DNA from: Chloroflexota bacterium
GTDB lineage: Bacteria > Chloroflexota > UBA11872 > VXOZ01
Length of the DNA: 64,000 bases
Direction: 5' to 3'
Assembly (NCBI GenBank): GCA_958295775.1
Contig: CATQHC010000003.1
Coordinates: 310,001 to 374,000 of the forward strand
Part shown: positions 1 to 64,000 of the stretch, piece after piece
Numbering within the stretch: the first letter of the stretch is position 1
Layout: the number at the start of each line of letters is the position of its first letter
Notes under the pieces: model-generated
Databases searched by the model: none
What the model saw: only the letters and a program-made list of their open reading frames with translations
What the model was told of the DNA's origin: nothing
Made by a program: the position numbers and the translations under genes

Positions 1-365
1 CGAAGTAGGGATGAACAAACAAGGACCCGCGGAGTCGAATTCAAGCCAAAACTTGGCTGTACCACATACCATTTGGCAAGCTAAGGACAGGCGCGGTCTG
101 CGGGAAAGGTCGCCATCAATTCAACCGTTGCATCGGCAGGTCTGCCCCAAACTCAATAAAGCTCCGAAGTTCAGGGGCAGATAGAGATGGATTCCCGCTT
201 TCGCGGGAATGACAGATTGAGCTTAGTCCGTATTCGATAGATATTGAGGTCTAATAAGAGACAGGACTATGCACACTGCAAAGTAGATTTGCTACACTCC
301 GGCAACGACCTGCGAGGAGCGCAACCAACACGTAACCCAACACATTGGATTGGTAGAGTAATACT
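1..365. other. Intergenic region upstream of the prenyltransferase
   Basis: No credible coding sequence is seen here. The only recognisable structure is a short palindromic repeat at 186-215, described separately. The sequence just before the TTG start at 366 has only a weak purine-rich stretch. Confidence 0.6.
186..215. repeat. Dispersed palindrome family A, copy 1
   Basis: A hairpin with stem ATTCCCGC / GCGGGAAT and a TTTC loop (191-210), flanked by GATGG and GACAG. The same design, sometimes as two hairpins in a row, recurs near 23.9 kb, 24.95 kb and 60.1 kb. It looks like a REP- or MITE-like element; function unknown. Confidence 0.8.
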
Positions 366-1256
366 TTGAGCGCGACGTCCGCATCCGTGGTTTCTGTCAT
401 TCGCAAAGTGCCGATCTTTCTCGAAGCGATCAAGATCGAGCACGCGGCCTTCACGTTGCCGTTTGCCTATCTCGCCATGCTGCTGGCGGCGGCAGGCTGG
501 CCCACGTGGTGGCAATTCATCTGGGTCTCGGTGGCTATGACCGCTGGCAGGACGGCGGCCATGTCGTTGAACCGCATCATCGACCGCCACCTGGACAGCC
601 GCAACCCCCGCACGGCAATTCGTGCTCTGCCCCAGGGAATTCTCACGCCGCGATTCATGTGGGGCGCGAGTATCGTCAACCTGGCGCTTATGGTTTTCGC
701 GGCGGCCATGCTCAATCCGCTCTGTGTGCTGCTCTCGCCGGTGGCGATCTTCTGGCTGGTGTTCTATTCGTACACCAAGCGCTTCACCTGGCTCAGCCAC
801 TTCGCCCTCGGCGTCTCAGGCTCCATGGCGCCGATGGGCGGCTGGATTGCGGTCACGGGCGAATTCGCCTGGAGCACGGTGCTCCTGGGCGCGGCGGTGG
901 TGACGTGGATGGCGGGTTTCGACATGATCTACGCCTGCCAGGACTACGAGATCGACCTGAAGGAGGGTCTCTACTCCGTACCCGCCAGGTTCGGCATCCT
1001 AGGAGCGCTGATCTTCTCGGCTATCTCCCATACGGCAACCGCTCTCTGCTTAGCGGCAGTGGGTCTACTGCTCAACCTTGGGCTCTTCTACTGGCTCGGC
1101 ATCGCCGCCGTGGCGGGTCTACTCATTTGGGAACACCTGCTCGTGAACCCCCGCGACCTCTCCCGCATCAACACCGCCTTCTTCCATGTGAACAGTTCCC
1201 TGTCGGCGGTGTTCTTCGTGTTCGTGGCACTCGAGACGTTTGTCGCGCTTTCTTAA
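366..1256 (+). CDS. mqnP: UbiA-family prenyltransferase, MqnP-like
   Basis: Membrane prenyltransferase of the UbiA superfamily, 296 aa with about eight hydrophobic segments. The first Asp-rich motif reads NRIIDRHLD (residues 69-77) and is followed by RNPRTA. The second is DYEID (193-197). The NRIID...RNPRT signature matches the 'UbiA-other' subgroup, which includes MqnP of the futalosine menaquinone route, better than ubiquinone UbiA. It would attach a polyprenyl chain to an aromatic acceptor in the cytoplasmic membrane. The start is TTG at 366; no better start lies upstream in frame. No other menaquinone genes are nearby, so the pathway assignment rests on the family signature alone. Confidence 0.85.
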   Translation: MSATSASVVSVIRKVPIFLEAIKIEHAAFTLPFAYLAMLLAAAGWPTWWQFIWVSVAMTAGRTAAMSLNRIIDRHLDSRNPRTAIRALPQGILTPRFMWGASIVNLALMVFAAAMLNPLCVLLSPVAIFWLVFYSYTKRFTWLSHFALGVSGSMAPMGGWIAVTGEFAWSTVLLGAAVVTWMAGFDMIYACQDYEIDLKEGLYSVPARFGILGALIFSAISHTATALCLAAVGLLLNLGLFYWLGIAAVAGLLIWEHLLVNPRDLSRINTAFFHVNSSLSAVFFVFVALETFVALS

Positions 1257-1315
1257 GTTCATCTGTAGTTCTCCCCTCCTGTCTTTTTTCTGAACGAGAC
1301 GCGGCAGACCCTCCC

Positions 1316-1344
1316 TTGACAAAAGACGTCTAGACGTCCATACT
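1316..1344 (+). promoter_or_regulatory. Sigma70-type promoter of the DPPY methyltransferase with internal palindrome
   Basis: A perfect -35 TTGACA (1316-1321) is separated by 17 bp from a -10 CATACT (1339-1344). The last 14 bp of the spacer (1325-1338) are a perfect palindrome, GACGTCTAGACGTC, so a dimeric repressor bound there would block polymerase. The expected transcription start (about 1351) is only a few bases before the ATG at 1354, which predicts a leaderless or nearly leaderless mRNA. Confidence 0.7.
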
Positions 1345-1353
1345 TGGGACATT

Positions 1354-2511
1354 ATGGAACAGAATCAAAGCAGGCGCGCACCCGGCCGAGTTCGCGACGG
1401 CATCCTTCAGGTGATGTCACATACATCTAGGGGGTTGACGGCCAAGGAGATCGGCGACCGAGTCTCGCAGGTTGTCGGGCCGGTAAAGGAGTCCTCCGTG
1501 CGGTCCTATCTCAGACTGAATACACCGCAGTTGTTCACGCGAGAGGAACGAGGAGTATATACACTCAATCGAGACGCAGAGTCGGCCATACAACTCAAAG
1601 TGCCTCAGGTTCAGACCTTCAAAGCCCCAATCCTTGTTGGCAGCGCAACACTCCATCACGCAGACTGCTTCGATTGGCTAGAGCAGCAGGCAGACGCCTC
1701 TTACCACGCCGTGATTACGGATCCGCCGTACGGACTTCATGAGTACACGGATGAGCAGCAGGCAAAATTACGCATGGGTAGAGGCGGTGTTTGGCGCATT
1801 CCCCCCTCATTTGACGGCCACACGCGCTCTCCAATACCCCGATTTACCACACTCACCGCTGAACAACTCAAGCAAATAAGAGCGTTCTTCTTTGTCTGGG
1901 CACGGCTATTGCTACCGAAACTGGTTCCGGGTGCTCACGTAGTCGTAGCATCCAACCCTCTCGTGTCGTATTTGGTGTCAGCGGCGCTAGCGGAAGCCGG
2001 CTTGGAACGACGAGGAGAGATTGTGCGGCTAACCATGACGATGCGAGGCGGCGATCGACCAAAAGCGGCTCACGATGAGTTTTCTGATGTCAGCGTAATG
2101 CCGCGTTCGATGTGGGAACCTTGGCTGGTATACCGCAAGCCTCTAATGGGAAGGGTGCAGGACAACCTAAGACGATGGAAGACAGGGGGGTTCCGCCGAC
2201 CAAGTCAAGAAAAGCCGTTCGGAGACGTAATTCCTTCCTCTCCCACAAGGAAAGCCGAAAAAGACCTTGCGCCGCACCCCAGTCTCAAGCCTCAATCCTT
2301 CTTGCGCCAACTCGTGCGTGCCATTTTGCCGCTGGGAGAAGGTATCGTCCTCGATCCTTTTGCGGGCGCAGGGTCAACTTTGGCTGCCGCCGAAGCCGTA
2401 GGCTATGCAAGCGTCGGCGTTGAGCGAGATGAACACTACTTCGAGATGGCTAGTGCCGCCATTCCAAAGTTAGTTCACTTTTCTCCGAACGGGAGTCAGT
2501 CCAGGCGATAG
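1354..2511 (+). CDS. DNA methyltransferase (beta class, DPPY) with N-terminal winged-helix domain
   Basis: Predicted to methylate the exocyclic amine of adenine (or cytosine N4) in DNA. Motif IV is DPPY (residues 123-126). Motif I, FAGAGS (336-341), lies near the C-terminus, and this order defines the beta class. Residues about 10-72 look like a winged helix-turn-helix (GLTAKEIGDRV...SSVRSYL), unusual for a solitary methylase and possibly regulatory or DNA-targeting. The gene faces a HerA-NurA-methyltransferase operon on the other strand, with 83 bp between the stops. GC is visibly lower than in the flanking metabolic genes, which suggests transfer. Its own promoter carries a palindrome, so autoregulation is plausible (inference). 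Target sequence unknown. Confidence 0.88.
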   Translation: MEQNQSRRAPGRVRDGILQVMSHTSRGLTAKEIGDRVSQVVGPVKESSVRSYLRLNTPQLFTREERGVYTLNRDAESAIQLKVPQVQTFKAPILVGSATLHHADCFDWLEQQADASYHAVITDPPYGLHEYTDEQQAKLRMGRGGVWRIPPSFDGHTRSPIPRFTTLTAEQLKQIRAFFFVWARLLLPKLVPGAHVVVASNPLVSYLVSAALAEAGLERRGEIVRLTMTMRGGDRPKAAHDEFSDVSVMPRSMWEPWLVYRKPLMGRVQDNLRRWKTGGFRRPSQEKPFGDVIPSSPTRKAEKDLAPHPSLKPQSFLRQLVRAILPLGEGIVLDPFAGAGSTLAAAEAVGYASVGVERDEHYFEMASAAIPKLVHFSPNGSQSRR

Positions 2512-2594
2512 ACCCAACTTTGCCTGAGCTTCTGAATACCTTCCTTGTGGAGCGTCGCGGTTCTAGTGCCAAGAAAGATATGTTTGGCCCAGCG

Positions 2595-3740
2595 CTACCG
2601 AGGCTGCAAGATGAGATCTACCTCACAGTTGGCCTGCTTAGGTGCTCCGCCGCGGCTGTATGGTTTGAGTTGACGGTCTGGATGCAAGGGGTGCGAAATC
2701 TCAGTAAGGCTCTTCTCTGGGAAGTTGCGCACAAGCGCTTCCAAGGTATTCCGATATGTCAATTCCCGACGATCAGTTCTCACGTAAATTACTGCATCTT
2801 CGGTTAGAATGGGCTTCGACTTGGAGAGAATTTGGTCAATAAGCTGTAGATGGTGGTGCGAGTTGCTGAATTTGCCACCGTATCGGTTGCTGGTTCGTGC
2901 GGTGGGGCGTTCAGGGCCACCCAAGAGCCAAAGTCTTAACCACTGATCGTAATAGTAGTTGGTGACGTTATGGTAGGGTGGCGAGGTGAGCAAGAGTCTC
3001 GCTTTGGCGCGTTTACCTTCTCTGACTTCACGTGCTAGACTGAGCAGCTTTTGGGTGCTGTCTGCCAAGAACACGTTCGCGTTTCCAGTTTGCGGACGAC
3101 CATGGACGTAACGCCATGTAATGCGCTTTCCTAGAAATTCGACTGGGTCAACATCTGGTGGACTCATCCTATTCTTGCGCCACCATGCTACGCAGTAGTC
3201 TGGAGACATTGCAGTGCTCTGGCGCATCTGATTGGATAGAGATTGTCCGATTTTGCCATGCAGCGACACCAGAATTATGGCCACCAAGGTACGATCCGCA
3301 TGCTTCCGTCGCCAGTCCAGGTTTTCACGAACTGCCAGTAGAAATTCTCGCACTCTCGTTGAGTAGCAGGAGTGAAAAAACTCAGGAAGCGCGTTTGCCG
3401 ATTCGCGGTAGCGACCGGCTTCCTTAGCCAAATCTTCCAACCTACGAACCACAGCGGTATACTCCCCCACTTTGAGCTTGGCATTCGCGTACACATACCC
3501 AAGCGGGTTTATTTCAATTCCAGTTCCAGAACGGTCTTGGACAGCAGCACTAAAGATTGCCGTACCCCTACCAGCAAATGGATCAAGAACAGCATCTCCG
3601 GGCTGAGTATATTCTTCTACAACTGCATCAGCGAACGCAGTCGGAAACATCGCGTAGTAAGGACCGATCCCGGCCCATCGGCCCTTAGCACTGCCGTATC
3701 TTTGCCTCGAGGGCATCGGAGGGTTGCCTTGCTGATTCAT
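2595..3740 (-). CDS. DNA methyltransferase (TSPPY, probable N4-cytosine)
   Basis: SAM-dependent DNA methyltransferase of 381 aa. Motif I is DPFAGRGT (residues 53-60) and precedes motif IV, SPPY (253-256, in a TSPPY context). SPPY is typical of N4-cytosine enzymes. The order I then IV differs from the facing beta-class methylase, so the cassette has two unrelated modification enzymes. Its ATG overlaps the stop of the upstream NurA reading frame as ATGA (3737-3740), a sign of translational coupling. It is the last gene of the HerA-NurA-methylase operon. It could modify host DNA to protect it from the HerA-NurA nuclease (inference). Confidence 0.85.
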   Translation of the reverse strand: MNQQGNPPMPSRQRYGSAKGRWAGIGPYYAMFPTAFADAVVEEYTQPGDAVLDPFAGRGTAIFSAAVQDRSGTGIEINPLGYVYANAKLKVGEYTAVVRRLEDLAKEAGRYRESANALPEFFHSCYSTRVREFLLAVRENLDWRRKHADRTLVAIILVSLHGKIGQSLSNQMRQSTAMSPDYCVAWWRKNRMSPPDVDPVEFLGKRITWRYVHGRPQTGNANVFLADSTQKLLSLAREVREGKRAKARLLLTSPPYHNVTNYYYDQWLRLWLLGGPERPTARTSNRYGGKFSNSHHHLQLIDQILSKSKPILTEDAVIYVRTDRRELTYRNTLEALVRNFPEKSLTEISHPLHPDRQLKPYSRGGAPKQANCEVDLILQPR

Positions 3741-4726
3741 TCCTCGCTGAATAGCTCCGTTAGAATCCTAGCGCCAGTTCTAAGCGGGATGGCCGCGTGC
3801 GCGTGTGCACGTACTAGTGGCGCAAAGCCGTCTTGGTAGAGATGTGTGGAAAGCTCATCCATAAGGTCCAAAGCCTCTCCTAGCCTTGGGAAAGCCGCTT
3901 CATCCACACAATGCGGGTCTCTGCCGCTGTCATTCACTATGGGCGTCATGATTACGGAGTGCTGGCCTGCTCTATTCTTATACAAGACTTTGCGTCCGTA
4001 ATAGGTCGCCTCTCCGTAAGGCTTAGCGTCCAGCGGGCGTAACACAATGTGCTTATGAATATAGTCAATATCTGGCGCCAGAGCTGTGCAATTGGGCAGT
4101 CGTTGCCCAGGGCCTTTTTTCTCCATCCAGTCCAACTCTTTCAGGTGGTCCAAGAACTGCCCCGATTTTTCTATCCCCATTAGCAAAATGCCAGGGTCTC
4201 CCTGCTCTTGTGCTTTCTTGTGAAGACGGGCAATTTCCGGCTCTATGTGGTATTTGAGCCATGCCGGCATACCGAATAGAGCCAAAGGGCCATCCATTAT
4301 GAAAGCCGTATCGCGGAAGACACCCAAGCTGTCCGTCCGCTCGAAGTATCTCAAGATGTTTACCAGTGTAAGCTGCTCTATTACCTGTCGGACTGCGGTG
4401 AATGCCTGTTCACTTGGGCCGTTTTCTTCGAATCGCTCATGGGCCCTCAGTACGTCAGTCTCAAAGATAACTTCAGCCTGCGGGCAAATGCAGATACTGG
4501 CGCCTTGCCCTGGACTAATCTTCTTTTCGGTCACTCCAAGGGGACAGTCATCAACAGGGCAATCTATCGAGCCGGCACGATCTTTGGTTATGACTCGCAA
4601 TGTCTCTAACAGTGTTTCATGCTCTGGGTCCAGTCTTGCCTCTAACTCTTTGCTGATGGTCGCCCGAAAGAATCGCTTGGGAGAGTCCTCCGGTTCGCCC
4701 CTCCTTACTACGTTGCGACCAGGCAA
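3737..4726 (-). CDS. NurA-domain nuclease, C-terminal part (frameshifted)
   Basis: This 329-aa frame holds the second half of a NurA-type nuclease. It contains the motif IMDGPLALFG (Asp at residue 145), which in NurA supplies a second metal-binding Asp, and a C-terminal His-rich stretch. The first catalytic motif is in the adjacent frame upstream (4708-5079). The frames overlap by 19 nt and are offset by -1, so one indel or a ribosomal frameshift would join them into about 445 aa. If translated separately, the start would be TTG at 4726. A Cys cluster (C56, C61, C79, C81) suggests a small zinc-binding insertion. The stop overlaps the methyltransferase start (ATGA). Confidence 0.7.
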   Translation of the reverse strand: MPGRNVVRRGEPEDSPKRFFRATISKELEARLDPEHETLLETLRVITKDRAGSIDCPVDDCPLGVTEKKISPGQGASICICPQAEVIFETDVLRAHERFEENGPSEQAFTAVRQVIEQLTLVNILRYFERTDSLGVFRDTAFIMDGPLALFGMPAWLKYHIEPEIARLHKKAQEQGDPGILLMGIEKSGQFLDHLKELDWMEKKGPGQRLPNCTALAPDIDYIHKHIVLRPLDAKPYGEATYYGRKVLYKNRAGQHSVIMTPIVNDSGRDPHCVDEAAFPRLGEALDLMDELSTHLYQDGFAPLVRAHAHAAIPLRTGARILTELFSEE

Positions 4727-5079
4727 TACAGCACTGAGTGTTTCACATTGCCCATTTCCCGCATTTCCCTTGGACTTGGAATGTAGTCGCGTGGGATGTT
4801 GCGTATCGCCTCTAGCTTAATCACAATGGCTGCCAGATTAAGAAGTGCAGCTTCAGCACCGGGGTAGCCATTCTTAACTTGGTGAGTTACCGTCGAACCA
4901 TCAATTGCTATCACGCGCTTTATTCTGCCAGCCCCTCGCTCCAAATCAAGGCTGTCGGGCGGCTCATGGGAAATCTGGTTTTCGCTATACCTAATCGCGC
5001 CCTGAAACTCCTTGACACTAGGGCTTTCTGCCAAACGCCAGAGAGAGTCTCCCCTGGCGAATTCGTTACGGTACGGCAT
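4708..5079 (-). CDS. NurA-domain nuclease, N-terminal part (frameshifted)
   Basis: A 123-aa frame with the NurA signature VIAIDGS (catalytic Asp at residue 60). ATG at 5079 has a GGAG Shine-Dalgarno about 9 nt upstream. It starts 55 nt after the HerA stop. NurA is a 5'-3' exonuclease/endonuclease that works in complex with the HerA hexamer. Here the frame stops at 4708 while the rest of the domain continues in the -1 frame. I found no convincing slippery heptamer in register, so an assembly error or a real inactivating indel are both possible. The pairing with HerA supports the identification. Confidence 0.7.
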   Translation of the reverse strand: MPYRNEFARGDSLWRLAESPSVKEFQGAIRYSENQISHEPPDSLDLERGAGRIKRVIAIDGSTVTHQVKNGYPGAEAALLNLAAIVIKLEAIRNIPRDYIPSPREMREMGNVKHSVLYCLVAT

Positions 5080-5134
5080 TAGGAATCTCCAAGTGACATG
5101 CCCGCTGGTGATTCTAAAGAGGGTACAGGGTTCA

Positions 5135-7312
5135 TTACTCTAATTCTTGCGGTACAGGAGCCGTGAACAAGTCGATTTGCACCGGCAATGTGTAAGGGCT
5201 GGACAATGTGCGAACTCTCAAGAAGCCGGTTTCGTTTACCTTGATAATACTGTCTGTGAAGTCGGCGAAGTCATTGTACTTGTTCAATTGTCGAGTTTCG
5301 TCTGTGTTGTTGAGGTGTGCAATGAACCAGTTCTCACTGTTGGTAAGAATGTTGGGTTGAATTGTAGATGGTTCTTGCGTCGAGTACACCAAGCCGATGT
5401 TGAATTTTGCACCCTCCTTCGCGACCCTCGCCCAAATGTTAGTGGTGTCGGTCTCGCTCCCCTTAGGCAGCAAGGTGTGAGCTTCCTCAACATAGATAAT
5501 CACCGGAGGCGGCTTCTTCATTTCGCCGCTCTCCTTATCGGTTTCCGGATTGACAAAGGCCTTTTGTTGGGAAGCGAATATTCGCCACATGATCCGAGAA
5601 GCAGCCTGTTCGTTCATTTCGGGATCCCCCAACGCCTGGTCAAAGATCACCAGTCGGCCATCACGGATGTGGTCAACGATGTCTTCGGCATAGTCGGTTA
5701 CTTGGTCAAGACCGTGCCACTGCCGAGCTTGCTGAATAACAGCTAAACCACGGGTGTTTTCAAAGATGCGCAGCAGACCCAGGAACCGGTCATCGGACCA
5801 GTTTCTATCTGCTTGATATTCATTGTCAAAACTCTTGAACTCTCTGCTCGCCACCCATTCCGAGAATGCTCTACAGAAGTTTTGTGCCATATCCCAGGGC
5901 ATTTCGTCATTCCCTTTTAGATGTTCGGCATAGGCTTTCATTTCTGATGTGTTCTCCATCACTGTAAGAAGCTTTCTATTGAACAATCCCTTAGTGTTGA
6001 TTCCTGTGGTGGGTCTTTCGAATGCAGCAGCAACCAGTATAGATTTATAGACAAACAGTGCCCGACGGTAACGGATACTCGCTCCAAAGTCGTCGGCGTC
6101 AGGTGGCGCTGTAATATCCACGTTGGTGAAACTCTTAATGTAGCCGCCAGACTCCTCCCGCAGGGCCTCATTTATGATTTGCTTGCCTTGATATAGGCTT
6201 TGCAAAGCTTCATCCAATTCCTGTTTGCCGGGATTCTTGCCAGACGGCACGCCATCACCAAAGAAATTGAACTTTGTGATTTTGCGATTAGGGTCATTTG
6301 GATGGGGGTGCAAGCCGTACGTTACGACGTCACCAGTAGGTGCATCGGGCATATTAGCTATGTTCTTCAGGCATCCCTGGTCTTGCGGGTTCTCATTTGC
6401 GTATTCGCCATTCGGGTCAAAAATCAATTGCCCGACTCTTTGACCACTCTCTCCGGTTCGCAACTGGAAAACGGCACTGGCAATGGTCTTGGTAGTATTG
6501 GACTTGCCGGTCCGTGTCATGCCAAATAGAGCAGTCCGTTGAGCCAAGAGATCCTCAGCCATCAAGCAGACCGGCACGGATTCGGGAGCATTTAGGTCTC
6601 GAATGGAAGCCGCATAACGCAGCTTGCCAATTTGGACGGGTTCAGAACCCATTGATTCCCGCTTCGTATAGTTGACGATTCGTTGCAATGCTGTCCCGGC
6701 AGGCTTGTATACCTTCATGCCTTGACCAGCGTAAAAGTTGTCTATGTCTCCACCGAATTCCATACTCCAGTCTCCAGTTTCAACTTGGAGATTCATTCGG
6801 AATGTGCCCAGTATGCGGCAGTGCGCGCCGGCATAGCGCATCTGGTCTAAGGTGAACTGGTCGGTCTTGCCACCTTCATCCCAATTGTCTGGAGTTTGAG
6901 CCGCTCTTTGCCCGGCTTCGAGGCGAGCACTCTTCATCTCTATATCATTCGGCAGAGGACTCGCCCCCAAAGCACGTAGCAAAATCAGAGAAGCTTGGGC
7001 ATCATTCGGATCCGGCAGTGTGTCTTCCACTTCATCCAACCGTATTCTCGAAGCAAGCAACAGGCAACCGTGAGGGACTCCGCCGACATCCTGTCGCAAC
7101 CTGTCGTGAATTAGCACTTCGGCAGTGTTGTAGTCCATGCTAATGAGATCACCAACGTATCTTTCCAAGTCAATGAAACTAACCAGCCTGCGGGCCGCCT
7201 GGTTGGCCTTACGCTTGGCTTTCTCTTCGGCATGCTCTTTCGTTACATTGCTAAGGGCTGTGTTATCAGCGGTGCCATCGCGTGCACCACTTCTATCCTG
7301 TGCTAGTGTCAC
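5135..7312 (-). CDS. herA: HerA-type hexameric DNA translocase ATPase
   Basis: FtsK/HerA-superfamily ATPase, about 725 aa. Walker A is GMTRTGKSNT (about residues 264-273). Walker B is VIIYVEEAH (about 604-612), with the Glu-Glu-Ala-His typical of HerA. A downstream STQEPS matches the sensor region. The N-terminal region fits the HAS-barrel part of the family. The protein is longer than archaeal HerA (about 500 aa), with extra sequence between the Walker motifs. The start is chosen as GTG at 7312 because AGGAG lies 9 nt upstream; a TTG at 7321 abuts that site. HerA pumps DNA for NurA in end resection, and several bacterial defence systems use HerA with a nuclease or NADase. It is the first gene of the operon. 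Confidence 0.85.
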   Translation of the reverse strand: MTLAQDRSGARDGTADNTALSNVTKEHAEEKAKRKANQAARRLVSFIDLERYVGDLISMDYNTAEVLIHDRLRQDVGGVPHGCLLLASRIRLDEVEDTLPDPNDAQASLILLRALGASPLPNDIEMKSARLEAGQRAAQTPDNWDEGGKTDQFTLDQMRYAGAHCRILGTFRMNLQVETGDWSMEFGGDIDNFYAGQGMKVYKPAGTALQRIVNYTKRESMGSEPVQIGKLRYAASIRDLNAPESVPVCLMAEDLLAQRTALFGMTRTGKSNTTKTIASAVFQLRTGESGQRVGQLIFDPNGEYANENPQDQGCLKNIANMPDAPTGDVVTYGLHPHPNDPNRKITKFNFFGDGVPSGKNPGKQELDEALQSLYQGKQIINEALREESGGYIKSFTNVDITAPPDADDFGASIRYRRALFVYKSILVAAAFERPTTGINTKGLFNRKLLTVMENTSEMKAYAEHLKGNDEMPWDMAQNFCRAFSEWVASREFKSFDNEYQADRNWSDDRFLGLLRIFENTRGLAVIQQARQWHGLDQVTDYAEDIVDHIRDGRLVIFDQALGDPEMNEQAASRIMWRIFASQQKAFVNPETDKESGEMKKPPPVIIYVEEAHTLLPKGSETDTTNIWARVAKEGAKFNIGLVYSTQEPSTIQPNILTNSENWFIAHLNNTDETRQLNKYNDFADFTDSIIKVNETGFLRVRTLSSPYTLPVQIDLFTAPVPQELE

Positions 7313-7452
7313 TACCTGCAACTCCTATTGCCCTTTCCTTTGGGCGGTCAAGAAGTGTTGTGTCATAGATGTCTCACTCACTAAAGGTGATCCTACACAG
7401 CGCACGCAGTTCTCACAATTAGAGGTCAAATTGCGCAGAAAGCTGGCTGATC

Positions 7453-8445
7453 TTATATCCCCATGCTGCGGAGGAAGTCGCTCGTGATTGCGACATGGAA
7501 GATGTGGCCGTCGTCGTGGGATTCGCAGCGCACGTTGGGGCAGTCGGCGAGGAAGTCGCAGCTATAGCGCTCTTCCGCCTCGATGCGGTAGATGACGCTT
7601 TCCTGTTTGCCGTACGTGAAGAGGAATTGCGTAGATGAAGACTTGATCTTCTCGCGCACGTTCTCGTTGCTGTAGGCTTGGCCGATGCCGGGGATGATGA
7701 TCTGGTTGTGCCCCGACCAGTGGATGCGCTCCATGATGACCGAAAAGCCGGAGGCGATTACGGCCGCCGTGGGTTGCGACTGCAATGACGTGAGCAGCGC
7801 CGCACCGCCGCCCTGGGAAAGCCCGGCGACCACCACGCTGTCATGCCGGCCCTGGAGGTACTTGGTGATGGCCATGGCGCTCACGATGTAGGCGGCGGAA
7901 TAGGACGTGGCATTATTGAGAAGCCAGTTCACGAAGAAGTTGACGTCCACCTTGCCCTCGCCGTTGTGAAAGGCCAGGCAGTCCTCGTTGGGCTTGATGA
8001 ACACGTAATTCGTGATGCCCTCGCCCAGCGCTTCGATGACGCCGTCGTGATAGCTCGCCGGATCCTTGCGGTAGATGGGCTCTGAGCAATTGAGACCGCT
8101 GCCCGGAATGATAAGCGACGCCGGCTGGTCGGTATCGGGAGCCGCAGGCGCGTAGGCATACCCGTGATACGTTGCCCCGCCCAGCGTGTACGTGACGTGC
8201 AAGAGGTGCGTCGCGCCTTCATCGAGCTCCAAAGTCTCGACAGATTCGATCTGCAATTCGTCGTAGGCTGTGAAGAATTGCTCCGCGGGCATCAGCAGCG
8301 TTGAGTTCGCCTCGTAAATGCAGTCAAGCGTGGAGAGCGCCGGATACAGCATCTCGTTCTCAATAATCGGATCGGAGAACGCGTGCTTGAAGATTTCTTC
8401 TTCCGGACCGCTATAGGACGGTTCGTTGGCAGTAGTAGCGTTCAT
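7453..8445 (-). CDS. Alpha/beta hydrolase
   Basis: About 330 aa with an alpha/beta-hydrolase nucleophile elbow, GLSQGG (Ser about residue 210), and a C-terminal HDDGH that can supply the catalytic His. An oxyanion-region motif IIPGSG occurs near residues 112-117. There is no signal peptide, so a cytoplasmic esterase or peptidase-like hydrolase is likely; the substrate cannot be told. ATG at 8445 is preferred over the longer frame to 8481 because GGAG and AGGA lie just upstream. It follows the HerA cassette on the same strand but has the GC-rich codon use of the backbone. Confidence 0.75.
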   Translation of the reverse strand: MNATTANEPSYSGPEEEIFKHAFSDPIIENEMLYPALSTLDCIYEANSTLLMPAEQFFTAYDELQIESVETLELDEGATHLLHVTYTLGGATYHGYAYAPAAPDTDQPASLIIPGSGLNCSEPIYRKDPASYHDGVIEALGEGITNYVFIKPNEDCLAFHNGEGKVDVNFFVNWLLNNATSYSAAYIVSAMAITKYLQGRHDSVVVAGLSQGGGAALLTSLQSQPTAAVIASGFSVIMERIHWSGHNQIIIPGIGQAYSNENVREKIKSSSTQFLFTYGKQESVIYRIEAEERYSCDFLADCPNVRCESHDDGHIFHVAITSDFLRSMGI

Positions 8446-8532
8446 TTCCTGATTTCTCCAGTATTGCAACGCCGACATCAAAGGCGGCGCTGAGGTGTAC
8501 GCCCCGGGGCAACTGCGGACAGATCGTCTTTG

Positions 8533-8765
8533 CTATGCGCGGAGTCCCATATAGGCGATGAGCACGGCTATCACCAGTCCGGCCGCGGCGAACATGTAGG
8601 CTCCCAAGTGCAGCCGTACCCGCAACTCCAGTTCTCGCAGGTCTGCTTTAGTAGCTAAAGATTCACGGGATTCGCCCATAGCGCTAAGCGCGCCCGCGCT
8701 TGAGCATCGCTGAAGCCTCCGCTCATCAAGGTCTCAAACGCCTTGTGAGTGTCGAAAACTGCCAT
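8533..8765 (-). pseudogene. Frameshifted small coiled-coil/membrane protein (DUF1640/CCDC90-like)
   Basis: Read in two frames this gives a typical small protein. From ATG 8765 (GGGAGAAG upstream) it starts MAVFDTHKAFETLMSGGF and continues SDAQAR. From about 8690 the frame shifts by one base and continues through MGESRESLATKADLRELELR to a single membrane segment ending at 8533. The ATKADLRELE heptads followed by one hydrophobic helix are characteristic of the DUF1640-like family. The break lies in a GC-rich repeat (gcgcgggcgcgc), where an indel is easy. The downstream half could still start at ATG 8679 and give 48 aa. Confidence 0.65.
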
Positions 8766-8868
8766 ATTCTTCTCCCTTCACCGGGTCGCTCACGCCAGCC
8801 ATGATCAGAGGCATTCGTCTACCCCTGGGGCAAATGCAGATACGCTCATCATTGCGCAGCCACCCAAC

Positions 8869-10263
8869 CTATCGTGCGCCTGGAATCACACCCTCTTGCT
8901 TCAAGAGGCCAACGGTGCGGTCAAACCCCGCGGCGGCCTCGCTCACGTCTTCCTCGGTATGGGCAGTGGAGAGCATGCCGCCGTCGCCCATCAGATCGAC
9001 ACCGTTGACCTGCAAGCCGCGCTTCATCTTGCCGTAGAGCGCCGGATCGACGTCCCGCATGGAGATGAAGGGTGGCTGGCCCGCTGAGCTGTAGTCCGCA
9101 ACGGATAGCTTTTCATGAGGGTTGTGCGGATTGTAGAGGGCGATATGGAACATGGAGTACGTGCCGTAGACGCAGCCGGTCAAGCCGTGAGCGTCCAATA
9201 CCTGGTTGAATTCATCCCGCAGCATGGCCGCGAGGTCATTGACGTGGCGGGCCGGCCAGCCCTCAGCCACGATAGCCAACGCGGTCGACCCAGCCGACGC
9301 GGAAAGCGGGTTGGCATTGAACGTACCTTGGTGGCGGACCTTCTTGCGCGCATTCCACTCCGGTTCATCGCGGTATTCAAGGTGCGCCATAATGTCAGCG
9401 CGACCCACTGCCGCGCCACCGGGGAGTCCACCGGCGAGGATTTTCGCAATGCTGGTCAGATCGGGAATCACGCCGGTTGCTGCTTGCGCCCCACCCGGCG
9501 CACAGCGAAAGCCCGTAATCACCTCATCCATGATGAGCAAGACGCCATAGTCCAGCGTAAGTTTGCGCACACCTGCCAGGAAGTCGGGGTCGAGCGGATA
9601 GGAGGAATACCCGGCGCCGGTGGGCTCCATAATTACCGCGGCAATATCGGGATCATTCTTCAAGACAGTCTCAAGTCGTTCAAGATCGTGCACAGGGAGC
9701 ACGAGCATCGAGTCTGCAGTGCCTGCGGGCACCCCCGCAGGCGGCGGCGCAGGCGGCTCCTCCACTACGACGTAGTCGTGCCAACCGTGGAAGTGATGCT
9801 CGAACTTGATGACTTTGCTCCTGCCGGTGTACGCACGTGCCAGCCGCAAGCACATCAAGGTAGCTTCGGTGCCGGAACTCGTAAAGCGCACGCGCTCGGC
9901 TGAGGGTATGAGCCGCTGCACCCGGCGGCCCCATTCGACCTCGCGTTCGTGGGCCGCGCCGTAGTGCGTGCCGCGCTGCATTTGTGCGGCCACTGCCTCG
10001 ACGATGGCAGGATGACCGTGGCCCAAGAGCAAGGAGCCATGACCCACGAGAAAGTCGATGATACGGTTGCCGTCCACGTCCCACTTGTGCGCGCCCTGCG
10101 CGCGCTCGATATAGAGCGGAAACGGCTTCTGGGCCCGGCCGTCGTGGGTAGCGCCGTTCGGAAAGATCTCAACGGCTTCCTGAAAGCGCGCGGCCGAACC
10201 GGCGAATTGCCGGATAAACTGTTCGTCTAGCGTTTGACTGGATGACCCGATCGTCGTGCTCAT
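8869..10263 (-). CDS. Class III (PLP) aminotransferase, glutamate-1-semialdehyde aminomutase-like
   Basis: PLP enzyme of 464 aa in the glutamate-1-semialdehyde 2,1-aminomutase/class III group. The Schiff-base Lys is K274 in SIAKILAGGLPGG. The PLP-binding Asp is in DEVITGFR (246-253), and the cofactor-phosphate region is SSGTEA (129-134). ATG at 10263 is preceded by GAGGGAG. No other heme genes are near, and two more paralogues lie at 22.4 and 56.8 kb, so this is probably a catabolic or specialised transaminase/aminomutase rather than housekeeping HemL (inference). Confidence 0.85.
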   Translation of the reverse strand: MSTTIGSSSQTLDEQFIRQFAGSAARFQEAVEIFPNGATHDGRAQKPFPLYIERAQGAHKWDVDGNRIIDFLVGHGSLLLGHGHPAIVEAVAAQMQRGTHYGAAHEREVEWGRRVQRLIPSAERVRFTSSGTEATLMCLRLARAYTGRSKVIKFEHHFHGWHDYVVVEEPPAPPPAGVPAGTADSMLVLPVHDLERLETVLKNDPDIAAVIMEPTGAGYSSYPLDPDFLAGVRKLTLDYGVLLIMDEVITGFRCAPGGAQAATGVIPDLTSIAKILAGGLPGGAAVGRADIMAHLEYRDEPEWNARKKVRHQGTFNANPLSASAGSTALAIVAEGWPARHVNDLAAMLRDEFNQVLDAHGLTGCVYGTYSMFHIALYNPHNPHEKLSVADYSSAGQPPFISMRDVDPALYGKMKRGLQVNGVDLMGDGGMLSTAHTEEDVSEAAAGFDRTVGLLKQEGVIPGAR

Positions 10264-10386
10264 CGCGCGCTCCCTCGGCTACAGATGCTACCTGCCTTTA
10301 TTGTAACGAAATCATACGCACATCGTGGCTCGCTTGTGACAGCTTGCCGAAGCACTCTTCCTGACTTGTCGTATCCTTCGGTCTGC

Positions 10387-10417
10387 AAGGAGCGGGGGAC
10401 AAGCCCCCGCGCTACAA
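10387..10417. repeat. Dispersed palindrome family B, copy 1
   Basis: Hairpin GCGGGGG / CCCCCGC with a 5-nt loop (10392-10410), followed by GCTACAA. On the opposite strand it reads TTGTAGCGCGGGGGCTTGTC. The same element recurs at 61.01 and 61.20 kb, and degenerately at 37.93 kb. Confidence 0.8.
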
Positions 10418-10459
10418 AGTGTCGGCGAAGAACGTGCCTAGAGTCGGCACCTCCGGTTC

Positions 10460-10492
10460 ACTCTCCTGGGGGAGAAGGTTAGGGCGAGGGGG
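10460..10492. repeat. Dispersed repeat family D, copy 1 (CCCTAACC-type)
   Basis: Read on the minus strand this is the CCCTCGCCCTAACC...CTCTCC type of intergenic repeat, with an internal CTCTCC/GGAGAG pairing. A second copy in the other orientation lies at 38.26 kb. Function unknown. Confidence 0.6.
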
Positions 10493-10543
10493 AGCTCATT
10501 CCGCCACGAATACTCGCGGCAGCCGAGAGGGCTATCCCCGCCT

Positions 10544-11377
10544 CTAGCCCTCGTCGGGCACAATACCTTGCTCGGCCAAAATCGCCTGCAGTCCGGCGAA
10601 CGACTCGCGGCTGCCCTGCTCCGCCGTGCCGTTTTCCGGCTTGTAGTGGGTCTCCAGCGAGACCACGCCAGCGTAACCGTCGTCTGCCAGCGCCTTCATC
10701 TGACCGGCGTAGTCCACTTTGCCCGCGCCAATCGGCTTCCAAACAGATTCGCCTGCGGGGCTGAGCACCGCATCCTTCACGTGCACGTGTATGATCCACG
10801 GTTTCACCGCTTCGTAGCCGTCGGGATAGGGCCGCGCCTCACCGGAGACGTAGGCATTGCCAGGGTCCCAGATCACCCGCAGGTTCGGCGAGTTGACGGT
10901 CTCCATCAAACGCGCCGTTTCTACGCCAGTGCCGATATTGCACGAGCGCACGTTCTCGAACGCCAGCGTCACACCCGCCGACTCCGCCATGCGCACCGGC
11001 AACTCCAAGCGCTCGAGGATGGTATCCCAATGGGCTTCCAGATCATCCTCCCGCCAGAACGAGAAGCAGCGCACGAGCTGACAATCGAAGAGCGGCGCAA
11101 TCTGGATCGAACGCTCCAGAATCTTGATGTGCACGTTGTAGGCGTCCGGGTCGTCGATGGGACAGCGTAAGAAGAGCGAGGCAATGTCGCACACGGCAAA
11201 GCCCCGCTGGCGCACCATGCGCAGGACTTGAGTCAGCTCATGACTGTCCAGGTCGCAGATGTTCTTGTCCCAAATGCTATGCAGCTCAAGCGTGCGCACT
11301 CCGAATTCCTCAATCACGTCGAGCGCGTGCGCCAAGTCCTGAGAAACCTCGTCGGTCATTACGCCAAGAGTGAACAT
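10544..11377 (-). CDS. Sugar phosphate isomerase/epimerase (xylose isomerase-like TIM barrel)
   Basis: About 277 aa with the AP-endonuclease-2/xylose-isomerase-like TIM-barrel pattern. It has an early TLELHS strand, LAFENV (a metal-binding Glu in this family), WDPGN, HVHVKD and SLETHY near the C-terminus. Such proteins isomerise or epimerise sugars and inositol derivatives with a divalent metal. ATG at 11377 is chosen because GGGAG sits 8 nt upstream. It lies between an aminotransferase and the ATPase/TOPRIM pair and transcribes with the former. Substrate unknown. Confidence 0.8.
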   Translation of the reverse strand: MFTLGVMTDEVSQDLAHALDVIEEFGVRTLELHSIWDKNICDLDSHELTQVLRMVRQRGFAVCDIASLFLRCPIDDPDAYNVHIKILERSIQIAPLFDCQLVRCFSFWREDDLEAHWDTILERLELPVRMAESAGVTLAFENVRSCNIGTGVETARLMETVNSPNLRVIWDPGNAYVSGEARPYPDGYEAVKPWIIHVHVKDAVLSPAGESVWKPIGAGKVDYAGQMKALADDGYAGVVSLETHYKPENGTAEQGSRESFAGLQAILAEQGIVPDEG

Positions 11378-11428
11378 AGAAACACTCCCAAGTCGGTTGG
11401 CAGCGAGAATCAACAAGATTGCTTTACG

Positions 11429-12238
11429 TCAGTGGCCGGTCAAGTCCTCTATGAATTGTTTGATTGGGCTGTACACCTCGTGGCTCCAATTCCAGTAGCC
11501 AAGTTTCGCCCCTTCACCGAGCTTCAAACCGGGTTCGGGTCTTGAGGCGAGAAAGGCTTGGACGCTGGCTTTCTTTCGGTTTTGGCCCCGCCAGTTCGGC
11601 ACACTTCTCTTGACACACTCGATGTATTCATCAACACATGGCATAGCCGGATCAGCCTGCACGGCGTCAAGGCATACGTCTTCAAGCATGCCTTCAGACT
11701 CTCCTGGCGGCAGAATGAGGATGCCAATCCTGGGTTTCTCACCAACAACCTGCAACGGACGCTCCGGAGGGTTCAGCTCTGAGGCACTAATTGCAGCATA
11801 TGCGCTCTTGAAAGCTGCCTCCGCAGCGGATTCAGTGCCGGAAGCACTCAATTCAGCGTCGCGGACGATGCCGATTGCCTCAATTGTGGTTCGCGCGCGA
11901 GGCGCGTTCCAAACGGCCCCAAGAAAGCTGTGCAGCTCAGTGACGCCGCCGAAGTTGCTAATTTCCGCGTCGCTGGGGTCAAGCCGTCCCAAGATTTCGT
12001 TCCGAACACGGTCAAAGGCTGCGAGATCCTCCTCGTCGAGTTTGCTTCTCAAGCCCAAACCCTTAATCATGTCAGGCGCATCTTTGTAGACTTTGGAGTG
12101 ACCGCGCCACTCGATTTCTCCTTGCACCTCTACGTTGTTGAAGCCCATGTGATTGAGGAAATGCATGAAGAAGAATTGCGCGTCCGCACCCTCGACGAGG
12201 AGTTGGATCGGCGCTCTTATACCGCTTCTCGGCGGCAC
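11429..12238 (-). CDS. TOPRIM-like DUF3226-type protein, partner of the ATPase
   Basis: 269 aa. The N-terminus reads PIQLLVEG (Glu at residue 16), as in TOPRIM-like nucleases. A central GIVRDAE and a C-terminal GILILPPG...GMLEDV resemble DUF3226 proteins, which usually sit beside AAA ATPases. The start is GTG at 12238, overlapping the ATPase stop as TAGTG, so the two are translationally coupled. Known relatives of this arrangement (OLD nucleases, Gabija GajA, PARIS AriA/AriB, RloA/RloB) act in phage defence. The DUF3226 assignment is by motif reading only; DUF4435 or another TOPRIM branch is an alternative. Confidence 0.6.
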   Translation of the reverse strand: MPPRSGIRAPIQLLVEGADAQFFFMHFLNHMGFNNVEVQGEIEWRGHSKVYKDAPDMIKGLGLRSKLDEEDLAAFDRVRNEILGRLDPSDAEISNFGGVTELHSFLGAVWNAPRARTTIEAIGIVRDAELSASGTESAAEAAFKSAYAAISASELNPPERPLQVVGEKPRIGILILPPGESEGMLEDVCLDAVQADPAMPCVDEYIECVKRSVPNWRGQNRKKASVQAFLASRPEPGLKLGEGAKLGYWNWSHEVYSPIKQFIEDLTGH

Positions 12239-13344
12239 TAGCGTACCTCCAGATTGGTGCGGATTGCGGCGGCAAGTGTCTCCTGATCGTATGTAATCAC
12301 GTGTGTCTCGTCTGCGATACGCTCCAACCGATGCAGCCTGAACGCGTATTCCCGGTCTTCACGAAAGGCCTCATGCGCGGCTTCGATGCATTCAAAGCTA
12401 TGTGTGGTGGCAAATACCTGTGTATTGTAGCGGCGCGCCGCCTCGTCAATTGACGCCCATACTCGGCTAAGTACGGAGTGATGAAATCCGTTTTCGATTT
12501 CATCTATTAAAACCACGCCATCCGGTGCATCGGCAATTGCGAGCAGAGTATTTGTAAGACTTCCCAGACCATCTCCTAGAAGTGAGAGCGGAACCATGCG
12601 GCCGATCCCAATATCACCACGCAGCATCGGAGTACCTGCTACTACCCCCACTCGCACTCGCTTCAGTCGAGGTTCGATGATTCTCAGTGTCTCAAGCAAC
12701 TCACTCGGTTCTCGCTCACTCTCTAAGCGCGTGTACTTTGTGGCAGCGTTCTGCAATCCTCTCGACTTGTTTCCTCCAAGGTATGATCCTCTGAACGGAA
12801 GTTCCGGTCTGATAGGTGGATCGGAGGCTACACGCACGGTAAGTGCTCCATCGCTTGCAGCTTCAATGACCATGGCAGATTCTACTACCGACCCATCTGG
12901 CTTGGAGTGCACAAGCTTGAGAAAGTGACCATAGATCGGTAACGATTCTAGTTCACCGGTGCCTTCATCCGCTCTTCCATCACTAACCGAAAAGTGAGTG
13001 GTGCTCACGCGGTCAATTGAAACCTGCGCAACATGCTCTCGGCCACAATGAATCCCCCTAATTTCTATGACGTCAGAAGAGTTAAGATTGTGAAAGAGCG
13101 AATTCCAGAGCAGTTCGGTAAGTTGCGAGAGTTCTCCCAAGTAGTTTCCAGCTAGACCACGATAATTTCCAAGTTGGACAACCAACTCGACATTTCCCAT
13201 GCCGATGAGCATGTAGATTGCTTCCAGCAGTGCGGTCTTGCCGGCGCTATTCAACCCTGCAATCAAGTTGACCCGATTCAGGGAGTCATCAATCGAAAGC
13301 GATTCGAAACAGCGAAAATTGCGAATGGAAAGCGACGTGAACAT
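12238..13344 (-). CDS. AAA ATPase, OLD/AAA_15-AAA_21 type
   Basis: SMC-like ABC-type ATPase of 368 aa. It opens with the family start SLSIRNFRCFESL. Walker A is GLNSAGKT (30-37), Walker B is VVLIDEIEN (277-285), and an H-loop ATTHS occurs near 313-317. There is no long coiled coil, as in AAA_15/AAA_21 proteins of anti-phage pairs. ATG at 13344 has GAGGAG 8 nt upstream, and a CATAAT -10-like box lies near 13375-13380. With the overlapping downstream TOPRIM-like gene it forms a two-gene operon. Base composition is lower in GC than the neighbours, similar to the HerA cassette. Confidence 0.85.
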   Translation of the reverse strand: MFTSLSIRNFRCFESLSIDDSLNRVNLIAGLNSAGKTALLEAIYMLIGMGNVELVVQLGNYRGLAGNYLGELSQLTELLWNSLFHNLNSSDVIEIRGIHCGREHVAQVSIDRVSTTHFSVSDGRADEGTGELESLPIYGHFLKLVHSKPDGSVVESAMVIEAASDGALTVRVASDPPIRPELPFRGSYLGGNKSRGLQNAATKYTRLESEREPSELLETLRIIEPRLKRVRVGVVAGTPMLRGDIGIGRMVPLSLLGDGLGSLTNTLLAIADAPDGVVLIDEIENGFHHSVLSRVWASIDEAARRYNTQVFATTHSFECIEAAHEAFREDREYAFRLHRLERIADETHVITYDQETLAAAIRTNLEVR

Positions 13345-13453
13345 TTCTGGACTCCTCGCAGCGTAGCCATGTCCCTCAATTATGGCAGAATCTACCTCTG
13401 CGCTCGCATCCTACCACTTCAACTATAAGCTGAGACTTGACCCTACATTCGCG

Positions 13454-14731
13454 CTATCTGGACTTCATCAGTTTTTCCAAGAGCGCCACGCTCGCGTCCA
13501 CCACACGTCCGGCGCTTTCTGGCGTCACTGCGGCGGGGAGACTGTAATGAAAGTGGGCGGTCTCCACCTCGTAGCCGCCCTCAGGGTAAGCGGCCGCAGT
13601 GGGAATGTACCCGATGTCGCCGTTCGTGTAGCCCAAATACATGGTGTGGTCGAACGGCGAGCGTTCCTGCACGGCTTGCGCGAGCTCGATGAAAACTTCA
13701 CCGGCGCCGCCGACTAAGGCCACCTCCCCGATGCGGAGCGCTTGCACCTCGAATTCCACCTGATTCTCGCCAACGAGCGGTGGTGTCCAGTAACGGAGAG
13801 CGGGTGTGCGCGTTCGGAACGTGGGCGGCGGCTCACCCGGGGCCTGCAGATCGAGCGCCAACGTCTCGTGCGCGGCCCCCAGCACGGGTGCGAGTGGCGC
13901 GGCTTCCCCAAAGGCGGAGTGCAGGCCGCTGAGCGAGTAGACTTTCAATGCCTCCGCACCGAGGGCGCTGCCCACGCCCCAAAGACGCTCCTGCATGTCG
14001 ATCTCGGCACGCTGGCCGATGGGGTTGATATTACCGCACGCGCCCTGCAAGAAGAGCATGGTCGCCCCGCTCGCGGCTTCGAAAAGGCCCCGCGCTACGC
14101 CCACAAAGTCGGCGGACACGGCATGGCTTGGTGGAAAGAGCACCACGGGATGGCACGCGTAATGCACGAGCGCAGCCAACGGCTCGCCCTCATCCGTGTC
14201 CACACGCAGCAATTGCACAGCGGTGTCCAGAGCCCCACGGGCATTCTCGCCAAGCACCATGCCGCCGGACGAGCGCATTTCGCGGCGATTGACGTTCACA
14301 GCGACACTGCCCGCGCCGTGGGTTACGCGACACGCCTCCAGATTGCTCTGCGCCAATTCAACCGAACCGGCAATAGCGTGTACGAGGGTCGTGGAGTACG
14401 CCCGCTCGTGGTCGGACATGTCGTCATGGATGCTCGTGAACGGGCCGGAGTGCGTATGCGATGTGTTGATGAGGACGTTCGACCCCGGAATGCCGGTGCG
14501 CTCGGCAATCAGCGCGCGCAGGGCAGCGACCTGCTGCGACGGCAGCCCGCAAACGTCGCAGCTAACGATTGCGATTGCGGTCTCGCCGGTGGCGAGCACG
14601 AGAGAAGTGGCATAGAGGTCGTCTAGGATAGCGTCGCAGCCGTGTTCACGATTCCCAAACCCACACAGCCAGGTACCTAAGGGCGGCGTGATGGTTGCTC
14701 GCCCAACTCCGGCCTGCAGTACGTCTGCCAT
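13454..14731 (-). CDS. Neutral/alkaline ceramidase-like hydrolase
   Basis: About 425 aa. It opens with AGVGRATITPPLG and carries the zinc-type motif SHTHSGP (91-97), a later YACHPVV, and GACGNINP, all typical of the neutral ceramidase N-terminal family. Family members hydrolyse N-acyl bonds; many bacterial ones are uncharacterised. It is shorter than true ceramidases (about 650 aa) and lacks a signal peptide with the chosen ATG at 14731 (AAAGGGA upstream). The longer frame to 14950 has no good start signals. Substrate uncertain. Confidence 0.75.
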   Translation of the reverse strand: MADVLQAGVGRATITPPLGTWLCGFGNREHGCDAILDDLYATSLVLATGETAIAIVSCDVCGLPSQQVAALRALIAERTGIPGSNVLINTSHTHSGPFTSIHDDMSDHERAYSTTLVHAIAGSVELAQSNLEACRVTHGAGSVAVNVNRREMRSSGGMVLGENARGALDTAVQLLRVDTDEGEPLAALVHYACHPVVLFPPSHAVSADFVGVARGLFEAASGATMLFLQGACGNINPIGQRAEIDMQERLWGVGSALGAEALKVYSLSGLHSAFGEAAPLAPVLGAAHETLALDLQAPGEPPPTFRTRTPALRYWTPPLVGENQVEFEVQALRIGEVALVGGAGEVFIELAQAVQERSPFDHTMYLGYTNGDIGYIPTAAAYPEGGYEVETAHFHYSLPAAVTPESAGRVVDASVALLEKLMKSR

Positions 14732-15160
14732 TGGAGCATCCCTTTCTCGGCAAACACGGCCGCCCTGCTCCCAGCAACCCTTCAGCCCAACACCTATGCC
14801 TCTACCGCAGCCGCTTCGCCTCTCGCTGCACTTGAGCCGATTGTGTGGCTCATTATAGCGAAGGTCACACGGTTCTGCCGCGCTTTCCCCAGCAAACTGC
14901 CCGCTCAAGGCGAGTCGTTCGCGCCGCAGAGAGTGCAAGATCTGCAGCAATCGCGGCGGAGTTACGCCTACAGGGGTTGTTACCTTTCTCGCCTAGAGAG
15001 CGGCCCCGGTCTGCGGTCGGCGAACACGGCACGGCGATGGTCAGCCTGCCGCAGTTCCGCGCGGATGAAGTGAAACGCGGCAGACGCCATGTCCAGCGCC
15101 TGCCGCATGCTCGATGCTTCTCTTTGATTATGCCGGCGGAGTATCACGCCGTACTTGGCA
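14732..15160. other. Intergenic region, no clear gene
   Basis: About 430 bp between two minus-strand genes. A minus-strand frame from about 15106 to 14980 could encode 42 aa but has no recognisable motif and is probably spurious. No strong hairpin or promoter pair was identified. Confidence 0.5.
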
Positions 15161-17209
15161 CTACTCCTTGGCTTCCTCGTACCAGCCTGAGCCAAAGTAG
15201 AGCCCGTCGTGCCGCACAAGCCACGTGTGCTTCAGGGTCTCTTGGTTTGTCTCCAAATTCACGAAGACGTAGTCCACCCACTTTCCTTCCTCGGTCGCCG
15301 TGAGGAATTCAGCGCCGTAGTCATAGCCTCGTGTATCGATGCGCTGTTCCCTAGTGCGGCCGATGTGTTCCGGATTCGGATGCGCGATGGTGACCTGGTT
15401 CTCATCCAGGACGAAGACATACCACTGGCCCTGCACACTCTGCTCGGAGCTGAAATACTCTAGGGCAACTTCCCGCCCCTGCGCATCGTAACGCTGGATG
15501 GCACGGTGCACGAAGGATTGGGTATACGAGGCATCGTCTTCCGCTTCGGCGCGTTCGTACCAGCCGGAGGCGAAGATCAGCCCATCGTGCTTCACCGCCC
15601 AGGCGTGCTTCTGCTCCTCATAACCGGTTGCCGGATTCAGGAAGTAGTAGTCGACCCAAACACCTTCCTCGGTGGCTGCGATGAGCTCCTCACCATAGGC
15701 TTTGCCGCGCACGTCAACGCGCGTCGTGGGCGAGGTGCCGCGGAGTTCAGGCCGCGTGGGCTGGACAACCGTGTTCTCATTCTCATCGATGATGAAAACG
15801 TACCAATCGTCGTCCACACTCTCCGGCGTGTTGTAGTAAGCAAACGTAGCCTCACGTCCAACGGCATCGTACAGTCGTATTGCCTGTGCGACAAACTCCT
15901 GAGTGAATGCCGCCGGATCAGACTTCGAGACACCATCTTCGTACCAGCCGGAGCCGAAAACCAATCCGTCATAGCGGATTACCCACGTGTGTTTCGACTG
16001 GAATGCCCCAGTAGAAGGATTGACGTACGTATAGTCCGTCCACGCGCCCTCTGTAGTAGCCGCCCCTGCTACCTGCGCTCCTGCCGGATAGCCACCAGGC
16101 CCAAGAATCTCCTCTGGGGGTAGCCCAACGTTCGCCGGAACGGCGGCATGCGCGATCATGATGTCATTCTCGTCAGCGATGAAGACGTACCACGCTCCAT
16201 CGATGCTCTCCGGCGTATTGTAGTACGCTACGGTGTCTTCCAGCCCGATGGCGTCATAGAGCCGTATCGCCTGCGCCACGAACGCTTGCGTGTACGCCGC
16301 CGGATCTGACTTGGACGCCCCCTCTTCATACCAGCCGGAGGCGAAGATCAGTCCGTCATAGCGCAGCACCCAGGTATGCTTCGACTCGAATGCTTGCGTG
16401 GCCGGGTTGATGTACGTGTAGTCCGTCCAGGCGCCCTCCTCGGTGGCCGCCGCCGCTACTTGGGCTCCCGTGGGATAGCCGCCGGGACCGAGAATGTCCA
16501 CAAGGGGTTGCCCCACGTTCTCGGGAACCGCGGCATGGGCGAGCATGACGTCGTTCTCGTCAGTGATGAAGACGTACCACGCGCCGTCCACGCTCGCCGC
16601 CGAGTTGTAGTACGCGATGGTGGCGTCGCGCCCCTCGGCGCGGTAGAATTCCAACGCCTGTTCGACAAACGCCTGCGTGTAGGCGGCGGGGTCAGACTTG
16701 TCAGGCAGCCCGGCGTGCCCTTCAGTAATAACCTCGTACCAGCCGGAGCCAAAGATTAGCCCACCGTACCTGACGACCCAGGAATGCTTCGCTTGGAGTT
16801 CCCCGTTTGCCGGATTGCGGTGCAGGTAATCTACCCAATCGCCTACCTCTGTCGCCGCGGCCAGAGCCGCGCCGTGATTGAAGCCGGTGATGTCCACCCG
16901 GTCATTGACGTCCGTGCCCAGGCGGCCCGGTATGGTGGGGTGGGCAATGAAGATGTCGTCCTCGTCGATGATGAAGACGTACCACTCGCCGGCCACGCTC
17001 TCCGCTGAGTTGTAGAATGCAACGGTCGCCTCACGTCCGTTGGCTTCATAGTGGTCTATGGCTTTTGAAACTACGTACTGCGTATATTCCGCAGGCGCAG
17101 TTGCGGGATCGGGCAGCGGCTGTATCACCTGCACACTGCACGAGGCAGCGACCATGAGCGCCGCTGTCGCTACGAGAACCGTAATACCACGTTGTATCCG
17201 GCTAATCAC
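15161..17209 (-). CDS. Lipoprotein with five tandem Cache-like repeats
   Basis: 682 aa with a lipoprotein signal: a basic N-terminus, a hydrophobic stretch and lipobox MVAASC (Cys 24). The rest is five near-identical modules of about 119 aa at residues 41-159, 176-294, 306-424, 434-552 and 561-679. Each runs YTQ..V..AI..Y, then YN..ES..G.WYVFI.DE, then HP/HA, then ATEEG.W.DY...NP, and ends KH.W..R.DGL.F.SGWYE. This is the pattern of single-Cache (sCache_2-like) ligand-binding domains, normally found once in chemoreceptors and kinases. No signalling domain follows, so the protein is probably a surface-anchored multivalent sensor or binder (inference). GTG at 17209 follows GAGGAGG. Confidence 0.8.
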   Translation of the reverse strand: MISRIQRGITVLVATAALMVAASCSVQVIQPLPDPATAPAEYTQYVVSKAIDHYEANGREATVAFYNSAESVAGEWYVFIIDEDDIFIAHPTIPGRLGTDVNDRVDITGFNHGAALAAATEVGDWVDYLHRNPANGELQAKHSWVVRYGGLIFGSGWYEVITEGHAGLPDKSDPAAYTQAFVEQALEFYRAEGRDATIAYYNSAASVDGAWYVFITDENDVMLAHAAVPENVGQPLVDILGPGGYPTGAQVAAAATEEGAWTDYTYINPATQAFESKHTWVLRYDGLIFASGWYEEGASKSDPAAYTQAFVAQAIRLYDAIGLEDTVAYYNTPESIDGAWYVFIADENDIMIAHAAVPANVGLPPEEILGPGGYPAGAQVAGAATTEGAWTDYTYVNPSTGAFQSKHTWVIRYDGLVFGSGWYEDGVSKSDPAAFTQEFVAQAIRLYDAVGREATFAYYNTPESVDDDWYVFIIDENENTVVQPTRPELRGTSPTTRVDVRGKAYGEELIAATEEGVWVDYYFLNPATGYEEQKHAWAVKHDGLIFASGWYERAEAEDDASYTQSFVHRAIQRYDAQGREVALEYFSSEQSVQGQWYVFVLDENQVTIAHPNPEHIGRTREQRIDTRGYDYGAEFLTATEEGKWVDYVFVNLETNQETLKHTWLVRHDGLYFGSGWYEEAKE

Positions 17210-17602
17210 CGCAGGCCTCCTCTTTGAGATGCTGAATTCTTTTCACTTGGTGCTCACTTCTTCGTTTATCGAACTGCCTTAATTATACCGAGCCGCCAAG
17301 CAAGTTTTGTCTGAATACCGCCTGTTGCCACGGGATTCTCCGAGAATGCCACCAGAGAGGCACATCCGAGAGGCGTACAGGGAGGGACTCCCGATATGCC
17401 CGCTAGCTAACGGAGTGAATGGAGCCGCCTGGCAGCGGTTTATTGGAGCAACGCCATTACCTTGCGAGAGGTCGTCCGGCACTTGCGGCCGCACGCGAAG
17501 GATCCTCAAGCCAGTAGTTGAAATGCCGTCGCATACTTTACCAGGAATTCCTTGACGGCAATGCACCTTGCACCCTCTTCGGACATTTGATATGGCTCCG
17601 AC
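17210..17602. other. Intergenic region with -10-like box
   Basis: About 390 bp between the PhyH gene and the Cache lipoprotein. A perfect minus-strand TATAAT (17282-17287 as ATTATA on the plus strand) lies about 75 bp upstream of the lipoprotein start; no clear -35 could be matched. No coding sequence is supported. Confidence 0.5.
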
Positions 17603-18817
17603 CTAGCTGCTCCAACCGGCAATGAACGACTCGGCGTCTACGCCGGCCGGGAGCTCGTTGAAAAAGTAGTGCATGGGCCGCCCCTGAAATGCCGGCTCGA
17701 ACTTCTCCTCGTCGCTCTGGAGCGCGGCATCCATATACTTGAACCGGCTCCACAGAGTTGCAGCTTCCGCATCGGTGAAGCGTTTGGTGAAGTCCGGTCC
17801 CCAATTCAAGGTAATGGGGTGTTCTCCGTGCACCCAGCGATGGAGATCGTCCGTCGGGCCGCAATCAGCGTTGTTCAGAATGTGCATCTGCAACGCCACC
17901 TTGGACAAGTAAATCGTGAGGGTGGTCCTGCCGTGCGGGCCTGCGCCGGGCTGCAATTTTTCCAAAGCGGCGCGATAGGCGGCCTCATCCTTTGTGATAA
18001 CGGCACGCAGCGCAGCCTCAGTTGCATTTTTCATGTCCTCGCCGCGGACAACGAAGGACTCGAACCTCCCGCGGACCCAGGGCGCGACGTTCTCCAAGAA
18101 ACCCAGTTCCTGGTACGTTCCATAGATGGCGTGGCCGCCGTGGAGCGTGCGCCGCTGCTTGGTGGTGTAATTACTGCCGGTATGGTTGAGATAGTTGATG
18201 TACACCACGCCATCCCCAGCGTTCAATTCCACCGGAATGCCTCCGGTGACCGGCGCGGCGCGGTCCTTGAGCAATTCAGCGTTTTCCTGCTGAGTATTAC
18301 GCCGGCGATGGCTGCCGGGAATCACCCATAACACGCTGTCGTCATACAAGGGCACGTTCCACTGCGTGTACCTGGGGCCGTTTTCCATTAAGTCCGCAGT
18401 CAAGGCATCCAGCGGTGCCATGTCCACCGGATGAATGTCCCGGTGCCAGCCTGTGCCGCCCGGCCAGTCGCGGATCGGATTGCACATCATCATCATTTCG
18501 GTAATGCAAGGCTGCGGTTCACAGAGGAGCTGACTGACGATTTCCAGTGTCTCGTCGGCGACCCAAAAATCCTCCACCACATTGGCCGTTGCTTTGTCGA
18601 TCAGTCCCGGACGCATCATCATGACGCGGGGCTGACGGGCCTTATCGTATTCGCCGCCGGGTGGGTCGTCCGGCCCGCGCTCTCGTGCCCAGTTCACCTT
18701 CTGCCGTTCCAACATAGTCTCGCAGCTCTTCCGCATGGACTCCAGCCGTTCCGGCGGAATGAAATTGCGGAAGATCAAATACCCTTGGTCCATGAACTGG
18801 TCTCGGTCTACCTTCAC
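17603..18817 (-). CDS. Phytanoyl-CoA dioxygenase (PhyH) family protein
   Basis: Fe(II)/2-oxoglutarate-dependent dioxygenase of 404 aa. It begins with the PhyH pattern (QFMDQGYLIFRNFI). The iron motif H-x-D is in GWHRDIH, and a distal HGGHAIYG supplies the third His. It would hydroxylate a small molecule or lipid-CoA using 2-oxoglutarate. GTG at 18817 has TAAGGAG 6 nt upstream. Such proteins are abundant in sponge- and marine-associated bacteria with unknown substrates. Confidence 0.85.
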   Translation of the reverse strand: MKVDRDQFMDQGYLIFRNFIPPERLESMRKSCETMLERQKVNWARERGPDDPPGGEYDKARQPRVMMMRPGLIDKATANVVEDFWVADETLEIVSQLLCEPQPCITEMMMMCNPIRDWPGGTGWHRDIHPVDMAPLDALTADLMENGPRYTQWNVPLYDDSVLWVIPGSHRRRNTQQENAELLKDRAAPVTGGIPVELNAGDGVVYINYLNHTGSNYTTKQRRTLHGGHAIYGTYQELGFLENVAPWVRGRFESFVVRGEDMKNATEAALRAVITKDEAAYRAALEKLQPGAGPHGRTTLTIYLSKVALQMHILNNADCGPTDDLHRWVHGEHPITLNWGPDFTKRFTDAEAATLWSRFKYMDAALQSDEEKFEPAFQGRPMHYFFNELPAGVDAESFIAGWSS

Positions 18818-19365
18818 GGTGCGCTCCTTACAATGCTGTGCACCTGCTGCCTCGCAGCAGGCCGGACCGGCAAGTACTGGAGAATCTAAGCCACTGCCTG
18901 TGGCTTGTCAAGCGCCTGATTGGCAAGTGGCTTGCATACGACACCGGTTACGCTGATCAGACAAGAGCGGGTCGTCGGTCACAGCCCGTCCCAGCAATAC
19001 GCTGCAACTCAGGCGATCGGCACAGCCTGGTCACGGCTTCTTTCCCCATGCAGCGCCACGGTGTATTGCTCCATTGCACTGCCCTGTCAAGGGAGAGAGC
19101 GCCGGTCCCAACGTGGGCGGAATCGCCACCGCTTGCGCCGGTTGGCATCCGTGAGAGAACCGAACAGCGGGTCTTATGGACAATGGTTAGGCGCTTCGGT
19201 TCAGATGCAGAGGTGGGCCGGGGAAGGGCACATGGCAGAAGTATGCCCAGCGTAGCTTGACGCTTCGCCCCGGAGGTTGAGGTGTACTTCCAGAGCCATG
19301 CGGAATTCAGGGCGACATGGAGGTGACTATTGGGCGATGGACGCGTATGATCGTCGGAGCTTAAC
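18818..19365. other. Intergenic region with a hairpin
   Basis: About 550 bp without a credible gene. The plus- and minus-strand frames here have no family features. The main structure is the perfect hairpin at 18843-18861, described separately. Confidence 0.5.
18843..18861 (-). promoter_or_regulatory. Perfect hairpin/operator-like palindrome upstream of PhyH
   Basis: CCTGCTGC and GCAGCAGG flank a 3-nt spacer, an 8-bp perfect stem only 26 bp upstream of the PhyH start. There is no T-run, so it is not a standard terminator. It could be an operator or a 5' leader structure. Confidence 0.35.
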
Positions 19366-20196
19366 TTAATCTCGGTTGTACTTGAACAGGTGCATCTGCC
19401 AATCAATGAACGGCATGAGGCCGGTCGCAAAGAAGAGCGAGAGTGCGCGTCGTGCGTTGATCGGCTCTCCTGCATGAACAGCGTTGCATTGGAAGTGGTA
19501 GGTCAGACCGCCGCGTTCCTCTTCCGCCGCGTACTGCTGCAGATACCGCAGGTAGTCCGGTCGGGCAAGATTAAACGGGACCCAGCCGGTGCTTGAGAGA
19601 ATCCCGCCGTAGCTAAACTCGGGCACCTCGTCGCACAGTCGCCTAGCCCTCTGGCCGTAGCGCGACGACCCGCCGAGCAAGACAACGCCGCCCGCTGCCA
19701 TGTAATTCCGCGCCCCCCTAAGCACTTCACGTCGGAAACCGAAGCCGTCGTCGTGATCGCTGGCAGGTGGATTCGCAAGCACGAAGTCCACACGTCTCAC
19801 CAGGGAATCGAGCGCCCGGCGAACGCGCCAGTCCACCGGCGAGTATGAGTCGGCGACGAAGAACGACGTCTTGTCGCTGACGGCGTTGCATGAGGCGTTC
19901 TTGCGGGCGATTGCCACACTCGTCTCGGAGATGTCCAGCCCGACCACGTGAAAAACATCGGCAATTCTGGCTGCGGTGATCGCCAGACACCCGGAACCAG
20001 TGCCCCAGTCCAGCCCGATACCCTTGAGCAAGCCCTGGTTTCCCACTATCGCTTGGACCGAGATCAGGCTTGCCGGCGATAAGGCGAAAGTGCCAGGGGG
20101 GTGCAGTATGCGGACATCACCCAGACCGGCCATCAAAGGCCCGGGCAGCGTCGTTTCATTGGCGGTCTGAAGGGGAGCGTACATCGGCATTCTCAC
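19366..20196 (-). CDS. SAM-dependent methyltransferase (HemK/RsmC-like)
   Basis: 276 aa with a class I methyltransferase fold. The SAM-binding loop is LDWGTGSGCLA, followed by VVGLDIS, and the catalytic-type motif is NPPAS (a variant of NPPY). NPPY methyltransferases modify amide or amino groups in proteins, rRNA or small molecules. The C-terminal 80 residues are not recognised. The start may be GTG 20196 or ATG 20190. It is isolated between intergenic regions, so context gives no substrate. Confidence 0.75.
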   Translation of the reverse strand: MRMPMYAPLQTANETTLPGPLMAGLGDVRILHPPGTFALSPASLISVQAIVGNQGLLKGIGLDWGTGSGCLAITAARIADVFHVVGLDISETSVAIARKNASCNAVSDKTSFFVADSYSPVDWRVRRALDSLVRRVDFVLANPPASDHDDGFGFRREVLRGARNYMAAGGVVLLGGSSRYGQRARRLCDEVPEFSYGGILSSTGWVPFNLARPDYLRYLQQYAAEEERGGLTYHFQCNAVHAGEPINARRALSLFFATGLMPFIDWQMHLFKYNRD

Positions 20197-20548
20197 TGTG
20201 CTACTAGGCTACTCTGGCGGCCCAATATTTCCGTCGTGTCCCCCCTAGGTCTTAAATTCACAATACACCACTTTCAGGGAAAAGCCAGTAGTTTTTGTAA
20301 GAAAATTCTAAGTTCGTAAAAGGACGAATCGCTGGTGGTGAGAGTGCGTCATCTTGACTGCCGAGCGTGGGTCAAGGGAGCCATGGCGGTCGGACGAATG
20401 TACTACAACTATACTGATTGACAGGCCTCCCGAATCAGTGGGTCGGGGTCGGCATGAGGCTGGGGTTTTGAGGGGAATTTCAGTTCGCAGGAGCAAGCTA
20501 GCGTACAGTCGCGGTCGCCAGACTATACCAAGTCCGGCACAGACGCCA
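20197..20548. other. Intergenic region, nothing recognised
   Basis: About 350 bp between a methyltransferase and a GMC oxidoreductase on the same strand. No gene, tRNA or convincing hairpin is apparent. Confidence 0.5.
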
Positions 20549-22060
20549 TTAGTTGGGCTCAGCGACAATCCGCTCGGCGAGCATCAGCGTGGGCAGGTTG
20601 GTGTTGGCTCTGGGAATGGTGGGCATGATGGAGGCGTCGACGACGTAGAGGCCCTCTACCCCGTGGACCCTACCCGCCGGATCAACAACCGCGGATGAAT
20701 CGGAGGCCGGGCCCATCTTGCAGGCGCCGACCGGATGATAGTAGTGCAACCCGTTGCGGCGCACGTCTTCGGCGGTTACCATGCCCGCGGTCACTGCCAG
20801 TTCTTGCCCAATCAACTCAGCAAACGCTGGCTGGCTGGCGATTTCTCGGGTCAGCGCCACGCCGTCCGCCAGCACTGCCAGGTCATGGTCTTCAGGATCG
20901 GTGAAGTAGCCGGTATCGATCATCGGACTGCTCTGAGGATCGGTGTCGCGCAGCGAAAGCCGGCCGCGGGACTGTGGCGCCATGTTGGCAACGTACATCT
21001 CGCACAGCCACCGTCCGTCCGCAGCGGGAGCGGGCGCGGTCAGGGGCGCAATGTGCAGGTCAAAGGCCTCGCCGCAATGGCTGCTGCGCGCTTTCGCCAG
21101 GCTTTGCTCCGTAAAGACTGTCTTGCCCGCGGCGACGTGTTCCTCCATCAGGGATTTGAGGAGCGGCGTGCCGTAGTGCAGCATAGCTATGCCCGGATGA
21201 TCGTGCAGATTGCGGCCCACGCCGGGCAGATCGATCTGCGGGCGTATCCCAGTTTTGTGAGATTCATCTGCCGGGCCGATGCCGGAGCGGAGCAGGACGG
21301 CGGGCGAGCCGTACGCGCCCGCGCACAGGAAGACTTGATCCGCCTCAATCGTCAACTGCTCGGCTTCGTGGATTATGTCTACTGAAACCGCATTCGAATG
21401 CCGCAGGTTGACTTTGTCCACCAGGGCATCGCCAACGACGGTCAAGGCTCCCCGATCTCGTACCGGATCGAGATAGGCGAATGCAGTGCTCCAACGGACT
21501 CCGTTCCTAATGTTGATCGGCGCGATCGCCGCACCGGCGTCCTCATCTAGATCGTTCAAATCAAGCGACCGGGGAATGCCGCTACAGACCATAGCCTCCA
21601 GGCAGGCGCCGTGGAACGGCGTCATCTCCTCCGGCGCGAACTCGCGCGTGCAAAGCCGCGCCGCCGCCCGCGCAAAGTAGGGGAGCACCTCAGCCGTAGA
21701 CCAGCCGTCGTTGCCCGCCGCGGCCCAGCCATCGTAGTCCAGGCGGCTGCCCCAGATGACGATGCAGCCGTTATGCGCTGAGCAGCCGCCAATTACTTTG
21801 GCACGCTGCAGCGCGTGGTCCGGTTGGCCGTTTGCCGCCGCGCTCGTTAATGACCAGTCGTGGCTGCTCGCAAGCACGCGCCCGTCCAGCAAGTCACTGG
21901 GCCAACGGCCCTCGCGCAGGTGACCGTAATCGGGGCCGGCCTCGAGGAGCAATACCGACCGGTCACCGCGTTCCGCGAGCAGACCCGCCACCGCCGCCCC
22001 GGCGGTGCCGCCGCCGATTACGACCGTGTCTGCATGACGCGGAATCACTGACGTTTCCAT
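20549..22060 (-). CDS. GMC-family FAD oxidoreductase (choline dehydrogenase-like)
   Basis: 503 aa. The N-terminal FAD-binding motif is VIGGGTAGAAVAGLLAERG with the following Glu in LLLEAGP. GMC signatures appear as KVIGGCSAHNG and VFLCAGAYGSPAVLL. The C-terminal HYYHPVGACKMG contains the catalytic His, followed by VVDASIMPTIPRANTN. It oxidises an alcohol using FAD. It is divergently arranged with a class III aminotransferase across 340 bp, suggesting joint use in catabolism of an amino-alcohol-like compound (inference). Confidence 0.88.
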   Translation of the reverse strand: METSVIPRHADTVVIGGGTAGAAVAGLLAERGDRSVLLLEAGPDYGHLREGRWPSDLLDGRVLASSHDWSLTSAAANGQPDHALQRAKVIGGCSAHNGCIVIWGSRLDYDGWAAAGNDGWSTAEVLPYFARAAARLCTREFAPEEMTPFHGACLEAMVCSGIPRSLDLNDLDEDAGAAIAPINIRNGVRWSTAFAYLDPVRDRGALTVVGDALVDKVNLRHSNAVSVDIIHEAEQLTIEADQVFLCAGAYGSPAVLLRSGIGPADESHKTGIRPQIDLPGVGRNLHDHPGIAMLHYGTPLLKSLMEEHVAAGKTVFTEQSLAKARSSHCGEAFDLHIAPLTAPAPAADGRWLCEMYVANMAPQSRGRLSLRDTDPQSSPMIDTGYFTDPEDHDLAVLADGVALTREIASQPAFAELIGQELAVTAGMVTAEDVRRNGLHYYHPVGACKMGPASDSSAVVDPAGRVHGVEGLYVVDASIMPTIPRANTNLPTLMLAERIVAEPN

Positions 22061-22401
22061 AGGTGCAAGGCGGCCTCAAAGAGCACGAATACAGCGAGTA
22101 CACAATCCCTGGGATGAAAGGAGGATGTCGGGACGATGTGGCATCATCATAGACCCACTCTTGAAGCCCGGTCAACCGATTCTTAGTCACGGATTGATAC
22201 GCTTGTCCCCCTGCTTGCCTGCGAGAGCCCCAGAGAGTGAGAGAGGTATCCCTGGTGAGGGCTTCTGTCCTGCGCCTGATCCACGCGAACCGCCTCGTGA
22301 CTTGGCCTTTCACGCGGCCAAATTCGCGGTCGTTCCGTTGTGAACGCGCGCCAATGGGTATATCATCGCCACAAGACGTTGCATGCAGCGAGGAGGCGGC
22401 C
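22061..22401. other. Divergent intergenic region
   Basis: About 340 bp between the divergent GMC oxidoreductase and aminotransferase genes; it must hold both promoters. No textbook -35/-10 pair was found. An AGGAGG Shine-Dalgarno (22390-22395) precedes the aminotransferase ATG. Confidence 0.5.
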
Positions 22402-23802
22402 ATGGGCCAGCGGCACAATCAAGGAGGAGTTGCGACGAAACCGGACGCGGCAGAAACTGCTCCCACCGGCGGGACTGCAGAGCTATTCGCTGAATCGTCC
22501 CGTTACATGCCGGGCGGCACGTCACGGCTCCACTATTACTATCAGCCGTTCCCCATTTATGCGCAGTCCGGCAACGGCTGCTACCTCACCGACGTTGAGG
22601 GGGTCGAGCGCATCGACTACCTCAACAATATGACCGCGCTCATCCACGGCCACGCCAACCCGACAATAAACGAGGCCATCATCGCGCAACTGCAGCGCGG
22701 CACGGCCTTCTCCGAACCTGCCGAACCGGAGCTGAAGCTCGCCCGCTTGCTGGTGGAACGGGTGCCGTCTTTGGATAAGATCCGCTTTGCAAACTCCGGC
22801 ACCGAGGCGGTAATGCTGGCGGTCAAGCTGGCGCGCGCATTCACGGGACGCAGCCGTATCGCCAAATTCGAGGGCTTCTACCACGGTTACTACGACTACG
22901 TGCAGGTGAGTTATTCTTCCCAGCCGGAGGCTTGGGGTCCGGCGCAGGCGCCGCATAGTGTTGCCAGCAGCGGCGGCTTGGCGGATTCAGTGGAGTCCGA
23001 CGTGCTCACGCTGCCGTTCAACGACCGCGAGTCCGTCATTCGCCTGCTCGAACAACATGGCGCCGACTTGGCGGCACTGCTCTACGATCCCCTCTGCAAC
23101 CGCTCAGGTTTTCCGCTGCCGCAGGACGACTTTCTCTCGTTCCTGCGCGAGATCACCCGCGACTACGGCATCGTGCTCATTTCCGATGAGGTAATCAGTT
23201 TCCGGGTGAGCTACGAGGGTGGTGCGGCCCGCTTTGGGGGCGAACCCGACCTGACGGTCTTTGGCAAGATCATTGGCGGCGGTCTGCCAATTGGCGCGGT
23301 GGGCGGCAGTGCCGAGGTCATGGCGCTGCTCGATCCCACAGAGGGGCCGCCCGCCCTTGCCTCCGGCGGCACCTACAGCGGCAATCCGCTCTCGGCGACG
23401 GCCGGTTACGCCGCGCTCACGCAACTCACACCGGAGGCGTATGCGCGCCTGGAAGCCTTGGGCGACGACCTGCGCACGCGCGCCAATGCGGTCTTTGCCG
23501 GCGCCGGCGTTCCCGGACAGGTCAGCGGCGCCGGATCGCTCATAGTCGTCGTACCAACAGACGCGCCAATCGTGAACTACCGCAGCATCCCCAAAGGCCC
23601 GGCGGCGGAAGCGCGCATGCGGGCCTTGCACCGGGGCCTTATGGATGCCGGCGTCTGCGACGAAGTCGGCGAAAGCGACGGAGTCGGAGTTATCGTCTCT
23701 AAGGAAGGCCTAGGCGCTCTTTCCACGCCGATGGGACAGGCCGAAGTCGATCACTTCGTTTCTGCCTTGGAGAGTGCAGTGCAGCGGGTTGATTTAGCCT
23801 AA
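22402..23802 (+). CDS. Class III (PLP) aminotransferase, glutamate-1-semialdehyde aminomutase-like
   Basis: 466 aa from ATG 22402, chosen for AGGAGG 6-7 nt upstream rather than the frame opening at 22237. The PLP Lys is K289 in VFGKIIGGGLPIGA. The Asp of the PLP ring is in ISDEVISFR (260-268), and the phosphate-binding region is NSGTEA (131-136). It is related to the aminotransferase at 8.9 kb but distinct in sequence. The divergent GMC oxidoreductase may supply an aldehyde or ketone substrate (inference). Confidence 0.85.
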   Translation: MGQRHNQGGVATKPDAAETAPTGGTAELFAESSRYMPGGTSRLHYYYQPFPIYAQSGNGCYLTDVEGVERIDYLNNMTALIHGHANPTINEAIIAQLQRGTAFSEPAEPELKLARLLVERVPSLDKIRFANSGTEAVMLAVKLARAFTGRSRIAKFEGFYHGYYDYVQVSYSSQPEAWGPAQAPHSVASSGGLADSVESDVLTLPFNDRESVIRLLEQHGADLAALLYDPLCNRSGFPLPQDDFLSFLREITRDYGIVLISDEVISFRVSYEGGAARFGGEPDLTVFGKIIGGGLPIGAVGGSAEVMALLDPTEGPPALASGGTYSGNPLSATAGYAALTQLTPEAYARLEALGDDLRTRANAVFAGAGVPGQVSGAGSLIVVVPTDAPIVNYRSIPKGPAAEARMRALHRGLMDAGVCDEVGESDGVGVIVSKEGLGALSTPMGQAEVDHFVSALESAVQRVDLA

Positions 23803-23872
23803 TTCTCTAGGTGGAGGTTTGTAGGTGAGCGATTGCAGGCCTCCGCGTTCCAAGCTCGAGGTGCATTCCCGT

Positions 23873-23942
23873 CGTCACTCCGGCGAAGGCCGGAGTCTAG
23901 GTTGCGTAGGTAAGATGGATTCCGGCTTTCGCCGGAATGACG
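23873..23942. repeat. Dispersed palindrome family A, copy 2 (double hairpin)
   Basis: Two hairpins in a row: ACTCCGGC/GCCGGAGT (23877-23896) and ATTCCGGC/GCCGGAAT with a TTTC loop (23919-23938), about 22 bp apart. The outer ends read GTCGTCAC and GAATGACGG. The layout is shared with copies 3 and 4. Confidence 0.85.
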
Positions 23943-24033
23943 GCCCCAGACGCTCTTCCACGCGGTAAAGTGTCCACGGGCGAAGGTGATGTCTGCGAAC
24001 TAATCCCAAGGACAGTGACAGGATACGCAATCG

Positions 24034-24798
24034 ATGCAACCAAGTGGAACGCACTATCGGGCATTGCTCACCGACATCGACGGCACCCTTGCGCCCTACG
24101 GCGTGCTGCCCCCGCCAGCAGTGGTTGCGGGGCTAGCGGCAGTGGCGCAACGGTGTCCAGTAAGCCTCATTTCGAGTCGAGACTTCCACTACGTCGCCGC
24201 CATGGCCGCGCGCTTCGGACTGACAGGGCCGCAGGTTGCCGACGGCGGCGCCCGCATCTTGCGCGCGGATACACTGGAAACCCTGGACTGCATCTACTTG
24301 GAAGCGGCCGACGCCCGCACGTTGCTGGATGCCGTAACAGGAAGCCCCTACACGTTCTCCGCCGTGGATGATACGGAAGTGGTTACAGCCGTTACCGAAA
24401 TACGCCACTGGCGCATCACACGCATCACGGTGCTACCCGTACCCACGGCAGATCTTCCTCGCTTTGATCAACTCTTTGGCCCGGAGCGGCCGGTGCACGT
24501 GACGCGCTTTCCCTACGAGCCCGGCAAGACCTGGGGCGTGGACCTTACCCACAAACTCGGCACCAAGGCCACCGCCGTGCATCGCTACGCGCGCCTAATC
24601 GGCACGACGCCTGCGCACATCATCGGCATTGGCGACGGGCCCAACGACGTGGAATTCCTCCAAGAATGCGGCCTGCGCATTGCCATGGGCAACGCCCATC
24701 CAGACCTCAAAGCCATTGCCCACTGGATCGCACCCGACGTCACGGAGCACGGCATCCTGGCGGCGGTAGCACGATATGGTGAACGTCTGGAGTTCTAG
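24034..24798 (+). CDS. HAD-superfamily hydrolase (Cof/type IIB-like)
   Basis: 254 aa phosphatase-like protein. HAD motif I is LLTDIDGT (Asp 14 and Asp 16). Motif II is the Ser in LISSRD. Motif IV is GIGDGPNDVEFL. The cap placement fits HAD type IIB enzymes (Cof, mannosyl-3-phosphoglycerate or sucrose-phosphate phosphatases). ATG at 24034 has AGGA about 9 nt upstream. It is flanked on both sides by family A repeats. The exact sugar phosphate cannot be inferred. Confidence 0.8.
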   Translation: MQPSGTHYRALLTDIDGTLAPYGVLPPPAVVAGLAAVAQRCPVSLISSRDFHYVAAMAARFGLTGPQVADGGARILRADTLETLDCIYLEAADARTLLDAVTGSPYTFSAVDDTEVVTAVTEIRHWRITRITVLPVPTADLPRFDQLFGPERPVHVTRFPYEPGKTWGVDLTHKLGTKATAVHRYARLIGTTPAHIIGIGDGPNDVEFLQECGLRIAMGNAHPDLKAIAHWIAPDVTEHGILAAVARYGERLEF

Positions 24799-24931
24799 AT
24801 GAGTCACATTGTGCCTGGGGCCGGATAGAGCAGAAACGGCACGTTCCGTTACGAAATCTTCATGCCAAGGGTAGTCTTGCTGCCCGGCAACTGGCGAACC
24901 GGATTGATCAGGGCGATTGTGGTATGACTTT

Positions 24932-25000
24932 GTCACTCCGGTGGAAGCCGGAGTCCAGGGAAGCGGTGAAGATGGATTCCGGTTTTCACCGGAATGACAG
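24932..25000. repeat. Dispersed palindrome family A, copy 3 (double hairpin)
   Basis: ACTCCGG/CCGGAGT (24935-24954) and ATTCCGGT/ACCGGAAT with a TTTC loop (24976-24995). In the second hairpin, both stem arms differ from copy 2 by a base change that keeps pairing (C:G to T:A), a sign that structure is conserved. Confidence 0.85.
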
Positions 25001-25099
25001 AGTGGGTCCTCCTTGGCGCATCGCGGGATACACCATCGCAGATTCTGCTCGCCAGAATCTTGGAAAGTAAGAATACCGCACAAGTAACCATGCGGGCCG

Positions 25100-26233
25100 T
25101 TAAGCCTGTGTCAGCATGGCGGCAACTTCCGCGGCTCCACCCTTCCGCATTCTCTTCGCAAGTGAGACGACAGTGTCGCCTTTGGCGTTCGCCGCTCTTG
25201 GGTCGGCGCCGCGTTCCAGCAGCAACGCCACCGCTTCCACTCGACCGGCACGGACGGCGTCGCACAGCGGCGTCTCGCCCTTCTTGTCTGGCGCGTCGAT
25301 GGCAGCGCCGTGTTTCAGCAAGACCTCCATACTGCCAAGAAAGCCGGCGGTAGCGGCGCGGTGGAGGGCGGTCTTGCCCTTGTAGTCCCGCACATTCACG
25401 TCGGCCCCAAGTTCCAGCAGCGCTTGAATTTTCTCCGGATGTTCTCCTTTGTCGCCGCGGCTCGCAACCACCAACGGCGGCCAGCCCGGACGGCCTTGGT
25501 TGATATCGTAACCATGGGCAATTGCCAATTCCGCCAATGCGCGGTTCTGGGAGGGGTCTGCTAACGGGAGATTGCCGGCATCGGCCCCGTGCTCCAAAAG
25601 CATCTGAACTAAGTCCAGTCGATTGCGTCCCACCGCAATACCGAGCAAGCGTTCACTGCGCGCGCGTACTTCCGCGCCGCGCTCCAGCAGCAGCGCAACC
25701 GTATCTCCGCTACTACCGCTGAGCGCATAGGCAAGCGGCGTGGCCCAGGAATTGGGCATGTGGTCGAAGACAAGCCGTCTCCCCTCTGACCTCTGCGAGT
25801 CGTGCTGCGCTTGGGTGCTTTCAAGCAGCGTTGGGTCAGCATCGAGTAAATCACGGACCGCCGCCGTATCGCCTAGATAGGCTACCGTAAACACATCTAC
25901 TGTCGCGCCCTGCGCCAGCAGGTAGTCGGCAAGCTCATGCCGCTGCTTGGCCTTGGCTACGCAGTAACAACTGATTTCCACATAGTGTTCGCTGTAGCGG
26001 CAAGCGCTCGCGTTCACGTCGGCGCCACTCTCCACGAGGAAGCGCGCTACCGCCTCTTTCCCCCAGTACGCCGCTTCCCACAGCATGGTGCGCCCATGGG
26101 AGCCGACCGTGTGCAGCCAGCGGGGATCGTCCGCGACCAGTGCGCGCACCGCCGCCAGATCGCCGCGTCCGGCAGCCGCCGCCACGATTTTGAGGAAATC
26201 GCTCTGCTTACCCGTGAGGGTAACTTGCCCCAT
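25100..26233 (-). CDS. Ankyrin-repeat protein
   Basis: About 377 aa made almost entirely of ankyrin repeats. Typical units are GRTMLWEAAYWGKEAVARFLVE and GKTALHRAATAGFL...LLKHGA; roughly eight to nine repeats are visible. There is no signal peptide or catalytic domain, so it is probably a cytosolic protein-binding scaffold. Ankyrin proteins in host-associated bacteria can be effectors, but nothing here shows secretion. ATG at 26233 has GAGG about 7 nt upstream and is preferred to GTG 26245. Confidence 0.85.
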   Translation of the reverse strand: MGQVTLTGKQSDFLKIVAAAAGRGDLAAVRALVADDPRWLHTVGSHGRTMLWEAAYWGKEAVARFLVESGADVNASACRYSEHYVEISCYCVAKAKQRHELADYLLAQGATVDVFTVAYLGDTAAVRDLLDADPTLLESTQAQHDSQRSEGRRLVFDHMPNSWATPLAYALSGSSGDTVALLLERGAEVRARSERLLGIAVGRNRLDLVQMLLEHGADAGNLPLADPSQNRALAELAIAHGYDINQGRPGWPPLVVASRGDKGEHPEKIQALLELGADVNVRDYKGKTALHRAATAGFLGSMEVLLKHGAAIDAPDKKGETPLCDAVRAGRVEAVALLLERGADPRAANAKGDTVVSLAKRMRKGGAAEVAAMLTQA

Positions 26234-26361
26234 ACGCCGCCTCACATGTGCGTTAGCAAAAAATCAAACGGCCTAAGTCCAACGCGCACCACCGTGAGAA
26301 GACCTGTTGGTTCCAAGATTCCAGCTTCGCGAGTAGACTCATAACTCAGCAGGTCGAGAAC

Positions 26362-27975
26362 TCAAGAGCCGCCCGTTGTTGCGCCGCTTCCTGAAGCGCC
26401 GGCGGTTTCAGCGCCACCCGCCCGCCTTGTAGATACCCGTGTCCAGAGCGAGTGGCCGATTAGCCCGACGACGAGCAATGCACAGAGGCCGGGAAACCAA
26501 TCGCCGGTGCGCGTGTAGAGCGTGCCGGAGTCTGTGGGTACGGAAACGGTAGCGCGGAGCACCGTGCGGGCTGGCTCCAACGCGGACGTGCTGGCGATGA
26601 TCTCACCACTTGGCAGAATGACCGCGCTGCCGTAGCGCCAGTCAGCCTTTACGACGGTCGCATAATTTTCAGCGGCGCGCAGCACACTCGCTGCCACCTG
26701 AAACGGGCTCATCTCCACCCAGTCATGGCTCGTTACCGCGATTAGCTGCGCACCGTTGGCGGTTAGTGTGCGCGCCGCATCGGGAAAGTCGGAATCATAC
26801 GCCATCATAGTTGCAAAGGTGCCAAGCGGTGTCGTAAACACCGGATATTCACCGCCGGTCACACTCTCTTCGCCCACAAAGATGATGGGATAGTTCTTCG
26901 CGTACATGCCGAGGAACTCGCCTTCAGGAGAGATCAGCACTGCTTCATTGCGGTAGCCGCGGGGATCGGTATCCACGAAGTACGGCACAAAGAGATACGC
27001 GTCCATCTCACGGGCAAATTGTGCCAGCCGTGCGCGCACTTCTGGGTCAACCTGCACGTCCCACCAGACCGTTGCCTCCGGCCAGACGATCAGGTCCGCG
27101 CCCTGCGCTTGCTCCCGTGTGAGCGTCTCCACGTCGCTCCACGCCAACGCAAAGTAGTCGCGTATATCCTGTTTCACTGCCATGTCGTAGTAATCAGACA
27201 TGTCTACGCCCGTCTGCACCAGGGCAACCTCGATAGTCTGGGGACCGGACTGTGCCTGCGGCGCCGCGAACGCGCGCATGGCTGTTCCTAAGAATAGGCT
27301 GCAGACGAGGATTGGCAGCACCACCGCGAGCGACCCCGCTGCCAGCACAGGACGGCGCGCCAGCACGCGAGCCAACAGGGCCGCGATGAGCACATTGGCC
27401 AAAACGATACAGAATGTGAGCAGCCATGGACCGCCGATCCGTGTGACCGTTAGCACAGCGGGAGCGGTGTGCTGCGTAGTAAACAGGTTGCCCCAAATGT
27501 GGCCGAGTTGCAGCCGATAGCGCACATACTCCGTGAGCGTCCACACGGCCGGCGGCAGCAGCCAGTAGTACGGCCTTGCCTGCGCAAGCGAGACGGGCGG
27601 GCCCAGCGGCACGCGCCCGAAGTAGAAGAGCACGAAGAGCGTTGGCAGCAGTATGACGCTTACAAACAAGGCCGGAGAATCGAGAAAGAGGATTGGCGGG
27701 AAATCGCTGCCCCGCCAGGCGCGGCTCGTGAGCCCCGGCGGAAACGCCTGCCACAAGAGCACACCCATGTACAGCACAAAGGTCAAGGCGCTGGCAGCAC
27801 GGGCGGCGCGCGGTTGCAGCATGGGCGCCGCCAGCGGCAGCAACATCGGCACCAACGCTATCCAAGCCAGGAACCACAGGTTGTACGGAGGAAACGCCAA
27901 CACCAATAGGACCGCGGAGGCCGCGGCGCTCACGAGTATTCCCACAATGCCGAACTGCATCGTTCGCGACTTCAT
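26362..27975 (-). CDS. Apolipoprotein N-acyltransferase homologue lacking the catalytic Cys
   Basis: 537 aa. About six to eight N-terminal membrane segments precede a nitrilase (carbon-nitrogen hydrolase) domain, then a last C-terminal membrane segment: the Lnt architecture. Catalytic Glu (E300 in IVWPEATV) and Lys (K360 in MYAKNYP) are present. The nucleophile position, normally Cys in ICYD/E..FP, is Ala: MMAYDSDFPD with A392 encoded by GCG. The spacing matches E267/K335/C387 of E. coli Lnt. The protein is therefore probably not a working N-acyltransferase, or uses other chemistry. Lipoprotein substrates do exist in this window. Confidence 0.8.
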   Translation of the reverse strand: MKSRTMQFGIVGILVSAAASAVLLVLAFPPYNLWFLAWIALVPMLLPLAAPMLQPRAARAASALTFVLYMGVLLWQAFPPGLTSRAWRGSDFPPILFLDSPALFVSVILLPTLFVLFYFGRVPLGPPVSLAQARPYYWLLPPAVWTLTEYVRYRLQLGHIWGNLFTTQHTAPAVLTVTRIGGPWLLTFCIVLANVLIAALLARVLARRPVLAAGSLAVVLPILVCSLFLGTAMRAFAAPQAQSGPQTIEVALVQTGVDMSDYYDMAVKQDIRDYFALAWSDVETLTREQAQGADLIVWPEATVWWDVQVDPEVRARLAQFAREMDAYLFVPYFVDTDPRGYRNEAVLISPEGEFLGMYAKNYPIIFVGEESVTGGEYPVFTTPLGTFATMMAYDSDFPDAARTLTANGAQLIAVTSHDWVEMSPFQVAASVLRAAENYATVVKADWRYGSAVILPSGEIIASTSALEPARTVLRATVSVPTDSGTLYTRTGDWFPGLCALLVVGLIGHSLWTRVSTRRAGGAETAGASGSGATTGGS

Positions 27976-28518
27976 GAATTTCTGCCGTCCCTGGCGCGTA
28001 TCTTCGCCCTAAGTTTGCCGCTGACGGATAGGGGCCTTGCTCTTTCACACTTATCCATCTATCTTAGCGTGCCGGCTGTCTCGACGCGTAATAGCCAGCT
28101 ATCTAGGCCAGGAATGCTGTGAGTTCTCTGGCAGAGCCGGCAAGGAACGCAACGGAACGAAATCGTCTCACGCAACGCCCTGCAAGCCCGCGGTTAGCCA
28201 TCTCCCCGGCATGCTATTCCAAGGCTCTGGTTGCCCTCCCGCGCCATAGCCCAATGCCGTAAAATACATACTAGTATGTGCAGGCTGGCGCCGGAAGAAT
28301 ACTCTGCAGTTCGCGCAATTCCGGGGCGGGCCAGCATATTGTCGGTGCCGTTCGGATTTGCCCTCGTTACCGTGTGGAGATGTTTCTAAGTCACAGACAC
28401 GCCGCACCGTCAGCCGGCATACATTGAGTTCGGCAACGCGACTACACCTGTACACCGATGCTCTTGACTGTTTGCTAAGCAAGCGGTTACGGCTATGCCT
28501 CGTTAAGGTGATTCTGGA
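27976..28518. other. Intergenic region with a palindrome
   Basis: About 540 bp between divergent genes. No coding sequence is supported. A 14-bp perfect palindrome at 28266-28279 is the only notable site. Confidence 0.5.
28266..28279. promoter_or_regulatory. 14-bp perfect palindrome, possible operator
   Basis: ACATACTAGTATGT is a perfect palindrome, AT-richer than its surroundings. It sits in the divergent region between the Lnt homologue and a methyltransferase. This size and symmetry suit a dimeric repressor; the regulator is unknown. Confidence 0.4.
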
Positions 28519-29271
28519 ATGAATCGAGATGAGTACGCCAAGATGTTTGCGGTGGAGGACCGCTACTGGTGGTTCGCGTCCAAGCGCCTCTTCCTGCAGG
28601 CCGCTCTGCGCATCGTTGACACGCGACTGCCTGAGAACCCGCGCATCCTGGATATCGGCTGCGGCACCGGCGCCGTCATGGGCATGCTCTCAGCACTCGG
28701 GGAAACACACGGCATCGACATTGAGACTGCAGCGCTCACATTCTGTGGCGAGCGTAATCTCGGCAACCTCGTGCAATCCAGCGCTACAGCGCTGCCCTAT
28801 GCTGATCGTTCCTTCGATCTGATTGTTATCGCCGATATGCTCGAACACTTGCGCCACGATGGGCCTGCGGTCCGGGAGAGCGCCCGCGTGCTCCGGCCCG
28901 GCGGCATTCTCCTCTGCACCGTGCCGGCGCATCCGGCGCTTTTTGGCGAGCATGACATCGCCCTGCACCACTTCCGCCGCTACTCGCACAACAGCTTGCG
29001 CCAGACGATAGAGGGCTCGGGGCTACGACTATTGCGTTTGTCGCCCACGTATGCCTCGATTCTCATACCTGTCCTGATTGCGCGCGGCCTTAAGAAGCTC
29101 TTGTCGCAGAGACTCAGCAAAGAAGATGCCCAGAGCGACTTCATTGCCGTCCCAACTGTGCTCAATGCCTTGGCTGTAGCCGTGCATCGCGCCGAATCCT
29201 GGTGGCTGGCGCGGCGAAATCTGCCGTTTGGTCTCTCATATCTGACCCTCGCAGAAAAGCCGGAAACTTAG
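28519..29271 (+). CDS. Class I SAM-dependent methyltransferase
   Basis: 250 aa. The SAM motif is LDIGCGTGAVMGML, followed by HGIDIE (acidic ribose-binding residue), a LPYADRSFDLIVIADMLEH motif, and LRPGGILLCTVPAH after motif III. The FDLIV...EHL pattern is that of Methyltransf_11 enzymes common in glycan and quinone pathways. It opens the 28-36 kb group with glycosyltransferases, so sugar or lipid methylation is plausible but unproven. Confidence 0.8.
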   Translation: MNRDEYAKMFAVEDRYWWFASKRLFLQAALRIVDTRLPENPRILDIGCGTGAVMGMLSALGETHGIDIETAALTFCGERNLGNLVQSSATALPYADRSFDLIVIADMLEHLRHDGPAVRESARVLRPGGILLCTVPAHPALFGEHDIALHHFRRYSHNSLRQTIEGSGLRLLRLSPTYASILIPVLIARGLKKLLSQRLSKEDAQSDFIAVPTVLNALAVAVHRAESWWLARRNLPFGLSYLTLAEKPET

Positions 29272-29378
29272 TAGTCCGCCTGCCACGCAGTCGCCGCCGG
29301 GCGGCAATTGACATTCGCACTGCGAGTGAAGGATAATGACTAGTCCAACAATGATTGAACGCTCCGAAAGGGCCTAAC

Positions 29379-30035
29379 GTGGCGCAGCCTGTCTCAAATC
29401 TGTGGCTTGCAGAAAATGTCTTTCAACTAGGCGGAGTGCGGTTTGGCGACTATACCCTAGGCCGCACGACCGTCCATTCACCCATCTATATTGACCCGCG
29501 TGTTTTAGTGAGTAATCCTCATTCATTACGCGCCGCCGCTCAATTGATAGCGCAAGAGACGAGCTCCGGCCAAGCGATGCGGCATCCCAAGATTCACCCC
29601 TTTACGCTCGTTGCGGGTGTCCCCTTCGGTGGACTGCATCTTGCGACTGCGTTCTCATTGGCAACAGACATCCCCATGATCTACGCGCGCAGCGAGGGCG
29701 GCGAACACCGCATTGAGGGTCGCTATGAACGAGGTGAAACCGTTCTCATCATTGACGATCTGATTACTTCCGGTGGCAGCGTCCTGGAAACCGCGGCCAT
29801 TCTGGAGGAAGCCGGCCTGGTTGTGCGGGACGCCATCGTCCTGGTGGACCGCGACCAGGGCGGTGAAGCGCGCCTCAAAAGCCACGGCTACACCCTCTAC
29901 CCAATCCTGCGCCTTGAAGTGATGCTCAACCTCTACATGTCCAAGCAATACATTTCTGAAGACCAGTATCGCCGTAGTCTCGAGTATATCCGCACCCACC
30001 GCACGCCGGAAGCGCTGGAAGAGACTTCACCCTAG
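29379..30035 (+). CDS. pyrE: Orotate phosphoribosyltransferase-like protein
   Basis: About 218 aa. The type I PRPP-binding motif is VLIIDDLITSGGS (122-134). Upstream, the VAGVPFGGLHLATAFSL stretch and a following YARSEGGEHRIEG match the OPRT pyrophosphate and substrate loops. It would convert orotate and PRPP to OMP. GTG at 29379 is preferred because AAAGGG lies 6 nt upstream; an in-frame TTG at 29355 has no such site. No other pyr genes are adjacent, so another phosphoribosyltransferase activity is possible. Confidence 0.75.
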   Translation: MAQPVSNLWLAENVFQLGGVRFGDYTLGRTTVHSPIYIDPRVLVSNPHSLRAAAQLIAQETSSGQAMRHPKIHPFTLVAGVPFGGLHLATAFSLATDIPMIYARSEGGEHRIEGRYERGETVLIIDDLITSGGSVLETAAILEEAGLVVRDAIVLVDRDQGGEARLKSHGYTLYPILRLEVMLNLYMSKQYISEDQYRRSLEYIRTHRTPEALEETSP

Positions 30036-30310
30036 CGGCTCAAACCGAGATTGAAGCGACTCTCCGGCTCTCCCCCGAGTTTGAAAATCTATAGCTTGAA
30101 GTCTCTATCAGGCTGTTGTACGCTGCGGGACACGGGGAAAAGACTGCCCGCGATCAGACCATCAGCCAATTACCACAAAGGGTCTCCGTCTCTTGCGTGG
30201 GCCTCAGCGGTGCTGGGCGGGCCGTGGATGCCCTGCGTTTTCCCAATCGGCACTGGCTGCCGTGAGCAATTCAGCCTACCGATCATTTCAACCGACAGAG
30301 AGGAACAGCG

Positions 30311-31357
30311 ATGCGCCAAGTGACTCTGCGCGGAACACCGTATGAGATGGGGCGACAGCATGGAGAGGCGTTTGCCGACCTCGTCGCGGCAGCCATCCAG
30401 ATGGTGGTGCCTGAAGATAGGTTTCCCGCCGACCACACAACGCGTGTGCTCGCGCAAGTGGAACGCAATTTGGATAATGTCTTCCCGGAATCGCTTGAGG
30501 AACTGCACGGCATTGCAGATGGTGCAAATGTCCCCTTTGCCGATCTGCTTGCCTACAACTCCTGTCAGGAGATTGGACGGATGCAGCAAGGGTGTACAAA
30601 CTTTGTGCTTGTCACCCCCGATCACGGAGTCGTTCACTACAAGTCAAACGACGTGCATCTTGAGGCGCTCAAGTTCCACGTGTACTTAGAGGCCCACCCC
30701 GACAAGGGTCGCGACTTCATTGGCGTTACCTGGGCCGGCACCGTGTGGATGAACGCAGGCGTCAACGAAGCCGGCCTCACCTACGGCGGCGGCAGCTTGC
30801 CCAACACCGACAGCGATTGGGACCACGGCATCCCTGCAAACATCGCGTTGCGCTATTTCTTGCAGTACCCCGCTGGCGTGGAAGATGCCCTCGCTCTGGT
30901 CGAACGTACACCCATCATGTCTCACGGCCACAACCTGGTCTTCACTGACCCCGCCGGCAAAGGAGCGGTGATAGAGCGTACTCCCACGTCCCTGGGCGTG
31001 CGCCGGCTTGAGGACCACGCGCTGTGGGCCTCGAACCACTGCTTGGTTGACCGCGTCCTGCCGAATCTGCGTACAGATAATGAGGCTTTCATGGCCAACA
31101 GCCATGGCCGCTACGACTTACTGCAGCAACTCACGACCGAGCAGCCGCACTCGCTGGAACAAATGATTGCCATTGCACGGGCGCACGCCGAACCCACGTC
31201 CATTTGCCAGCACGGGCCAGTAGCGCATAGCGTCATCGGCTACGTCATGATTCCGGCCGAACGCCGCATGCTCATTGCGCGGGGACGTCCCTGCGAGAAT
31301 GAGTTCAAAGAGTTCACGTTCGCTGCGGCTGAGTCCCCGGCGGCGACCGGTGCATGA
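30311..31357 (+). CDS. C45-family autoproteolytic acyltransferase/hydrolase
   Basis: 348 aa resembling the acyl-CoA:6-aminopenicillanate acyltransferase (peptidase C45) family. The N-terminus LRGTPYEMGRQHGEAF is the family signature. The nucleophilic Cys would be C95 in GCTNFV, the usual self-cleavage site. Later MNAGVNEAGLTYGGG and SHGHNLVFTDPAG fit the Ntn-hydrolase core. Enzymes of this family hydrolyse or transfer N-acyl groups. AGAGGA precedes the ATG. Confidence 0.8.
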   Translation: MRQVTLRGTPYEMGRQHGEAFADLVAAAIQMVVPEDRFPADHTTRVLAQVERNLDNVFPESLEELHGIADGANVPFADLLAYNSCQEIGRMQQGCTNFVLVTPDHGVVHYKSNDVHLEALKFHVYLEAHPDKGRDFIGVTWAGTVWMNAGVNEAGLTYGGGSLPNTDSDWDHGIPANIALRYFLQYPAGVEDALALVERTPIMSHGHNLVFTDPAGKGAVIERTPTSLGVRRLEDHALWASNHCLVDRVLPNLRTDNEAFMANSHGRYDLLQQLTTEQPHSLEQMIAIARAHAEPTSICQHGPVAHSVIGYVMIPAERRMLIARGRPCENEFKEFTFAAAESPAATGA

Positions 31358-31430
31358 ATCGGCCGTTGGAACCCACATCCCAGCGCCAAGTGCCTTGGCA
31401 ATGCTTTCCCACAGGCTTCCGCTAGTGTTG

Positions 31431-31457
31431 ACGCCTGAGCATTAAGGCGTTTCTATT
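31431..31457 (+). terminator. Possible intrinsic terminator after the C45 gene
   Basis: ACGCCT and AGGCGT form a 6-bp stem with an 8-nt loop (31431-31450), followed directly by TTTCTATT. It lies about 75 bp past the C45 stop and before the glycosyltransferase. The stem is short. Confidence 0.4.
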
Positions 31458-31636
31458 AAAAAATGACTACTTCGCCGTACGCTCTGAGAAACTTGGCAGC
31501 GCGTTAGTCCAGCGTCTACGTCTTGGCGGAATGAGGCGCAGACCTTGAGAGCAGAGTAGTTCCTCTCAGCGCAAGTACTGGAGTGGACCTCGCGCGGCCC
31601 TCAACCCAACGGACCTATCGGGAGAACCAAGCAGGA

Positions 31637-32638
31637 ATGACGCAAGGCAACGTCGACACGAGCCGGCCGCACATCTCGGTAATCATCGTCTCGTACAACA
31701 CTCGTTTGTTGTTGGCGCGTTGTTTGGAGACCGTCACCGCGGAGTTGGACCCACCTAACGAGGTGATAGTTATAGACAATGCCTCCGCCGACGCGAGCGT
31801 GGCCATGGTGCGCGCGCAGTTTCCCCAAGTACAGGTAATTGCCAACGCCGCGAACTCCGGCTTTGCCGTAGCCACCAACCAGGGTCTGCGGGCAGCAAAT
31901 GGCGCCTTCCTTTGCCTGCTCAATCCGGACACTGAACTGTTCCCCGGCGCGCTGGCTGCGCTGGCGACCTACCTCGAAACCCACCCCGACGTCGGGGTGG
32001 TGGGGCCAACTTTGCTCTATCCCGATGGCAGGTACCAACACGCGGCCTTTCACTTTCCCACGCTTACCATGGCGCTCATAGATTTCTTCCCCCTCAACCA
32101 CCGGCTGCTCAATTCGCGGCTCTACGGTCGCTTTCCGCTTTCAATGCATGAAAAGCCCTTTGCGATGGACTACCCTCTCGGCGCGTGCATGATGGTGCGG
32201 CGCGAGGTGTGCGCTGTCGTTGGCTTGCTCGACGAACAATTCTTCATGTATTGCGAGGAAGTAGACTGGTGCCGCCGCATCAAGCAAGCGGGTTGGGAGA
32301 TCATGCACGTGCCCGGCGCGCGCGTGGTGCACCACGAAGGCCAGAGCACGCGACAGGCGGCCGGGCGCATGTTTGTGGAGTTGCACCGCAGCCGCTTCCG
32401 TCTCTTCTCCAAGCACTGCAGCCGCCGTTATCAAGTGGCCGCCCGCGGCATCGTGGCGGTAGGCGCACTTGCGGATCTGGTCAGAATGCTTCCCCGGCGC
32501 TTGACCTCTCGCATGAACGGCGGGGACGAGGGCGCGCAAGGCAGGGATAGCGCAGGCCCCAATCAGGCGCTCCGTGACCGTTGGCAGAGCCGGCTCCGTG
32601 TGCTCGCCTTGGCACTCAGGGGCGAGCAGAACCAGTGA
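31637..32638 (+). CDS. Family 2 glycosyltransferase (rhamnosyltransferase-like)
   Basis: About 333 aa GT-A enzyme. It starts ISVIIVSYNTRLLLARCLETV, followed by VIVIDNASADAS, NSGFAVATNQG and the metal-binding region LLNPDTELFPG. The C-terminal FFMYCEEVDWCRRIKQAG is typical of dTDP-rhamnosyl-type GT2 enzymes. It transfers a sugar from a nucleotide donor in surface-glycan assembly. ATG at 31637, just after GCAGGA, is preferred over GTG 31583. The next gene overlaps its context closely and is a GT2 fusion. Confidence 0.85.
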   Translation: MTQGNVDTSRPHISVIIVSYNTRLLLARCLETVTAELDPPNEVIVIDNASADASVAMVRAQFPQVQVIANAANSGFAVATNQGLRAANGAFLCLLNPDTELFPGALAALATYLETHPDVGVVGPTLLYPDGRYQHAAFHFPTLTMALIDFFPLNHRLLNSRLYGRFPLSMHEKPFAMDYPLGACMMVRREVCAVVGLLDEQFFMYCEEVDWCRRIKQAGWEIMHVPGARVVHHEGQSTRQAAGRMFVELHRSRFRLFSKHCSRRYQVAARGIVAVGALADLVRMLPRRLTSRMNGGDEGAQGRDSAGPNQALRDRWQSRLRVLALALRGEQNQ

Positions 32639-32648
32639 GCATTCCGCG

Positions 32649-34481
32649 ATGGCCCCAATGAATGCGCAACCCCGACACTCCCGCGCAAGCGCGCATCCAT
32701 CTTCAGAGTCATCTCCCAGCGGCATTACGGCAGTGGTGCTCACCCGCAACGTGGCAGCCATGATCGATGCGTGTCTCACTCCCCTTGCCTGGGTCGACAG
32801 CATCTTGATTGTGGACGACTTCAGCACAGACGAGACCCGAGCCCGGTGCAGACGCCACGGCGCGCGTGTGCTCGAGCGAAAACTCGAAAGTTTTGCTGCC
32901 CAGCGCAACTTCGCGCTTGAGCACGTGCAGACCTCCTGGGTACTCTTCATCGACTCCGATGAGATCGTAACGCCCGCGCTCGCAACGGAGATCCGGACGG
33001 CGGTGCGGGATGAAACAGCGGCCGGCTACTGGATTCCCCGCAAGAACCTCCTCAAGGATCGCTGGCTGCGCTACGCGGGCTGGAGCCCCGACTACCAACT
33101 CCGCTTATTTCAGGTTGCGAAAGGACGCTACGATCCGACCCGGTTGGTGCACGAACTCGTAGTGCTCGACGGTCCCGACGGACGATTGACAGAACCACTA
33201 ACCCACTACAGCTACGACTCGGTACGGCAGTTTGTCGCAAAGCACCAGCGGTATGCCAGGCTGGAAGCGCGCCGTCTCTGGCTCAACGGGCAACGCGTGC
33301 GTCTGCGCAACTATTTCCTGCAACCGCTGCGGGCCTTCAACCGCCACTTTTTTACCTGGCAAGGGTACACGGGTGGTTGGGCGGGTTTCGCACTCAGCGC
33401 CGCCATGGCGTACTTCGATTGGCGCACGTGGCGGCATCTCAAGGTGCTGGAGAACGACCCCACCACGCAGGTCTGGCAAGAGTTTCGTGACTTGCCGGCT
33501 GCGACGTGCGCAGTTTCGGTGGTGATTGTGTCGTATAACGTAGCTAATCTCTTGATGGGAGCAATAGAATCGTCCTTAACTGATCTAAAAGATGCCGGGC
33601 TTGATGGCGAGGTGATCGTCGTCGACAACGCTTCGCAGGATGGCAGCGCTGCAATGGTACGGTCGCGCTTTCCCGGCGTGCGCCTGATTGCTAACGACAC
33701 AAACCTGGGTTTTGGCAACGCCGTGAATCAGGGCATGTTGGCGGCGCACGGGGAGGTGGTGGTCGTTCTCAATCCCGACGCGAGCGTGCAACCCGGCTTT
33801 TTCGCCGCCGTACAGGGCTCTCTAAGCCGGCGGCCGCACGTTGGGCTGTTGGGGCCTCACATCGCCCATCCCGATAACACAAGTCCCGGCGGCTGGCTCA
33901 CCCAGTCAACATGCCGCCGCTCCCATACATGGGCAACCATTCTCCTCGAGAGCACCCCGCTCCAATGGTGGTGGGGCGAGACTTCCGCTCTCCAACGCTT
34001 CTACTGCCGCGACCTGGACGAGACGCAGCCCGCCATGGTTGATTGGGTGGTTGGCGCATGCCTCGTTGTCCGGCGGGCGGTACTGCAAGCGGTGGGCGGG
34101 TTCGATCCCCGCTTTTTCATGTACTTCGAGGAAACCGACTGGTGTCAACGGATCAATGCAGCGGGCTGGCAGGTTGCCTACTTCCCTGGAGCGCATGTAC
34201 TACACCACCGGAGCCAAAGCGCCGGTCAAGACCAGATCGCCCGCGCCCTAAACTTTCACCATAGTCGCCAGAAGTTCCTGGCGAAGGAGCGAGGCCGCTT
34301 GGCTTCCCTAGTCCTGCGCGGCATCATCGGTCTCCTTTTTGTGGTGTACACTGCGGAGCAGGCGTTGCGCGGCCTGCTGAAGGGACGCGACCCATACTTA
34401 CTCCAGAAAGCCAACGTGTGCGCCCACGTGGCGGTCTGGTACCTTACCGGCTTTCCAGGGCGAGGCCGGCGTCTCGAATAG
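32649..34481 (+). CDS. Bifunctional double GT2 glycosyltransferase (WaaE-like plus rhamnosyltransferase-like)
   Basis: About 610 aa with two complete GT-A domains. The first has TAVVLTRNVAAMIDACL, VDDFSTDET and FIDSDEIVTP, then a PRKN...GWSPDYQLRLF block like WaaE/KdtX lipopolysaccharide-core transferases. The second begins VSVVIVSYNVANLL and has VVDNASQDGS, NLGFGNAVNQG, LNPDASV and FFMYFEETDWCQRI, closely like the preceding gene. A two-domain enzyme could add two sugars in sequence. The start 10 nt after the previous stop suggests an operon. An in-frame ATG at 32658 is an alternative start. Confidence 0.85.
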   Translation: MAPMNAQPRHSRASAHPSSESSPSGITAVVLTRNVAAMIDACLTPLAWVDSILIVDDFSTDETRARCRRHGARVLERKLESFAAQRNFALEHVQTSWVLFIDSDEIVTPALATEIRTAVRDETAAGYWIPRKNLLKDRWLRYAGWSPDYQLRLFQVAKGRYDPTRLVHELVVLDGPDGRLTEPLTHYSYDSVRQFVAKHQRYARLEARRLWLNGQRVRLRNYFLQPLRAFNRHFFTWQGYTGGWAGFALSAAMAYFDWRTWRHLKVLENDPTTQVWQEFRDLPAATCAVSVVIVSYNVANLLMGAIESSLTDLKDAGLDGEVIVVDNASQDGSAAMVRSRFPGVRLIANDTNLGFGNAVNQGMLAAHGEVVVVLNPDASVQPGFFAAVQGSLSRRPHVGLLGPHIAHPDNTSPGGWLTQSTCRRSHTWATILLESTPLQWWWGETSALQRFYCRDLDETQPAMVDWVVGACLVVRRAVLQAVGGFDPRFFMYFEETDWCQRINAAGWQVAYFPGAHVLHHRSQSAGQDQIARALNFHHSRQKFLAKERGRLASLVLRGIIGLLFVVYTAEQALRGLLKGRDPYLLQKANVCAHVAVWYLTGFPGRGRRLE

Positions 34482-34564
34482 TGCATGCGCTTTACACCCA
34501 TCTCGCACGTCTTCGGCAGCATGCATCGTGTTTGTGGTTTGGTTAGTGCCGACTTAGCGAGCCA

Positions 34565-35758
34565 ATGCGAGTACTCTTCATCACAGGTGAATATCCCCCT
34601 CTCCAAGGCGGCGTTGCCGATTACACGGCGATATTGCGGGCCGAACTGCACGCGCTCGATGTAACCAGCGAGGTGCTGACCGGTTCAGATTGCGCAAGCA
34701 CGGAGCAGAGTGTGCATCCCGTGGTGGGCACGTGGGGTTTTCCCTTTTGGGGTATTACGCAGCAGATTCTCAGCGAACGTCAATTCGACGTGGTGCACAT
34801 CCAATACCAGACCGCCGCCTTTGACCTCAAGCCTGCAGTTAACCTCTTGCCCTGGTATCTCCGACGCCGCTCGCCGCGCCCGGCAATCGTCACTACCTTT
34901 CACGACCTGCGCACGCCCTATCTCTTTCCCAAAGCGGGGCCGCTGCGCCGTTGGGTAACCCACTTGCTGGGCCGCCGCAGTGACGCAATCATCTTCACCA
35001 ATCGCGAAGACCGTGAAGAGTGGGAAGCAGCGGGGGCTGCGGATTTGCCGTCTTCGGAGCGGACGCCGGCACACCAGATCTACGTCGGGCCGAACATCGC
35101 CGAAGTCCCCATTATCGCAGAACGGCGGCAAGCGCTCCGCAACGCGTACGGCGTGCCGGCGAACGCCTTTCTGGTAGGATTCTTCGGCTTCGTCAACCTC
35201 ACAAAAGGTCTCGATACGCTATTCGAAGCAGTCCGCATCCTGCGCGATCAGGAAGTCCCGGTGCACGTCCTCATCATTGGCGGCAGTCTTGGAGCGAGCG
35301 ACCCGTATAACGCCGTCTATCGCGAGCACTTGCAGCGCCTAATCTACCGGCTGGGGCTGGACACCGAGGACATCCTGCTCAGCACCGGCTATCTGTCGGC
35401 GGCTGACGCGTCCCACGCGCTTGCTACCTGCGACGCCATGGCCCTGCCCTTTGCGGACGGGGTTTCGCTGCGGCGCGCCAGCATGCTGGCGGCCCTTGAC
35501 CATGGATTGCCGGTGGTGAGCACCTATCCCAAACAGCCATCGCCCGAGATACAGGAAAGCGATGCCCTGCTGCTCGTGCCTCCTGAGGATCCGGCCGCGC
35601 TGAGCCAGGCCCTGCGTCGTCTTTACGACGACCAAGCGCTTGCAAGAAACCTCGGCGCTGCCGCCCGGCAGTTTGCCCAACGCTTCTCATGGCCGCTCAT
35701 CGCAGAACATACTCTGGCGGTGTACACCGAAGCCTGTAAGCGGAAGTTGCTGAGCTGA
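34565..35758 (+). CDS. Family 4 glycosyltransferase
   Basis: 397 aa GT-B enzyme. The N-terminus is LFITGEYPPLQGGVADYT, with the glycine-rich acceptor-side loop. The C-terminal domain has VGFFGFVNLTKGLDTLFEAV, a DEDILLSTGYLS-type segment and PFADGVSLRRASMLAAL, in which donor-binding residues of GT4 lie. It is probably the last gene of a three-gene glycosyltransferase operon beginning at 31637. Confidence 0.85.
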   Translation: MRVLFITGEYPPLQGGVADYTAILRAELHALDVTSEVLTGSDCASTEQSVHPVVGTWGFPFWGITQQILSERQFDVVHIQYQTAAFDLKPAVNLLPWYLRRRSPRPAIVTTFHDLRTPYLFPKAGPLRRWVTHLLGRRSDAIIFTNREDREEWEAAGAADLPSSERTPAHQIYVGPNIAEVPIIAERRQALRNAYGVPANAFLVGFFGFVNLTKGLDTLFEAVRILRDQEVPVHVLIIGGSLGASDPYNAVYREHLQRLIYRLGLDTEDILLSTGYLSAADASHALATCDAMALPFADGVSLRRASMLAALDHGLPVVSTYPKQPSPEIQESDALLLVPPEDPAALSQALRRLYDDQALARNLGAAARQFAQRFSWPLIAEHTLAVYTEACKRKLLS

Positions 35759-35944
35759 CGAGCATGGCTCGCGCGGCACTTCGGCAGTTGACCTCGTTGG
35801 GTGAGCCTCTGGTAGAAATGTGTATGGGACTCATCCCTGCCCTACAGATTGGCTGCCACAGGGAAATAGAGTCCCGTTCAGAAATCGTGAGGAGAATGAC
35901 CAAAACGGGGAGTAACTCCCACCTGGGGCTGAACGAGAGCTTCT

Positions 35945-36835
35945 CTAGTGTGTCTGGGGAATGGCCGTGACGCGGTGCAGGGCTTCTAGGTATTTCTCGC
36001 TCGTCTTCTGCACGATGTCGTCCGGCAGCATGGGTGCCGGCGGCTCCATGTTCCAACCGCTTTGACGCAGCCACTCGCGCACGAATTCCTTATCGTAGCT
36101 GGGCTGGGGACGACCGGGTGCGTAGACGTCGGTATCCCAGTAGCGCGACGAATCCGGCGTGAAGGCCTCGTCGATCAGCATGAGCTCGCCCTCGTACAGG
36201 CCGAACTCGAATTTTGTATCAGCCACTATCAGACCGGCCTTTTGGGCCTCGGCGCGCCCGAATTCGTAGATGGCGATAGACTCCGCCTCGAGCTGTGCGG
36301 CTAACTCCGTACCGATACTTGAAGCCAGTTCCGCGCGGGAAATGTTCTCATCGTGACCGGTCTCGGCCTTGGTGGCGGGCGTGAAGATCGGCTCCGGCAA
36401 CTCCACGCTCTCCTGCAGGCCCGGCGGCAGCGCGTGTCCGCAGACCTCGCCGGTGCGTACGTAGTCGCGCCAGCCGGAACCGGCAAGATACCCGCGCACG
36501 ACGCACTCGGCGTCGATCCGTTCCGCCTTGTGCACCAGCATGCTCCGTCCCGCGAGCAGCTCGCGGTCGTTCTGCAATTCCGCGGGGTACGCCGTCACGT
36601 CGGTGGCGATGAGGTGATTGGGAATAAGATGCCCAATGCGCCGGAACCAAAACGCGGAGAGTTGATTGAGCACCCGGCCCTTAGCGGGGATGCCCATCGG
36701 CAGCACCACGTCGAACGCTGAAATGCGGTCGGTGGTCACGATGAGCAGGTGCTCGCCGAGATCGTACATGTCGCGCACTTTGCCACGGGCATAGCGGGGC
36801 ACGGCAAGTGCCGTTTCCAGAATTACGTCATCCAT
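35945..36835 (-). CDS. purC: SAICAR synthase (phosphoribosylaminoimidazole-succinocarboxamide synthase)
   Basis: 296 aa from ATG 36835. It contains GKVRDMYDLG (nucleotide-binding loop), TTDRISAFDVVLP, SMLVHKAERIDAECVVRGYLAGSGW and LIDEAFTPDSSRYW, the conserved PurC signatures. It joins CAIR and aspartate with ATP in purine synthesis. The frame open to 37021 lacks homology before 36835. It is divergent from a VOC gene, and purB lies 1.5 kb away on the same strand. Confidence 0.95.
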   Translation of the reverse strand: MDDVILETALAVPRYARGKVRDMYDLGEHLLIVTTDRISAFDVVLPMGIPAKGRVLNQLSAFWFRRIGHLIPNHLIATDVTAYPAELQNDRELLAGRSMLVHKAERIDAECVVRGYLAGSGWRDYVRTGEVCGHALPPGLQESVELPEPIFTPATKAETGHDENISRAELASSIGTELAAQLEAESIAIYEFGRAEAQKAGLIVADTKFEFGLYEGELMLIDEAFTPDSSRYWDTDVYAPGRPQPSYDKEFVREWLRQSGWNMEPPAPMLPDDIVQKTSEKYLEALHRVTAIPQTH

Positions 36836-36947
36836 ATTGTGCCATCTGCTCCAGTCCAATTGCCCGTTCTTGTCTTCAAGTTCTACTATATACTGTGTGG
36901 GCCTATTCGGTTCACGCAATAGTATCCGCAGCCAAACAGAGGTGACA

Positions 36948-37742
36948 ATGGACGTAACGAAGCACCAACCCGGCATGTTTAGTTTTGCCGATCTGGGAAC
37001 GCCCGATCTCGCAGCCTCCAAGCAGTTCTATTCAGAGTTTCTGGAGCTAGAAGTATTCGAAATGCCGCTGCCCGACGGCACGGAGTTTTGCATGCTCCGC
37101 AAGCGCGGCAAGAGCGCATTTTCGCTGTACGCAATGCCTGACGAAATGAAGCAAATGACCGGCGGCCAGCCGGTGTGGCAGAGCTATTTCACGGTGGAGA
37201 GCGCCGACGAAACTTCGGCCGCAATCAAGAAACTGGGCGGCACAGTGGCGCAGGAGCCGATTGACGTCATGGATGCGGGACGGCTGCTTGTCGCGCAGGA
37301 CCCCACCGGCGCGGCGTTTTCGGCGTGGCAGCCACTTAACCAGATCGGCGCCGAGGTCTTTGGCGAACCCGGCGCGCTGGCGTGGAACGAACTCTATACC
37401 CGCGACACTGAAGCGGCCGGGCAGTTCTACACGAGCCTCTTCGGCTGGTCGGTGGAGAAAACGCAAAGCGGCGACGGCGGCGAGTACAACCTCTTTAGTC
37501 TTGGCGACAAGCCGGCCGCCGGCATGATGGCGATTCGAGAGGAGTGGGGACCGATGCCGCCCAATTGGTCCATCTATCTCGCCGTAGCCGACTTGGACGC
37601 ATCACTTGAGAAGCTGCAAAACCTCGGCGGCCAGCAGATCTCTCCCGCCATGGCGGTGGATGGAGTCGGGCGATTCGCCTTCATTTGCGATCCCCAAGGG
37701 GCCTATTGCACCATCATCGAGCCGACGCCTCACGACCAGTAG
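36948..37742 (+). CDS. VOC-family protein with two glyoxalase-like domains
   Basis: 264 aa with two tandem VOC folds. The first opens FSFADLGTPDLAASKQFYSEFLELEVFE. The second opens ALAWNELYTRDTEAAGQFYTSLFGWSVE and ends FICDPQGAYCTIIEP. The double arrangement resembles the mycobacterial CFP-30B-like glyoxalase/dioxygenase group. Function unknown. GAGGT precedes the ATG at 36948. It sits between purC and purB on the opposite strand and shares a 112-bp divergent promoter region with purC. Confidence 0.85.
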   Translation: MDVTKHQPGMFSFADLGTPDLAASKQFYSEFLELEVFEMPLPDGTEFCMLRKRGKSAFSLYAMPDEMKQMTGGQPVWQSYFTVESADETSAAIKKLGGTVAQEPIDVMDAGRLLVAQDPTGAAFSAWQPLNQIGAEVFGEPGALAWNELYTRDTEAAGQFYTSLFGWSVEKTQSGDGGEYNLFSLGDKPAAGMMAIREEWGPMPPNWSIYLAVADLDASLEKLQNLGGQQISPAMAVDGVGRFAFICDPQGAYCTIIEPTPHDQ

Positions 37743-37927
37743 CGGCGCGCGCGGAAGTCCCAGTCTTCGCATGGGAACCATTTTGCCGTGCGTAATGGGT
37801 CCTTCTTATCGTTCGTGCTGAGTCCTACCTGCCGATCTTACTTCAACAGCGACTTGGTGAAACCGCCTCAGCACGAACAGTGAACGGCGATTGCAGCACG
37901 CGGAGTGTCACCAGCCGATGCTGGAGT

Positions 37928-37946
37928 GCGGGGGTTTGTCTCCCGC
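37928..37946. repeat. Dispersed palindrome family B, degenerate copy 2
   Basis: GCGGG...CCCGC with the central GGTTTGTCT keeping the GGCTTGTCC core of the family with base changes. Confidence 0.55.
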
Positions 37947-38088
37947 CGTGATGATGTCTCAGAACAGTTGAAGGATGCGTTTCTACACCTCACGGAGATG
38001 CTGCAGCCTTGTGGACTACCTCCGTACGTACCGCATTTCTTCGTGAGACAAACAACGTGGCGGGTATCACGCGCCGTCATCTCCGGTA

Positions 38089-38109
38089 GCGCAGATTTGC
38101 AACCTGCGC
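38089..38109. repeat. Dispersed palindrome family C, copy 1
   Basis: GCGCAGATT and AACCTGCGC flank TGC, a 9-bp stem with one mismatch, preceded by GGTA. A perfect relative lies at 61157-61175 in the opposite orientation. Confidence 0.65.
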
Positions 38110-38260
38110 CCAGATCGTGGAGAGGCAAGCCCTGGATGGCTCCCTTCTCTACACTGAGGCGACCACAAGAAAATCCAACTGCAGCTTAGTCTTCTCGCCG
38201 AGGAAAACCTTGAGTAATTCGGCCAGGCGAGCCGATTTGGCTTGGTTTGACGAAGACTCG

Positions 38261-38345
38261 CCCTCACCCTAGCCCTCTCCCTCAGGAGAGGGAATCAGAC
38301 CGGCTCTGTCGCTTGCTTCCCCTCTCCCACAAGAGAAAGAGGGAG
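38261..38345. repeat. Dispersed repeat family D, copy 2
   Basis: CCCTCACCCTAGCCCTCTCC followed by CTCAGGAGAGGG, then a second arm CCCCTCTCCCACAAGAG...AGAGGGAG. It matches the reverse-orientation element at 10.46 kb. Confidence 0.6.
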
Positions 38346-38457
38346 CATTTGGCCGCACAGCAGGGGAGGTTCTTGCTTCCACCAACGTCATGCAAGGCTC
38401 TATTAGTGAGCGAGGATTACGGGCTACGGGGAATGAGACGGCGCGCCGCGTATTACG

Positions 38458-39753
38458 TTACCCCAGTCCCATTCGCTCGAATGACGCGTCGATGTGCCGC
38501 AGATGATGGCGCGCGTCGAAGAGCGCGTCGATCTCGGCCTCATCCAGGTGCGCGCGCACCCTGGGATCGCCCTTGAGGAGGGCGCCAAAGTCTCCGCCCG
38601 CTTCCCAGGCGGCAGTAGCATGCTCCTGCACGATGGCGTAGGCGCGCTGGCGCGTGAGACCGTGATCGATCAGCGCCAAGAGCACCGCCTCGCTGTAAAC
38701 GAGGCCGCCGGTCTGATTGAGATTGCGGGCCATGTTTTCCGGGTACACGCGGAGATCGGCCATTACGCGCGTGAAGAGATCGAGCATATAGTCGAGGATG
38801 ATGCAGGAGTCTGGCAAGATTACTCGCTCCGGCGCCGAGTTGGTAATATCGCGCTCGTGCCAGAGCGCCACATTCTCCAGCGCCGTCAGTGCGTAGGACC
38901 GCATCAGGCGGGCGAGGCCGGATATGCGCTCGCAGCGGGCGGGGTTGCGCTTATGCGGCATGGCGGACGAACCCACGCGCCCGCGCTCGAAGGGTTCCTC
39001 AACCTCCAAGACCTCGGTGCGTTGGAGATTACGGATCTCAGTCGCAAATTTGTCCAGCGAGGCGGCGATCACGGCCAATGTCGTGACGAAATCAGCGTGA
39101 CGGTCGCGCTGCACGATCTGCGTTGACGTCGGCACAACCGCGAGACCGAGCATGGCGCACACGCGGTCCTCGATCTCCGGCGGCACGTTGGCGTGGGTGC
39201 CCACCGCGCCGGAGATTTTGCCCACCGCCACTTGCGCCCGCGCCGCCTCCAAGCGTTGCCGGTTGCGGCGCATTTCGTCCACCCACACCAGCAGCTTGTA
39301 GCCGAACGAAATCGGCTCGGCCTGCACGCCGTGGGTGCGCCCAATCTGCGGCACGTCTTTGTACTTTACCGCCGCAGCTTCCAGGACGTGGCTCAGCGCC
39401 GCAATGCCTTCAAGGAGCACGTCGGCGGCATCCCGCAGGCGAATGCCGGTGGCCGTGTCTTCCACATCGTACGACGTCAACCCCAAGTGGAGGAAACGGC
39501 TTTCGTCGCCCAGTTGCTCGGCTACCGCCATAAGAAAGGCGTTGAGGTCGTGGTCGATTTCCCGCTCTATTTCCGCAATGCGCTCCAGGGACGGAGTCCG
39601 GGCCTCGCGCAGCTTTGCCATTTCGTCCCCGGGAACTTTGCCATGCGCCGACCACGCCTCACACACGGCCAGTTCCACCTGGAGCCAGGTAGCAAACTTG
39701 TGCTCTTCCGACCAAATCATGCCCATTTGGGGGCGGGTATACCGGGGAATCAT
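38458..39753 (-). CDS. purB: Adenylosuccinate lyase
   Basis: 431 aa fumarase/aspartase-superfamily enzyme. It has the N-terminal MIPRYTRPQMGMIWSEE of bacterial PurB, LTSYDVEDTA (93-101), the catalytic-His region GRTHGVQAEP (138-147) and the mobile-loop signature GSSAMPHKRNP (261-271). It acts twice in purine synthesis, releasing fumarate from SAICAR and from adenylosuccinate. It probably works with the nearby purC, though the two are not in one operon. Confidence 0.95.
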   Translation of the reverse strand: MIPRYTRPQMGMIWSEEHKFATWLQVELAVCEAWSAHGKVPGDEMAKLREARTPSLERIAEIEREIDHDLNAFLMAVAEQLGDESRFLHLGLTSYDVEDTATGIRLRDAADVLLEGIAALSHVLEAAAVKYKDVPQIGRTHGVQAEPISFGYKLLVWVDEMRRNRQRLEAARAQVAVGKISGAVGTHANVPPEIEDRVCAMLGLAVVPTSTQIVQRDRHADFVTTLAVIAASLDKFATEIRNLQRTEVLEVEEPFERGRVGSSAMPHKRNPARCERISGLARLMRSYALTALENVALWHERDITNSAPERVILPDSCIILDYMLDLFTRVMADLRVYPENMARNLNQTGGLVYSEAVLLALIDHGLTRQRAYAIVQEHATAAWEAGGDFGALLKGDPRVRAHLDEAEIDALFDARHHLRHIDASFERMGLG

Positions 39754-40057
39754 CGGTGAACTTCTCGAATCATTTGGTCGTCTCTGGAGTAGCTAACAAC
39801 AAGCGAGTCCACTTGCCATTCTAGGAGAAGGACCCTGCCCTGTCCAACGGCGGCAATTACAAAATGAGAGACTACGAAACGCAACACCGCCACCTGAGAA
39901 CGTGCCCAGCAGCAGGAAGAGCAACCGTAGATTCGAAGGGCGAAGAGACCGTACTCGCCTCAGAAGGCACTGAGCGAGCTATCACTCTCGCAGATTGATG
40001 CGGGCGACGAAGAGCCAACCTAGCCATTCACATCGAGAGAATCTCTGTGCAAACGGC
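39754..40057. other. Intergenic region, nothing recognised
   Basis: About 300 bp between purB and the MoaD-like gene on the same strand. No gene, hairpin with T-run, or strong promoter pair was seen. Confidence 0.5.
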
Positions 40058-40351
40058 CTATACGCGATGCACTCCTGCGCCCCCCGCCATGGCGGGGATC
40101 ACCGAGATTTCGTCGCCATCCGCGAGAGCTGTGTCTTTGCCCTGGAGGGTGCGGACTTCCTCGGTGTTGACATAGACGTTGAGGTAGCCGGGAATGTCGC
40201 CGTTCTTGTCTGCGATCTGGGCGCCGATGCCTGGGAACTGCGCCTCAAGTTCCTGGAGAAGCTGCCCTACAGTCGCGGCTTCGACCTCGACGCGCGACTG
40301 GTTACCCGTGAATCGACGGTAGGGGGTCGGAATATAGACTTTTACTCCCAT
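40058..40351 (-). CDS. MoaD/ThiS-family sulfur carrier with C-terminal extension
   Basis: 97 aa ubiquitin-fold protein. It opens VKVYIPTPYRRFTG and has the typical YVNTEEV and GDEISVIPAMAGG segments. In MoaD/ThiS/CysO proteins the chain normally ends at GlyGly, which is adenylated and thiocarboxylated. Here six further residues (AGVHRV) follow before the stop. Either a protease must trim it (as JAMM enzymes do for some carriers) or the protein is not a sulfur donor. No MoeB-, MoaE- or JAMM-like gene is seen in the window. Confidence 0.8.
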   Translation of the reverse strand: MGVKVYIPTPYRRFTGNQSRVEVEAATVGQLLQELEAQFPGIGAQIADKNGDIPGYLNVYVNTEEVRTLQGKDTALADGDEISVIPAMAGGAGVHRV

Positions 40352-40555
40352 CGCAATGGGTCCTTAACTTGCTTCATGTGTGTATACAATCCATTTCTTA
40401 CTATATGCTATCTCAAGGCCGCGCCTCAACGTATCTTCGGTGCGCGATCTCAAGGCCGCGCCTCAGTGTCACCGCAATTCTCCATCCCAGCAATCCGAAC
40501 AGGACCTAACCGAAACCATTAATGTTTTCGGACCTATCGTGCAATAATTAAGTGC

Positions 40556-43138
40556 ATGCGACAGCCAGCTTCACGCCCACTCCTTATGGATCGATTCGAA
40601 TTTTTCTTGCAGCGCCTTTCCCTCAATGGCAAGGCGGATCGCTTGGCCGTTGTGACGCTTATTCTTCTCTGCTTGTGGCCGTTCCGGCGCCTCTTGGTGC
40701 TGGGCGAACACTGGCTGAACGGCGATTTGATCCTGGTGCACCAAGTTTGGGCCGAGTGGCAGGCAGCGCAACTCCGCAGCGGTGTATTCCCCTTCTGGAC
40801 TGCCGACATCCTAGGCGGCTTTCCCTTCGCCTTCAGCGAATATTCGCGGTTCTATCCGCTGCACTGGCCGTTTCTCATGTTCCTGCCATCGTCCACCGGC
40901 TACGCGGCCGGGATGATAGCCCACCTCTGCGTGGGAGCACTGGGGCTCTACGCCTTTGTGCGCGTGCTAGGCGTTCGTCCTCTCGGCGCGTTTTTGGGTG
41001 GTAGCGTCTATGCGCTCAACACCTTCATGCTTGGCACCCTGCACTTCGATAACTTTGCTCCTTTATTCGCCCTCATGCCGCTGGCTTTGTTGGGAGTCCA
41101 TAGCCTCTACCAGCGGCGGTGGTGGGGCTGGCCGCTGCTCAGTGCAGTGCTTGCCTTGGCGCTCTTGGGGGGTCACCCGCAGCTCTTCGGTTATCTCTTC
41201 CTGCTGCCCGGTATCTACGCGCTCACGCTCTTGGCCGCAGCCGTCCGGCAAAGCCGCAAGCGCGGTCTGCTGCTCGCGCTTTCACTTGGGGCTGCACTGG
41301 CGGTCGGTGGCGTGATCAGCCTTATCCGCTGGCTCCCCACGCTTGCGCTAGTCGCAGAATCTGCCCGCGTCAGCGATGCGCTAGCCAGCGGGGTTTCGGT
41401 GCCGCCGTGGTCATTCGTCCTCGGCTTTGTGTTTCTCGACTTCCAGATTCCCCGTGTGCTCAGCGCACAAGGGCTCCTCTTCGTTGGTGCGCTCCCGGTC
41501 GTCTTTGCAATCGTTGGCGCCACCATGTGGCGCGCCAAGCTGCCGGTACGCGCCTTCGTCATCACACTCTGCGTGAGCGCTCTCGTCGCATTGGGCGACT
41601 ATACGCCCGTCTTCGGCCTGCTGCAGCACATTCCGGGAGTCTCTTTCTTCCGCGATCCGCATCGCGCCGTTGTCGCAGTAAATGCGAGCATCGCCCTGCT
41701 CAGCGCCTATGGGCTGCAGAAAATTCTCACAGACGGCTCTGCGCCGGCTAGCCGCGTCGTGGGCTTTGCGCAGCGGCTCTTGCTGGTCTTGGCCGCGCTC
41801 TGGGCAGGCGGCGGCCTCGTCGCAACCCTCACCTTCAGGTTGTTCGAGTCGCAGATTGCGGCAGCGGGCCACGCCTACGTGGACCGCTTTGTGCTTACGG
41901 ATCCTACGAAACGGCAAGAACCCGCGTTCTATTATGGGTCCATGGCGAAGGAAATCGAGTCCATCGGGCGTTCCCTGCGCCTCGACGAACCGTTGGCGCC
42001 GTTTTATGCCCTTTCGCTGCTCTGCGCAGGTCTTGCCCTGCTCTGGCTGCGCCGCCATCCGCGCCAAGCGACGTCCGCTTTGCTCATCCTCGTAGCGGTG
42101 TGTGGAACCCTCCTCGTGGGGAACCGCAATCTTGTCCCCAGCGCGCCGGCCGGTCTTATGCGGGCAGTGCCCGCAGCCGTCAACGCCGCGCGTGGGGACG
42201 CGGCACCCGGACGCGTTTTTGGCTGGCGGCTGGGCGGCCTCCGGCATGAACTCGAGCAGTCCCAGAGCTTGGATCCCCAGGGCGCCGATCATTTTGCGCT
42301 GCATTACCAAGTGCCAGAGGCTGCTCTGGCGCCCAACCGGAGCGTGATGTACGACATTCCGAGTTTGGATGGCTATGAGAATTTGATGACGGCGGTGCAG
42401 GACGCAGTTCTCAGCTATAGCGGCAGCGAAAGAGCCATAACGCCGGGTTTCGTCAGAGACAACACGCTTGATGCCGCTGAGAAACGCGAAATCTTCCTGA
42501 CTCGTTTATCTGTATTGGCAAAGCTAGGGGTACGCTTCATCACCAGCCTGGAAACGCTCGAATCGCCTCTACTCTCCTTGATCGCACAGGAGTCCATCTC
42601 CCTCACCGGCGGCGAGATCACAGTGTACACGTACAGGCTGGAGTCTGCCGCGCCGTTGCTCTTCCTCGCTGGAGAATTCGTTGTAGCTGCCGGTGCGGAC
42701 AATGCGCTGCCCTTGCTTGCAGGAGAGAAACTTGTGCTTGACCGCGAACCGGACTTCGCTGCAGGACCTCGTCTCACCGCGGCCGGTTCCACGCTGCGAG
42801 TCGTGGACACGGATGCACATGGCGCCGAGATCGACGTGGTGCCTGACGGCGCGGGAGTCCTCGTCTGGCTGCAAGCGCCGCTGAACGGGTGGACCGCCCA
42901 CGTGGACGGCCGGCCGGTGACAATCATCCCCGCCAACGTGCTCGGCATGGCGGTGCCTGTGGGTGCAGACACGCGGCACGTGGAATTTCGCTACACGCCC
43001 CCAGGCTTCTTGCTGGGACTCCGTCTCGCAGTGGTGGGGTTGATCGCCCTCTTGGCGGGTACGCTCATACATAGTCGAATCCCGCTGCCGGCGGCAATTA
43101 CCGCTAGGCAGAGGACACCCAGCGGCGGTAATATGTAA
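40556..43138 (+). CDS. YfhO-like polytopic membrane protein
   Basis: 860 aa with about a dozen hydrophobic segments, a large extracytoplasmic region near the C-terminus and a final membrane helix. The motif region LNGDLILVHQVWAEWQAAQLRSG, then FPFWTADILGGFPFAFSEYSRFYPLHW and a SVYALNTFM segment, resembles bacterial YfhO proteins. The C-terminal LNGWTAHVDGRPVTIIPAN is typical. YfhO proteins have a GT-C-like fold and are linked to glycosylation of lipoteichoic acid or lipids. An in-frame ATG at 40586 is an alternative start. It may serve the surrounding glycan clusters. Confidence 0.75.
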   Translation: MRQPASRPLLMDRFEFFLQRLSLNGKADRLAVVTLILLCLWPFRRLLVLGEHWLNGDLILVHQVWAEWQAAQLRSGVFPFWTADILGGFPFAFSEYSRFYPLHWPFLMFLPSSTGYAAGMIAHLCVGALGLYAFVRVLGVRPLGAFLGGSVYALNTFMLGTLHFDNFAPLFALMPLALLGVHSLYQRRWWGWPLLSAVLALALLGGHPQLFGYLFLLPGIYALTLLAAAVRQSRKRGLLLALSLGAALAVGGVISLIRWLPTLALVAESARVSDALASGVSVPPWSFVLGFVFLDFQIPRVLSAQGLLFVGALPVVFAIVGATMWRAKLPVRAFVITLCVSALVALGDYTPVFGLLQHIPGVSFFRDPHRAVVAVNASIALLSAYGLQKILTDGSAPASRVVGFAQRLLLVLAALWAGGGLVATLTFRLFESQIAAAGHAYVDRFVLTDPTKRQEPAFYYGSMAKEIESIGRSLRLDEPLAPFYALSLLCAGLALLWLRRHPRQATSALLILVAVCGTLLVGNRNLVPSAPAGLMRAVPAAVNAARGDAAPGRVFGWRLGGLRHELEQSQSLDPQGADHFALHYQVPEAALAPNRSVMYDIPSLDGYENLMTAVQDAVLSYSGSERAITPGFVRDNTLDAAEKREIFLTRLSVLAKLGVRFITSLETLESPLLSLIAQESISLTGGEITVYTYRLESAAPLLFLAGEFVVAAGADNALPLLAGEKLVLDREPDFAAGPRLTAAGSTLRVVDTDAHGAEIDVVPDGAGVLVWLQAPLNGWTAHVDGRPVTIIPANVLGMAVPVGADTRHVEFRYTPPGFLLGLRLAVVGLIALLAGTLIHSRIPLPAAITARQRTPSGGNM

Positions 43139-43303
43139 CTCAACCTAGGGCCGGCGGACATGGGACCGCTGGCCTCCGTCGGCGCATGAATACCTGGCAC
43201 CTGACCCAAACCGTGGACCCAAGATTCAAAAGAAGCCGACAGAATAATACAAGCTTAGGCACCAATACAGAGATGATAGTTAATAAAACAGGAGACTCTG
43301 GCC

Positions 43304-44086
43304 ATGGCGGAAGGTAACGGGCGTCCCCAACTGTTCGATGTAAATGTCTCGCTGGGCCCGCTTCTCAACCGCCCACCGGGGGCGCCGCGGGATGCCGCGA
43401 GCTTGCTGGAGTTACTGGACGACTACGACATTTCGCGGGCGCTGGTCACCCATACCCTGGCCAAATGGCACAGTCCGACTATCGGCAACGAACGGCTGTT
43501 GGAGGATATCGCAAACGAGCCCCGGCTCGCGCCCTGCTGGGTTGTAATGCCCGCTGCCACGGGGGAAGTCCCGCCGGAAAAGGAGCAAGTTGCCCAACTG
43601 CTCGCTGCAGGCGCGCGCGCCGCGCGGCTTTGCCCAAAATCGCACCTGCTGGTGCTGGAACCATGGGTGATCGAGCCGCTGGCGGAAGCCCTTGCCGAAA
43701 AGCGGGTGCCGGTCTTGCTCGACTTTGATAACGCGCACTACAGCGAGCCCCGCCACTGGGACTTCATCGCCTGGCTGCTGGCCGCGTTCCCCGATCTGCC
43801 GGTTATTCTTCTGCGCCAGTCTCATGCCGACTTTCGGGTTCTCTTTCCGCTGCTCAACCGTTCGCCAAACCTCTTTGTAGAGACTTCCTATCTGGGCGGT
43901 CATAGTGCCTTGATTGAGCTGGTAGAGCGATATGGAGCGGAACGTTTCATATTTGGTACCGGCCTGCCAATCTTTGAACCGGCCCTGCCGATTACTACAC
44001 TTTCTTACGGTGGCCTGTCCCCCGCAGCCCGCGCGGGCATCGCCGGCAAGAGCCTGCAGCGCCTCCTCGACGGCTGTCTGGTGTAG
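43304..44086 (+). CDS. Amidohydrolase-like protein lacking metal ligands
   Basis: 260 aa with the overall pattern of amidohydrolase-2 (PF04909-type) barrels. The usual N-terminal HxH is replaced (LFDVNVSLGPL), and the C-terminal catalytic Asp of GSD is replaced (FIFGTGLP). A paralogue at 54.4 kb shows the same C-terminal loss. It may be a non-catalytic barrel or use different chemistry. CAGGAG precedes the ATG. It is followed by RraA-like and Nudix genes on the same strand. Confidence 0.7.
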   Translation: MAEGNGRPQLFDVNVSLGPLLNRPPGAPRDAASLLELLDDYDISRALVTHTLAKWHSPTIGNERLLEDIANEPRLAPCWVVMPAATGEVPPEKEQVAQLLAAGARAARLCPKSHLLVLEPWVIEPLAEALAEKRVPVLLDFDNAHYSEPRHWDFIAWLLAAFPDLPVILLRQSHADFRVLFPLLNRSPNLFVETSYLGGHSALIELVERYGAERFIFGTGLPIFEPALPITTLSYGGLSPAARAGIAGKSLQRLLDGCLV

Positions 44087-44208
44087 ACAAGAACACGTCG
44101 TGGTTCATTCTGCTGAAGATTAGTCCTACGAATTACGTAGAAAGCAGATAGACTTGCCAACTTTGCAAGCTGAGACTTATACCGGCCCATTTGAAAAGGA
44201 GCAGCCTG

Positions 44209-44895
44209 ATGTCTAGCGAAGCACAACTCACACCCGCGCAACTTGCCGATCTGCAAGCAATCGATAGCCCTACCATTGCCAACGCCATTGAAGAATTCGA
44301 CGTGCGCGACCGCCGCGCCGGCTACATGGATAGCTCAATCCGGTGCCTCTATCCCGATCTCGGCGAGGTTGTAGGCTATGCATTCACAATCACCTTCAAG
44401 AATCGCGGCCCGAACGACCCGCCCATGCGCCAGGAGTGGGTAAGGGCCCTGGAACTCGCGGCGGCGGTGCCGGCGCCGCGCATCATGGTGGCCCACGACG
44501 CGACCCCGGACGTACCGGCGGCGCTGTTTGGCGAAATAATGTGCACGCTCCTCAAGCGTCTCGACTTTGTGGGAGTGATCACTGATGGTACCGTGCGGGA
44601 CCTCAACGAGGTGCGTGAACTCGGTCTGCAATACTTCGCGTCGGGCGTCATTGTCTCCCACGGGCAAGTCACCGTAGAATCCTTCGCCACCCCCGTCACC
44701 GTCGCGGGCCTCACAGTCAACCCCGGCGACTTACTCCATGCCGACCGTAACGGCGTCGTCCAGATTCCCGCTGAAATCGCGCCCGAGGTCGCTGCCAAAG
44801 CTGAGGAAGTCCGCCAGGATGAAGGAAACCTTTTGGAAGCGCTAGGCGATCCAGAGTTTACATTGGAGAAGTTTAGGAAAGTGATGCTGGGGTAA
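44209..44895 (+). CDS. RraA-family protein (HMG/oxaloacetate aldolase-like)
   Basis: About 228 aa. The RraA core GVITDGTVRDLNEVRELGLQYFASG holds the conserved Arg-Asp pair. IDSPTIANAIEEF at the N-terminus and LHADRNGVVQIP near the C-terminus also match. The family includes 4-hydroxy-4-methyl-2-oxoglutarate aldolases and the RNase E inhibitor RraA; in this metabolic setting an aldolase or decarboxylase is more likely. ATG at 44209 has AAAGGAG about 8 nt upstream. The Nudix gene starts 7 nt after its stop. Confidence 0.85.
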   Translation: MSSEAQLTPAQLADLQAIDSPTIANAIEEFDVRDRRAGYMDSSIRCLYPDLGEVVGYAFTITFKNRGPNDPPMRQEWVRALELAAAVPAPRIMVAHDATPDVPAALFGEIMCTLLKRLDFVGVITDGTVRDLNEVRELGLQYFASGVIVSHGQVTVESFATPVTVAGLTVNPGDLLHADRNGVVQIPAEIAPEVAAKAEEVRQDEGNLLEALGDPEFTLEKFRKVMLG

Positions 44896-44902
44896 GCACT
44901 GC

Positions 44903-45580
44903 ATGGCTAATGAAGATAGCAGCGAAGTACGCGAACAACTGCAGGACATAGCCGACCAGTTGCGAGCGATTGGGCAGACCGGTCTTTTCTACGCCCGGCG
45001 GGAAGATGCTGAATACGACATTTCCCGCTACGAGCTTGTATTGGCGTTAGCCGCACGGCTCTTCGCGCTCACGGACACACGCTCAATAGAGGAGATTCTG
45101 GCGGTTTATAGCGGTGACATTGGCGTGCAGTCACCGAAAGTAGCAGCGTCCGGCGCGCTCTTTGACGCGCAGGGCCGGGTGCTGCTCATGCAGCGGTCGG
45201 ACAACAAGCTGTGGGCCATGCCGGGCGGCATGGTGGAGGTCGGCGAGACCGCGGCACAGGCGGCAGAACGGGAAATCTGGGAGGAGACCGGCGTGCGCGT
45301 GCGGGCTGAGCAGCTCATCGGCATTTACGACAACCGGGCTCACGGCGGTCGGGCGCCGTTTCAACTCTATAGCGTTACCTTCATGTGCGCGCATGTTTCC
45401 GGCACGCCGCACCCGACGAGCGAAGCCCTGGACGTGGGCTACTTTGGCGAAGACGCCCTCCCGCCGCTCACGAACGGCCACCGCGCCCGCCTGCCCCAGG
45501 TGTTCGCCTGGCATCGCGGCGAGCGCACAGAACCACACTTCGAGCGTGAGATTCCATTGCCGGGCGATTTGGATGGGTGA
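44903..45580 (+). CDS. Nudix hydrolase with N-terminal extension domain
   Basis: 225 aa. The complete Nudix box is GGMVEVGETAAQAAEREIWEETGV (shown in two parts: G..EVGE and REIWEETG). An N-terminal helical domain of about 65 residues resembles the one in ADP-ribose/NDP-X pyrophosphatases of the YjhB group. It would cleave a nucleoside diphosphate linked to another moiety. It is translated close behind the RraA-like gene. Confidence 0.85.
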   Translation: MANEDSSEVREQLQDIADQLRAIGQTGLFYARREDAEYDISRYELVLALAARLFALTDTRSIEEILAVYSGDIGVQSPKVAASGALFDAQGRVLLMQRSDNKLWAMPGGMVEVGETAAQAAEREIWEETGVRVRAEQLIGIYDNRAHGGRAPFQLYSVTFMCAHVSGTPHPTSEALDVGYFGEDALPPLTNGHRARLPQVFAWHRGERTEPHFEREIPLPGDLDG

Positions 45581-45745
45581 TGGCTTTAGCAGCGATGGAC
45601 TTGGGGGTTGAGGTTTTTGTCACCTGCGGAAGACACGCTTGGAGGCGAAAGACCAATTCTAGAATTGAGCGTTGCACTGACTGCATCTTTGGAGAGCGAC
45701 CTACCTAACCCTAGCTCTGCGATTCCCTGTGCCAAAGAAATGGTA

Positions 45746-47959
45746 CTAGGCCGGGTGACTAAACAGCAACAGGTAGCATGTCGCCGCCTGGACCGTGACT
45801 ATCAGAACCATAGTTGCGATGAGCGCCACTTCCAGAATCCTCGCGCGGACTATCCGCTCAAAGACCCGCAACCGTACGAAAGCCGCGCTCAAGACCACCC
45901 AAAATACCAGCACTCCCGCCCCGACAAATCTAGCCGCGCGCTCTAGCGTTCCCTGATCGCCTTTCCACCCATTGGCCTTAGCTACTCCCGGGTTAGACAA
46001 TAAGAAGGCCCGGTTCGCCTCGGGCTGCGTATTCACCCATTTTTCCAGCGGCAAGTAGTTATTCGGGTTTATTTCCTTGGGATTCAGCAAGAGGTACGGT
46101 CGCTCTATCACTTCGCCAACTGATGCGGCCAGTTCCAATCTGACGTTGTCAATGAGCACACTGCCGGGCTTGTCCCACATACCGAAAATTATTGAAACGG
46201 TGTGTGCTGAGTCGCCAACCTCGAACTCATACTCCTGTTCCATCCACGTATTCGTTACAACTGGCTGGACTTCCTTCCTCACGCGCTTCCATCCCTCCTC
46301 GAACGTATCCCATTCCAGCACTTCAACGTAGAGTTGTGAACTTCCCAGCGCCTCCTCTACGAAGAGATAGGAGAAGGTGAGCCGGTATCTCCCTGCAAAC
46401 CACACCGGCACATCCTGCCGCATCCGTGTATCTTTACCACGCTCGTCCGAGCCTATCTGTAGGATCGCGGAACGAAATCCATCCCGGGCTCGGTTAGGTT
46501 GGACAACCAACGGGGCTCTGGGCTCGCCTACTTCTTCCACAAAGGTCCATTCCTCCTCGGCTCTCTCCGTTTCAAAGGAGCCCCCTTGCATGAAGTTCGG
46601 TCGCTGTAAGTAGAAATAAACTGCCGCAATTGTTACTAGGGCGACGGCGACCGCTGCCAGCAATACGTTAATGAGCAGGCGACTGTTGACTAGCTTCTCT
46701 TTGACCTCCGCCATAGCCAGCGCAGGAAACGTCGCCGCCCCGACCAGCACCAGCGGAATAATGGGCGAGCTGAAGCGCGAATCAACGACAGTCATGGTAT
46801 AGAACAGGGAGAAATACAGGAGAAAGGCAGTGACAAACACCGCAACTTGCGGTCTCCGTCTAAACAGTAGGACCAGTGCGAGCACTCCCATGACCACGAG
46901 CGCTGTGCGCAACCGCGCATGATCTGAGAATCCCGGCACCTCCCTGTACCCTCTAGGAAAACGCTCTGAGCCGTCGTATACCGAGTCCGGCCAAGTGGCT
47001 GACGGTTCTGTCCAGAAGTATGAGAATTCTCCCCATACAAATCTCAGGTATGCCGTCGGCGAGCGCTCAATCCGCTCCCACAGCAGTTGCAGTGTTTGTA
47101 ATTCGAACTGGATTGAACCAGGTTCAATTCCCTGCGCCTCGGCGTTCGCGAGATATGTTTCCAGCTCCCGCCTTACAATTGTCGAATCGTATTTCGCATA
47201 CCCATCGTCAAAGACGTGATGCAGCAGTGCAGGGAAGGGCTGCCCTAGGGTCGTATTGTCAGTTCCAAGCTGGTTACGCAGCAACCAAGGGGAAACGGTC
47301 AACGCAAAAGCCAGCATGAAAATCGCCCAGCTTAACAGCCAGCCGCGTCGCCACGCAACTAGCCCATACACCGGCAAGAGAACCAACGGCCACAGAATCG
47401 TAGTCGGCTTTACCAAAGTCAAGAGTCCCCACAGAATTCCAGCCGCACCATGGAACCGCGCCTTTTCCTGCCCAATTGCGTAGAGTGATCCTATCAACGC
47501 GAGTAGAAGCAGAAGCGTTTGCAGGTTTTCCGTGATCAAGAGTCCAACGTTGCCCAAGAGTGAAGCGTCGAGCATCACAAGTAGCGCCGCGAGAATGCCC
47601 GAGCGCTGGCCCGCAATCTGGCGCGCCAGCCAATAGCTCAGTCCTGCCACAAGACCAAGCAGCGCCCCTTGCACAAGGTAGACTACGTGCAAGTCTCCTC
47701 CCAGCCAATAGATGGCTGCGAGAAACATTGGATAGAGGGGATAGGGATAGCCGTAGGGACCGTATTGAAGGTCCTCCGCTAGGCGGCGAGCCAAGGTGTT
47801 GTACACAGTGCCATCGGCTACCGCGATTGTTGGTTGCGCGACAAGGACAACAAAGAACGCTGCAAGCAGGAATGTTACGCCGGCCAGCAACGCCGCCCAC
47901 CTCACCATCTCATTGCGCAAAGAGTGCACTGTACCAGCGGCCCAATGGGGTAACGTCAT
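45746..47959 (-). CDS. GT-C (GT39/ArnT-like) membrane glycosyltransferase with C-terminal jelly-roll-like module
   Basis: 737 aa. The N-terminal half has about ten membrane segments with the GT-C pattern: an early acidic loop after the first helix (VADGTVYNTLA), GYPYPLYPMFLA, and NVGLLITENLQT. After the last helix of the core there is a roughly 160-residue soluble region (GGSFETE...VLEWDTFEEGW...VLIDNVRLE) like CBM4/9-type carbohydrate-binding jelly rolls. Two terminal helices follow. It probably transfers sugars from polyprenyl-phosphate donors outside the membrane. ATG 47959 is chosen because it gives exactly the length of the paralogue at 48602-50815. Confidence 0.8.
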   Translation of the reverse strand: MTLPHWAAGTVHSLRNEMVRWAALLAGVTFLLAAFFVVLVAQPTIAVADGTVYNTLARRLAEDLQYGPYGYPYPLYPMFLAAIYWLGGDLHVVYLVQGALLGLVAGLSYWLARQIAGQRSGILAALLVMLDASLLGNVGLLITENLQTLLLLLALIGSLYAIGQEKARFHGAAGILWGLLTLVKPTTILWPLVLLPVYGLVAWRRGWLLSWAIFMLAFALTVSPWLLRNQLGTDNTTLGQPFPALLHHVFDDGYAKYDSTIVRRELETYLANAEAQGIEPGSIQFELQTLQLLWERIERSPTAYLRFVWGEFSYFWTEPSATWPDSVYDGSERFPRGYREVPGFSDHARLRTALVVMGVLALVLLFRRRPQVAVFVTAFLLYFSLFYTMTVVDSRFSSPIIPLVLVGAATFPALAMAEVKEKLVNSRLLINVLLAAVAVALVTIAAVYFYLQRPNFMQGGSFETERAEEEWTFVEEVGEPRAPLVVQPNRARDGFRSAILQIGSDERGKDTRMRQDVPVWFAGRYRLTFSYLFVEEALGSSQLYVEVLEWDTFEEGWKRVRKEVQPVVTNTWMEQEYEFEVGDSAHTVSIIFGMWDKPGSVLIDNVRLELAASVGEVIERPYLLLNPKEINPNNYLPLEKWVNTQPEANRAFLLSNPGVAKANGWKGDQGTLERAARFVGAGVLVFWVVLSAAFVRLRVFERIVRARILEVALIATMVLIVTVQAATCYLLLFSHPA

Positions 47960-48028
47960 TCTCAACCCTATGCATAGGACTTCACAGAACCGGCCCGCCA
48001 CCTTTGCTGCGCTAGGAGGGGCGCGCAA

Positions 48029-48411
48029 ATATCTACGGCCATATCCACATTATAGAGATGCCCTATTGGTAATTGGAATCAGCTACTAAACCCACGTCAT
48101 GGGTACGCAAATGAGAGTACCCAAGAATGCACCAAGTCTTTCACAGGCGCATCATTGAAGTCAGCAAGAGGGGCTAGTTGGCAATGGCGATTCGTTGCTG
48201 GAAAACTACGCAATTGCTCACACGTGCTTCTCGTGTTGTAGAGCATCTGGTAGGGACGTCGCGGCGGGAAAACCGCTAAAGCGTTACCGCAAGCACCCCG
48301 CCAACAGTTAAGAATGCTAGAAAGGGAGCAATGCGGGCCGCTTTGTCTTGTCCGTCGGCGCAAGCGAATGCTACAATGCGGGCAGAGTGCATGTGCGTTC
48401 TGCGCGTGTAC
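48029..48411. other. Intergenic region with tRNA promoter
   Basis: About 380 bp between a minus-strand GT-C gene and tRNA-Lys. Only the tRNA promoter near 48348-48377 is recognised. Confidence 0.55.
48348..48377 (+). promoter_or_regulatory. Probable promoter of tRNA-Lys
   Basis: TTGTCC (48348-48353), an 18-bp spacer, and TACAAT (48372-48377). Transcription would begin about 28 bp before the mature tRNA. Confidence 0.55.
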
Positions 48412-48484
<73 letters not shown>

Positions 48485-48601
48485 CCTACACCAACGGCCT
48501 TCATAAATTTGGTTGGCTTCATCCCACTCGCTCTTTCTCACACCGCAGGGTTTTCGTCGGTTTACCGCTTAAAGCAGCGAGCGCGACTTGCTCTGATGCG
48601 C

Positions 48602-50815
48602 CTAGATCGGATGGCTAAACAGCACTAAGTAGCACGTTGCCACCTGCGCCAGCACCACCAGCGCCATGACACCTGTCAGGCCCTGCTCTAGCAGTCGCGT
48701 ACGCACTATCCGCTCTACCACTCGCAAACGAATGCAGACTACTCCCAGCAACGACCACGCCGCAATCGCCACGAGCCCAACACCGAAAACTACGACTTTC
48801 AGTCTACCTTCATCCCCCCGCCAGCCACTCTCCCGCGCAGCGTCCACATTGTTCAACAGCCGTGACCGGTCTTCTTCCGGTTGCGATTCCAACCACTGTG
48901 ACAAGGGTAGAAAGTCGCTCTGCTCGATTCCTCCAGGATTCGCCAAGAGGTAGGGGCGCTCAACTATCTCCCAGACCGGTTCTGCCAACTCCAGCCGAAC
49001 GTTGTCTATCAATACCGCACTGGGCTGGTTCAAGAGACCGAAGACGATTGTAATGCTGCGGGCCGAATCGCTAACCTCGATTTCATATTCTTGCTCCATC
49101 CACGTGCTTGACACGACCGGCTGAAACTCCTTACCCAATCGCGTCCAGCCCTCCTCCACCAAGTCCCATTCCAAAACTTCCACATAGAATGAAGGAGATC
49201 GCTGGGGCTGTTCGGTAATGAGATACGAGAACTTCAATCGGTATTTCGTACTGAACCACACTGGTATGTCCTGAACGATACGAGCCTCTATTTCCCGCAT
49301 GGGAGGGTCAATTCTCAGCAACGCCGCGCGGAATCCATCTTGGGACCAATGCGGATCAACGACCAGTGGTGCTACGGAATGTCCCACCGCGTCTTCATAG
49401 CGCCATGCCGACACTGCCTGTTCGGTCTCAAACGATCCTTCCTTTACATACTTGGGGCCCTGCAGGAACAGTTGCGCTGCAATCCCGACAAAGAGCATGA
49501 TTGCGATTCCTGCGAGCAGCACGTTACTGGATACCCGGAGCTTGGCAAACAATTCCTTAATTGCCCCTGCGGCAAGGGTGGGAAACACCGCCGCTCCAAC
49601 GAGCACAAGCGGCGTGACAGGGCCACTGTAGCGTGGGATCAGGAATGTCATGGTGTAGAGCATCCCATAGTAAAGCACAAACGCCGTGAGTAGCAGGGCG
49701 CCGCGCGGCCTCAGTCTATAGAGCAGTAACAGAGATACCAAACTCACTAGCGCCAGTGCAGCGTGTAACCGCGCATACTCGGCGTAGCCCGGCACCGTCT
49801 TGAACCCTCGCGGATAGTGCTTGATGCTGTTGTACACCGAATACGGCCAGTCACTTGATGGTTCTGCCCAGAAGCGCGAAAACTTCTCCCATACATAACC
49901 CACGTATGCCGTCGGCGAACGGGCAATCCGTTCCCTCAGCAACCTCAACGTATTCAACTCAAACTGAAGCGAGCCCTGCTCGATCCCCCGGGCCTCCATC
50001 TCGTCATGCACTGCAAAGAGCTTTGGCATGAGGTTGCTCAAGTCGTGCTTTACTTCCCCTTCGTCAATCACGTGGAGCAGGAGCGGCGAGTAGGGTTGTC
50101 CGGTCGTCGTGGAACCAGCACTGAACTGATTGCGTACTATCCATGGCGACAGTATCAGCAGAAATGCTAACACCAAAAAGAGCCAGCGCATGAGTAAGCC
50201 ACGGCCGCGGCCGGCAATTACGTACACGGGCAAGAGAACAAAGGGCCAGAAGAGTGTGGCCGGTTTCACCAAGGTCAGCAGACCCCACACAAGGCCTGCG
50301 ACTGCGTGGAAGCGTACTTTACCCTCGTCAATTGCATAGAGCGAGAGTATCAACCCAAGCATCAGCAGCGGCGTCTGCAGGTTTTCGGTAAGTATGAGGC
50401 CGACGTTGCCAAGCAGCGATACATCGAACATCACGAGGAGCGCCGCGAACACACCGGCTACGTGCCCCGCAATGAGACGGGCCAGCCAGTAGCTGAGTCC
50501 CGCAGTCAATCCAAGGAACAGCCCTTGAACCAGAAAGACCGCTTGATAGTCCCCTCCAAACACATAGACTAACGCGAGGAAGATTGAATACAGCGGATAA
50601 GGATACCCAACCGAGTCATAGCGAAACTCCTGGGCCAGGACGTAGGCTAGTCCATGGTAGATTGGACCGTCAGTTTGGAAGATTGACGGCTGGGCGACCA
50701 GAGTAACGAATCCCGTTGCCAGCAGAAAGGCCGCTCCGGTAAGGATGGCAGCCCACCGCACACTTTCACTCCGTGCCATCCGCCTCGCGGAAGCAAACCG
50801 ATCAAGAATAGACAT
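48602..50815 (-). CDS. GT-C (GT39/ArnT-like) membrane glycosyltransferase, paralogue of the 45.7-kb gene
   Basis: 737 aa, the same length and layout as the gene at 45746-47959: a polytopic GT-C core (TDGPIYHGLAYVLA, GYPYPLYSIFLA, NVGLILTENLQT), a soluble jelly-roll-like region (EGSFETEQAV...VLEWDLVEEGW...VLIDNVRLE) and two final helices. Identity between the two looks high throughout, so this is a tandem duplication with divergence, now separated by tRNA-Lys. Different acceptor or donor sugars are likely (inference). Confidence 0.8.
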   Translation of the reverse strand: MSILDRFASARRMARSESVRWAAILTGAAFLLATGFVTLVAQPSIFQTDGPIYHGLAYVLAQEFRYDSVGYPYPLYSIFLALVYVFGGDYQAVFLVQGLFLGLTAGLSYWLARLIAGHVAGVFAALLVMFDVSLLGNVGLILTENLQTPLLMLGLILSLYAIDEGKVRFHAVAGLVWGLLTLVKPATLFWPFVLLPVYVIAGRGRGLLMRWLFLVLAFLLILSPWIVRNQFSAGSTTTGQPYSPLLLHVIDEGEVKHDLSNLMPKLFAVHDEMEARGIEQGSLQFELNTLRLLRERIARSPTAYVGYVWEKFSRFWAEPSSDWPYSVYNSIKHYPRGFKTVPGYAEYARLHAALALVSLVSLLLLYRLRPRGALLLTAFVLYYGMLYTMTFLIPRYSGPVTPLVLVGAAVFPTLAAGAIKELFAKLRVSSNVLLAGIAIMLFVGIAAQLFLQGPKYVKEGSFETEQAVSAWRYEDAVGHSVAPLVVDPHWSQDGFRAALLRIDPPMREIEARIVQDIPVWFSTKYRLKFSYLITEQPQRSPSFYVEVLEWDLVEEGWTRLGKEFQPVVSSTWMEQEYEIEVSDSARSITIVFGLLNQPSAVLIDNVRLELAEPVWEIVERPYLLANPGGIEQSDFLPLSQWLESQPEEDRSRLLNNVDAARESGWRGDEGRLKVVVFGVGLVAIAAWSLLGVVCIRLRVVERIVRTRLLEQGLTGVMALVVLAQVATCYLVLFSHPI

Positions 50816-50962
50816 TATTCAAGTGCGATCCATTATTGTGAGCTAAAACGCATCGGCAAGCCTTCAGGCCGCAACGCAACGCGCCGACCCAGAGCCAAGG
50901 CTTGCCCAATGACATTCGAAAGCGCTATGTATTGCGTTCTGAACGGCGGCGACTTGTCCCGC

Positions 50963-51355
50963 TCAAAGTCGGGCTACGGCGATAAGATCGAGACAGTCCG
51001 GGTCTTTACCCTCCACAATCGTGAAGTCTGAAAGCGCAAGTTGAAACCCTTGGCGGTCGGCTGAACGCGCAATCAAGCGGTTTCCTACGAGTGCCGCGAT
51101 GTCAAAGAGCATCTGATGAATTCGGCGCGGCACACGATTACGTAGCCGGAGCGGATCCAGCGCATACAGCCGCTGTACAGTTCTCCGCCTTATCTCTCGA
51201 TACGCTTGAAGTCGATCACTCATGACGACCGAGTACATTTCAACATGCGGAAAGACGGCTCGCATTATGTGCTCCAGTTCATCGTGCGTCAGTTCGCGGT
51301 AGTGGTATGGATTATCCATTAGGGAAGTGAGACGATTCGGTGTAGCAATGAACAT
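50963..51355 (-). CDS. SAM methyltransferase, C-terminal part (frameshifted at a G/C run)
   Basis: This 130-aa frame starts MFIATPNRLTS, which is the direct continuation of a methyltransferase motif (ILAPGG-LMFIATPN) whose first part lies in the overlapping frame 51319-51741. The sequence after it (DNPYHYRELTHDELE) is typical of Methyltransf_11/23 proteins in glycan clusters. It would not be a functional protein alone. Confidence 0.7.
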   Translation of the reverse strand: MFIATPNRLTSLMDNPYHYRELTHDELEHIMRAVFPHVEMYSVVMSDRLQAYREIRRRTVQRLYALDPLRLRNRVPRRIHQMLFDIAALVGNRLIARSADRQGFQLALSDFTIVEGKDPDCLDLIAVARL

Positions 51356-51741
51356 AAGGCCGGGGGGGGGGCAAGAATTCGCATCACTTCATGCACAAGT
51401 CCTGCTGGATCTTGCACATGCTCGATGAAATGGCAGGCGACGGCAGCCTCAAAGCGCACGCCCCTATCTGAAATATCCATAGCGTCTGCGCAGAGATAGG
51501 CGGGGCTTGTAGAACCGTAGCGCTCCTGTGCAAAGGAAATCGCCTGTGGGGAACGGTCTACACCGGTGGCTCTTCGAGCCTTTTCCGCTAGTATCTTAGT
51601 GCCGTACCCAGGACCGCAGCCGATGTCAGCAACGTTCAATCCCGCTACGCAGTCGCGCGCAAACTGGTACTCGACTGTGGTTTGCAACGCAAACGGTCTT
51701 GTGTCGGCCCGTTCAGGGTTTATGCGCTCGGCGCCCCACAT
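51319..51741 (-). CDS. SAM methyltransferase, N-terminal part (frameshifted at a G/C run)
   Basis: 140-aa frame with the SAM motif VADIGCGPGYGTKIL, TGVDRS, and ACHFIEHVQDPAG. After MRILAPP the reading frame is thrown out by a run of ten C (minus strand) and ends in unrelated sequence. A tract of 8 or 11 would restore the frame into the 50963-51355 part (about 258 aa in total). ATG at 51741 follows the GT2 stop by 3 nt, so it is in the glycosyltransferase operon and probably modifies a sugar or lipid when intact. Confidence 0.75.
   Translation of the reverse strand: MWGAERINPERADTRPFALQTTVEYQFARDCVAGLNVADIGCGPGYGTKILAEKARRATGVDRSPQAISFAQERYGSTSPAYLCADAMDISDRGVRFEAAVACHFIEHVQDPAGLVHEVMRILAPPPALCSLLHRIVSLP
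51362..51371. repeat. Ten-base G/C homopolymer inside a methyltransferase gene
   Basis: A run of ten G on the plus strand (C on the coding strand) at the exact point where the methyltransferase reading frame breaks. Such tracts mutate by slippage and act as phase-variation switches in some surface-glycan genes; they are also common assembly-error sites. Confidence 0.85.
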
Positions 51742-51744
51742 GGA

Positions 51745-52809
51745 CTACACCTTCTTCATCACAAACTTAAAATACCGGTCTAGGACCGGGTTGCCTATTC
51801 TATCGAGGAGCGCACTGTGCAAGTCAGGCGCCTCCAAAGTCCCGCACATACTTGAGAGCAGCGTACGGTCATCGATCCGGCGCAGCGCTTGCACTTCCTT
51901 GCGAAGCCTCCGCACTGAACCAAACGCTTTACAGACGTCGCGGTAAGCAGCTACTTTCAGCCAAAACCACCCACTCTTCATGGCATAGGCGAGTAGACCG
52001 ACTTCGATCAGGATGAGGGCAGGGACAAGCAACAAGAGCGTGCGTACGCGATAGTAACTCAAGAGTATTATCCAGCGATTCCGCTCCAAGAAGTAGAACT
52101 TCCGTTTCCCAGCTCGGCCAAAAAAGCGATACTTGTGCCACGCCCGAGCAGCAGGAGCGGCTACTACGCGCAGTCCCGCAAGCCGCGCCCGCAATGAATA
52201 CTCCAGGTCTTCACCATAGAAATTGATGACTTCATCAAGCAGCCCGATGCGCTTGCAAACACTCGTGCGAATGGCCATCGCCGCCCCACTGGTGAAACCA
52301 ACATCTTTGGCTCCATCGGTAGAATCCGTGTCCTCTTTCCCATAGTTGCCGCAGTAGCCGAACCCTAAGTAGTGCACTACGTTTCCATCGGTGTTGAGCA
52401 GGTCCGGCGAGTCGTAGAGCAAAATCTTTGATTGGCACACCGCGATATCCGGATCAGAATCTGCGGTGGCCACAAGTTGCTCCAGCCAATCGACAGCAAC
52501 AGTCGTATCCGGATTCAGCAGCACTACGTATTCAGCGCCGTGCGCCATAGCCAAGCGCACACCGATGTTGTTTGCCGTTGAAAATCCTAGGTTGCTCTGC
52601 TGTGGCTGAACGAGCACTTCCGGAAACTCGCTCTGCAGCATGGAAACGGAACCATCCGCAGATGCGTTGTCTACTACCACTATCCGGTCTGCCGCGAGGG
52701 ACTGGCTGCGGAGTGAGCCCAAGCACTCCCGCAGATCATCGCAGCCGTTCCAGTTCACCAAGACAACCCACACTGCTGGCATGCGGCAATCACTCTCACG
52801 TGGGTTCAT
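51745..52809 (-). CDS. Family 2 glycosyltransferase
   Basis: About 354 aa. The GT2 core has VVLVNWNGCDDLRECLGSL, IVVVDNASADGS, SNLGFSTANNIG, LLNPDTTV and a YGEDLEYSLRARLAGL catalytic-end motif. Two hydrophobic segments near residues 255-300 suggest membrane association. ATG at 52809 or 52782 is a possible start; the longer frame to 52848 overlaps the preceding gene. It belongs to a minus-strand operon with a DPM1-like GT2, a DUF2304 protein and the broken methyltransferase. Confidence 0.83.
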   Translation of the reverse strand: MNPRESDCRMPAVWVVLVNWNGCDDLRECLGSLRSQSLAADRIVVVDNASADGSVSMLQSEFPEVLVQPQQSNLGFSTANNIGVRLAMAHGAEYVVLLNPDTTVAVDWLEQLVATADSDPDIAVCQSKILLYDSPDLLNTDGNVVHYLGFGYCGNYGKEDTDSTDGAKDVGFTSGAAMAIRTSVCKRIGLLDEVINFYGEDLEYSLRARLAGLRVVAAPAARAWHKYRFFGRAGKRKFYFLERNRWIILLSYYRVRTLLLLVPALILIEVGLLAYAMKSGWFWLKVAAYRDVCKAFGSVRRLRKEVQALRRIDDRTLLSSMCGTLEAPDLHSALLDRIGNPVLDRYFKFVMKKV

Positions 52810-53185
52810 CGGAATCGGCTTGCCCCCGATCCACCACCTTCCGTTCACACTGAACGACCCGCCACTGCAGCAAGGCTACCTCCTGCACAAGGTCTTTAAT
52901 TTCACCTGCTTGCCGAGAGATTATGGCAGAGAAGTGCAAGAGCACTAGCAAGAAGAGGAAGAACCCGACAAGGAAGAGCGCGGAAGGTGGGTAGTGAATT
53001 CCCAAGACCTGCGCAACGAACGCGAGCAATGGACGTGAGAAGGAGAGCACAAATAAGATTACGCCACTAATCAGCCAGGCAAGCGCATATTCCTCGCGCA
53101 GACGCCGCCGCCGCACCAGTTCCATGACAAGCAGCAGAATGAGCAGCGAACCTGCAACTGAAACCAGAATAGTACGGTCAATCAT
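52796..53185 (-). CDS. DUF2304 small membrane protein
   Basis: 129 aa with three hydrophobic helices followed by a charged coiled-coil-like tail. The segment RRRRLREEYALAWLISGVILFVLSF is the DUF2304 hallmark. Genes of this family are commonly next to DPM1-like glycosyltransferases, as here (4 nt after the 53190-53960 gene). It probably anchors or assists that enzyme; function not established. Confidence 0.8.
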   Translation of the reverse strand: MIDRTILVSVAGSLLILLLVMELVRRRRLREEYALAWLISGVILFVLSFSRPLLAFVAQVLGIHYPPSALFLVGFFLFLLVLLHFSAIISRQAGEIKDLVQEVALLQWRVVQCERKVVDRGQADSDEPT

Positions 53186-53189
53186 GCGC

Positions 53190-53960
53190 TCATTGCCTCG
53201 AATGACGTGGTCTTAAGTACGCGGTGGCCACCGCTAGCAGCACCTTTACGACGTAGTATACCGATCTAAGTGGGGTAATGCTTGAGCGGCCGGCTTGGCG
53301 CTGTAACATAGTCGACGGATACTCGCTAACTTTGAAGCCTGCGCGCTTGGCGCAGATGGTGCCTTCGATTTCCGGGTAGTCTGTTGGCAAGTCCCTCGCG
53401 TAGAGCGTTGCAAGCTCACGTGTGACCACCCGGAGACCTGAGGTGGAATCGGTGATGCGCTGGCGCAACAAGAGAGTGAGAATACCCGAGAAGAGAGCGA
53501 CACCTGCGCGGCGCATCCACACCCCACTATACCCAAGGTCTTCCACATACCGTGACCCTATTGCGATATCCGCCTCCCCGTTCACAACTTTCTCGATCAG
53601 TGCAGCAAGGTCCTCCGGACGATGCTGCCCGTCGCCATCCACGCGACCAACAATGTCATACCCCTGCCTTACGGCGAACTTGTAGCCGCTCTGTACCGCG
53701 CCACCAATGCCAAGGTTGCATGGAAGTCTTAGCACATTCGCTCCTGCCTCCTCTGCGCGCTCGGCCGTCGCATCATGGGAGCCGTCGTCTATAACAAGGA
53801 CATCAGCAGAATCAAGAATGCGCCGCACCTCCGCAACAACCGACAGAATTGCGCCGGCTTCGTTGTAGGCAGGAATAATCACGAGGACTCTTGGCTTGGG
53901 GCTAACCAATCGGCCGCCTTCGCGCTCGCTAAGGGGTGCCAACTCCGTACTGCATGTCAT
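53190..53960 (-). CDS. DPM1/polyprenyl-phosphate sugar transferase-like GT2
   Basis: 256 aa. GT2 motifs are VLVIIPAYNEAGAI, VLVIDDGSHDAT, NLGIGGAVQSGYKFAV, RVDGDGQHRPED and IGSRYV. This pattern fits dolichyl/undecaprenyl-phosphate mannosyl or glucosyl transferases, which make the lipid-linked sugars used by GT-C enzymes such as the two 737-aa proteins downstream on the same strand. The partner DUF2304 gene follows directly. Confidence 0.88.
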   Translation of the reverse strand: MTCSTELAPLSEREGGRLVSPKPRVLVIIPAYNEAGAILSVVAEVRRILDSADVLVIDDGSHDATAERAEEAGANVLRLPCNLGIGGAVQSGYKFAVRQGYDIVGRVDGDGQHRPEDLAALIEKVVNGEADIAIGSRYVEDLGYSGVWMRRAGVALFSGILTLLLRQRITDSTSGLRVVTRELATLYARDLPTDYPEIEGTICAKRAGFKVSEYPSTMLQRQAGRSSITPLRSVYYVVKVLLAVATAYLRPRHSRQ

Positions 53961-54411
53961 GATAGCATCACAGCGTCGGCGTTGTTACGGCGGCTGGCGT
54001 GCGCTCGAGAGCGCGAATGCCGGGAGATTGTGCCGAATAATCAGCCTGCGCTATCACGAAATACATCGGAAGAGTGCTGTCCTCGTATTCCTGTAAACGC
54101 AGCCTGAGTCCACCTCCGCTACGCCGCCCGATTTTTATCGGACTGCAAGACCTTGTTACTCCACTGGTGGAGAGAAAGTGCATCCAGCCTTTTGACCGTC
54201 CTCGTCGCAAGCGACGTCTGCCCTGCACTATCACTTCGTGGCAGCACGCGGGAGACGGTGTATACTGCCACTATCACGACGAGTTTGGTTTGTTGGTATT
54301 GCGGTTCCTGGATGGCGGCAACGGTTGCAGGTTTACTCTGACGCGCTGCTGGCAACTGTTCGGCATTGAAGGCAGGGCCTGTTCAAAGAGTTAGGCGAAG
54401 CAGGCTTTAGA
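53961..54411. other. Divergent intergenic region, nothing recognised
   Basis: About 450 bp between the minus-strand glycan operon and a plus-strand amidohydrolase-like gene. Frames here show no family features; no clear promoter pair was matched. Confidence 0.5.
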
Positions 54412-55188
54412 TTGTTGATCGATACGCACACCTACATCGGCCATTGGGGCTTTCGTCCCTTGGCTTGGCGCACGGCAGACGGCCTGCTCGCTGCTATGGA
54501 CAAGCACGGCATCGACCAAGCGTGGGTCTCGTCCGCAAGCGCAATCCTTTACCGCAACGCGCACACGGGGAACGAGGAACTCCACGCTGAAGTGAAGCGG
54601 CATGGGGATCGCCTCGTGCCCTTTGCGGTCATCAACCCTACGTACGCCGATTGGGAATACGACCTCAAGGTGTGCCAGGAGGAATTTGGCTGCCGGGGCG
54701 TGCGCCTATTTCCTCCCTATCATCGCTACACCTTGCGCGACGAACAGTGCCGCGATTTGGTCGAAGCGGCCATTGCCCGCAACATGGTGATCTCCGTGCC
54801 GCACTGGGTCGAGGACGATCGCGAGCGGTCGTGGCTCATCAACCAACCCGGCATCGTGCCGGTGGCGGACATGGCGGCGCTTGCGCAAGCGCATCCCGCG
54901 GGGCGCTTCGTCTTTCACTACGGCTTGGGCTTCACGGCAACGCCCCTTGGCGTACGGGATGCCGTGAATGCCGACTACGGCCTGGATGTCTCGCGGCTCT
55001 CGGTTTTCGTGAAAGAAGAACTGCCCGCGCTCCTCGCAAGTGTCGGCCCGGAGCGCTTGGTCTTCGGCAGCGGCATGCCGCTTACGTCAGTTGACGTGCC
55101 GCTCTACAAGCTGGAGGTGCTTGACGTGCCTGAAGCCGTAAAAGAGCACATCCGCTGGAAAAGCGCAGTACGCCTGCTGGGCGAGTAG
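54412..55188 (+). CDS. Amidohydrolase-like protein (paralogue of the 43.3-kb gene)
   Basis: 258 aa. It begins LLIDTHTYIGHWGFRP, keeping one His of the usual HxH motif, with later VISVPHW and FVFHYGLG. The C-terminal GSD motif has become VFGSGMPLTS, so the catalytic Asp is missing as in the paralogue. The start is TTG at 54412; the next in-frame stop upstream leaves no better start. It precedes a Gfo/Idh/MocA oxidoreductase on the same strand. Confidence 0.7.
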   Translation: MLIDTHTYIGHWGFRPLAWRTADGLLAAMDKHGIDQAWVSSASAILYRNAHTGNEELHAEVKRHGDRLVPFAVINPTYADWEYDLKVCQEEFGCRGVRLFPPYHRYTLRDEQCRDLVEAAIARNMVISVPHWVEDDRERSWLINQPGIVPVADMAALAQAHPAGRFVFHYGLGFTATPLGVRDAVNADYGLDVSRLSVFVKEELPALLASVGPERLVFGSGMPLTSVDVPLYKLEVLDVPEAVKEHIRWKSAVRLLGE

Positions 55189-55462
55189 GACCTATATGTG
55201 GCTCGGAAACTGCAGAGACAATGTCGGTGGCACGCTAGTCGCAGTGATAGGAGAAGTCGCACACTCCGTCATTTGTACGTTGAAGAAGGCGGGTGAGGGA
55301 ATGCCGGAGCGGATGCAGGTTTGACAGTGGTCGGCGTTCCGTACTCTGAGCAGTTACGGAAATTGGTGTTCTTTAGCTTTTGGTACTGTCGAAGGCCGGC
55401 GCATCAATTTCATGGCAAAATCGGGGTTTGGGACTCTGTTTTCAGTGTGAGGACTACACAAA

Positions 55463-56671
55463 ATGAAAAGACTACGCATTGCCGTTATCGGCGCGGGATC
55501 TGGGCCGGGGGCGCGGGCGCGGGGGTGGATCGAGACCGTGGCGAAACTCACCGACCACTTCGACCTTTGCGCCATTTGCGATATTAATCCCGCGGTTGCG
55601 GAGGAAATCTCGGCGAAGCATGGCGTGAAGCAGTCTTTTACCAACGTTGCTGCTACGCTCGATGAGGCCAAGCCCGATTTGGCGCTCATCCTGGTGCCCA
55701 CCGACGGCCAGTCGGCGGTCGCCGTGGAAGCAGCCAAGCGCGGCATCAACATCATTACCGAGATTCCCTACGGCATCACCCTGGAAGTCGGCGACGCCAT
55801 TCGCAACGTCTGCCAGCAGCACGGCGTGGTCTGGGAGATCGCCGAGCAGGTCTGGCTGTGGCCGCAGGAGCAGCTCAAGGCCAAGATCGTCGAGACCGGC
55901 TACATCGGCAAGGTCTCCATGTCGCGTCTCTGGTATGCGAGCGGCGCCTACCACGGCTTTAATGCGGTGCGCCTGATCCTGCGCGATTCGGCGCGGCGCG
56001 TGCTGGCCTACGTGACGGAATCCGAAACCGACCAGTACCTCACCTATGGCGGCGAGCAGTCGACGACGGTGGTCTGGGAAGCCATGTGGATCGAGTACAT
56101 GCGGGGCACGATGTGCCTCTACGAGCGGGCGCCGCGACCCTTTTCCAAGCACTCCAAGCCCAATCATTGGGAAATCGATGGCTCCAGCGGACACATCGCC
56201 GGACGTGACGTCGTCCTGCTTGCCGGTGAACCGGACCAGCCGCAGACTATACGGGAGCAGTATCTCACCGATGATGGTGAACAGGTCTTAGACTACGTGT
56301 ACCTGGAGGGTGCGCCCGATCTGCGCTGGGACAATCCCTATCAGGCGTACCGCGTCGGCGATTTGGATGACGTGGCGAAAGCCGAAATCCTCACGAACGT
56401 CCACCGCGCGATCGTGGATAAAACGCCGGTCCAATACGGGCCGGAAGGCGCTCGCGCCGACTTGGAGCTCTCGTTTGCCATGGCCGAGAGCCAACGGCTG
56501 GGGAACACCTGGATGGACGTGCCGTTGCCGGGACCCACGGAACTCTCCGAACGCATCGAGCGCATATTCGTGGAGACGTACGGCCACGATCCCATTGCCG
56601 GCAGCCGGGAGCTGCTGGAGGTGCCGATAGGCCGGCTGGGTGTCTGGTGGCCGGCGGCGCAGTGGCTGTAA
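55463..56671 (+). CDS. Gfo/Idh/MocA-family oxidoreductase
   Basis: 402 aa. The N-terminal Rossmann motif is RIAVIGAGSGPGARARGW, with CAICDIN after beta-2. An EIPYG motif appears in place of the usual EKP, so the Lys that normally helps catalysis is not at that position. The C-terminal half has the alpha/beta dimer domain. It probably oxidises or reduces a cyclic sugar or inositol with NAD(P). It lies next to aminotransferase and amidohydrolase genes. Confidence 0.83.
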   Translation: MKRLRIAVIGAGSGPGARARGWIETVAKLTDHFDLCAICDINPAVAEEISAKHGVKQSFTNVAATLDEAKPDLALILVPTDGQSAVAVEAAKRGINIITEIPYGITLEVGDAIRNVCQQHGVVWEIAEQVWLWPQEQLKAKIVETGYIGKVSMSRLWYASGAYHGFNAVRLILRDSARRVLAYVTESETDQYLTYGGEQSTTVVWEAMWIEYMRGTMCLYERAPRPFSKHSKPNHWEIDGSSGHIAGRDVVLLAGEPDQPQTIREQYLTDDGEQVLDYVYLEGAPDLRWDNPYQAYRVGDLDDVAKAEILTNVHRAIVDKTPVQYGPEGARADLELSFAMAESQRLGNTWMDVPLPGPTELSERIERIFVETYGHDPIAGSRELLEVPIGRLGVWWPAAQWL

Positions 56672-56688
56672 AGGCGCGCGAATGGCTA

Positions 56689-56736
56689 ATAGCCGCAAGG
56701 CGCCTGGGCATATTCGGTCAGGCACCTTGCGGCTAT
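56689..56736. terminator. Long hairpin between convergent genes
   Basis: ATAGCCGCAAGGCGCCTG pairs with CAGGCACCTTGCGGCTAT (one mismatch), with a 12-nt loop. It is in the 109-bp gap between convergent oxidoreductase and aminotransferase genes. There is no T-run, so a bidirectional RNA-stabilising or termination role is inferred from position. Confidence 0.5.
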
Positions 56737-56780
56737 GCGAAATGATGGATTCCCGTTAAAGCGGTAATGACCGGTAAGTC

Positions 56781-58112
56781 TCACCGCACCAGACGGCGGA
56801 AGGGTTCCCGTTTAGTTTCCGCCTCGAGCAATTCATCGAGTTCACCGGTGAGGCCACGTTTCACGATCTCCAGAGATTCTGCCGCCGCCGTCGCGGTGAT
56901 GGCAATGTCTGCGTCGGTGTGGGCTAGGGTAGCGGAAAAGGCGGTTGCGCAGAACACGCCGCGCTTGATCATCTCCTGCATGAACAAGGTGTCTATGGGC
57001 TTCTTGAGAGCGGGGTCCGGCACATCGATTGCCAACGTCGGCATGGTATGCACACCGGTGACGGCAGCCGCGATGCCTACGGAGGCAATGGCGTCTTGCA
57101 GTGCCGTACGCAGCTTCTCGCCGATTTCCTTGAAGCGCGCCGCGGAGTTGCGGCGGTTGAGTTCGGTAATGGTCGCCATCGCCGCCGCCAGCCCCACGGC
57201 TTCGCTCCAGTACGAGCTTGACACGAACATGCGGCCGGCAGGTTCCATGGCCGCGCGTGAGCCGACCACGCAGCCCATTGGGTAGCCGTTTGACATGGAT
57301 TTAGCGAACGTGGAAATATCGGGCGTCACGCCAAGCCAGTCCTGCGCACCGCCGGGAGATAGACGCCAGCCCGACGATACCTCGTCGAGAATAAACAGGG
57401 CGTCATGTGCGTGGCTGAGTGCCTTGACCGCCTCCAAATAGCCCGGCGCAGGGGGCTCGGAACGCATTGGCTCCATCATCACCGCTGCCACCTCGCCCTG
57501 GTTTTCTCGCAGTAGTGCCTCCAAGCCGTCCAGATCACCATAGGTGAAGGGCAATGCCGTGCCCGCCAAAACACGCGGCACACCGATGGGTTCGATGCCC
57601 GCGAAGGGAAATTCATCGGTTTCCGGGTCGGCGAGGAAGTTGGCGGACTGGTACCAATCGTGCCAGCCGTGGTAGCCGGAAAAGAGAATTTTATCCTTGC
57701 CGGTGGTACCGCGCGCGATACGCACGGCCACGGCGCAGGCCTCGCCGCCGCCCTTGGTGTAGCGCACCATTTCCGCACAGGGGATGGTGTCCACCAGGAT
57801 CTCGGCAAGCTCGATCTCCAAGGGGCTGTTCAAGCTGTACAGGCTGCCCTTGTCAATCTGCGCTTTCACGGCGGTGTCCACCGCGTCATCGGCGTGGCCG
57901 AGGATGATGGCCGTCACCGCGTTCACCCAGTCGATGTACTCGTTGCCGTCAACGTCCGTGAAGCGCGATCCCTTGGCGTGCGCCGTGTAAATCGGGCTGA
58001 TGGGGTGGGCGAAACTGCTCGCCCGGCGGCTGATGAGCTGCGTCCTGCCGGGGATGAGTCGGTCTGCCTTTTGGTAGAGTTCGAGCGAGCGCTGGACTTT
58101 GCTCTGCGTCAT
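56781..58112 (-). CDS. Class III (PLP) aminotransferase, glutamate-1-semialdehyde aminomutase-like
   Basis: 443 aa. PLP Lys is K271 in TFAKSMSNGYPMG. DEVSSGWR (243-250) holds the PLP Asp, and the phosphate-binding region is KGGGEA (120-125) instead of the usual SSGTEA. It is the third paralogue in the window and the most divergent at that site. It begins MTQSKVQRSLELYQKADRLIPG. The adjacent Gfo/Idh/MocA enzyme suggests an amino-sugar or similar pathway (inference). Confidence 0.85.
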   Translation of the reverse strand: MTQSKVQRSLELYQKADRLIPGRTQLISRRASSFAHPISPIYTAHAKGSRFTDVDGNEYIDWVNAVTAIILGHADDAVDTAVKAQIDKGSLYSLNSPLEIELAEILVDTIPCAEMVRYTKGGGEACAVAVRIARGTTGKDKILFSGYHGWHDWYQSANFLADPETDEFPFAGIEPIGVPRVLAGTALPFTYGDLDGLEALLRENQGEVAAVMMEPMRSEPPAPGYLEAVKALSHAHDALFILDEVSSGWRLSPGGAQDWLGVTPDISTFAKSMSNGYPMGCVVGSRAAMEPAGRMFVSSSYWSEAVGLAAAMATITELNRRNSAARFKEIGEKLRTALQDAIASVGIAAAVTGVHTMPTLAIDVPDPALKKPIDTLFMQEMIKRGVFCATAFSATLAHTDADIAITATAAAESLEIVKRGLTGELDELLEAETKREPFRRLVR

Positions 58113-58367
58113 GTTTCCTGCCGTCTCTTTCGTTTGATAGTGGCTAGACGAGTTTTTTCCTGCGGTTTCATTCGCGCTGGGCGCGGCTTCAGCTACCTAC
58201 GTGCTCTCCCGAGCTATCTGCGACCTGCAGCCGCAACTGCCGCCAACAATGGGCTTGGCATAGAAGAGCCTGCCGCGTGTGTGCAGCCGTGCTGCCGGCG
58301 TTGCTGTATCTATAGTGTAGCTTGTACCATAGGTACCGGTGGCAATACTAAACGAAAGGAAAACAAG

Positions 58368-58925
58368 GTGCGTGCTACCAAGAGAGTGATTCCTCTACTA
58401 CTCGCCTTTGGGGCATTATTTCTCACGTCCGGTTGTTCCGTGCAGGTGCGCGAATCACCATCTGCGCCCTTAGCGGTGGGCGCAGCGGCCACGGCCATGC
58501 TCGCCGCGCCGGACGGCGCCGCAATGGGCACGGTAACACTGACGCAAGGCCCGCACGGAGTCATCATCGCGGCGGACGTGTCCGGATTGACACCGGGCGG
58601 CCACGGCTTTCACATTCATGAAAAGGGTACCTGCACGCCGGACTTCGCGGCGGCTGGCGACCACTTCACACCCAAGGCACAGGGGCACGGCTACTTGCAT
58701 GAAGGCGGCTTTCACGCCGGCGACCTACCCAACATCTACGCGGCAGCCGACGGCACGGTGCGCGTCGATGTCTTCACGAGCGACGTGACATTGACAGACG
58801 GCCTTGCCCACTCGCTCTTCGACGAGGATGGCTCCGCGTTCATCATCCATGAGAAGCCGGATACCTATGGCGAGGATGCCGGCGCCGGCGGCCGCGTCGC
58901 GTGCGGCGTGATTGTGCAAAACTGA
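58368..58925 (+). CDS. sodC: Cu/Zn superoxide dismutase lipoprotein
   Basis: 185 aa from GTG 58368 (AAAGGA upstream). Lipobox FLTSGC (Cys 23) gives a lipid-anchored extracytoplasmic protein. Metal ligands are readable: H82 and H84 in GFHIHEKG, bridging H99 in GDHF, H107, H116 and D119 in FHAGDL, and H161 in IIHEKPD. The disulfide Cys are in GTCTPD and ACGVI, and the active-site Arg is R176. It converts superoxide to peroxide and oxygen. The frame open upstream to 57660 is not coding. Its mature N-terminus CSVQV is identical to that of the Cache-repeat lipoprotein. Confidence 0.93.
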   Translation: MRATKRVIPLLLAFGALFLTSGCSVQVRESPSAPLAVGAAATAMLAAPDGAAMGTVTLTQGPHGVIIAADVSGLTPGGHGFHIHEKGTCTPDFAAAGDHFTPKAQGHGYLHEGGFHAGDLPNIYAAADGTVRVDVFTSDVTLTDGLAHSLFDEDGSAFIIHEKPDTYGEDAGAGGRVACGVIVQN

Positions 58926-59116
58926 ACGTGCTGCCTAAGCGGCTGACCCGAACCCCAGCAGGACTGCTCAAAGGAAGACCTTGGTGAGACTGCCGTCGCT
59001 TGTCCCTGTGTCCACGCGCGGCCTGCGCAGGTGTATGCGCGCATGGATATGCCTCTTGTTGGCGGCGAGTGATGGGAGATTCGTGTCTTGCCCGTGCGAG
59101 GATGCACGCACTAGGG

Positions 59117-59833
59117 CTATTCCGCCAGTGTAAACAAGGCACGGGCGTGTAGAAGCTGCTCTGCGTAATACTGTGCGTCATCGCTCTTGAGAGCTTGCAA
59201 GGCGGCAACGGCGGCGCAAAACTCTGCCTCTCCGGATTCACTTTGGCCGTTAAGCAGTGCCGCTAGCCCAATGTATCCTGCCAGCATCAAACGGCCCTCC
59301 GGATCGTCCCCCTGCTCTTGGTTGTAGCCGTGCGCCGCTTCGAATGCTTCTTGGGCGTCCGCGTACTGCCTGTTGGCCATGAGCTGCGCGCCCAGGAACC
59401 AGTACGTGAATGCTAGCTGTTCTGCGGTCGGGTCGAGTTCTTGGAGCTGGCGCACGCTGAAGCGAGCATACATGAGGCCCTGTTGCATCTGCTCAGGTGA
59501 GATCGTCACACCGGGCTCATCCCAACCGGGCCACGTAAAGGAAGCAACGTTCGTTGCCATGCGCTTGGCGGCCAGGCGGAGTTCTCTTGCGGCGGCATCC
59601 TCCTGACCGTCGAGTTTTCGCGCAGCGGCCAGACAGTAATGGATGCCGGCACTGCCGAAGTGCAGCACCTGCTCGATGGATTTCGCCTGGTGGTAGCAGT
59701 CAAGAATGAGATTTTCGAAAGCCGCAACGACTACCTGCGTGTCGCCAAGTGCCAGCACATATGCGCTGGCGGCGAACAGGTCATTTTCCTCAACGAGGGC
59801 TTGAACGGACTGGTGGATGTCTTCACGAGTCAT
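59117..59833 (-). CDS. TPR-like helical repeat protein
   Basis: 238 aa, all helical in appearance. Segments such as AEQLAFTYWFLGAQLMANRQYADAQEAFEAAHGY and the following GLAALLNGQSESGEAEF resemble tetratricopeptide units. No signal peptide or catalytic motif. Function unknown; a scaffold or stress-related adaptor is possible. Confidence 0.65.
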   Translation of the reverse strand: MTREDIHQSVQALVEENDLFAASAYVLALGDTQVVVAAFENLILDCYHQAKSIEQVLHFGSAGIHYCLAAARKLDGQEDAAARELRLAAKRMATNVASFTWPGWDEPGVTISPEQMQQGLMYARFSVRQLQELDPTAEQLAFTYWFLGAQLMANRQYADAQEAFEAAHGYNQEQGDDPEGRLMLAGYIGLAALLNGQSESGEAEFCAAVAALQALKSDDAQYYAEQLLHARALFTLAE

Positions 59834-60189
59834 GGGAACTGTCCTCCGCCGAGCCTACCGGCCACAAGTGGCGTCTCTAAACTAGGCATCTTCACATTGG
59901 GAGGGGCGACCTAGGTCACTTCGACACTGTAGTCTCTAGATTCTATTCGGGCTTGCTGACTTTCGCCAATTGAGAGTCAGCAAGCCGCAAATCAGTTACT
60001 TGAACGGGGCTGAAAGGGCGCCCGACACCGTCATGCCCGTGAAAACGGGAACCCATCTTCTCCGCGTGCCCTGCATTCCGTCCCCGTCACAAGCACGGGT
60101 AAGAATGATTCTCTTGCACCAAGATCTCTGGACTCCGGCTTCCGCCGGAGTGACGGCATTCATGCCCTGCCAGCGAGCAAGGCATTCCG
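59834..60189. other. Intergenic region with family A repeat
   Basis: About 355 bp between two minus-strand genes. It contains the double palindrome at 60028-60156 and no credible gene. Confidence 0.6.
60028..60156. repeat. Dispersed palindrome family A, copy 4 (widely spaced pair)
   Basis: A first hairpin near 60034-60053 (CCCGT/ACGGG) and a second ACTCCGGC/GCCGGAGT with a TTCC loop (60132-60151). The arms lie about 80 bp apart, against about 22 bp in copies 2 and 3. The outer ends are CCGTCATG and GTGACGG. Confidence 0.75.
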
Positions 60190-60969
60190 CTAAGCCGTTT
60201 CCGGTTGCAGGGCTTTGAGCGCCACTTGATAGAGCGTTTCCAGACCCGTGCGCGTGGTGTCGGAGCGGAAGTGCGGGTCCCACTTCAGGTCTGCGAGCGA
60301 GTCGCTGATCGTCAACAGCGACCCCATCTCCACGCCGCGGTAGGACGCGACGGCAAAGAGCGCCGCGGCTTCCATCTCCACCGTGAGCACACCTTCCTCC
60401 TGATAGTGTTGGACTTCCGCGATGGTCTCGCGGTACGGCGCGTCGATAGTCCAACTGGTGCCGACATTGTGCGGTAAGTCTGCGGCATGTAACGCCTCCA
60501 CCAGCCGGGCGGTCATGGCGGGCGAGGCGTGGGCATATTTTTTCGGCGGCAGGTAGTGGTGCGAGGTGCCTTCATCGCGGATTGCGCAGTCGCAGACGAC
60601 AATATCGCCAATGGTGAGGTCTCGCTGGAGGCTGCCCGCGGTTCCGATGGAGAGGAAGCGCCGTATGCCCTGAACAATCAACGCCTCCAACACTAGAACC
60701 ACAGCAGGCGCGCCAACACCGAATCCTCCGGCAACAGCCACCCTGTTCTCCGTTTCCTGCAGCCAGTGAAGATGACGATAGGTTCCCCGCTCGACCCCGG
60801 CAGTCTCGTGTTGCTCCAGGATGTGTGCCAGCAAAGATGACTGATAGCAAAAGACGACGGCATCCGGAAATGGCAACGGCGGGTCGTCTGTCACAAAGTG
60901 CGCAACCGACGCTTCCGGTGTAATGAAGGCCTCTTCACGGTGTTTATTGGGAAAATTCGGGAACGGCAT
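60190..60969 (-). CDS. Nucleoside phosphorylase (PNP/UDP family)
   Basis: 259 aa. Family motifs are FLSIGTAGSLQRDLTIGDIVV (phosphate/ribose site) and TVEMEAAALFAVA (the Glu that binds the ribose 2'-OH). YLPPKKYAHASP precedes them. It phosphorolyses a nucleoside to base and ribose-1-phosphate; uridine or purine specificity cannot be told. ATG at 60969. Confidence 0.88.
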   Translation of the reverse strand: MPFPNFPNKHREEAFITPEASVAHFVTDDPPLPFPDAVVFCYQSSLLAHILEQHETAGVERGTYRHLHWLQETENRVAVAGGFGVGAPAVVLVLEALIVQGIRRFLSIGTAGSLQRDLTIGDIVVCDCAIRDEGTSHHYLPPKKYAHASPAMTARLVEALHAADLPHNVGTSWTIDAPYRETIAEVQHYQEEGVLTVEMEAAALFAVASYRGVEMGSLLTISDSLADLKWDPHFRSDTTRTGLETLYQVALKALQPETA

Positions 60970-61006
60970 GAATCTCTACAACCTGTCACAATCTTGCTCT
61001 TGTAGC

Positions 61007-61025
61007 GCGGGGGCTTGTCCCCCGC
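61007..61025. repeat. Dispersed palindrome family B, copy 3
   Basis: GCGGGGG CTTGT CCCCCGC preceded by TTGTAGC, a perfect 7-bp stem and 5-nt loop; identical core to the 10.39-kb copy read on the other strand. Confidence 0.85.
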
Positions 61026-61156
61026 TTGGGTACACAGCAATGCGCACGTCCTTCGGCGGTCTCACATGAGGAGCGTCGATGCCGCAAGGACCTGTGGTCC
61101 TCAAAAACCTCGGGTTCCAAGGGTGCTCACAGTCTAATCGAGTCGGCCCAACAGGA

Positions 61157-61175
61157 CGCAGGTTCCAAACCTGCG
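61157..61175. repeat. Dispersed palindrome family C, copy 2
   Basis: CGCAGGTT CCA AACCTGCG followed by CTACC. It is a perfect 8-bp stem, related to the 38.09-kb element. Confidence 0.8.
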
Positions 61176-61198
61176 CTACCAGAGTGATCCGTCGTAGC

Positions 61199-61217
61199 GC
61201 GGGGGCTTGCCCCCCGC
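61199..61217. repeat. Dispersed palindrome family B, copy 4
   Basis: GCGGGGG CTTGC CCCCCGC preceded by CGTAGC and followed by TCC; same orientation as copy 3. Confidence 0.85.
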
Positions 61218-61273
61218 TCCTCTGTGCAGGTGCGGCGAACACCCACATGACGTGTCGAATTCTCGCGGTGCTA

Positions 61274-63475
61274 TCACGCTTTTTCTACAAAAACCGGACT
61301 GCACCAGGCCATTTCGCCGTCGTATTGGGTAACGCGGACGAAATAGGGCGTCACGTCTTGGCTGAGCGGTTCCGGGTCCTGGAATTTGAAAGCCGTGTCG
61401 TAGGGAGCGCGCTCCTCATTGTCGCGGCTGATACGCACCTCGCTGCCCACGCCGGTGATACCGGGTTGTACGACTTCACCTTTGTCAGCCAGTTCGTCCA
61501 AGCGCACCGAGTACGTGGCGGGCGCAGAGGTGAAGGTGAGCGTCGTGTCGGCGTCGCCCACAATTTCCAGCGCGATGCCGTCCCAGTCACCGGAGGTCTG
61601 CGAGACCCAGCGCACGCTCTCCTCATTCTGCTCGATGATGCCCTCCGTCGGATCGTCAAAGGCCCAACCTCTTGCCGAGAGAATGCGGCCGTTGTCCACG
61701 CGCAGGCTGCCGTCCCAGCGCAAGCGGCGGGTGCGGTCTTTCACGCGCGAGCCGCGCCAGCCGACGCGAAGCTTGCGAGGCAGGCCGTTTTCCCTTTCCA
61801 CTAAGGGATGGGAGTAGACCGGCTCTGTGCCGCGCAGCACTTCCACTTCATCCAGCGGCGCGGTGCCGGCCACCCTGACCTGTAGCGTGGGCGGATTAGC
61901 TGACTCAAAAACCTCACCCATCAGGTGTTCGTCGGCGGTCAGGTGCACGATCATGCGTGCGCCGGTGGAGGCAAAGGTATGGCGGGCGCGGATGGCGTCC
62001 CAAATCGAGCGGCGTTGCAGATCAGGGGCATAGGTACCGAGCAGCCCACCGCGTACGCCGAACATGCCGCCGTTGGTGGGACGGCTGGTGCCGGGGCGTC
62101 CGGTATGGTCGTCGCTGCCCGCCGCGAAGCCGGTGATGTAGCCGCGCTCCAGCGCCTCCTGCCAGACCCACTCGAACCAGCCGTGGGCCGACGCAATCTC
62201 TATAAGGGGCATCACTTCGGAGTCGAAATAGTCGAGATTTGCGCGCCGTCCGCCGATATGGGGAATCATGAAGACGTCGTCCAGGCCGCGATAGAGGTCC
62301 ACGAGCGTCGAGACCGGGCACTTGTCCGCCCACGGCCCCGGATCGCCCGGCACCTGCCAGTGGGACGAGCGGTGCAGCGGGCCTTCGTCGCCGAGAAAGT
62401 GCACGTTGTGGTCGCCGCCCGCCGGATGGTTGCCCGACCACTCGTAGCCGAGCAGCGTGAGGAAGCGACCGGACTCGTTGTAACGCTTCACGATCTCCTG
62501 GAGCTCATACCAAAACTCTGCCGTAATTTGAAAGTCGTTGCCCTGGATGCCCAGGAAGTCGACCCCCGCGTGGTCGCGGGCGTAGGTGAAGTATTCGTCG
62601 GGACTGCCCGTGCCCACGGTCTCCTCGGTCTGGGCGTGCATGTCGCCCCAGTAAAGGCGCAAGGCGGGCGTGTCTGCCTGCACGTGGATGGGATTGCTGA
62701 GGACGGAAAAGGCCGGATCCACGCAGCGCGCCTCGAGGCGGATGATGCCGGTCTCCGCAAGCGAAAGGCCGGCAAAGCGGTGAATGCCACCGTCGTGTTC
62801 GTTGAAGGTATGTCTCGCTAGCGGTTTGGCTTGATGCGGAAGGTAGAGTCCCACCTCACCGCAAAAGCCCGTGGCCGTGTTGCCCCAGGCGTCGTCGGCG
62901 CGCACGAGCACGTCGAAAGCCTCGCCCGCGGCCACCATGCTCGGCGCTTGGGCCACCAAGTGCGCCGCCGGTCCCGCTACGATGCGCACCACCGGCGCGT
63001 CCGGCAGCTCGCGGAATTGCAGCGTGCCGAAGTTGTCGGCAAAGAACTTGAACTCGAACGTGCTTTCTACAAAGGTCTGCGCCTGGCTGCCGGGACTGCC
63101 GCCGGAGGTATCACCCATCACGATCCAGATGTGCTCGCCTGCCTTTAGGGTGCCGTCGTGCACATGCACGTGGATGGTGCGCCGCCAAGGACGCACGTGG
63201 TTCTCGCGGTCGAAGTGCACCTGTAGTTTGGCGTTGCCGTCGGTATGAATACGGCAATAGTTCGGCGCGGTAGGATCGTCGAAGTCCGGCGCGCCCCAGT
63301 CGCAGACGCCCCGCATCACCAGGCGCAGGTTGGAGCGGTCGTCCATGCCGTAGGCGCCCACGGTAAAGGTAAACGTCCACGTACCCCACGACCCGGCCAC
63401 CACGTTGGCGGTCGGCACCAACGCGACCGTGCCGCAGTACTTCCGCAACGTCGCTGCATCGTATTCAGGTGCCAT
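61274..63475 (-). CDS. DUF3604 family protein (PHP-like metal-dependent hydrolase)
   Basis: 733 aa. The first 270 residues are beta-rich (Ig-like, with HLVAQAPSMVAAGEAFDVLVRADDAWGN). Then LYWGDMHAQTEETVGTGSPDEY opens the DUF3604 domain, followed by FLGIQGND, LGYEWSG and GSDDHTGRPG, whose His and Asp residues resemble PHP-type metal sites. No signal peptide is visible. Substrate unknown. AAGGAG lies 14 nt before the ATG at 63475, a rather long spacing. Confidence 0.8.
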   Translation of the reverse strand: MAPEYDAATLRKYCGTVALVPTANVVAGSWGTWTFTFTVGAYGMDDRSNLRLVMRGVCDWGAPDFDDPTAPNYCRIHTDGNAKLQVHFDRENHVRPWRRTIHVHVHDGTLKAGEHIWIVMGDTSGGSPGSQAQTFVESTFEFKFFADNFGTLQFRELPDAPVVRIVAGPAAHLVAQAPSMVAAGEAFDVLVRADDAWGNTATGFCGEVGLYLPHQAKPLARHTFNEHDGGIHRFAGLSLAETGIIRLEARCVDPAFSVLSNPIHVQADTPALRLYWGDMHAQTEETVGTGSPDEYFTYARDHAGVDFLGIQGNDFQITAEFWYELQEIVKRYNESGRFLTLLGYEWSGNHPAGGDHNVHFLGDEGPLHRSSHWQVPGDPGPWADKCPVSTLVDLYRGLDDVFMIPHIGGRRANLDYFDSEVMPLIEIASAHGWFEWVWQEALERGYITGFAAGSDDHTGRPGTSRPTNGGMFGVRGGLLGTYAPDLQRRSIWDAIRARHTFASTGARMIVHLTADEHLMGEVFESANPPTLQVRVAGTAPLDEVEVLRGTEPVYSHPLVERENGLPRKLRVGWRGSRVKDRTRRLRWDGSLRVDNGRILSARGWAFDDPTEGIIEQNEESVRWVSQTSGDWDGIALEIVGDADTTLTFTSAPATYSVRLDELADKGEVVQPGITGVGSEVRISRDNEERAPYDTAFKFQDPEPLSQDVTPYFVRVTQYDGEMAWCSPVFVEKA

Positions 63476-64000
63476 GGTAGGTGAAAGTTCTCCTTCTAGC
63501 TTAGCGTGCCTCTCGCAAGGGTTTCCGCCCTAAGCTGTAATGTAGTCAGGTAGCAACAGTATACGTCTTTGTCGACCGGCATGGGTGCGCTTCTACTCTC
63601 CGAGAAGGTCAGGGCAAACGGATTGGCATGTCTGCACTCTGACAAGCATGTCGAGACATTCTCTTGCGGAAGGTAAGTTGCTATTGTCGGTGCCCGCAAG
63701 TGGCTGTAACGGGCCGTATCGGTGGCTGGTTACTTTCGCCGGGACATTCTCTGTTTCAGGAGGTTCACGAACTCCTATCCTTGTATTGGCATCCCGCGCT
63801 CAGCTATAGTGAGGTATGGAAGACAACGTGATCTTCTCCAATATATTTTCTCAGTTGCGCGCCAAGCGCCGGTCACGAGCAGCTTGTCCAAGTGTCACGT
63901 AGCGGACAGGGTTAGTGTTTTGTGACTAGCACATGCTGCTTCAGCTAATCAGCAGCTTCTTGAAACGGCGATTTCGCAAGGCGGCGATTTCGCAAGGCGG
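63476..64000. other. Right-end non-coding region
   Basis: About 525 bp without a recognised gene, ending in a short tandem repeat. The next gene probably lies beyond the window. Confidence 0.5.
63966..64000. repeat. Short tandem repeat at the window edge
   Basis: Two perfect copies of a 16-bp unit CGGCGATTTCGCAAGG (63966-63981, 63982-63997) plus the first bases of a third, cut by the window end. The array may continue. Confidence 0.85.

What the first reader, a model, noticed from the sequence alone, without database searches (positions are those of the whole stretch)
1316..7312. Candidate defence system: HerA + NurA + two different DNA methyltransferases
A lower-GC cassette inserted in a GC-rich metabolic backbone contains HerA, NurA and a TSPPY methylase in one coupled operon, facing a DPPY methylase with a winged-helix domain. 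HerA-NurA pairs process DNA ends in archaea, and HerA occurs in bacterial phage-defence systems. Two methylases of different classes in the same unit suggest self/non-self marking with HerA-NurA as the restriction arm. I do not know a named system with exactly this set; novelty is inference.
Basis: partly seen in the sequence, partly recalled or inferred. Interest (0 to 1): 0.85.

Follow-up and report, generated by a model that had tools for sequence, protein, structure and literature searches.

The report
HerA–NurA–methylase restriction-like gene cassette
A three-gene mobile cassette pairs a DNA-pumping motor (HerA) and a nuclease (NurA) with a DNA methylase; the trio recurs across bacteria and archaea and looks like an untested, still unnamed restriction–modification-type defence, although the nuclease gene of this particular copy is broken by one missing base.

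Summary
The cassette is real, but it has three genes, not four: HerA (5135-7321 -), NurA (3737-5079 -) and a TSPPY methylase, MTB (2595-3740 -). The facing DPPY methylase, MTA (1354-2511 +), belongs to an older type II R-M pair. In same-genus genomes MTA faces its own putative endonuclease. In the window that endonuclease is reduced to its last 25 codons (2499-2573), and the HerA–NurA–MTB cassette sits in its place. The window's NurA carries a 1-base frameshift near 4751 (real or an assembly error).

Elsewhere HerA→NurA→MTB is nearly invariant. Counting more distant relatives, 89 of 93 loci with enough flanking DNA have a DNA methylase beside HerA–NurA, in at least three forms (MTB, a permuted TSPPF type, a D12/Dam type). 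Methylase form tracks the HerA clade (2 changes; 12.3 shuffled). The cassette is rare, patchy and horizontally spread. Closest solved relatives of both HerA and NurA are TdpA/TdpB.

Most likely an R-M-like system: methylation marks self, HerA–NurA degrades unmarked DNA. Function is untested. The main rival is DNA export, as proposed for the Thermus NurA–TdtA–methylase operon. No PADLOC or NCBIfam model names the set. From memory, Iyer et al. 2004 predicted a NurA-based R-M system.

The parts
5135..7321 (-). HerA-family hexameric DNA translocase (728 aa), intact; Walker A GMTRTGKSN (K273), Walker B VEEAH
   Evidence: PF01935 3.5e-11; family profile vs PDB TdpA 7.3e-37, next 3e-19; Walker motifs conserved in the 71-row alignment
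3737..5079 (-). NurA-family nuclease gene, broken: N-terminal frame 4708-5079 (DGS motif), C-terminal frame 3737-4726 (DGPLA motif); one base missing near 4751 relative to intact L010
   Evidence: tblastn of L010 NurA: aa 1-109 at 5079-4753 (75%), aa 111-449 at 4750-3740 (78%); PF09376 in 15/21 members; fold = TdpB/NurA
2595..3740 (-). MTB, SAM-dependent DNA methylase (381 aa), motif I DPFAGRGT then TSPPY; start overlaps the NurA stop by 4 bases
   Evidence: PF01555 4.5e-13; TSPPY in 71/71 rows; NurA/MTB overlap of 4 bases is the commonest spacing in relatives; fold weakly nearest Dam
2574..7461 (.). inserted low-GC cassette (bounds from synteny, to within a few bases)
   Evidence: blastn against four same-genus genomes: homology stops at 2573 (three of them) and resumes at 7462-7469; GC profile
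2499..2573 (-). remnant (last 25 codons) of the putative endonuclease of the older MTA R-M pair, truncated by the cassette
   Evidence: tblastn 84-92% identity to L098/L099 endonucleases, E 3e-10 to 4e-10
1354..2511 (+). MTA, type II R-M methylase with winged-helix-like N-terminus and DPPY motif; not part of the cassette, now an orphan
   Evidence: PADLOC MTase_II PDLC03215 1.1e-107; present without HerA in L098, L099, L101; 58% identical to the methylase of a plasmid R-M pair

Best explanation
HerA, NurA and MTB form an R-M-like defence unit. MTB methylates host DNA at a specific site (m4C suggested by TSPPY, not shown). HerA, a hexameric ATP-driven translocase, and NurA, a nuclease dimer at its exit, load on DNA lacking the mark, most likely at ends or nicks of incoming linear phage or plasmid DNA, pump it and degrade both strands. 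Shown here: gene identity, conserved active sites, tight gene order, lasting coupling of HerA-NurA with a methylase, horizontal spread, and that this cassette replaced the endonuclease gene of another R-M system. Inferred: methylation as the self mark, how unmarked DNA is recognised, anti-phage activity. In this genome the restriction arm is probably off, because NurA is frameshifted (unless that is an assembly error); MTB may still methylate.
For: Three-gene order in about 75/80 loci, with no other gene recurring in more than 6 loci. Of 93 HerA-NurA loci with enough flank, 89 have an adjacent DNA methylase, against about 2-4% of 94 sampled neighbouring genes. Three methylase forms (TSPPY MTB; permuted PF01555 TSPPF; PF02086 D12) each stay with their own HerA clade: 2 changes against 12.3 shuffled. 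Catalytic motifs conserved. HerA is nearest TdpA (7e-37; next 3e-19) and the NurA model is nearest TdpB. Patchy: 10/400 Chloroflexota, 3/292, 6/295 and 1/399 in three other phyla. The HerA tree needs at least 36 phylum changes. MTB was exchanged within a HerA clade (p-AU 0.0007; HerA clade support 100). The cassette occupies the slot of another R-M endonuclease. T. kodakarensis HerA-NurA degrades both strands of dsDNA and is suggested to destroy foreign DNA (PMC12977600).
Against: No functional test. A HerA-NurA clade on three cyanobacterial plasmids (L004, L147, L148), and L121, have no adjacent methylase, so HerA-NurA can exist without one there. Neighbourhoods are not consistently defence islands (no control set was run). 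In Thermus, related gene content serves DNA donation, and its methylase is nearly dispensable (PMC7767461). MTB has no large variable recognition domain as typical R-M methylases do; its middle is conserved. The NurA of this copy is broken.
Confidence: 0.66

Rival explanations
1. DNA export or donation module: HerA pumps DNA out, or prepares it for transfer between cells, with NurA trimming, as in the Thermus ICETh1 transjugation operon (type IIG R-M enzyme, NurA, TdtA, PF01555 methylase).
For: Same three kinds of gene co-transcribed in Thermus; deletion of tdtA or the nurA homologue abolishes or cuts donation by 4-5 orders (PMC5365140). HerA belongs to the FtsK-HerA pumping superfamily.
Against: Gene order differs (NurA-TdtA-methylase). 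The type IIG enzyme and integrase of ICETh1 do not recur in the 80 loci. The same genes in Thermus could themselves be a co-opted R-M. The TdtA sequence could not be fetched, so kinship was not tested.
Confidence: 0.13
2. DNA-repair HerA-NurA pair that happens to carry a methylase.
For: Classical HerA-NurA pairs are studied in end resection (PMC12977600); the family fold is NurA.
Against: Rare and patchy. The window's genome has two further NurA genes, one with a HerA gene beside it. Methylase coupling in 89/93 loci is unexplained.
Confidence: 0.05
3. Four-gene defence system with two methylases.
For: The four genes are adjacent in this window.
Against: MTA exists without HerA in three same-genus genomes, facing its own putative endonuclease, whose remnant is at 2499-2573. 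MTA homologues near HerA in only 2 of 80 loci.
Confidence: 0.03
4. In this genome the cassette is a decaying relic: NurA is dead, and MTA and MTB are orphan methylases.
For: One-base frameshift near 4751, not in a long homopolymer; both NurA halves otherwise 75-78% identical to L010. Other loci are also broken: L006 HerA by a TnpB element, split genes in L023, L040, L065, L077.
Against: HerA and MTB are intact and the NurA halves show no further decay, so an assembly error or a very recent break is possible. Compatible with the main explanation for the family.
Confidence: 0.13

Closest known systems
TdpABC (phosphorothioation-based defence; TdpA = HerA-like hexamer, TdpB = NurA-like nuclease; PDB 8wet/8wfd)
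   Same: Same effector pair; TdpA is the closest solved HerA by a wide margin and TdpB the best fold match to NurA.
   Different: The modification gene is a DNA methylase, not TdpC; NurA is about 450 aa with a Cys-rich insert against 375 aa. Tdp mechanism is quoted from memory (paper not held).
Thermus thermophilus ICETh1 operon (TthHB27I-NurA-TdtA-PF01555 methylase), PMC5365140 and PMC7767461
   Same: NurA + HerA/FtsK-family ATPase + PF01555 methylase in one operon on a mobile element of low G+C.
   Different: Shown function is DNA donation; order differs; a type IIG enzyme is included and required.
Predicted NurA-based restriction-modification system of Iyer et al. 2004 (NAR 32:5260), recalled from memory
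   Same: Prediction that a NurA version is the endonuclease of a novel R-M system, from the same kind of gene context.
   Different: Could not be read here (not held), so whether it is this very clade is unverified.
HerA-centred defence systems: Sir2-HerA, HerA-DUF4297, 'HerA/FtsK capture' (DndFGH, BRC)
   Same: HerA-family motor working with a nuclease or effector.
   Different: Different effector, no dedicated methylase; PADLOC HerA models score only up to 67 bits and NCBIfam antiphage HerA models 37-58 bits against cut-offs of 800-850.
Type II restriction-modification
   Same: Methylase coupled to a nuclease, mobile, exchangeable at the same slot.
   Different: Restriction arm is an ATP-driven translocase plus exo/endonuclease, not a site-specific endonuclease.

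Membership tests
HerA | DUF87 HerA-type ATPase with Walker A/B | tested here: met
   PF01935 44.1 bits, cut-off 23.2; motifs
NurA | NurA domain (PF09376) with acidic active-site motifs | tested here: met
   15/21 family members hit PF09376, best 1.6e-29; fold match; DGS in 68/71 and DGPLA in 66/71 rows. The window's own fragments score below threshold
NurA | intact reading frame in this genome | tested here: not met
   frameshift near 4751
Restriction-modification (general) | methylase gene coupled to a DNA-degrading gene | tested here: met
   89 of 93 loci
Restriction-modification (general) | methylation protects from the paired nuclease | not testable with these tools
   needs an in vivo or in vitro assay
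TdpABC | HerA-like TdpA + NurA-like TdpB pair | tested here: met
   profile 7.3e-37 to TdpA; Foldseek 1.7e-7 to TdpB
TdpABC | phosphorothioation enzyme TdpC in the operon | tested here: not met
   no third recurrent family other than methylases
ICETh1 transjugation module | type IIG R-M enzyme and integrase in the element | tested here: not met
   no such recurrent neighbour; none among ORFs of the window segment read
ICETh1 transjugation module | HerA orthologous to TdtA | not tested
Named PADLOC or NCBIfam HerA defence systems | match to their HerA or partner models over curated cut-off | tested here: not met

The most novel reading that the evidence does not exclude
An unnamed R-M class in which a HerA-NurA (TdpAB-like) translocating nuclease is the constant restriction arm and any of three forms of DNA methylase supplies the self mark. 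Methylation would be read during translocation rather than by a site-specific endonuclease, making base methylation and phosphorothioation interchangeable 'brakes' on the same machine.
Probability: 0.45. Interest if true: 0.75.

Novelty: new variant of a known kind. Interest (0 to 1): 0.55.

Why it matters
If true, one motor–nuclease machine (HerA–NurA/TdpAB) is reused with chemically different self marks (m4C- or m6A-type methylases, or phosphorothioate), which makes directly testable how a translocase, rather than a site-specific endonuclease, tells self from non-self DNA. It would also recast bacterial HerA–NurA pairs, usually annotated as repair genes, as restriction systems, and bears on whether the Thermus DNA-donation machine was built from one. 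For this window it shows an R-M slot being overwritten by a different kind of R-M cassette, leaving an orphan methylase.

Tried and rejected
- Four-gene system: rejected by synteny and the endonuclease remnant.
- Programmed frameshift in NurA: no slippery site seen by eye, and relatives such as L010 read it as one frame; rejected.
- Named defence system: PADLOC and NCBIfam give only generic HerA or methylase scores.
- Free swapping of methylase form: rejected. Form tracks HerA clade with 2 changes, but an exchange within MTB is supported (the group was chosen after seeing identities).
- Defence-island context: some neighbours hit type I/II R-M, Kiwa and PDC families, but no control set was run, so no enrichment is claimed.
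- Virus collections: only one IMG/VR contig and two Vibrio prophages.
- Fetching TdtA via plasmids failed. Tdp and Iyer 2004 papers are not in the library.
- The MTB fold search gave only weak Dam-like and RNA-methylase matches, so the target base stays open.
Full report
OBSERVATION. Four convincing genes lie between a UbiA-type prenyltransferase gene (366-1256 +) and a serine-hydrolase-like gene (7453-8481 -): MTA (1354-2511 +), MTB (2595-3740 -), NurA (3737-5079 -) and HerA (5135-7321 -). GC falls to 0.49-0.54 within and is 0.58-0.62 on either side. HerA is PF01935 with conserved Walker motifs. NurA is below threshold by itself, but in an alignment of relatives 15 of 21 members match PF09376, best 1.6e-29. 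The AlphaFold model of the closest intact relative (L010, pLDDT 86) best matches TdpB, then NurA of D. radiodurans, S. solfataricus and T. kodakarensis.

THE NurA GENE IS BROKEN HERE. The L010 protein aligns to the window in two pieces: residues 1-109 at 5079-4753 and 111-449 at 4750-3740, in different frames, 75% and 78% identical. A base is missing in 'ATGG-GCAATG'. The spot is not a long homopolymer, and relatives such as L010 read through it in one frame, so this is a frame break or an assembly error, not programmed shifting. No reads were available.

MTA IS NOT PART OF IT. In four genomes of the same genus the flanks are syntenic. In three, MTA is present and faces a 206-224 aa protein carrying a PD…EVK motif, by eye a putative PD-(D/E)XK endonuclease; it has no Pfam or PDB match. 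HerA is absent from all four. In the window, the last 25 codons of that protein remain at 2499-2573 (84-92% identity) and the cassette begins directly after. The same convergent methylase/endonuclease pair sits on a 4.9-kb Klebsiella plasmid and a Gordonia plasmid, 58% and 65% identical respectively for the Klebsiella pair. So the HerA–NurA–MTB cassette replaced the endonuclease gene of a mobile type II R-M system and left its methylase as an orphan.

THE THREE-GENE MODULE. A scan of one genome per species found 485 relatives of the HerA; 80 loci were taken. HerA→NurA→MTB in the same order and strand occurs in about 75 of 80; most of the rest end at a contig border. NurA and MTB overlap by 4 bases most often. 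No other gene recurs in more than six loci. Active-site motifs are kept: TSPPY in 71/71 rows, DGS in 68/71, Walker A near invariant.

MORE DISTANT RELATIVES. Genome searches gave 10/400 Chloroflexota and 1/399, 3/292 and 6/295 genomes in three other phyla (kinship is given only by the seed genome). Their HerA–NurA pairs carry other methylases next to HerA: a permuted PF01555 'TSPPF' type (L122, L125, L126, L138-L140) or a D12/Dam type PF02086 (L007, L119, L120, L124, L141-L143). In all, 89 of 93 loci with enough flank have an adjacent DNA methylase. The M2 and D12 profiles used for that count were built from loci I had read by eye, so it is a tally, not an independent detection. Exceptions are a plasmid clade of cyanobacteria with HTH–HerA–NurA alone (L004, L147, L148) and L121. 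Methylase form follows HerA clade: 2 changes against 12.3 in shuffles. Within the MTB form one exchange is supported: the HerA clade of the window is one clade (support 100), but the MTB tree rejects it (p-AU 0.0007).

MOBILITY. The HerA tree needs at least 36 phylum changes, the least possible being 22 (bins may be contaminated). The cassette is absent from the other genomes of the genus, and one isolate, Psychrobacter lutiphocae, has two systems with different methylase forms.

HOW IT PROBABLY WORKS. HerA hexamers pump dsDNA into a NurA dimer; the T. kodakarensis complex digests both strands and its authors suggest a role in destroying foreign DNA (PMC12977600). The closest solved relatives of both proteins here are TdpA and TdpB; from memory, TdpAB degrades phage DNA and is inhibited by phosphorothioate placed by TdpC. 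Replacing TdpC by a methylase gives the model: methylation marks self, and unmarked DNA is pumped and degraded. Gene identity, coupling and mobility are shown; methylation as mark and anti-phage action are inferred.

RIVALS. In Thermus ICETh1 a NurA–TdtA–methylase operon drives DNA donation (PMC5365140; PMC7767461). The window's cassette lacks the type IIG enzyme of that element and the order differs, but kinship to TdtA could not be tested. Repair is unlikely because of rarity, because the genome has two further NurA genes, one with a HerA gene beside it, and because of the methylase coupling.

KNOWN OR NEW. No PADLOC 2023 or NCBIfam 2026 model names the set, and literature searches found no study of HerA–NurA–methylase as a defence system (open-licence papers only). 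From memory, Iyer et al. 2004 predicted a NurA-type endonuclease of a novel R-M system; the paper is not held. I therefore rate it a new variant of a known kind, functionally untested.

Noticed in passing
window 11429-13344 (-): Second low-GC defence-like pair: AAA ATPase (AbiLi model 1e-54, PDC-M38A 4e-52) plus DUF3226 protein (PF11536 5e-26, PDC-M38B 4e-9); apparently present in one same-genus genome (L100) and absent in another (L099).
   Followed up: partly
window 2499-2573 (-): 25-codon remnant of a putative restriction endonuclease, direct evidence of one R-M system overwriting another.
   Followed up: yes
L145 (Klebsiella plasmid pCol4401-L117), L146 (Gordonia plasmid pGRS1): The MTA-type methylase and a roughly 200 aa endonuclease without Pfam or PADLOC model form a convergent type II R-M pair on small mobilizable plasmids; annotated only as 'hypothetical protein'.
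   Followed up: partly
L004 8594-12270, L147 4195-7872, L148 4186-7866: Cyanobacterial plasmids carry HTH regulator-HerA-NurA of the same clade without any methylase nearby.
   Followed up: partly
L141-L143 (archaea): D12-type HerA-NurA loci have an EVE-domain gene (a domain family linked to reading modified bases) beside the methylase (PF01878 4e-25).
   Followed up: no
L119 9480-12964, L121 9419-12948: HerA-NurA followed by a UvrD-like helicase and a PD-(D/E)XK nuclease gene.
   Followed up: no
L006 8923-12721: HerA of the Deferribacter megaplasmid system is split by an IS200/IS605 TnpA-TnpB element.
   Followed up: no
L007: Vibrio cyclitrophicus prophage carries HerA-NurA and a D12 methylase next to its integrase, plus Gabija- and Shedu-annotated genes.
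   Followed up: no

Follow-up and report, generated by a model that had tools for sequence, protein, structure and literature searches.

Among the extracellular sensors of prokaryotes, Cache domains make up the largest superfamily, and they are seen as the input half of transmembrane receptors. What, then, does a protein do that carries five of them in series behind a predicted lipid anchor, with no output domain? The question is raised by a gene in a 64,000-nt stretch of DNA from a Chloroflexota bacterium (hereafter, the window), whose relevant features are as follows.

15161..17209, minus strand: coding sequence, 682 aa, five-module sCache_2 lipoprotein (open reading frame and Pfam)
17216..17223, minus strand: Shine-Dalgarno sequence AGAGGAGG, 6 nt ahead of the GTG start (read from the sequence)
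17138..17209, minus strand: signal peptide with lipobox (residues 1–23) and predicted acylated Cys24 (PROSITE-type pattern)
16733..17086, minus strand: module 1 (type A), residues 42–159 (module alignment and module tree)
16325..16681, minus strand: module 2 (type B), residues 177–295 (module alignment and module tree)
15938..16294, minus strand: module 3 (type B'), residues 306–424 (module alignment and module tree)
15554..15907, minus strand: module 4 (type C), residues 435–552, with the pocket His replaced by Gln
15176..15526, minus strand: module 5 (type D), residues 562–678, used for the single-module model (pLDDT 95.9)
17603..18817, minus strand: PhyH family (phytanoyl-CoA dioxygenase-like), conserved upstream neighbour, context only
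13454..14734, minus strand: neutral/alkaline ceramidase-like, conserved downstream neighbour, context only

The open reading frame starts with a GTG codon at position 17209 of the minus strand, and the N-terminus of the deduced product, MISRIQRGITVLVATAALMVAASC, contains a signal peptide with a PROSITE-type lipobox (ATAALMVAASC, ending in Cys24) and basic residues within its first seven positions (MISRIQR). This combination is that of a bacterial lipoprotein, and acylation is predicted from it. The lipobox is kept in five congeners, in agreement with the lipid anchor proposed in an earlier, sequence-only reading of this DNA. No sigma-70 promoter-like or terminator-like sites were found around the gene, in scans that are weak for such sites.

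The modules are 117–119 aa long and separated by linkers of 9–17 residues. They had been described as nearly identical, which overstates their likeness: identity between module pairs is only 47–53 % for amino acids and 56–64 % for DNA, except for modules 2 and 3 (73 % and 76 %, respectively). These two are indeed the closest pair, as had been noticed, but their supposed recent duplication is rejected, because 53 % of their synonymous sites differ and types B and B' both occur in two other species (loci L049 and L006); the split is old. The repeat number might also have been an assembly artefact. The longest exact direct repeat within the gene is 23 nt, so collapse or expansion during assembly is no concern; moreover, the contig is 375 kb long, with the gene well away from its ends, and independently assembled genomes of five other species contain orthologous modules, which excludes this explanation.

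Across six congeneric species the number of modules is 3, 4, 4, 4, 4 and 5, that is, copy number varies between species. In the module tree, the order of types is A-B-B'-C-D in the window, A-B-C-D in L010 and L005, B-B'-C-D in L049 and L006, and B-C-D in L007. Orthologous modules are 84–92 % identical between species for types C and D and 67–94 % for the B types, different types being around 50 % identical. Values of dN/dS between orthologous modules range from 0.02 to 0.28, and the modules are under purifying selection. Divergence is not even along the gene: in comparison with L010, 19 of 122 fourfold sites differ in modules A and B of the window, against 52 of 99 in C and D (Fisher p 8e-9) and 63 of 159 in the upstream PhyH gene, and sliding windows confine the drop in divergence roughly to residues 80–260. 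The window copy is thus a mosaic, and the simplest explanation of its five-module form is an origin, or a re-homogenisation, through recombination with a relative of L010, in either direction.

Are the modules genuine Cache domains? The protein scored 129.5 bits (E 1.3e-37) with Pfam sCache_2 (PF17200), whose gathering cut-off is 25, in five stretches that cover the modules, and dCache_2 matched it too (105 bits); Pfam identified in it no domain other than Cache, and no known carbohydrate- or protein-binding fold or adhesive domain. An AlphaFold2 model of module 5, built with 31 aligned family modules, reached a mean pLDDT of 95.9 and a pTM of 0.89 and displays the Cache fold, with an N-terminal helix and an antiparallel sheet with flanking helices. 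Foldseek related this model to TlpB (E 2.7e-7) and also to other sCache_2 chemoreceptor domains. With VIA-align, the top matches were 4k08 (Z 15.6), 2qhk (15.2) and 5g4y (15.2), with an rmsd of 1.9–2.0 and 115 of 117 residues aligned, followed by TlpB (12.6–12.8) and by dCache domains (below 12). The module therefore has the same fold, over its full length, as the domains of PscD (5g4y), Adeh_3718 (4k08), a Vibrio parahaemolyticus protein (4exo) and TlpB (3ub6), with Z values of 12.6–15.6; the bound ligand is acetate in 4k08 and propionate in 5g4y. The full-length model (mean pLDDT 82, pTM 0.57) repeats one series of secondary structures five times, the relative placement of modules being unreliable at that pTM. 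These results bear out the earlier assignment of five tandem Cache domains, and place them closest to carboxylate-binding chemoreceptor domains.

In PscD, the carboxylate of propionate is held by Tyr90, His103, Tyr143 and Lys156, between Trp92 and Trp145 (PMC5062169). A profile alignment to 5g4y places Tyr36, His49, Tyr86 and Lys99 of the module at the four contact positions, which are conserved in 147, 138, 149 and 149 of 154 family modules, respectively; small-ligand contacts are among the most conserved positions of the family. The five window modules contain all four contacts, with the sole exception of the His to Gln change in module 4, and among the type-C modules of six species in the genus, four have Gln or Asn at this position and two have His. 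Phe takes the place of Trp92 in each of the five window modules and in 129 of the 154 family modules, and the position of Trp145 is occupied by His, Tyr or Phe in the window and usually by Phe, Trp or Tyr across the family. Identity with PscD, McpP and Adeh_3718 over seven pocket residues, including both Trp, does not hold. The modules thus share with PscD and Adeh_3718 the carboxylate-contact set, and we do not claim the exact C2/C3 specificity of a PscD-like group. Carboxylate binding by the modules is likely, judging from these residues; a conserved carboxylate site is typical of sCache_2 domains generally and does not fix the ligand.

The chain terminates four residues past module 5, and the window protein contains no cytoplasmic output domain (MCP, histidine kinase or GGDEF). 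Similarly, none of around 90 distinct related open reading frames, with one to six modules, has a C-terminal tail longer than 30 aa, bar one broken fragment, so the lack of output noticed previously extends to the whole set. These relatives, single-module homologues among them, are anchored mostly by a lipobox and otherwise by an N-terminal hydrophobic helix, with a collagen-like stalk in L013. The window's genome had no match to the MCP signalling domain or to dCache_1, and no TRAP-type DctP binding proteins; it has seven HisKA kinase matches. Within it, only this gene exceeds the Pfam cut-off for sCache_2, and a family profile adds a second Cache gene, L059, coding for a single-module lipoprotein. 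L059 (about 72113–72493 of contig C3, around 211 aa) is conserved in the genus. In a survey of the class, modules occurred in 29 of 41 genomes, with MCPs in 0 of these 29 carriers; the only two genomes with MCPs both lack modules. In a sample of the phylum, 32 of 400 genomes carried modules.

The gene adjoins the PhyH-family and ceramidase-like genes in those congeners whose flanks were compared. These neighbours are catabolic enzymes, and no transporter, kinase or secretion gene that could be an operon partner neighbours it on either side in the window; likewise, the syntenic loci of congeners show no conserved gene for a kinase or a transporter. Downstream of the Cache gene, L005, L007 and L010 contain a tandem duplication both of the xylose-isomerase-like TIM barrel gene and of part of the ceramidase-like gene. 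Positions 11429–13344 of the window (minus strand) contain a candidate anti-phage pair, an AbiLi/PDC-M38A-like AAA ATPase and a DUF3226 (PDC-M38B-like) partner, present in the syntenic block of the window and L007 and absent from L005, L006 and L010. Type II methyltransferase-like and HerA-like ATPase genes at 2595–7321 (minus strand) may form part of another defence island.

What remains is the function of such an array. Because the carboxylate-binding residues of sCache_2 sensors are kept, each domain probably binds a small carboxylate, such as acetate, propionate, pyruvate, lactate or similar, and the exported lipoprotein would hang five of these domains off the outer face of the membrane. 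Since it has no transmembrane output, the protein would most likely be a multivalent surface binder that captures or concentrates small acids in sponge tissue and then presents them to a separate partner (a transporter or a receptor), its capacity being set by the number of modules and its ligand range by their types. We give even chances to this full reading, in which a non-chemotactic symbiont of a sponge-associated genus captures small carboxylates and hands them over. Against a hand-over to a transporter speak the absence of DctP from the genome and the neighbouring genes, which code for catabolic enzymes. A multivalent surface binder of small ligands is nevertheless the best fit to the contact residues, the purifying selection, the multiplied domains, the anchor and the missing output. 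The ligand trap suggested in the sequence-only reading thus gains from the conserved pocket, ligand binding itself being an inference from sequence; the adhesin suggested beside it found no specific support here.

Known systems differ from this arrangement in several respects. Lipid-anchored, extracytoplasmic binders of small ligands without an output of their own exist among the solute-binding lipoproteins of ABC and TRAP transporters. The analogy is functional only, because these have a different fold and normally one binding domain and a transporter operon, which is missing here. The sCache_2 chemoreceptors are transmembrane proteins with one domain and MCP output, unlike the three to six serial domains found here with a lipid or helix anchor and no output. 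Duplication of sCache_2 also gave rise to dCache_2 (PMC4822843), but dCache_2 is one composite domain that normally precedes an output, whereas here separate, complete sCache domains, up to six, are joined by linkers of 9–17 aa. A recurrent family with multiplied, output-detached Cache domains points to a possible second role of the superfamily as surface binder.

Alternatively, the protein could be a co-receptor, binding ligand and then contacting the extracellular region of another protein (a histidine kinase or a transporter) that carries the output. The intact ligand-contact residues fit this possibility as well, as do the seven HisKA matches in a genome without dCache_1. However, no gene of either type sits beside it in the window or recurs in the syntenic loci; each module begins with a helix of 15 residues and short linkers join the modules, a long N-terminal helix like that described for Cache sensors (PMC5062169) being missing; and a variable number of modules is hard to square with one defined signalling interface. 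We therefore regard a co-receptor as rather doubtful.

A role as surface adhesin or in host recognition, with the repeated modules binding macromolecules of the sponge or its matrix, we consider unlikely. The multi-domain, variable-copy, lipid-anchored layout is adhesin-like, and two relatives have additional elements of this kind: L013 (5518–7611), from Dehalococcoidia, has its stalk of collagen-like repeats between the N-terminus and four Cache modules, and L040, from Binatota, a weak match to the bacterial-Ig domain Big_7, just below the Pfam cut-off, between its two Cache modules. Cache Pfams are also enriched in sponge Thaumarchaeota and were proposed as host-recognition candidates at the host interface (PMC7848895). 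We found no description of tandem or lipoprotein Cache arrays in the literature, this enrichment being the nearest; the likeness to our case is in the enrichment in sponge symbionts, since the relevant passages deal with Pfam enrichment only and not with a tandem lipoprotein architecture. Against adhesion, the contacts for a small ligand are among the most conserved positions, and Pfam detected no macromolecule-binding fold in the window protein. Finally, a functionless chemoreceptor ectodomain left after loss of its MCP part, which might be suspected because sCache_2 occurs mostly in MCPs (1534 of 2243; PMC4822843) and the carriers in the class have none, is very improbable, being refuted for practical purposes by the purifying selection and further opposed by the conserved pocket, the conserved order of module types and the expansion to three to six modules in several lineages.

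The surface binder proposed above can be set in its host context. A scan of 84,980 species genomes, sensitive to close relatives only and not implying absence elsewhere, identified 43 loci, all in metagenome-assembled genomes from several classes of Chloroflexota, from Poribacteria and from Binatota. Sponge origin was read from the bin names for three sets of bins, the remaining loci being untraced; two MPML/MPNN bins are known as symbionts of Aplysina aerophoba. Ten of the 43 loci are in genomes whose 'jk18' names carry the prefix of bins from Caribbean Ircinia sponges (PMC9531527), and five more have RHO, COS or APA names, prefixes that we infer to correspond to the sponge species of PMC8163846. 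For the window bacterium itself, a life as sponge symbiont is suggested by its congeners L006 (jk18x7) and L007 (RHO3). Tentatively, sponge bacteria of at least three phyla may share output-less Cache arrays at their surface that replace chemoreceptors and let a non-motile symbiont read or harvest small acids of the host, with a repertoire tuned by gain, loss and exchange of modules between species through recombination, a wider scenario that we regard as possible, if less probable than its opposite. The sponge setting makes the protein a concrete candidate, open to test, for the way in which dominant, uncultured symbionts interact with their host's dissolved organic matter.

A quick tree across these groups places most modules from Caldilineaceae, Poribacteria and the window genus by lineage, suggesting more than one tandem expansion. 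A recent acquisition by Poribacteria from Chloroflexota is unsupported, because in this quick tree the modules from Poribacteria make up one side of a branch with an SH-aLRT of 97. Two congeners (G005 and G001) contain a divergent Cache protein of three to four modules (L056 and L065, respectively), with a frame that appears split in two in G005, and its middle modules group with those from Poribacteria and Binatota.
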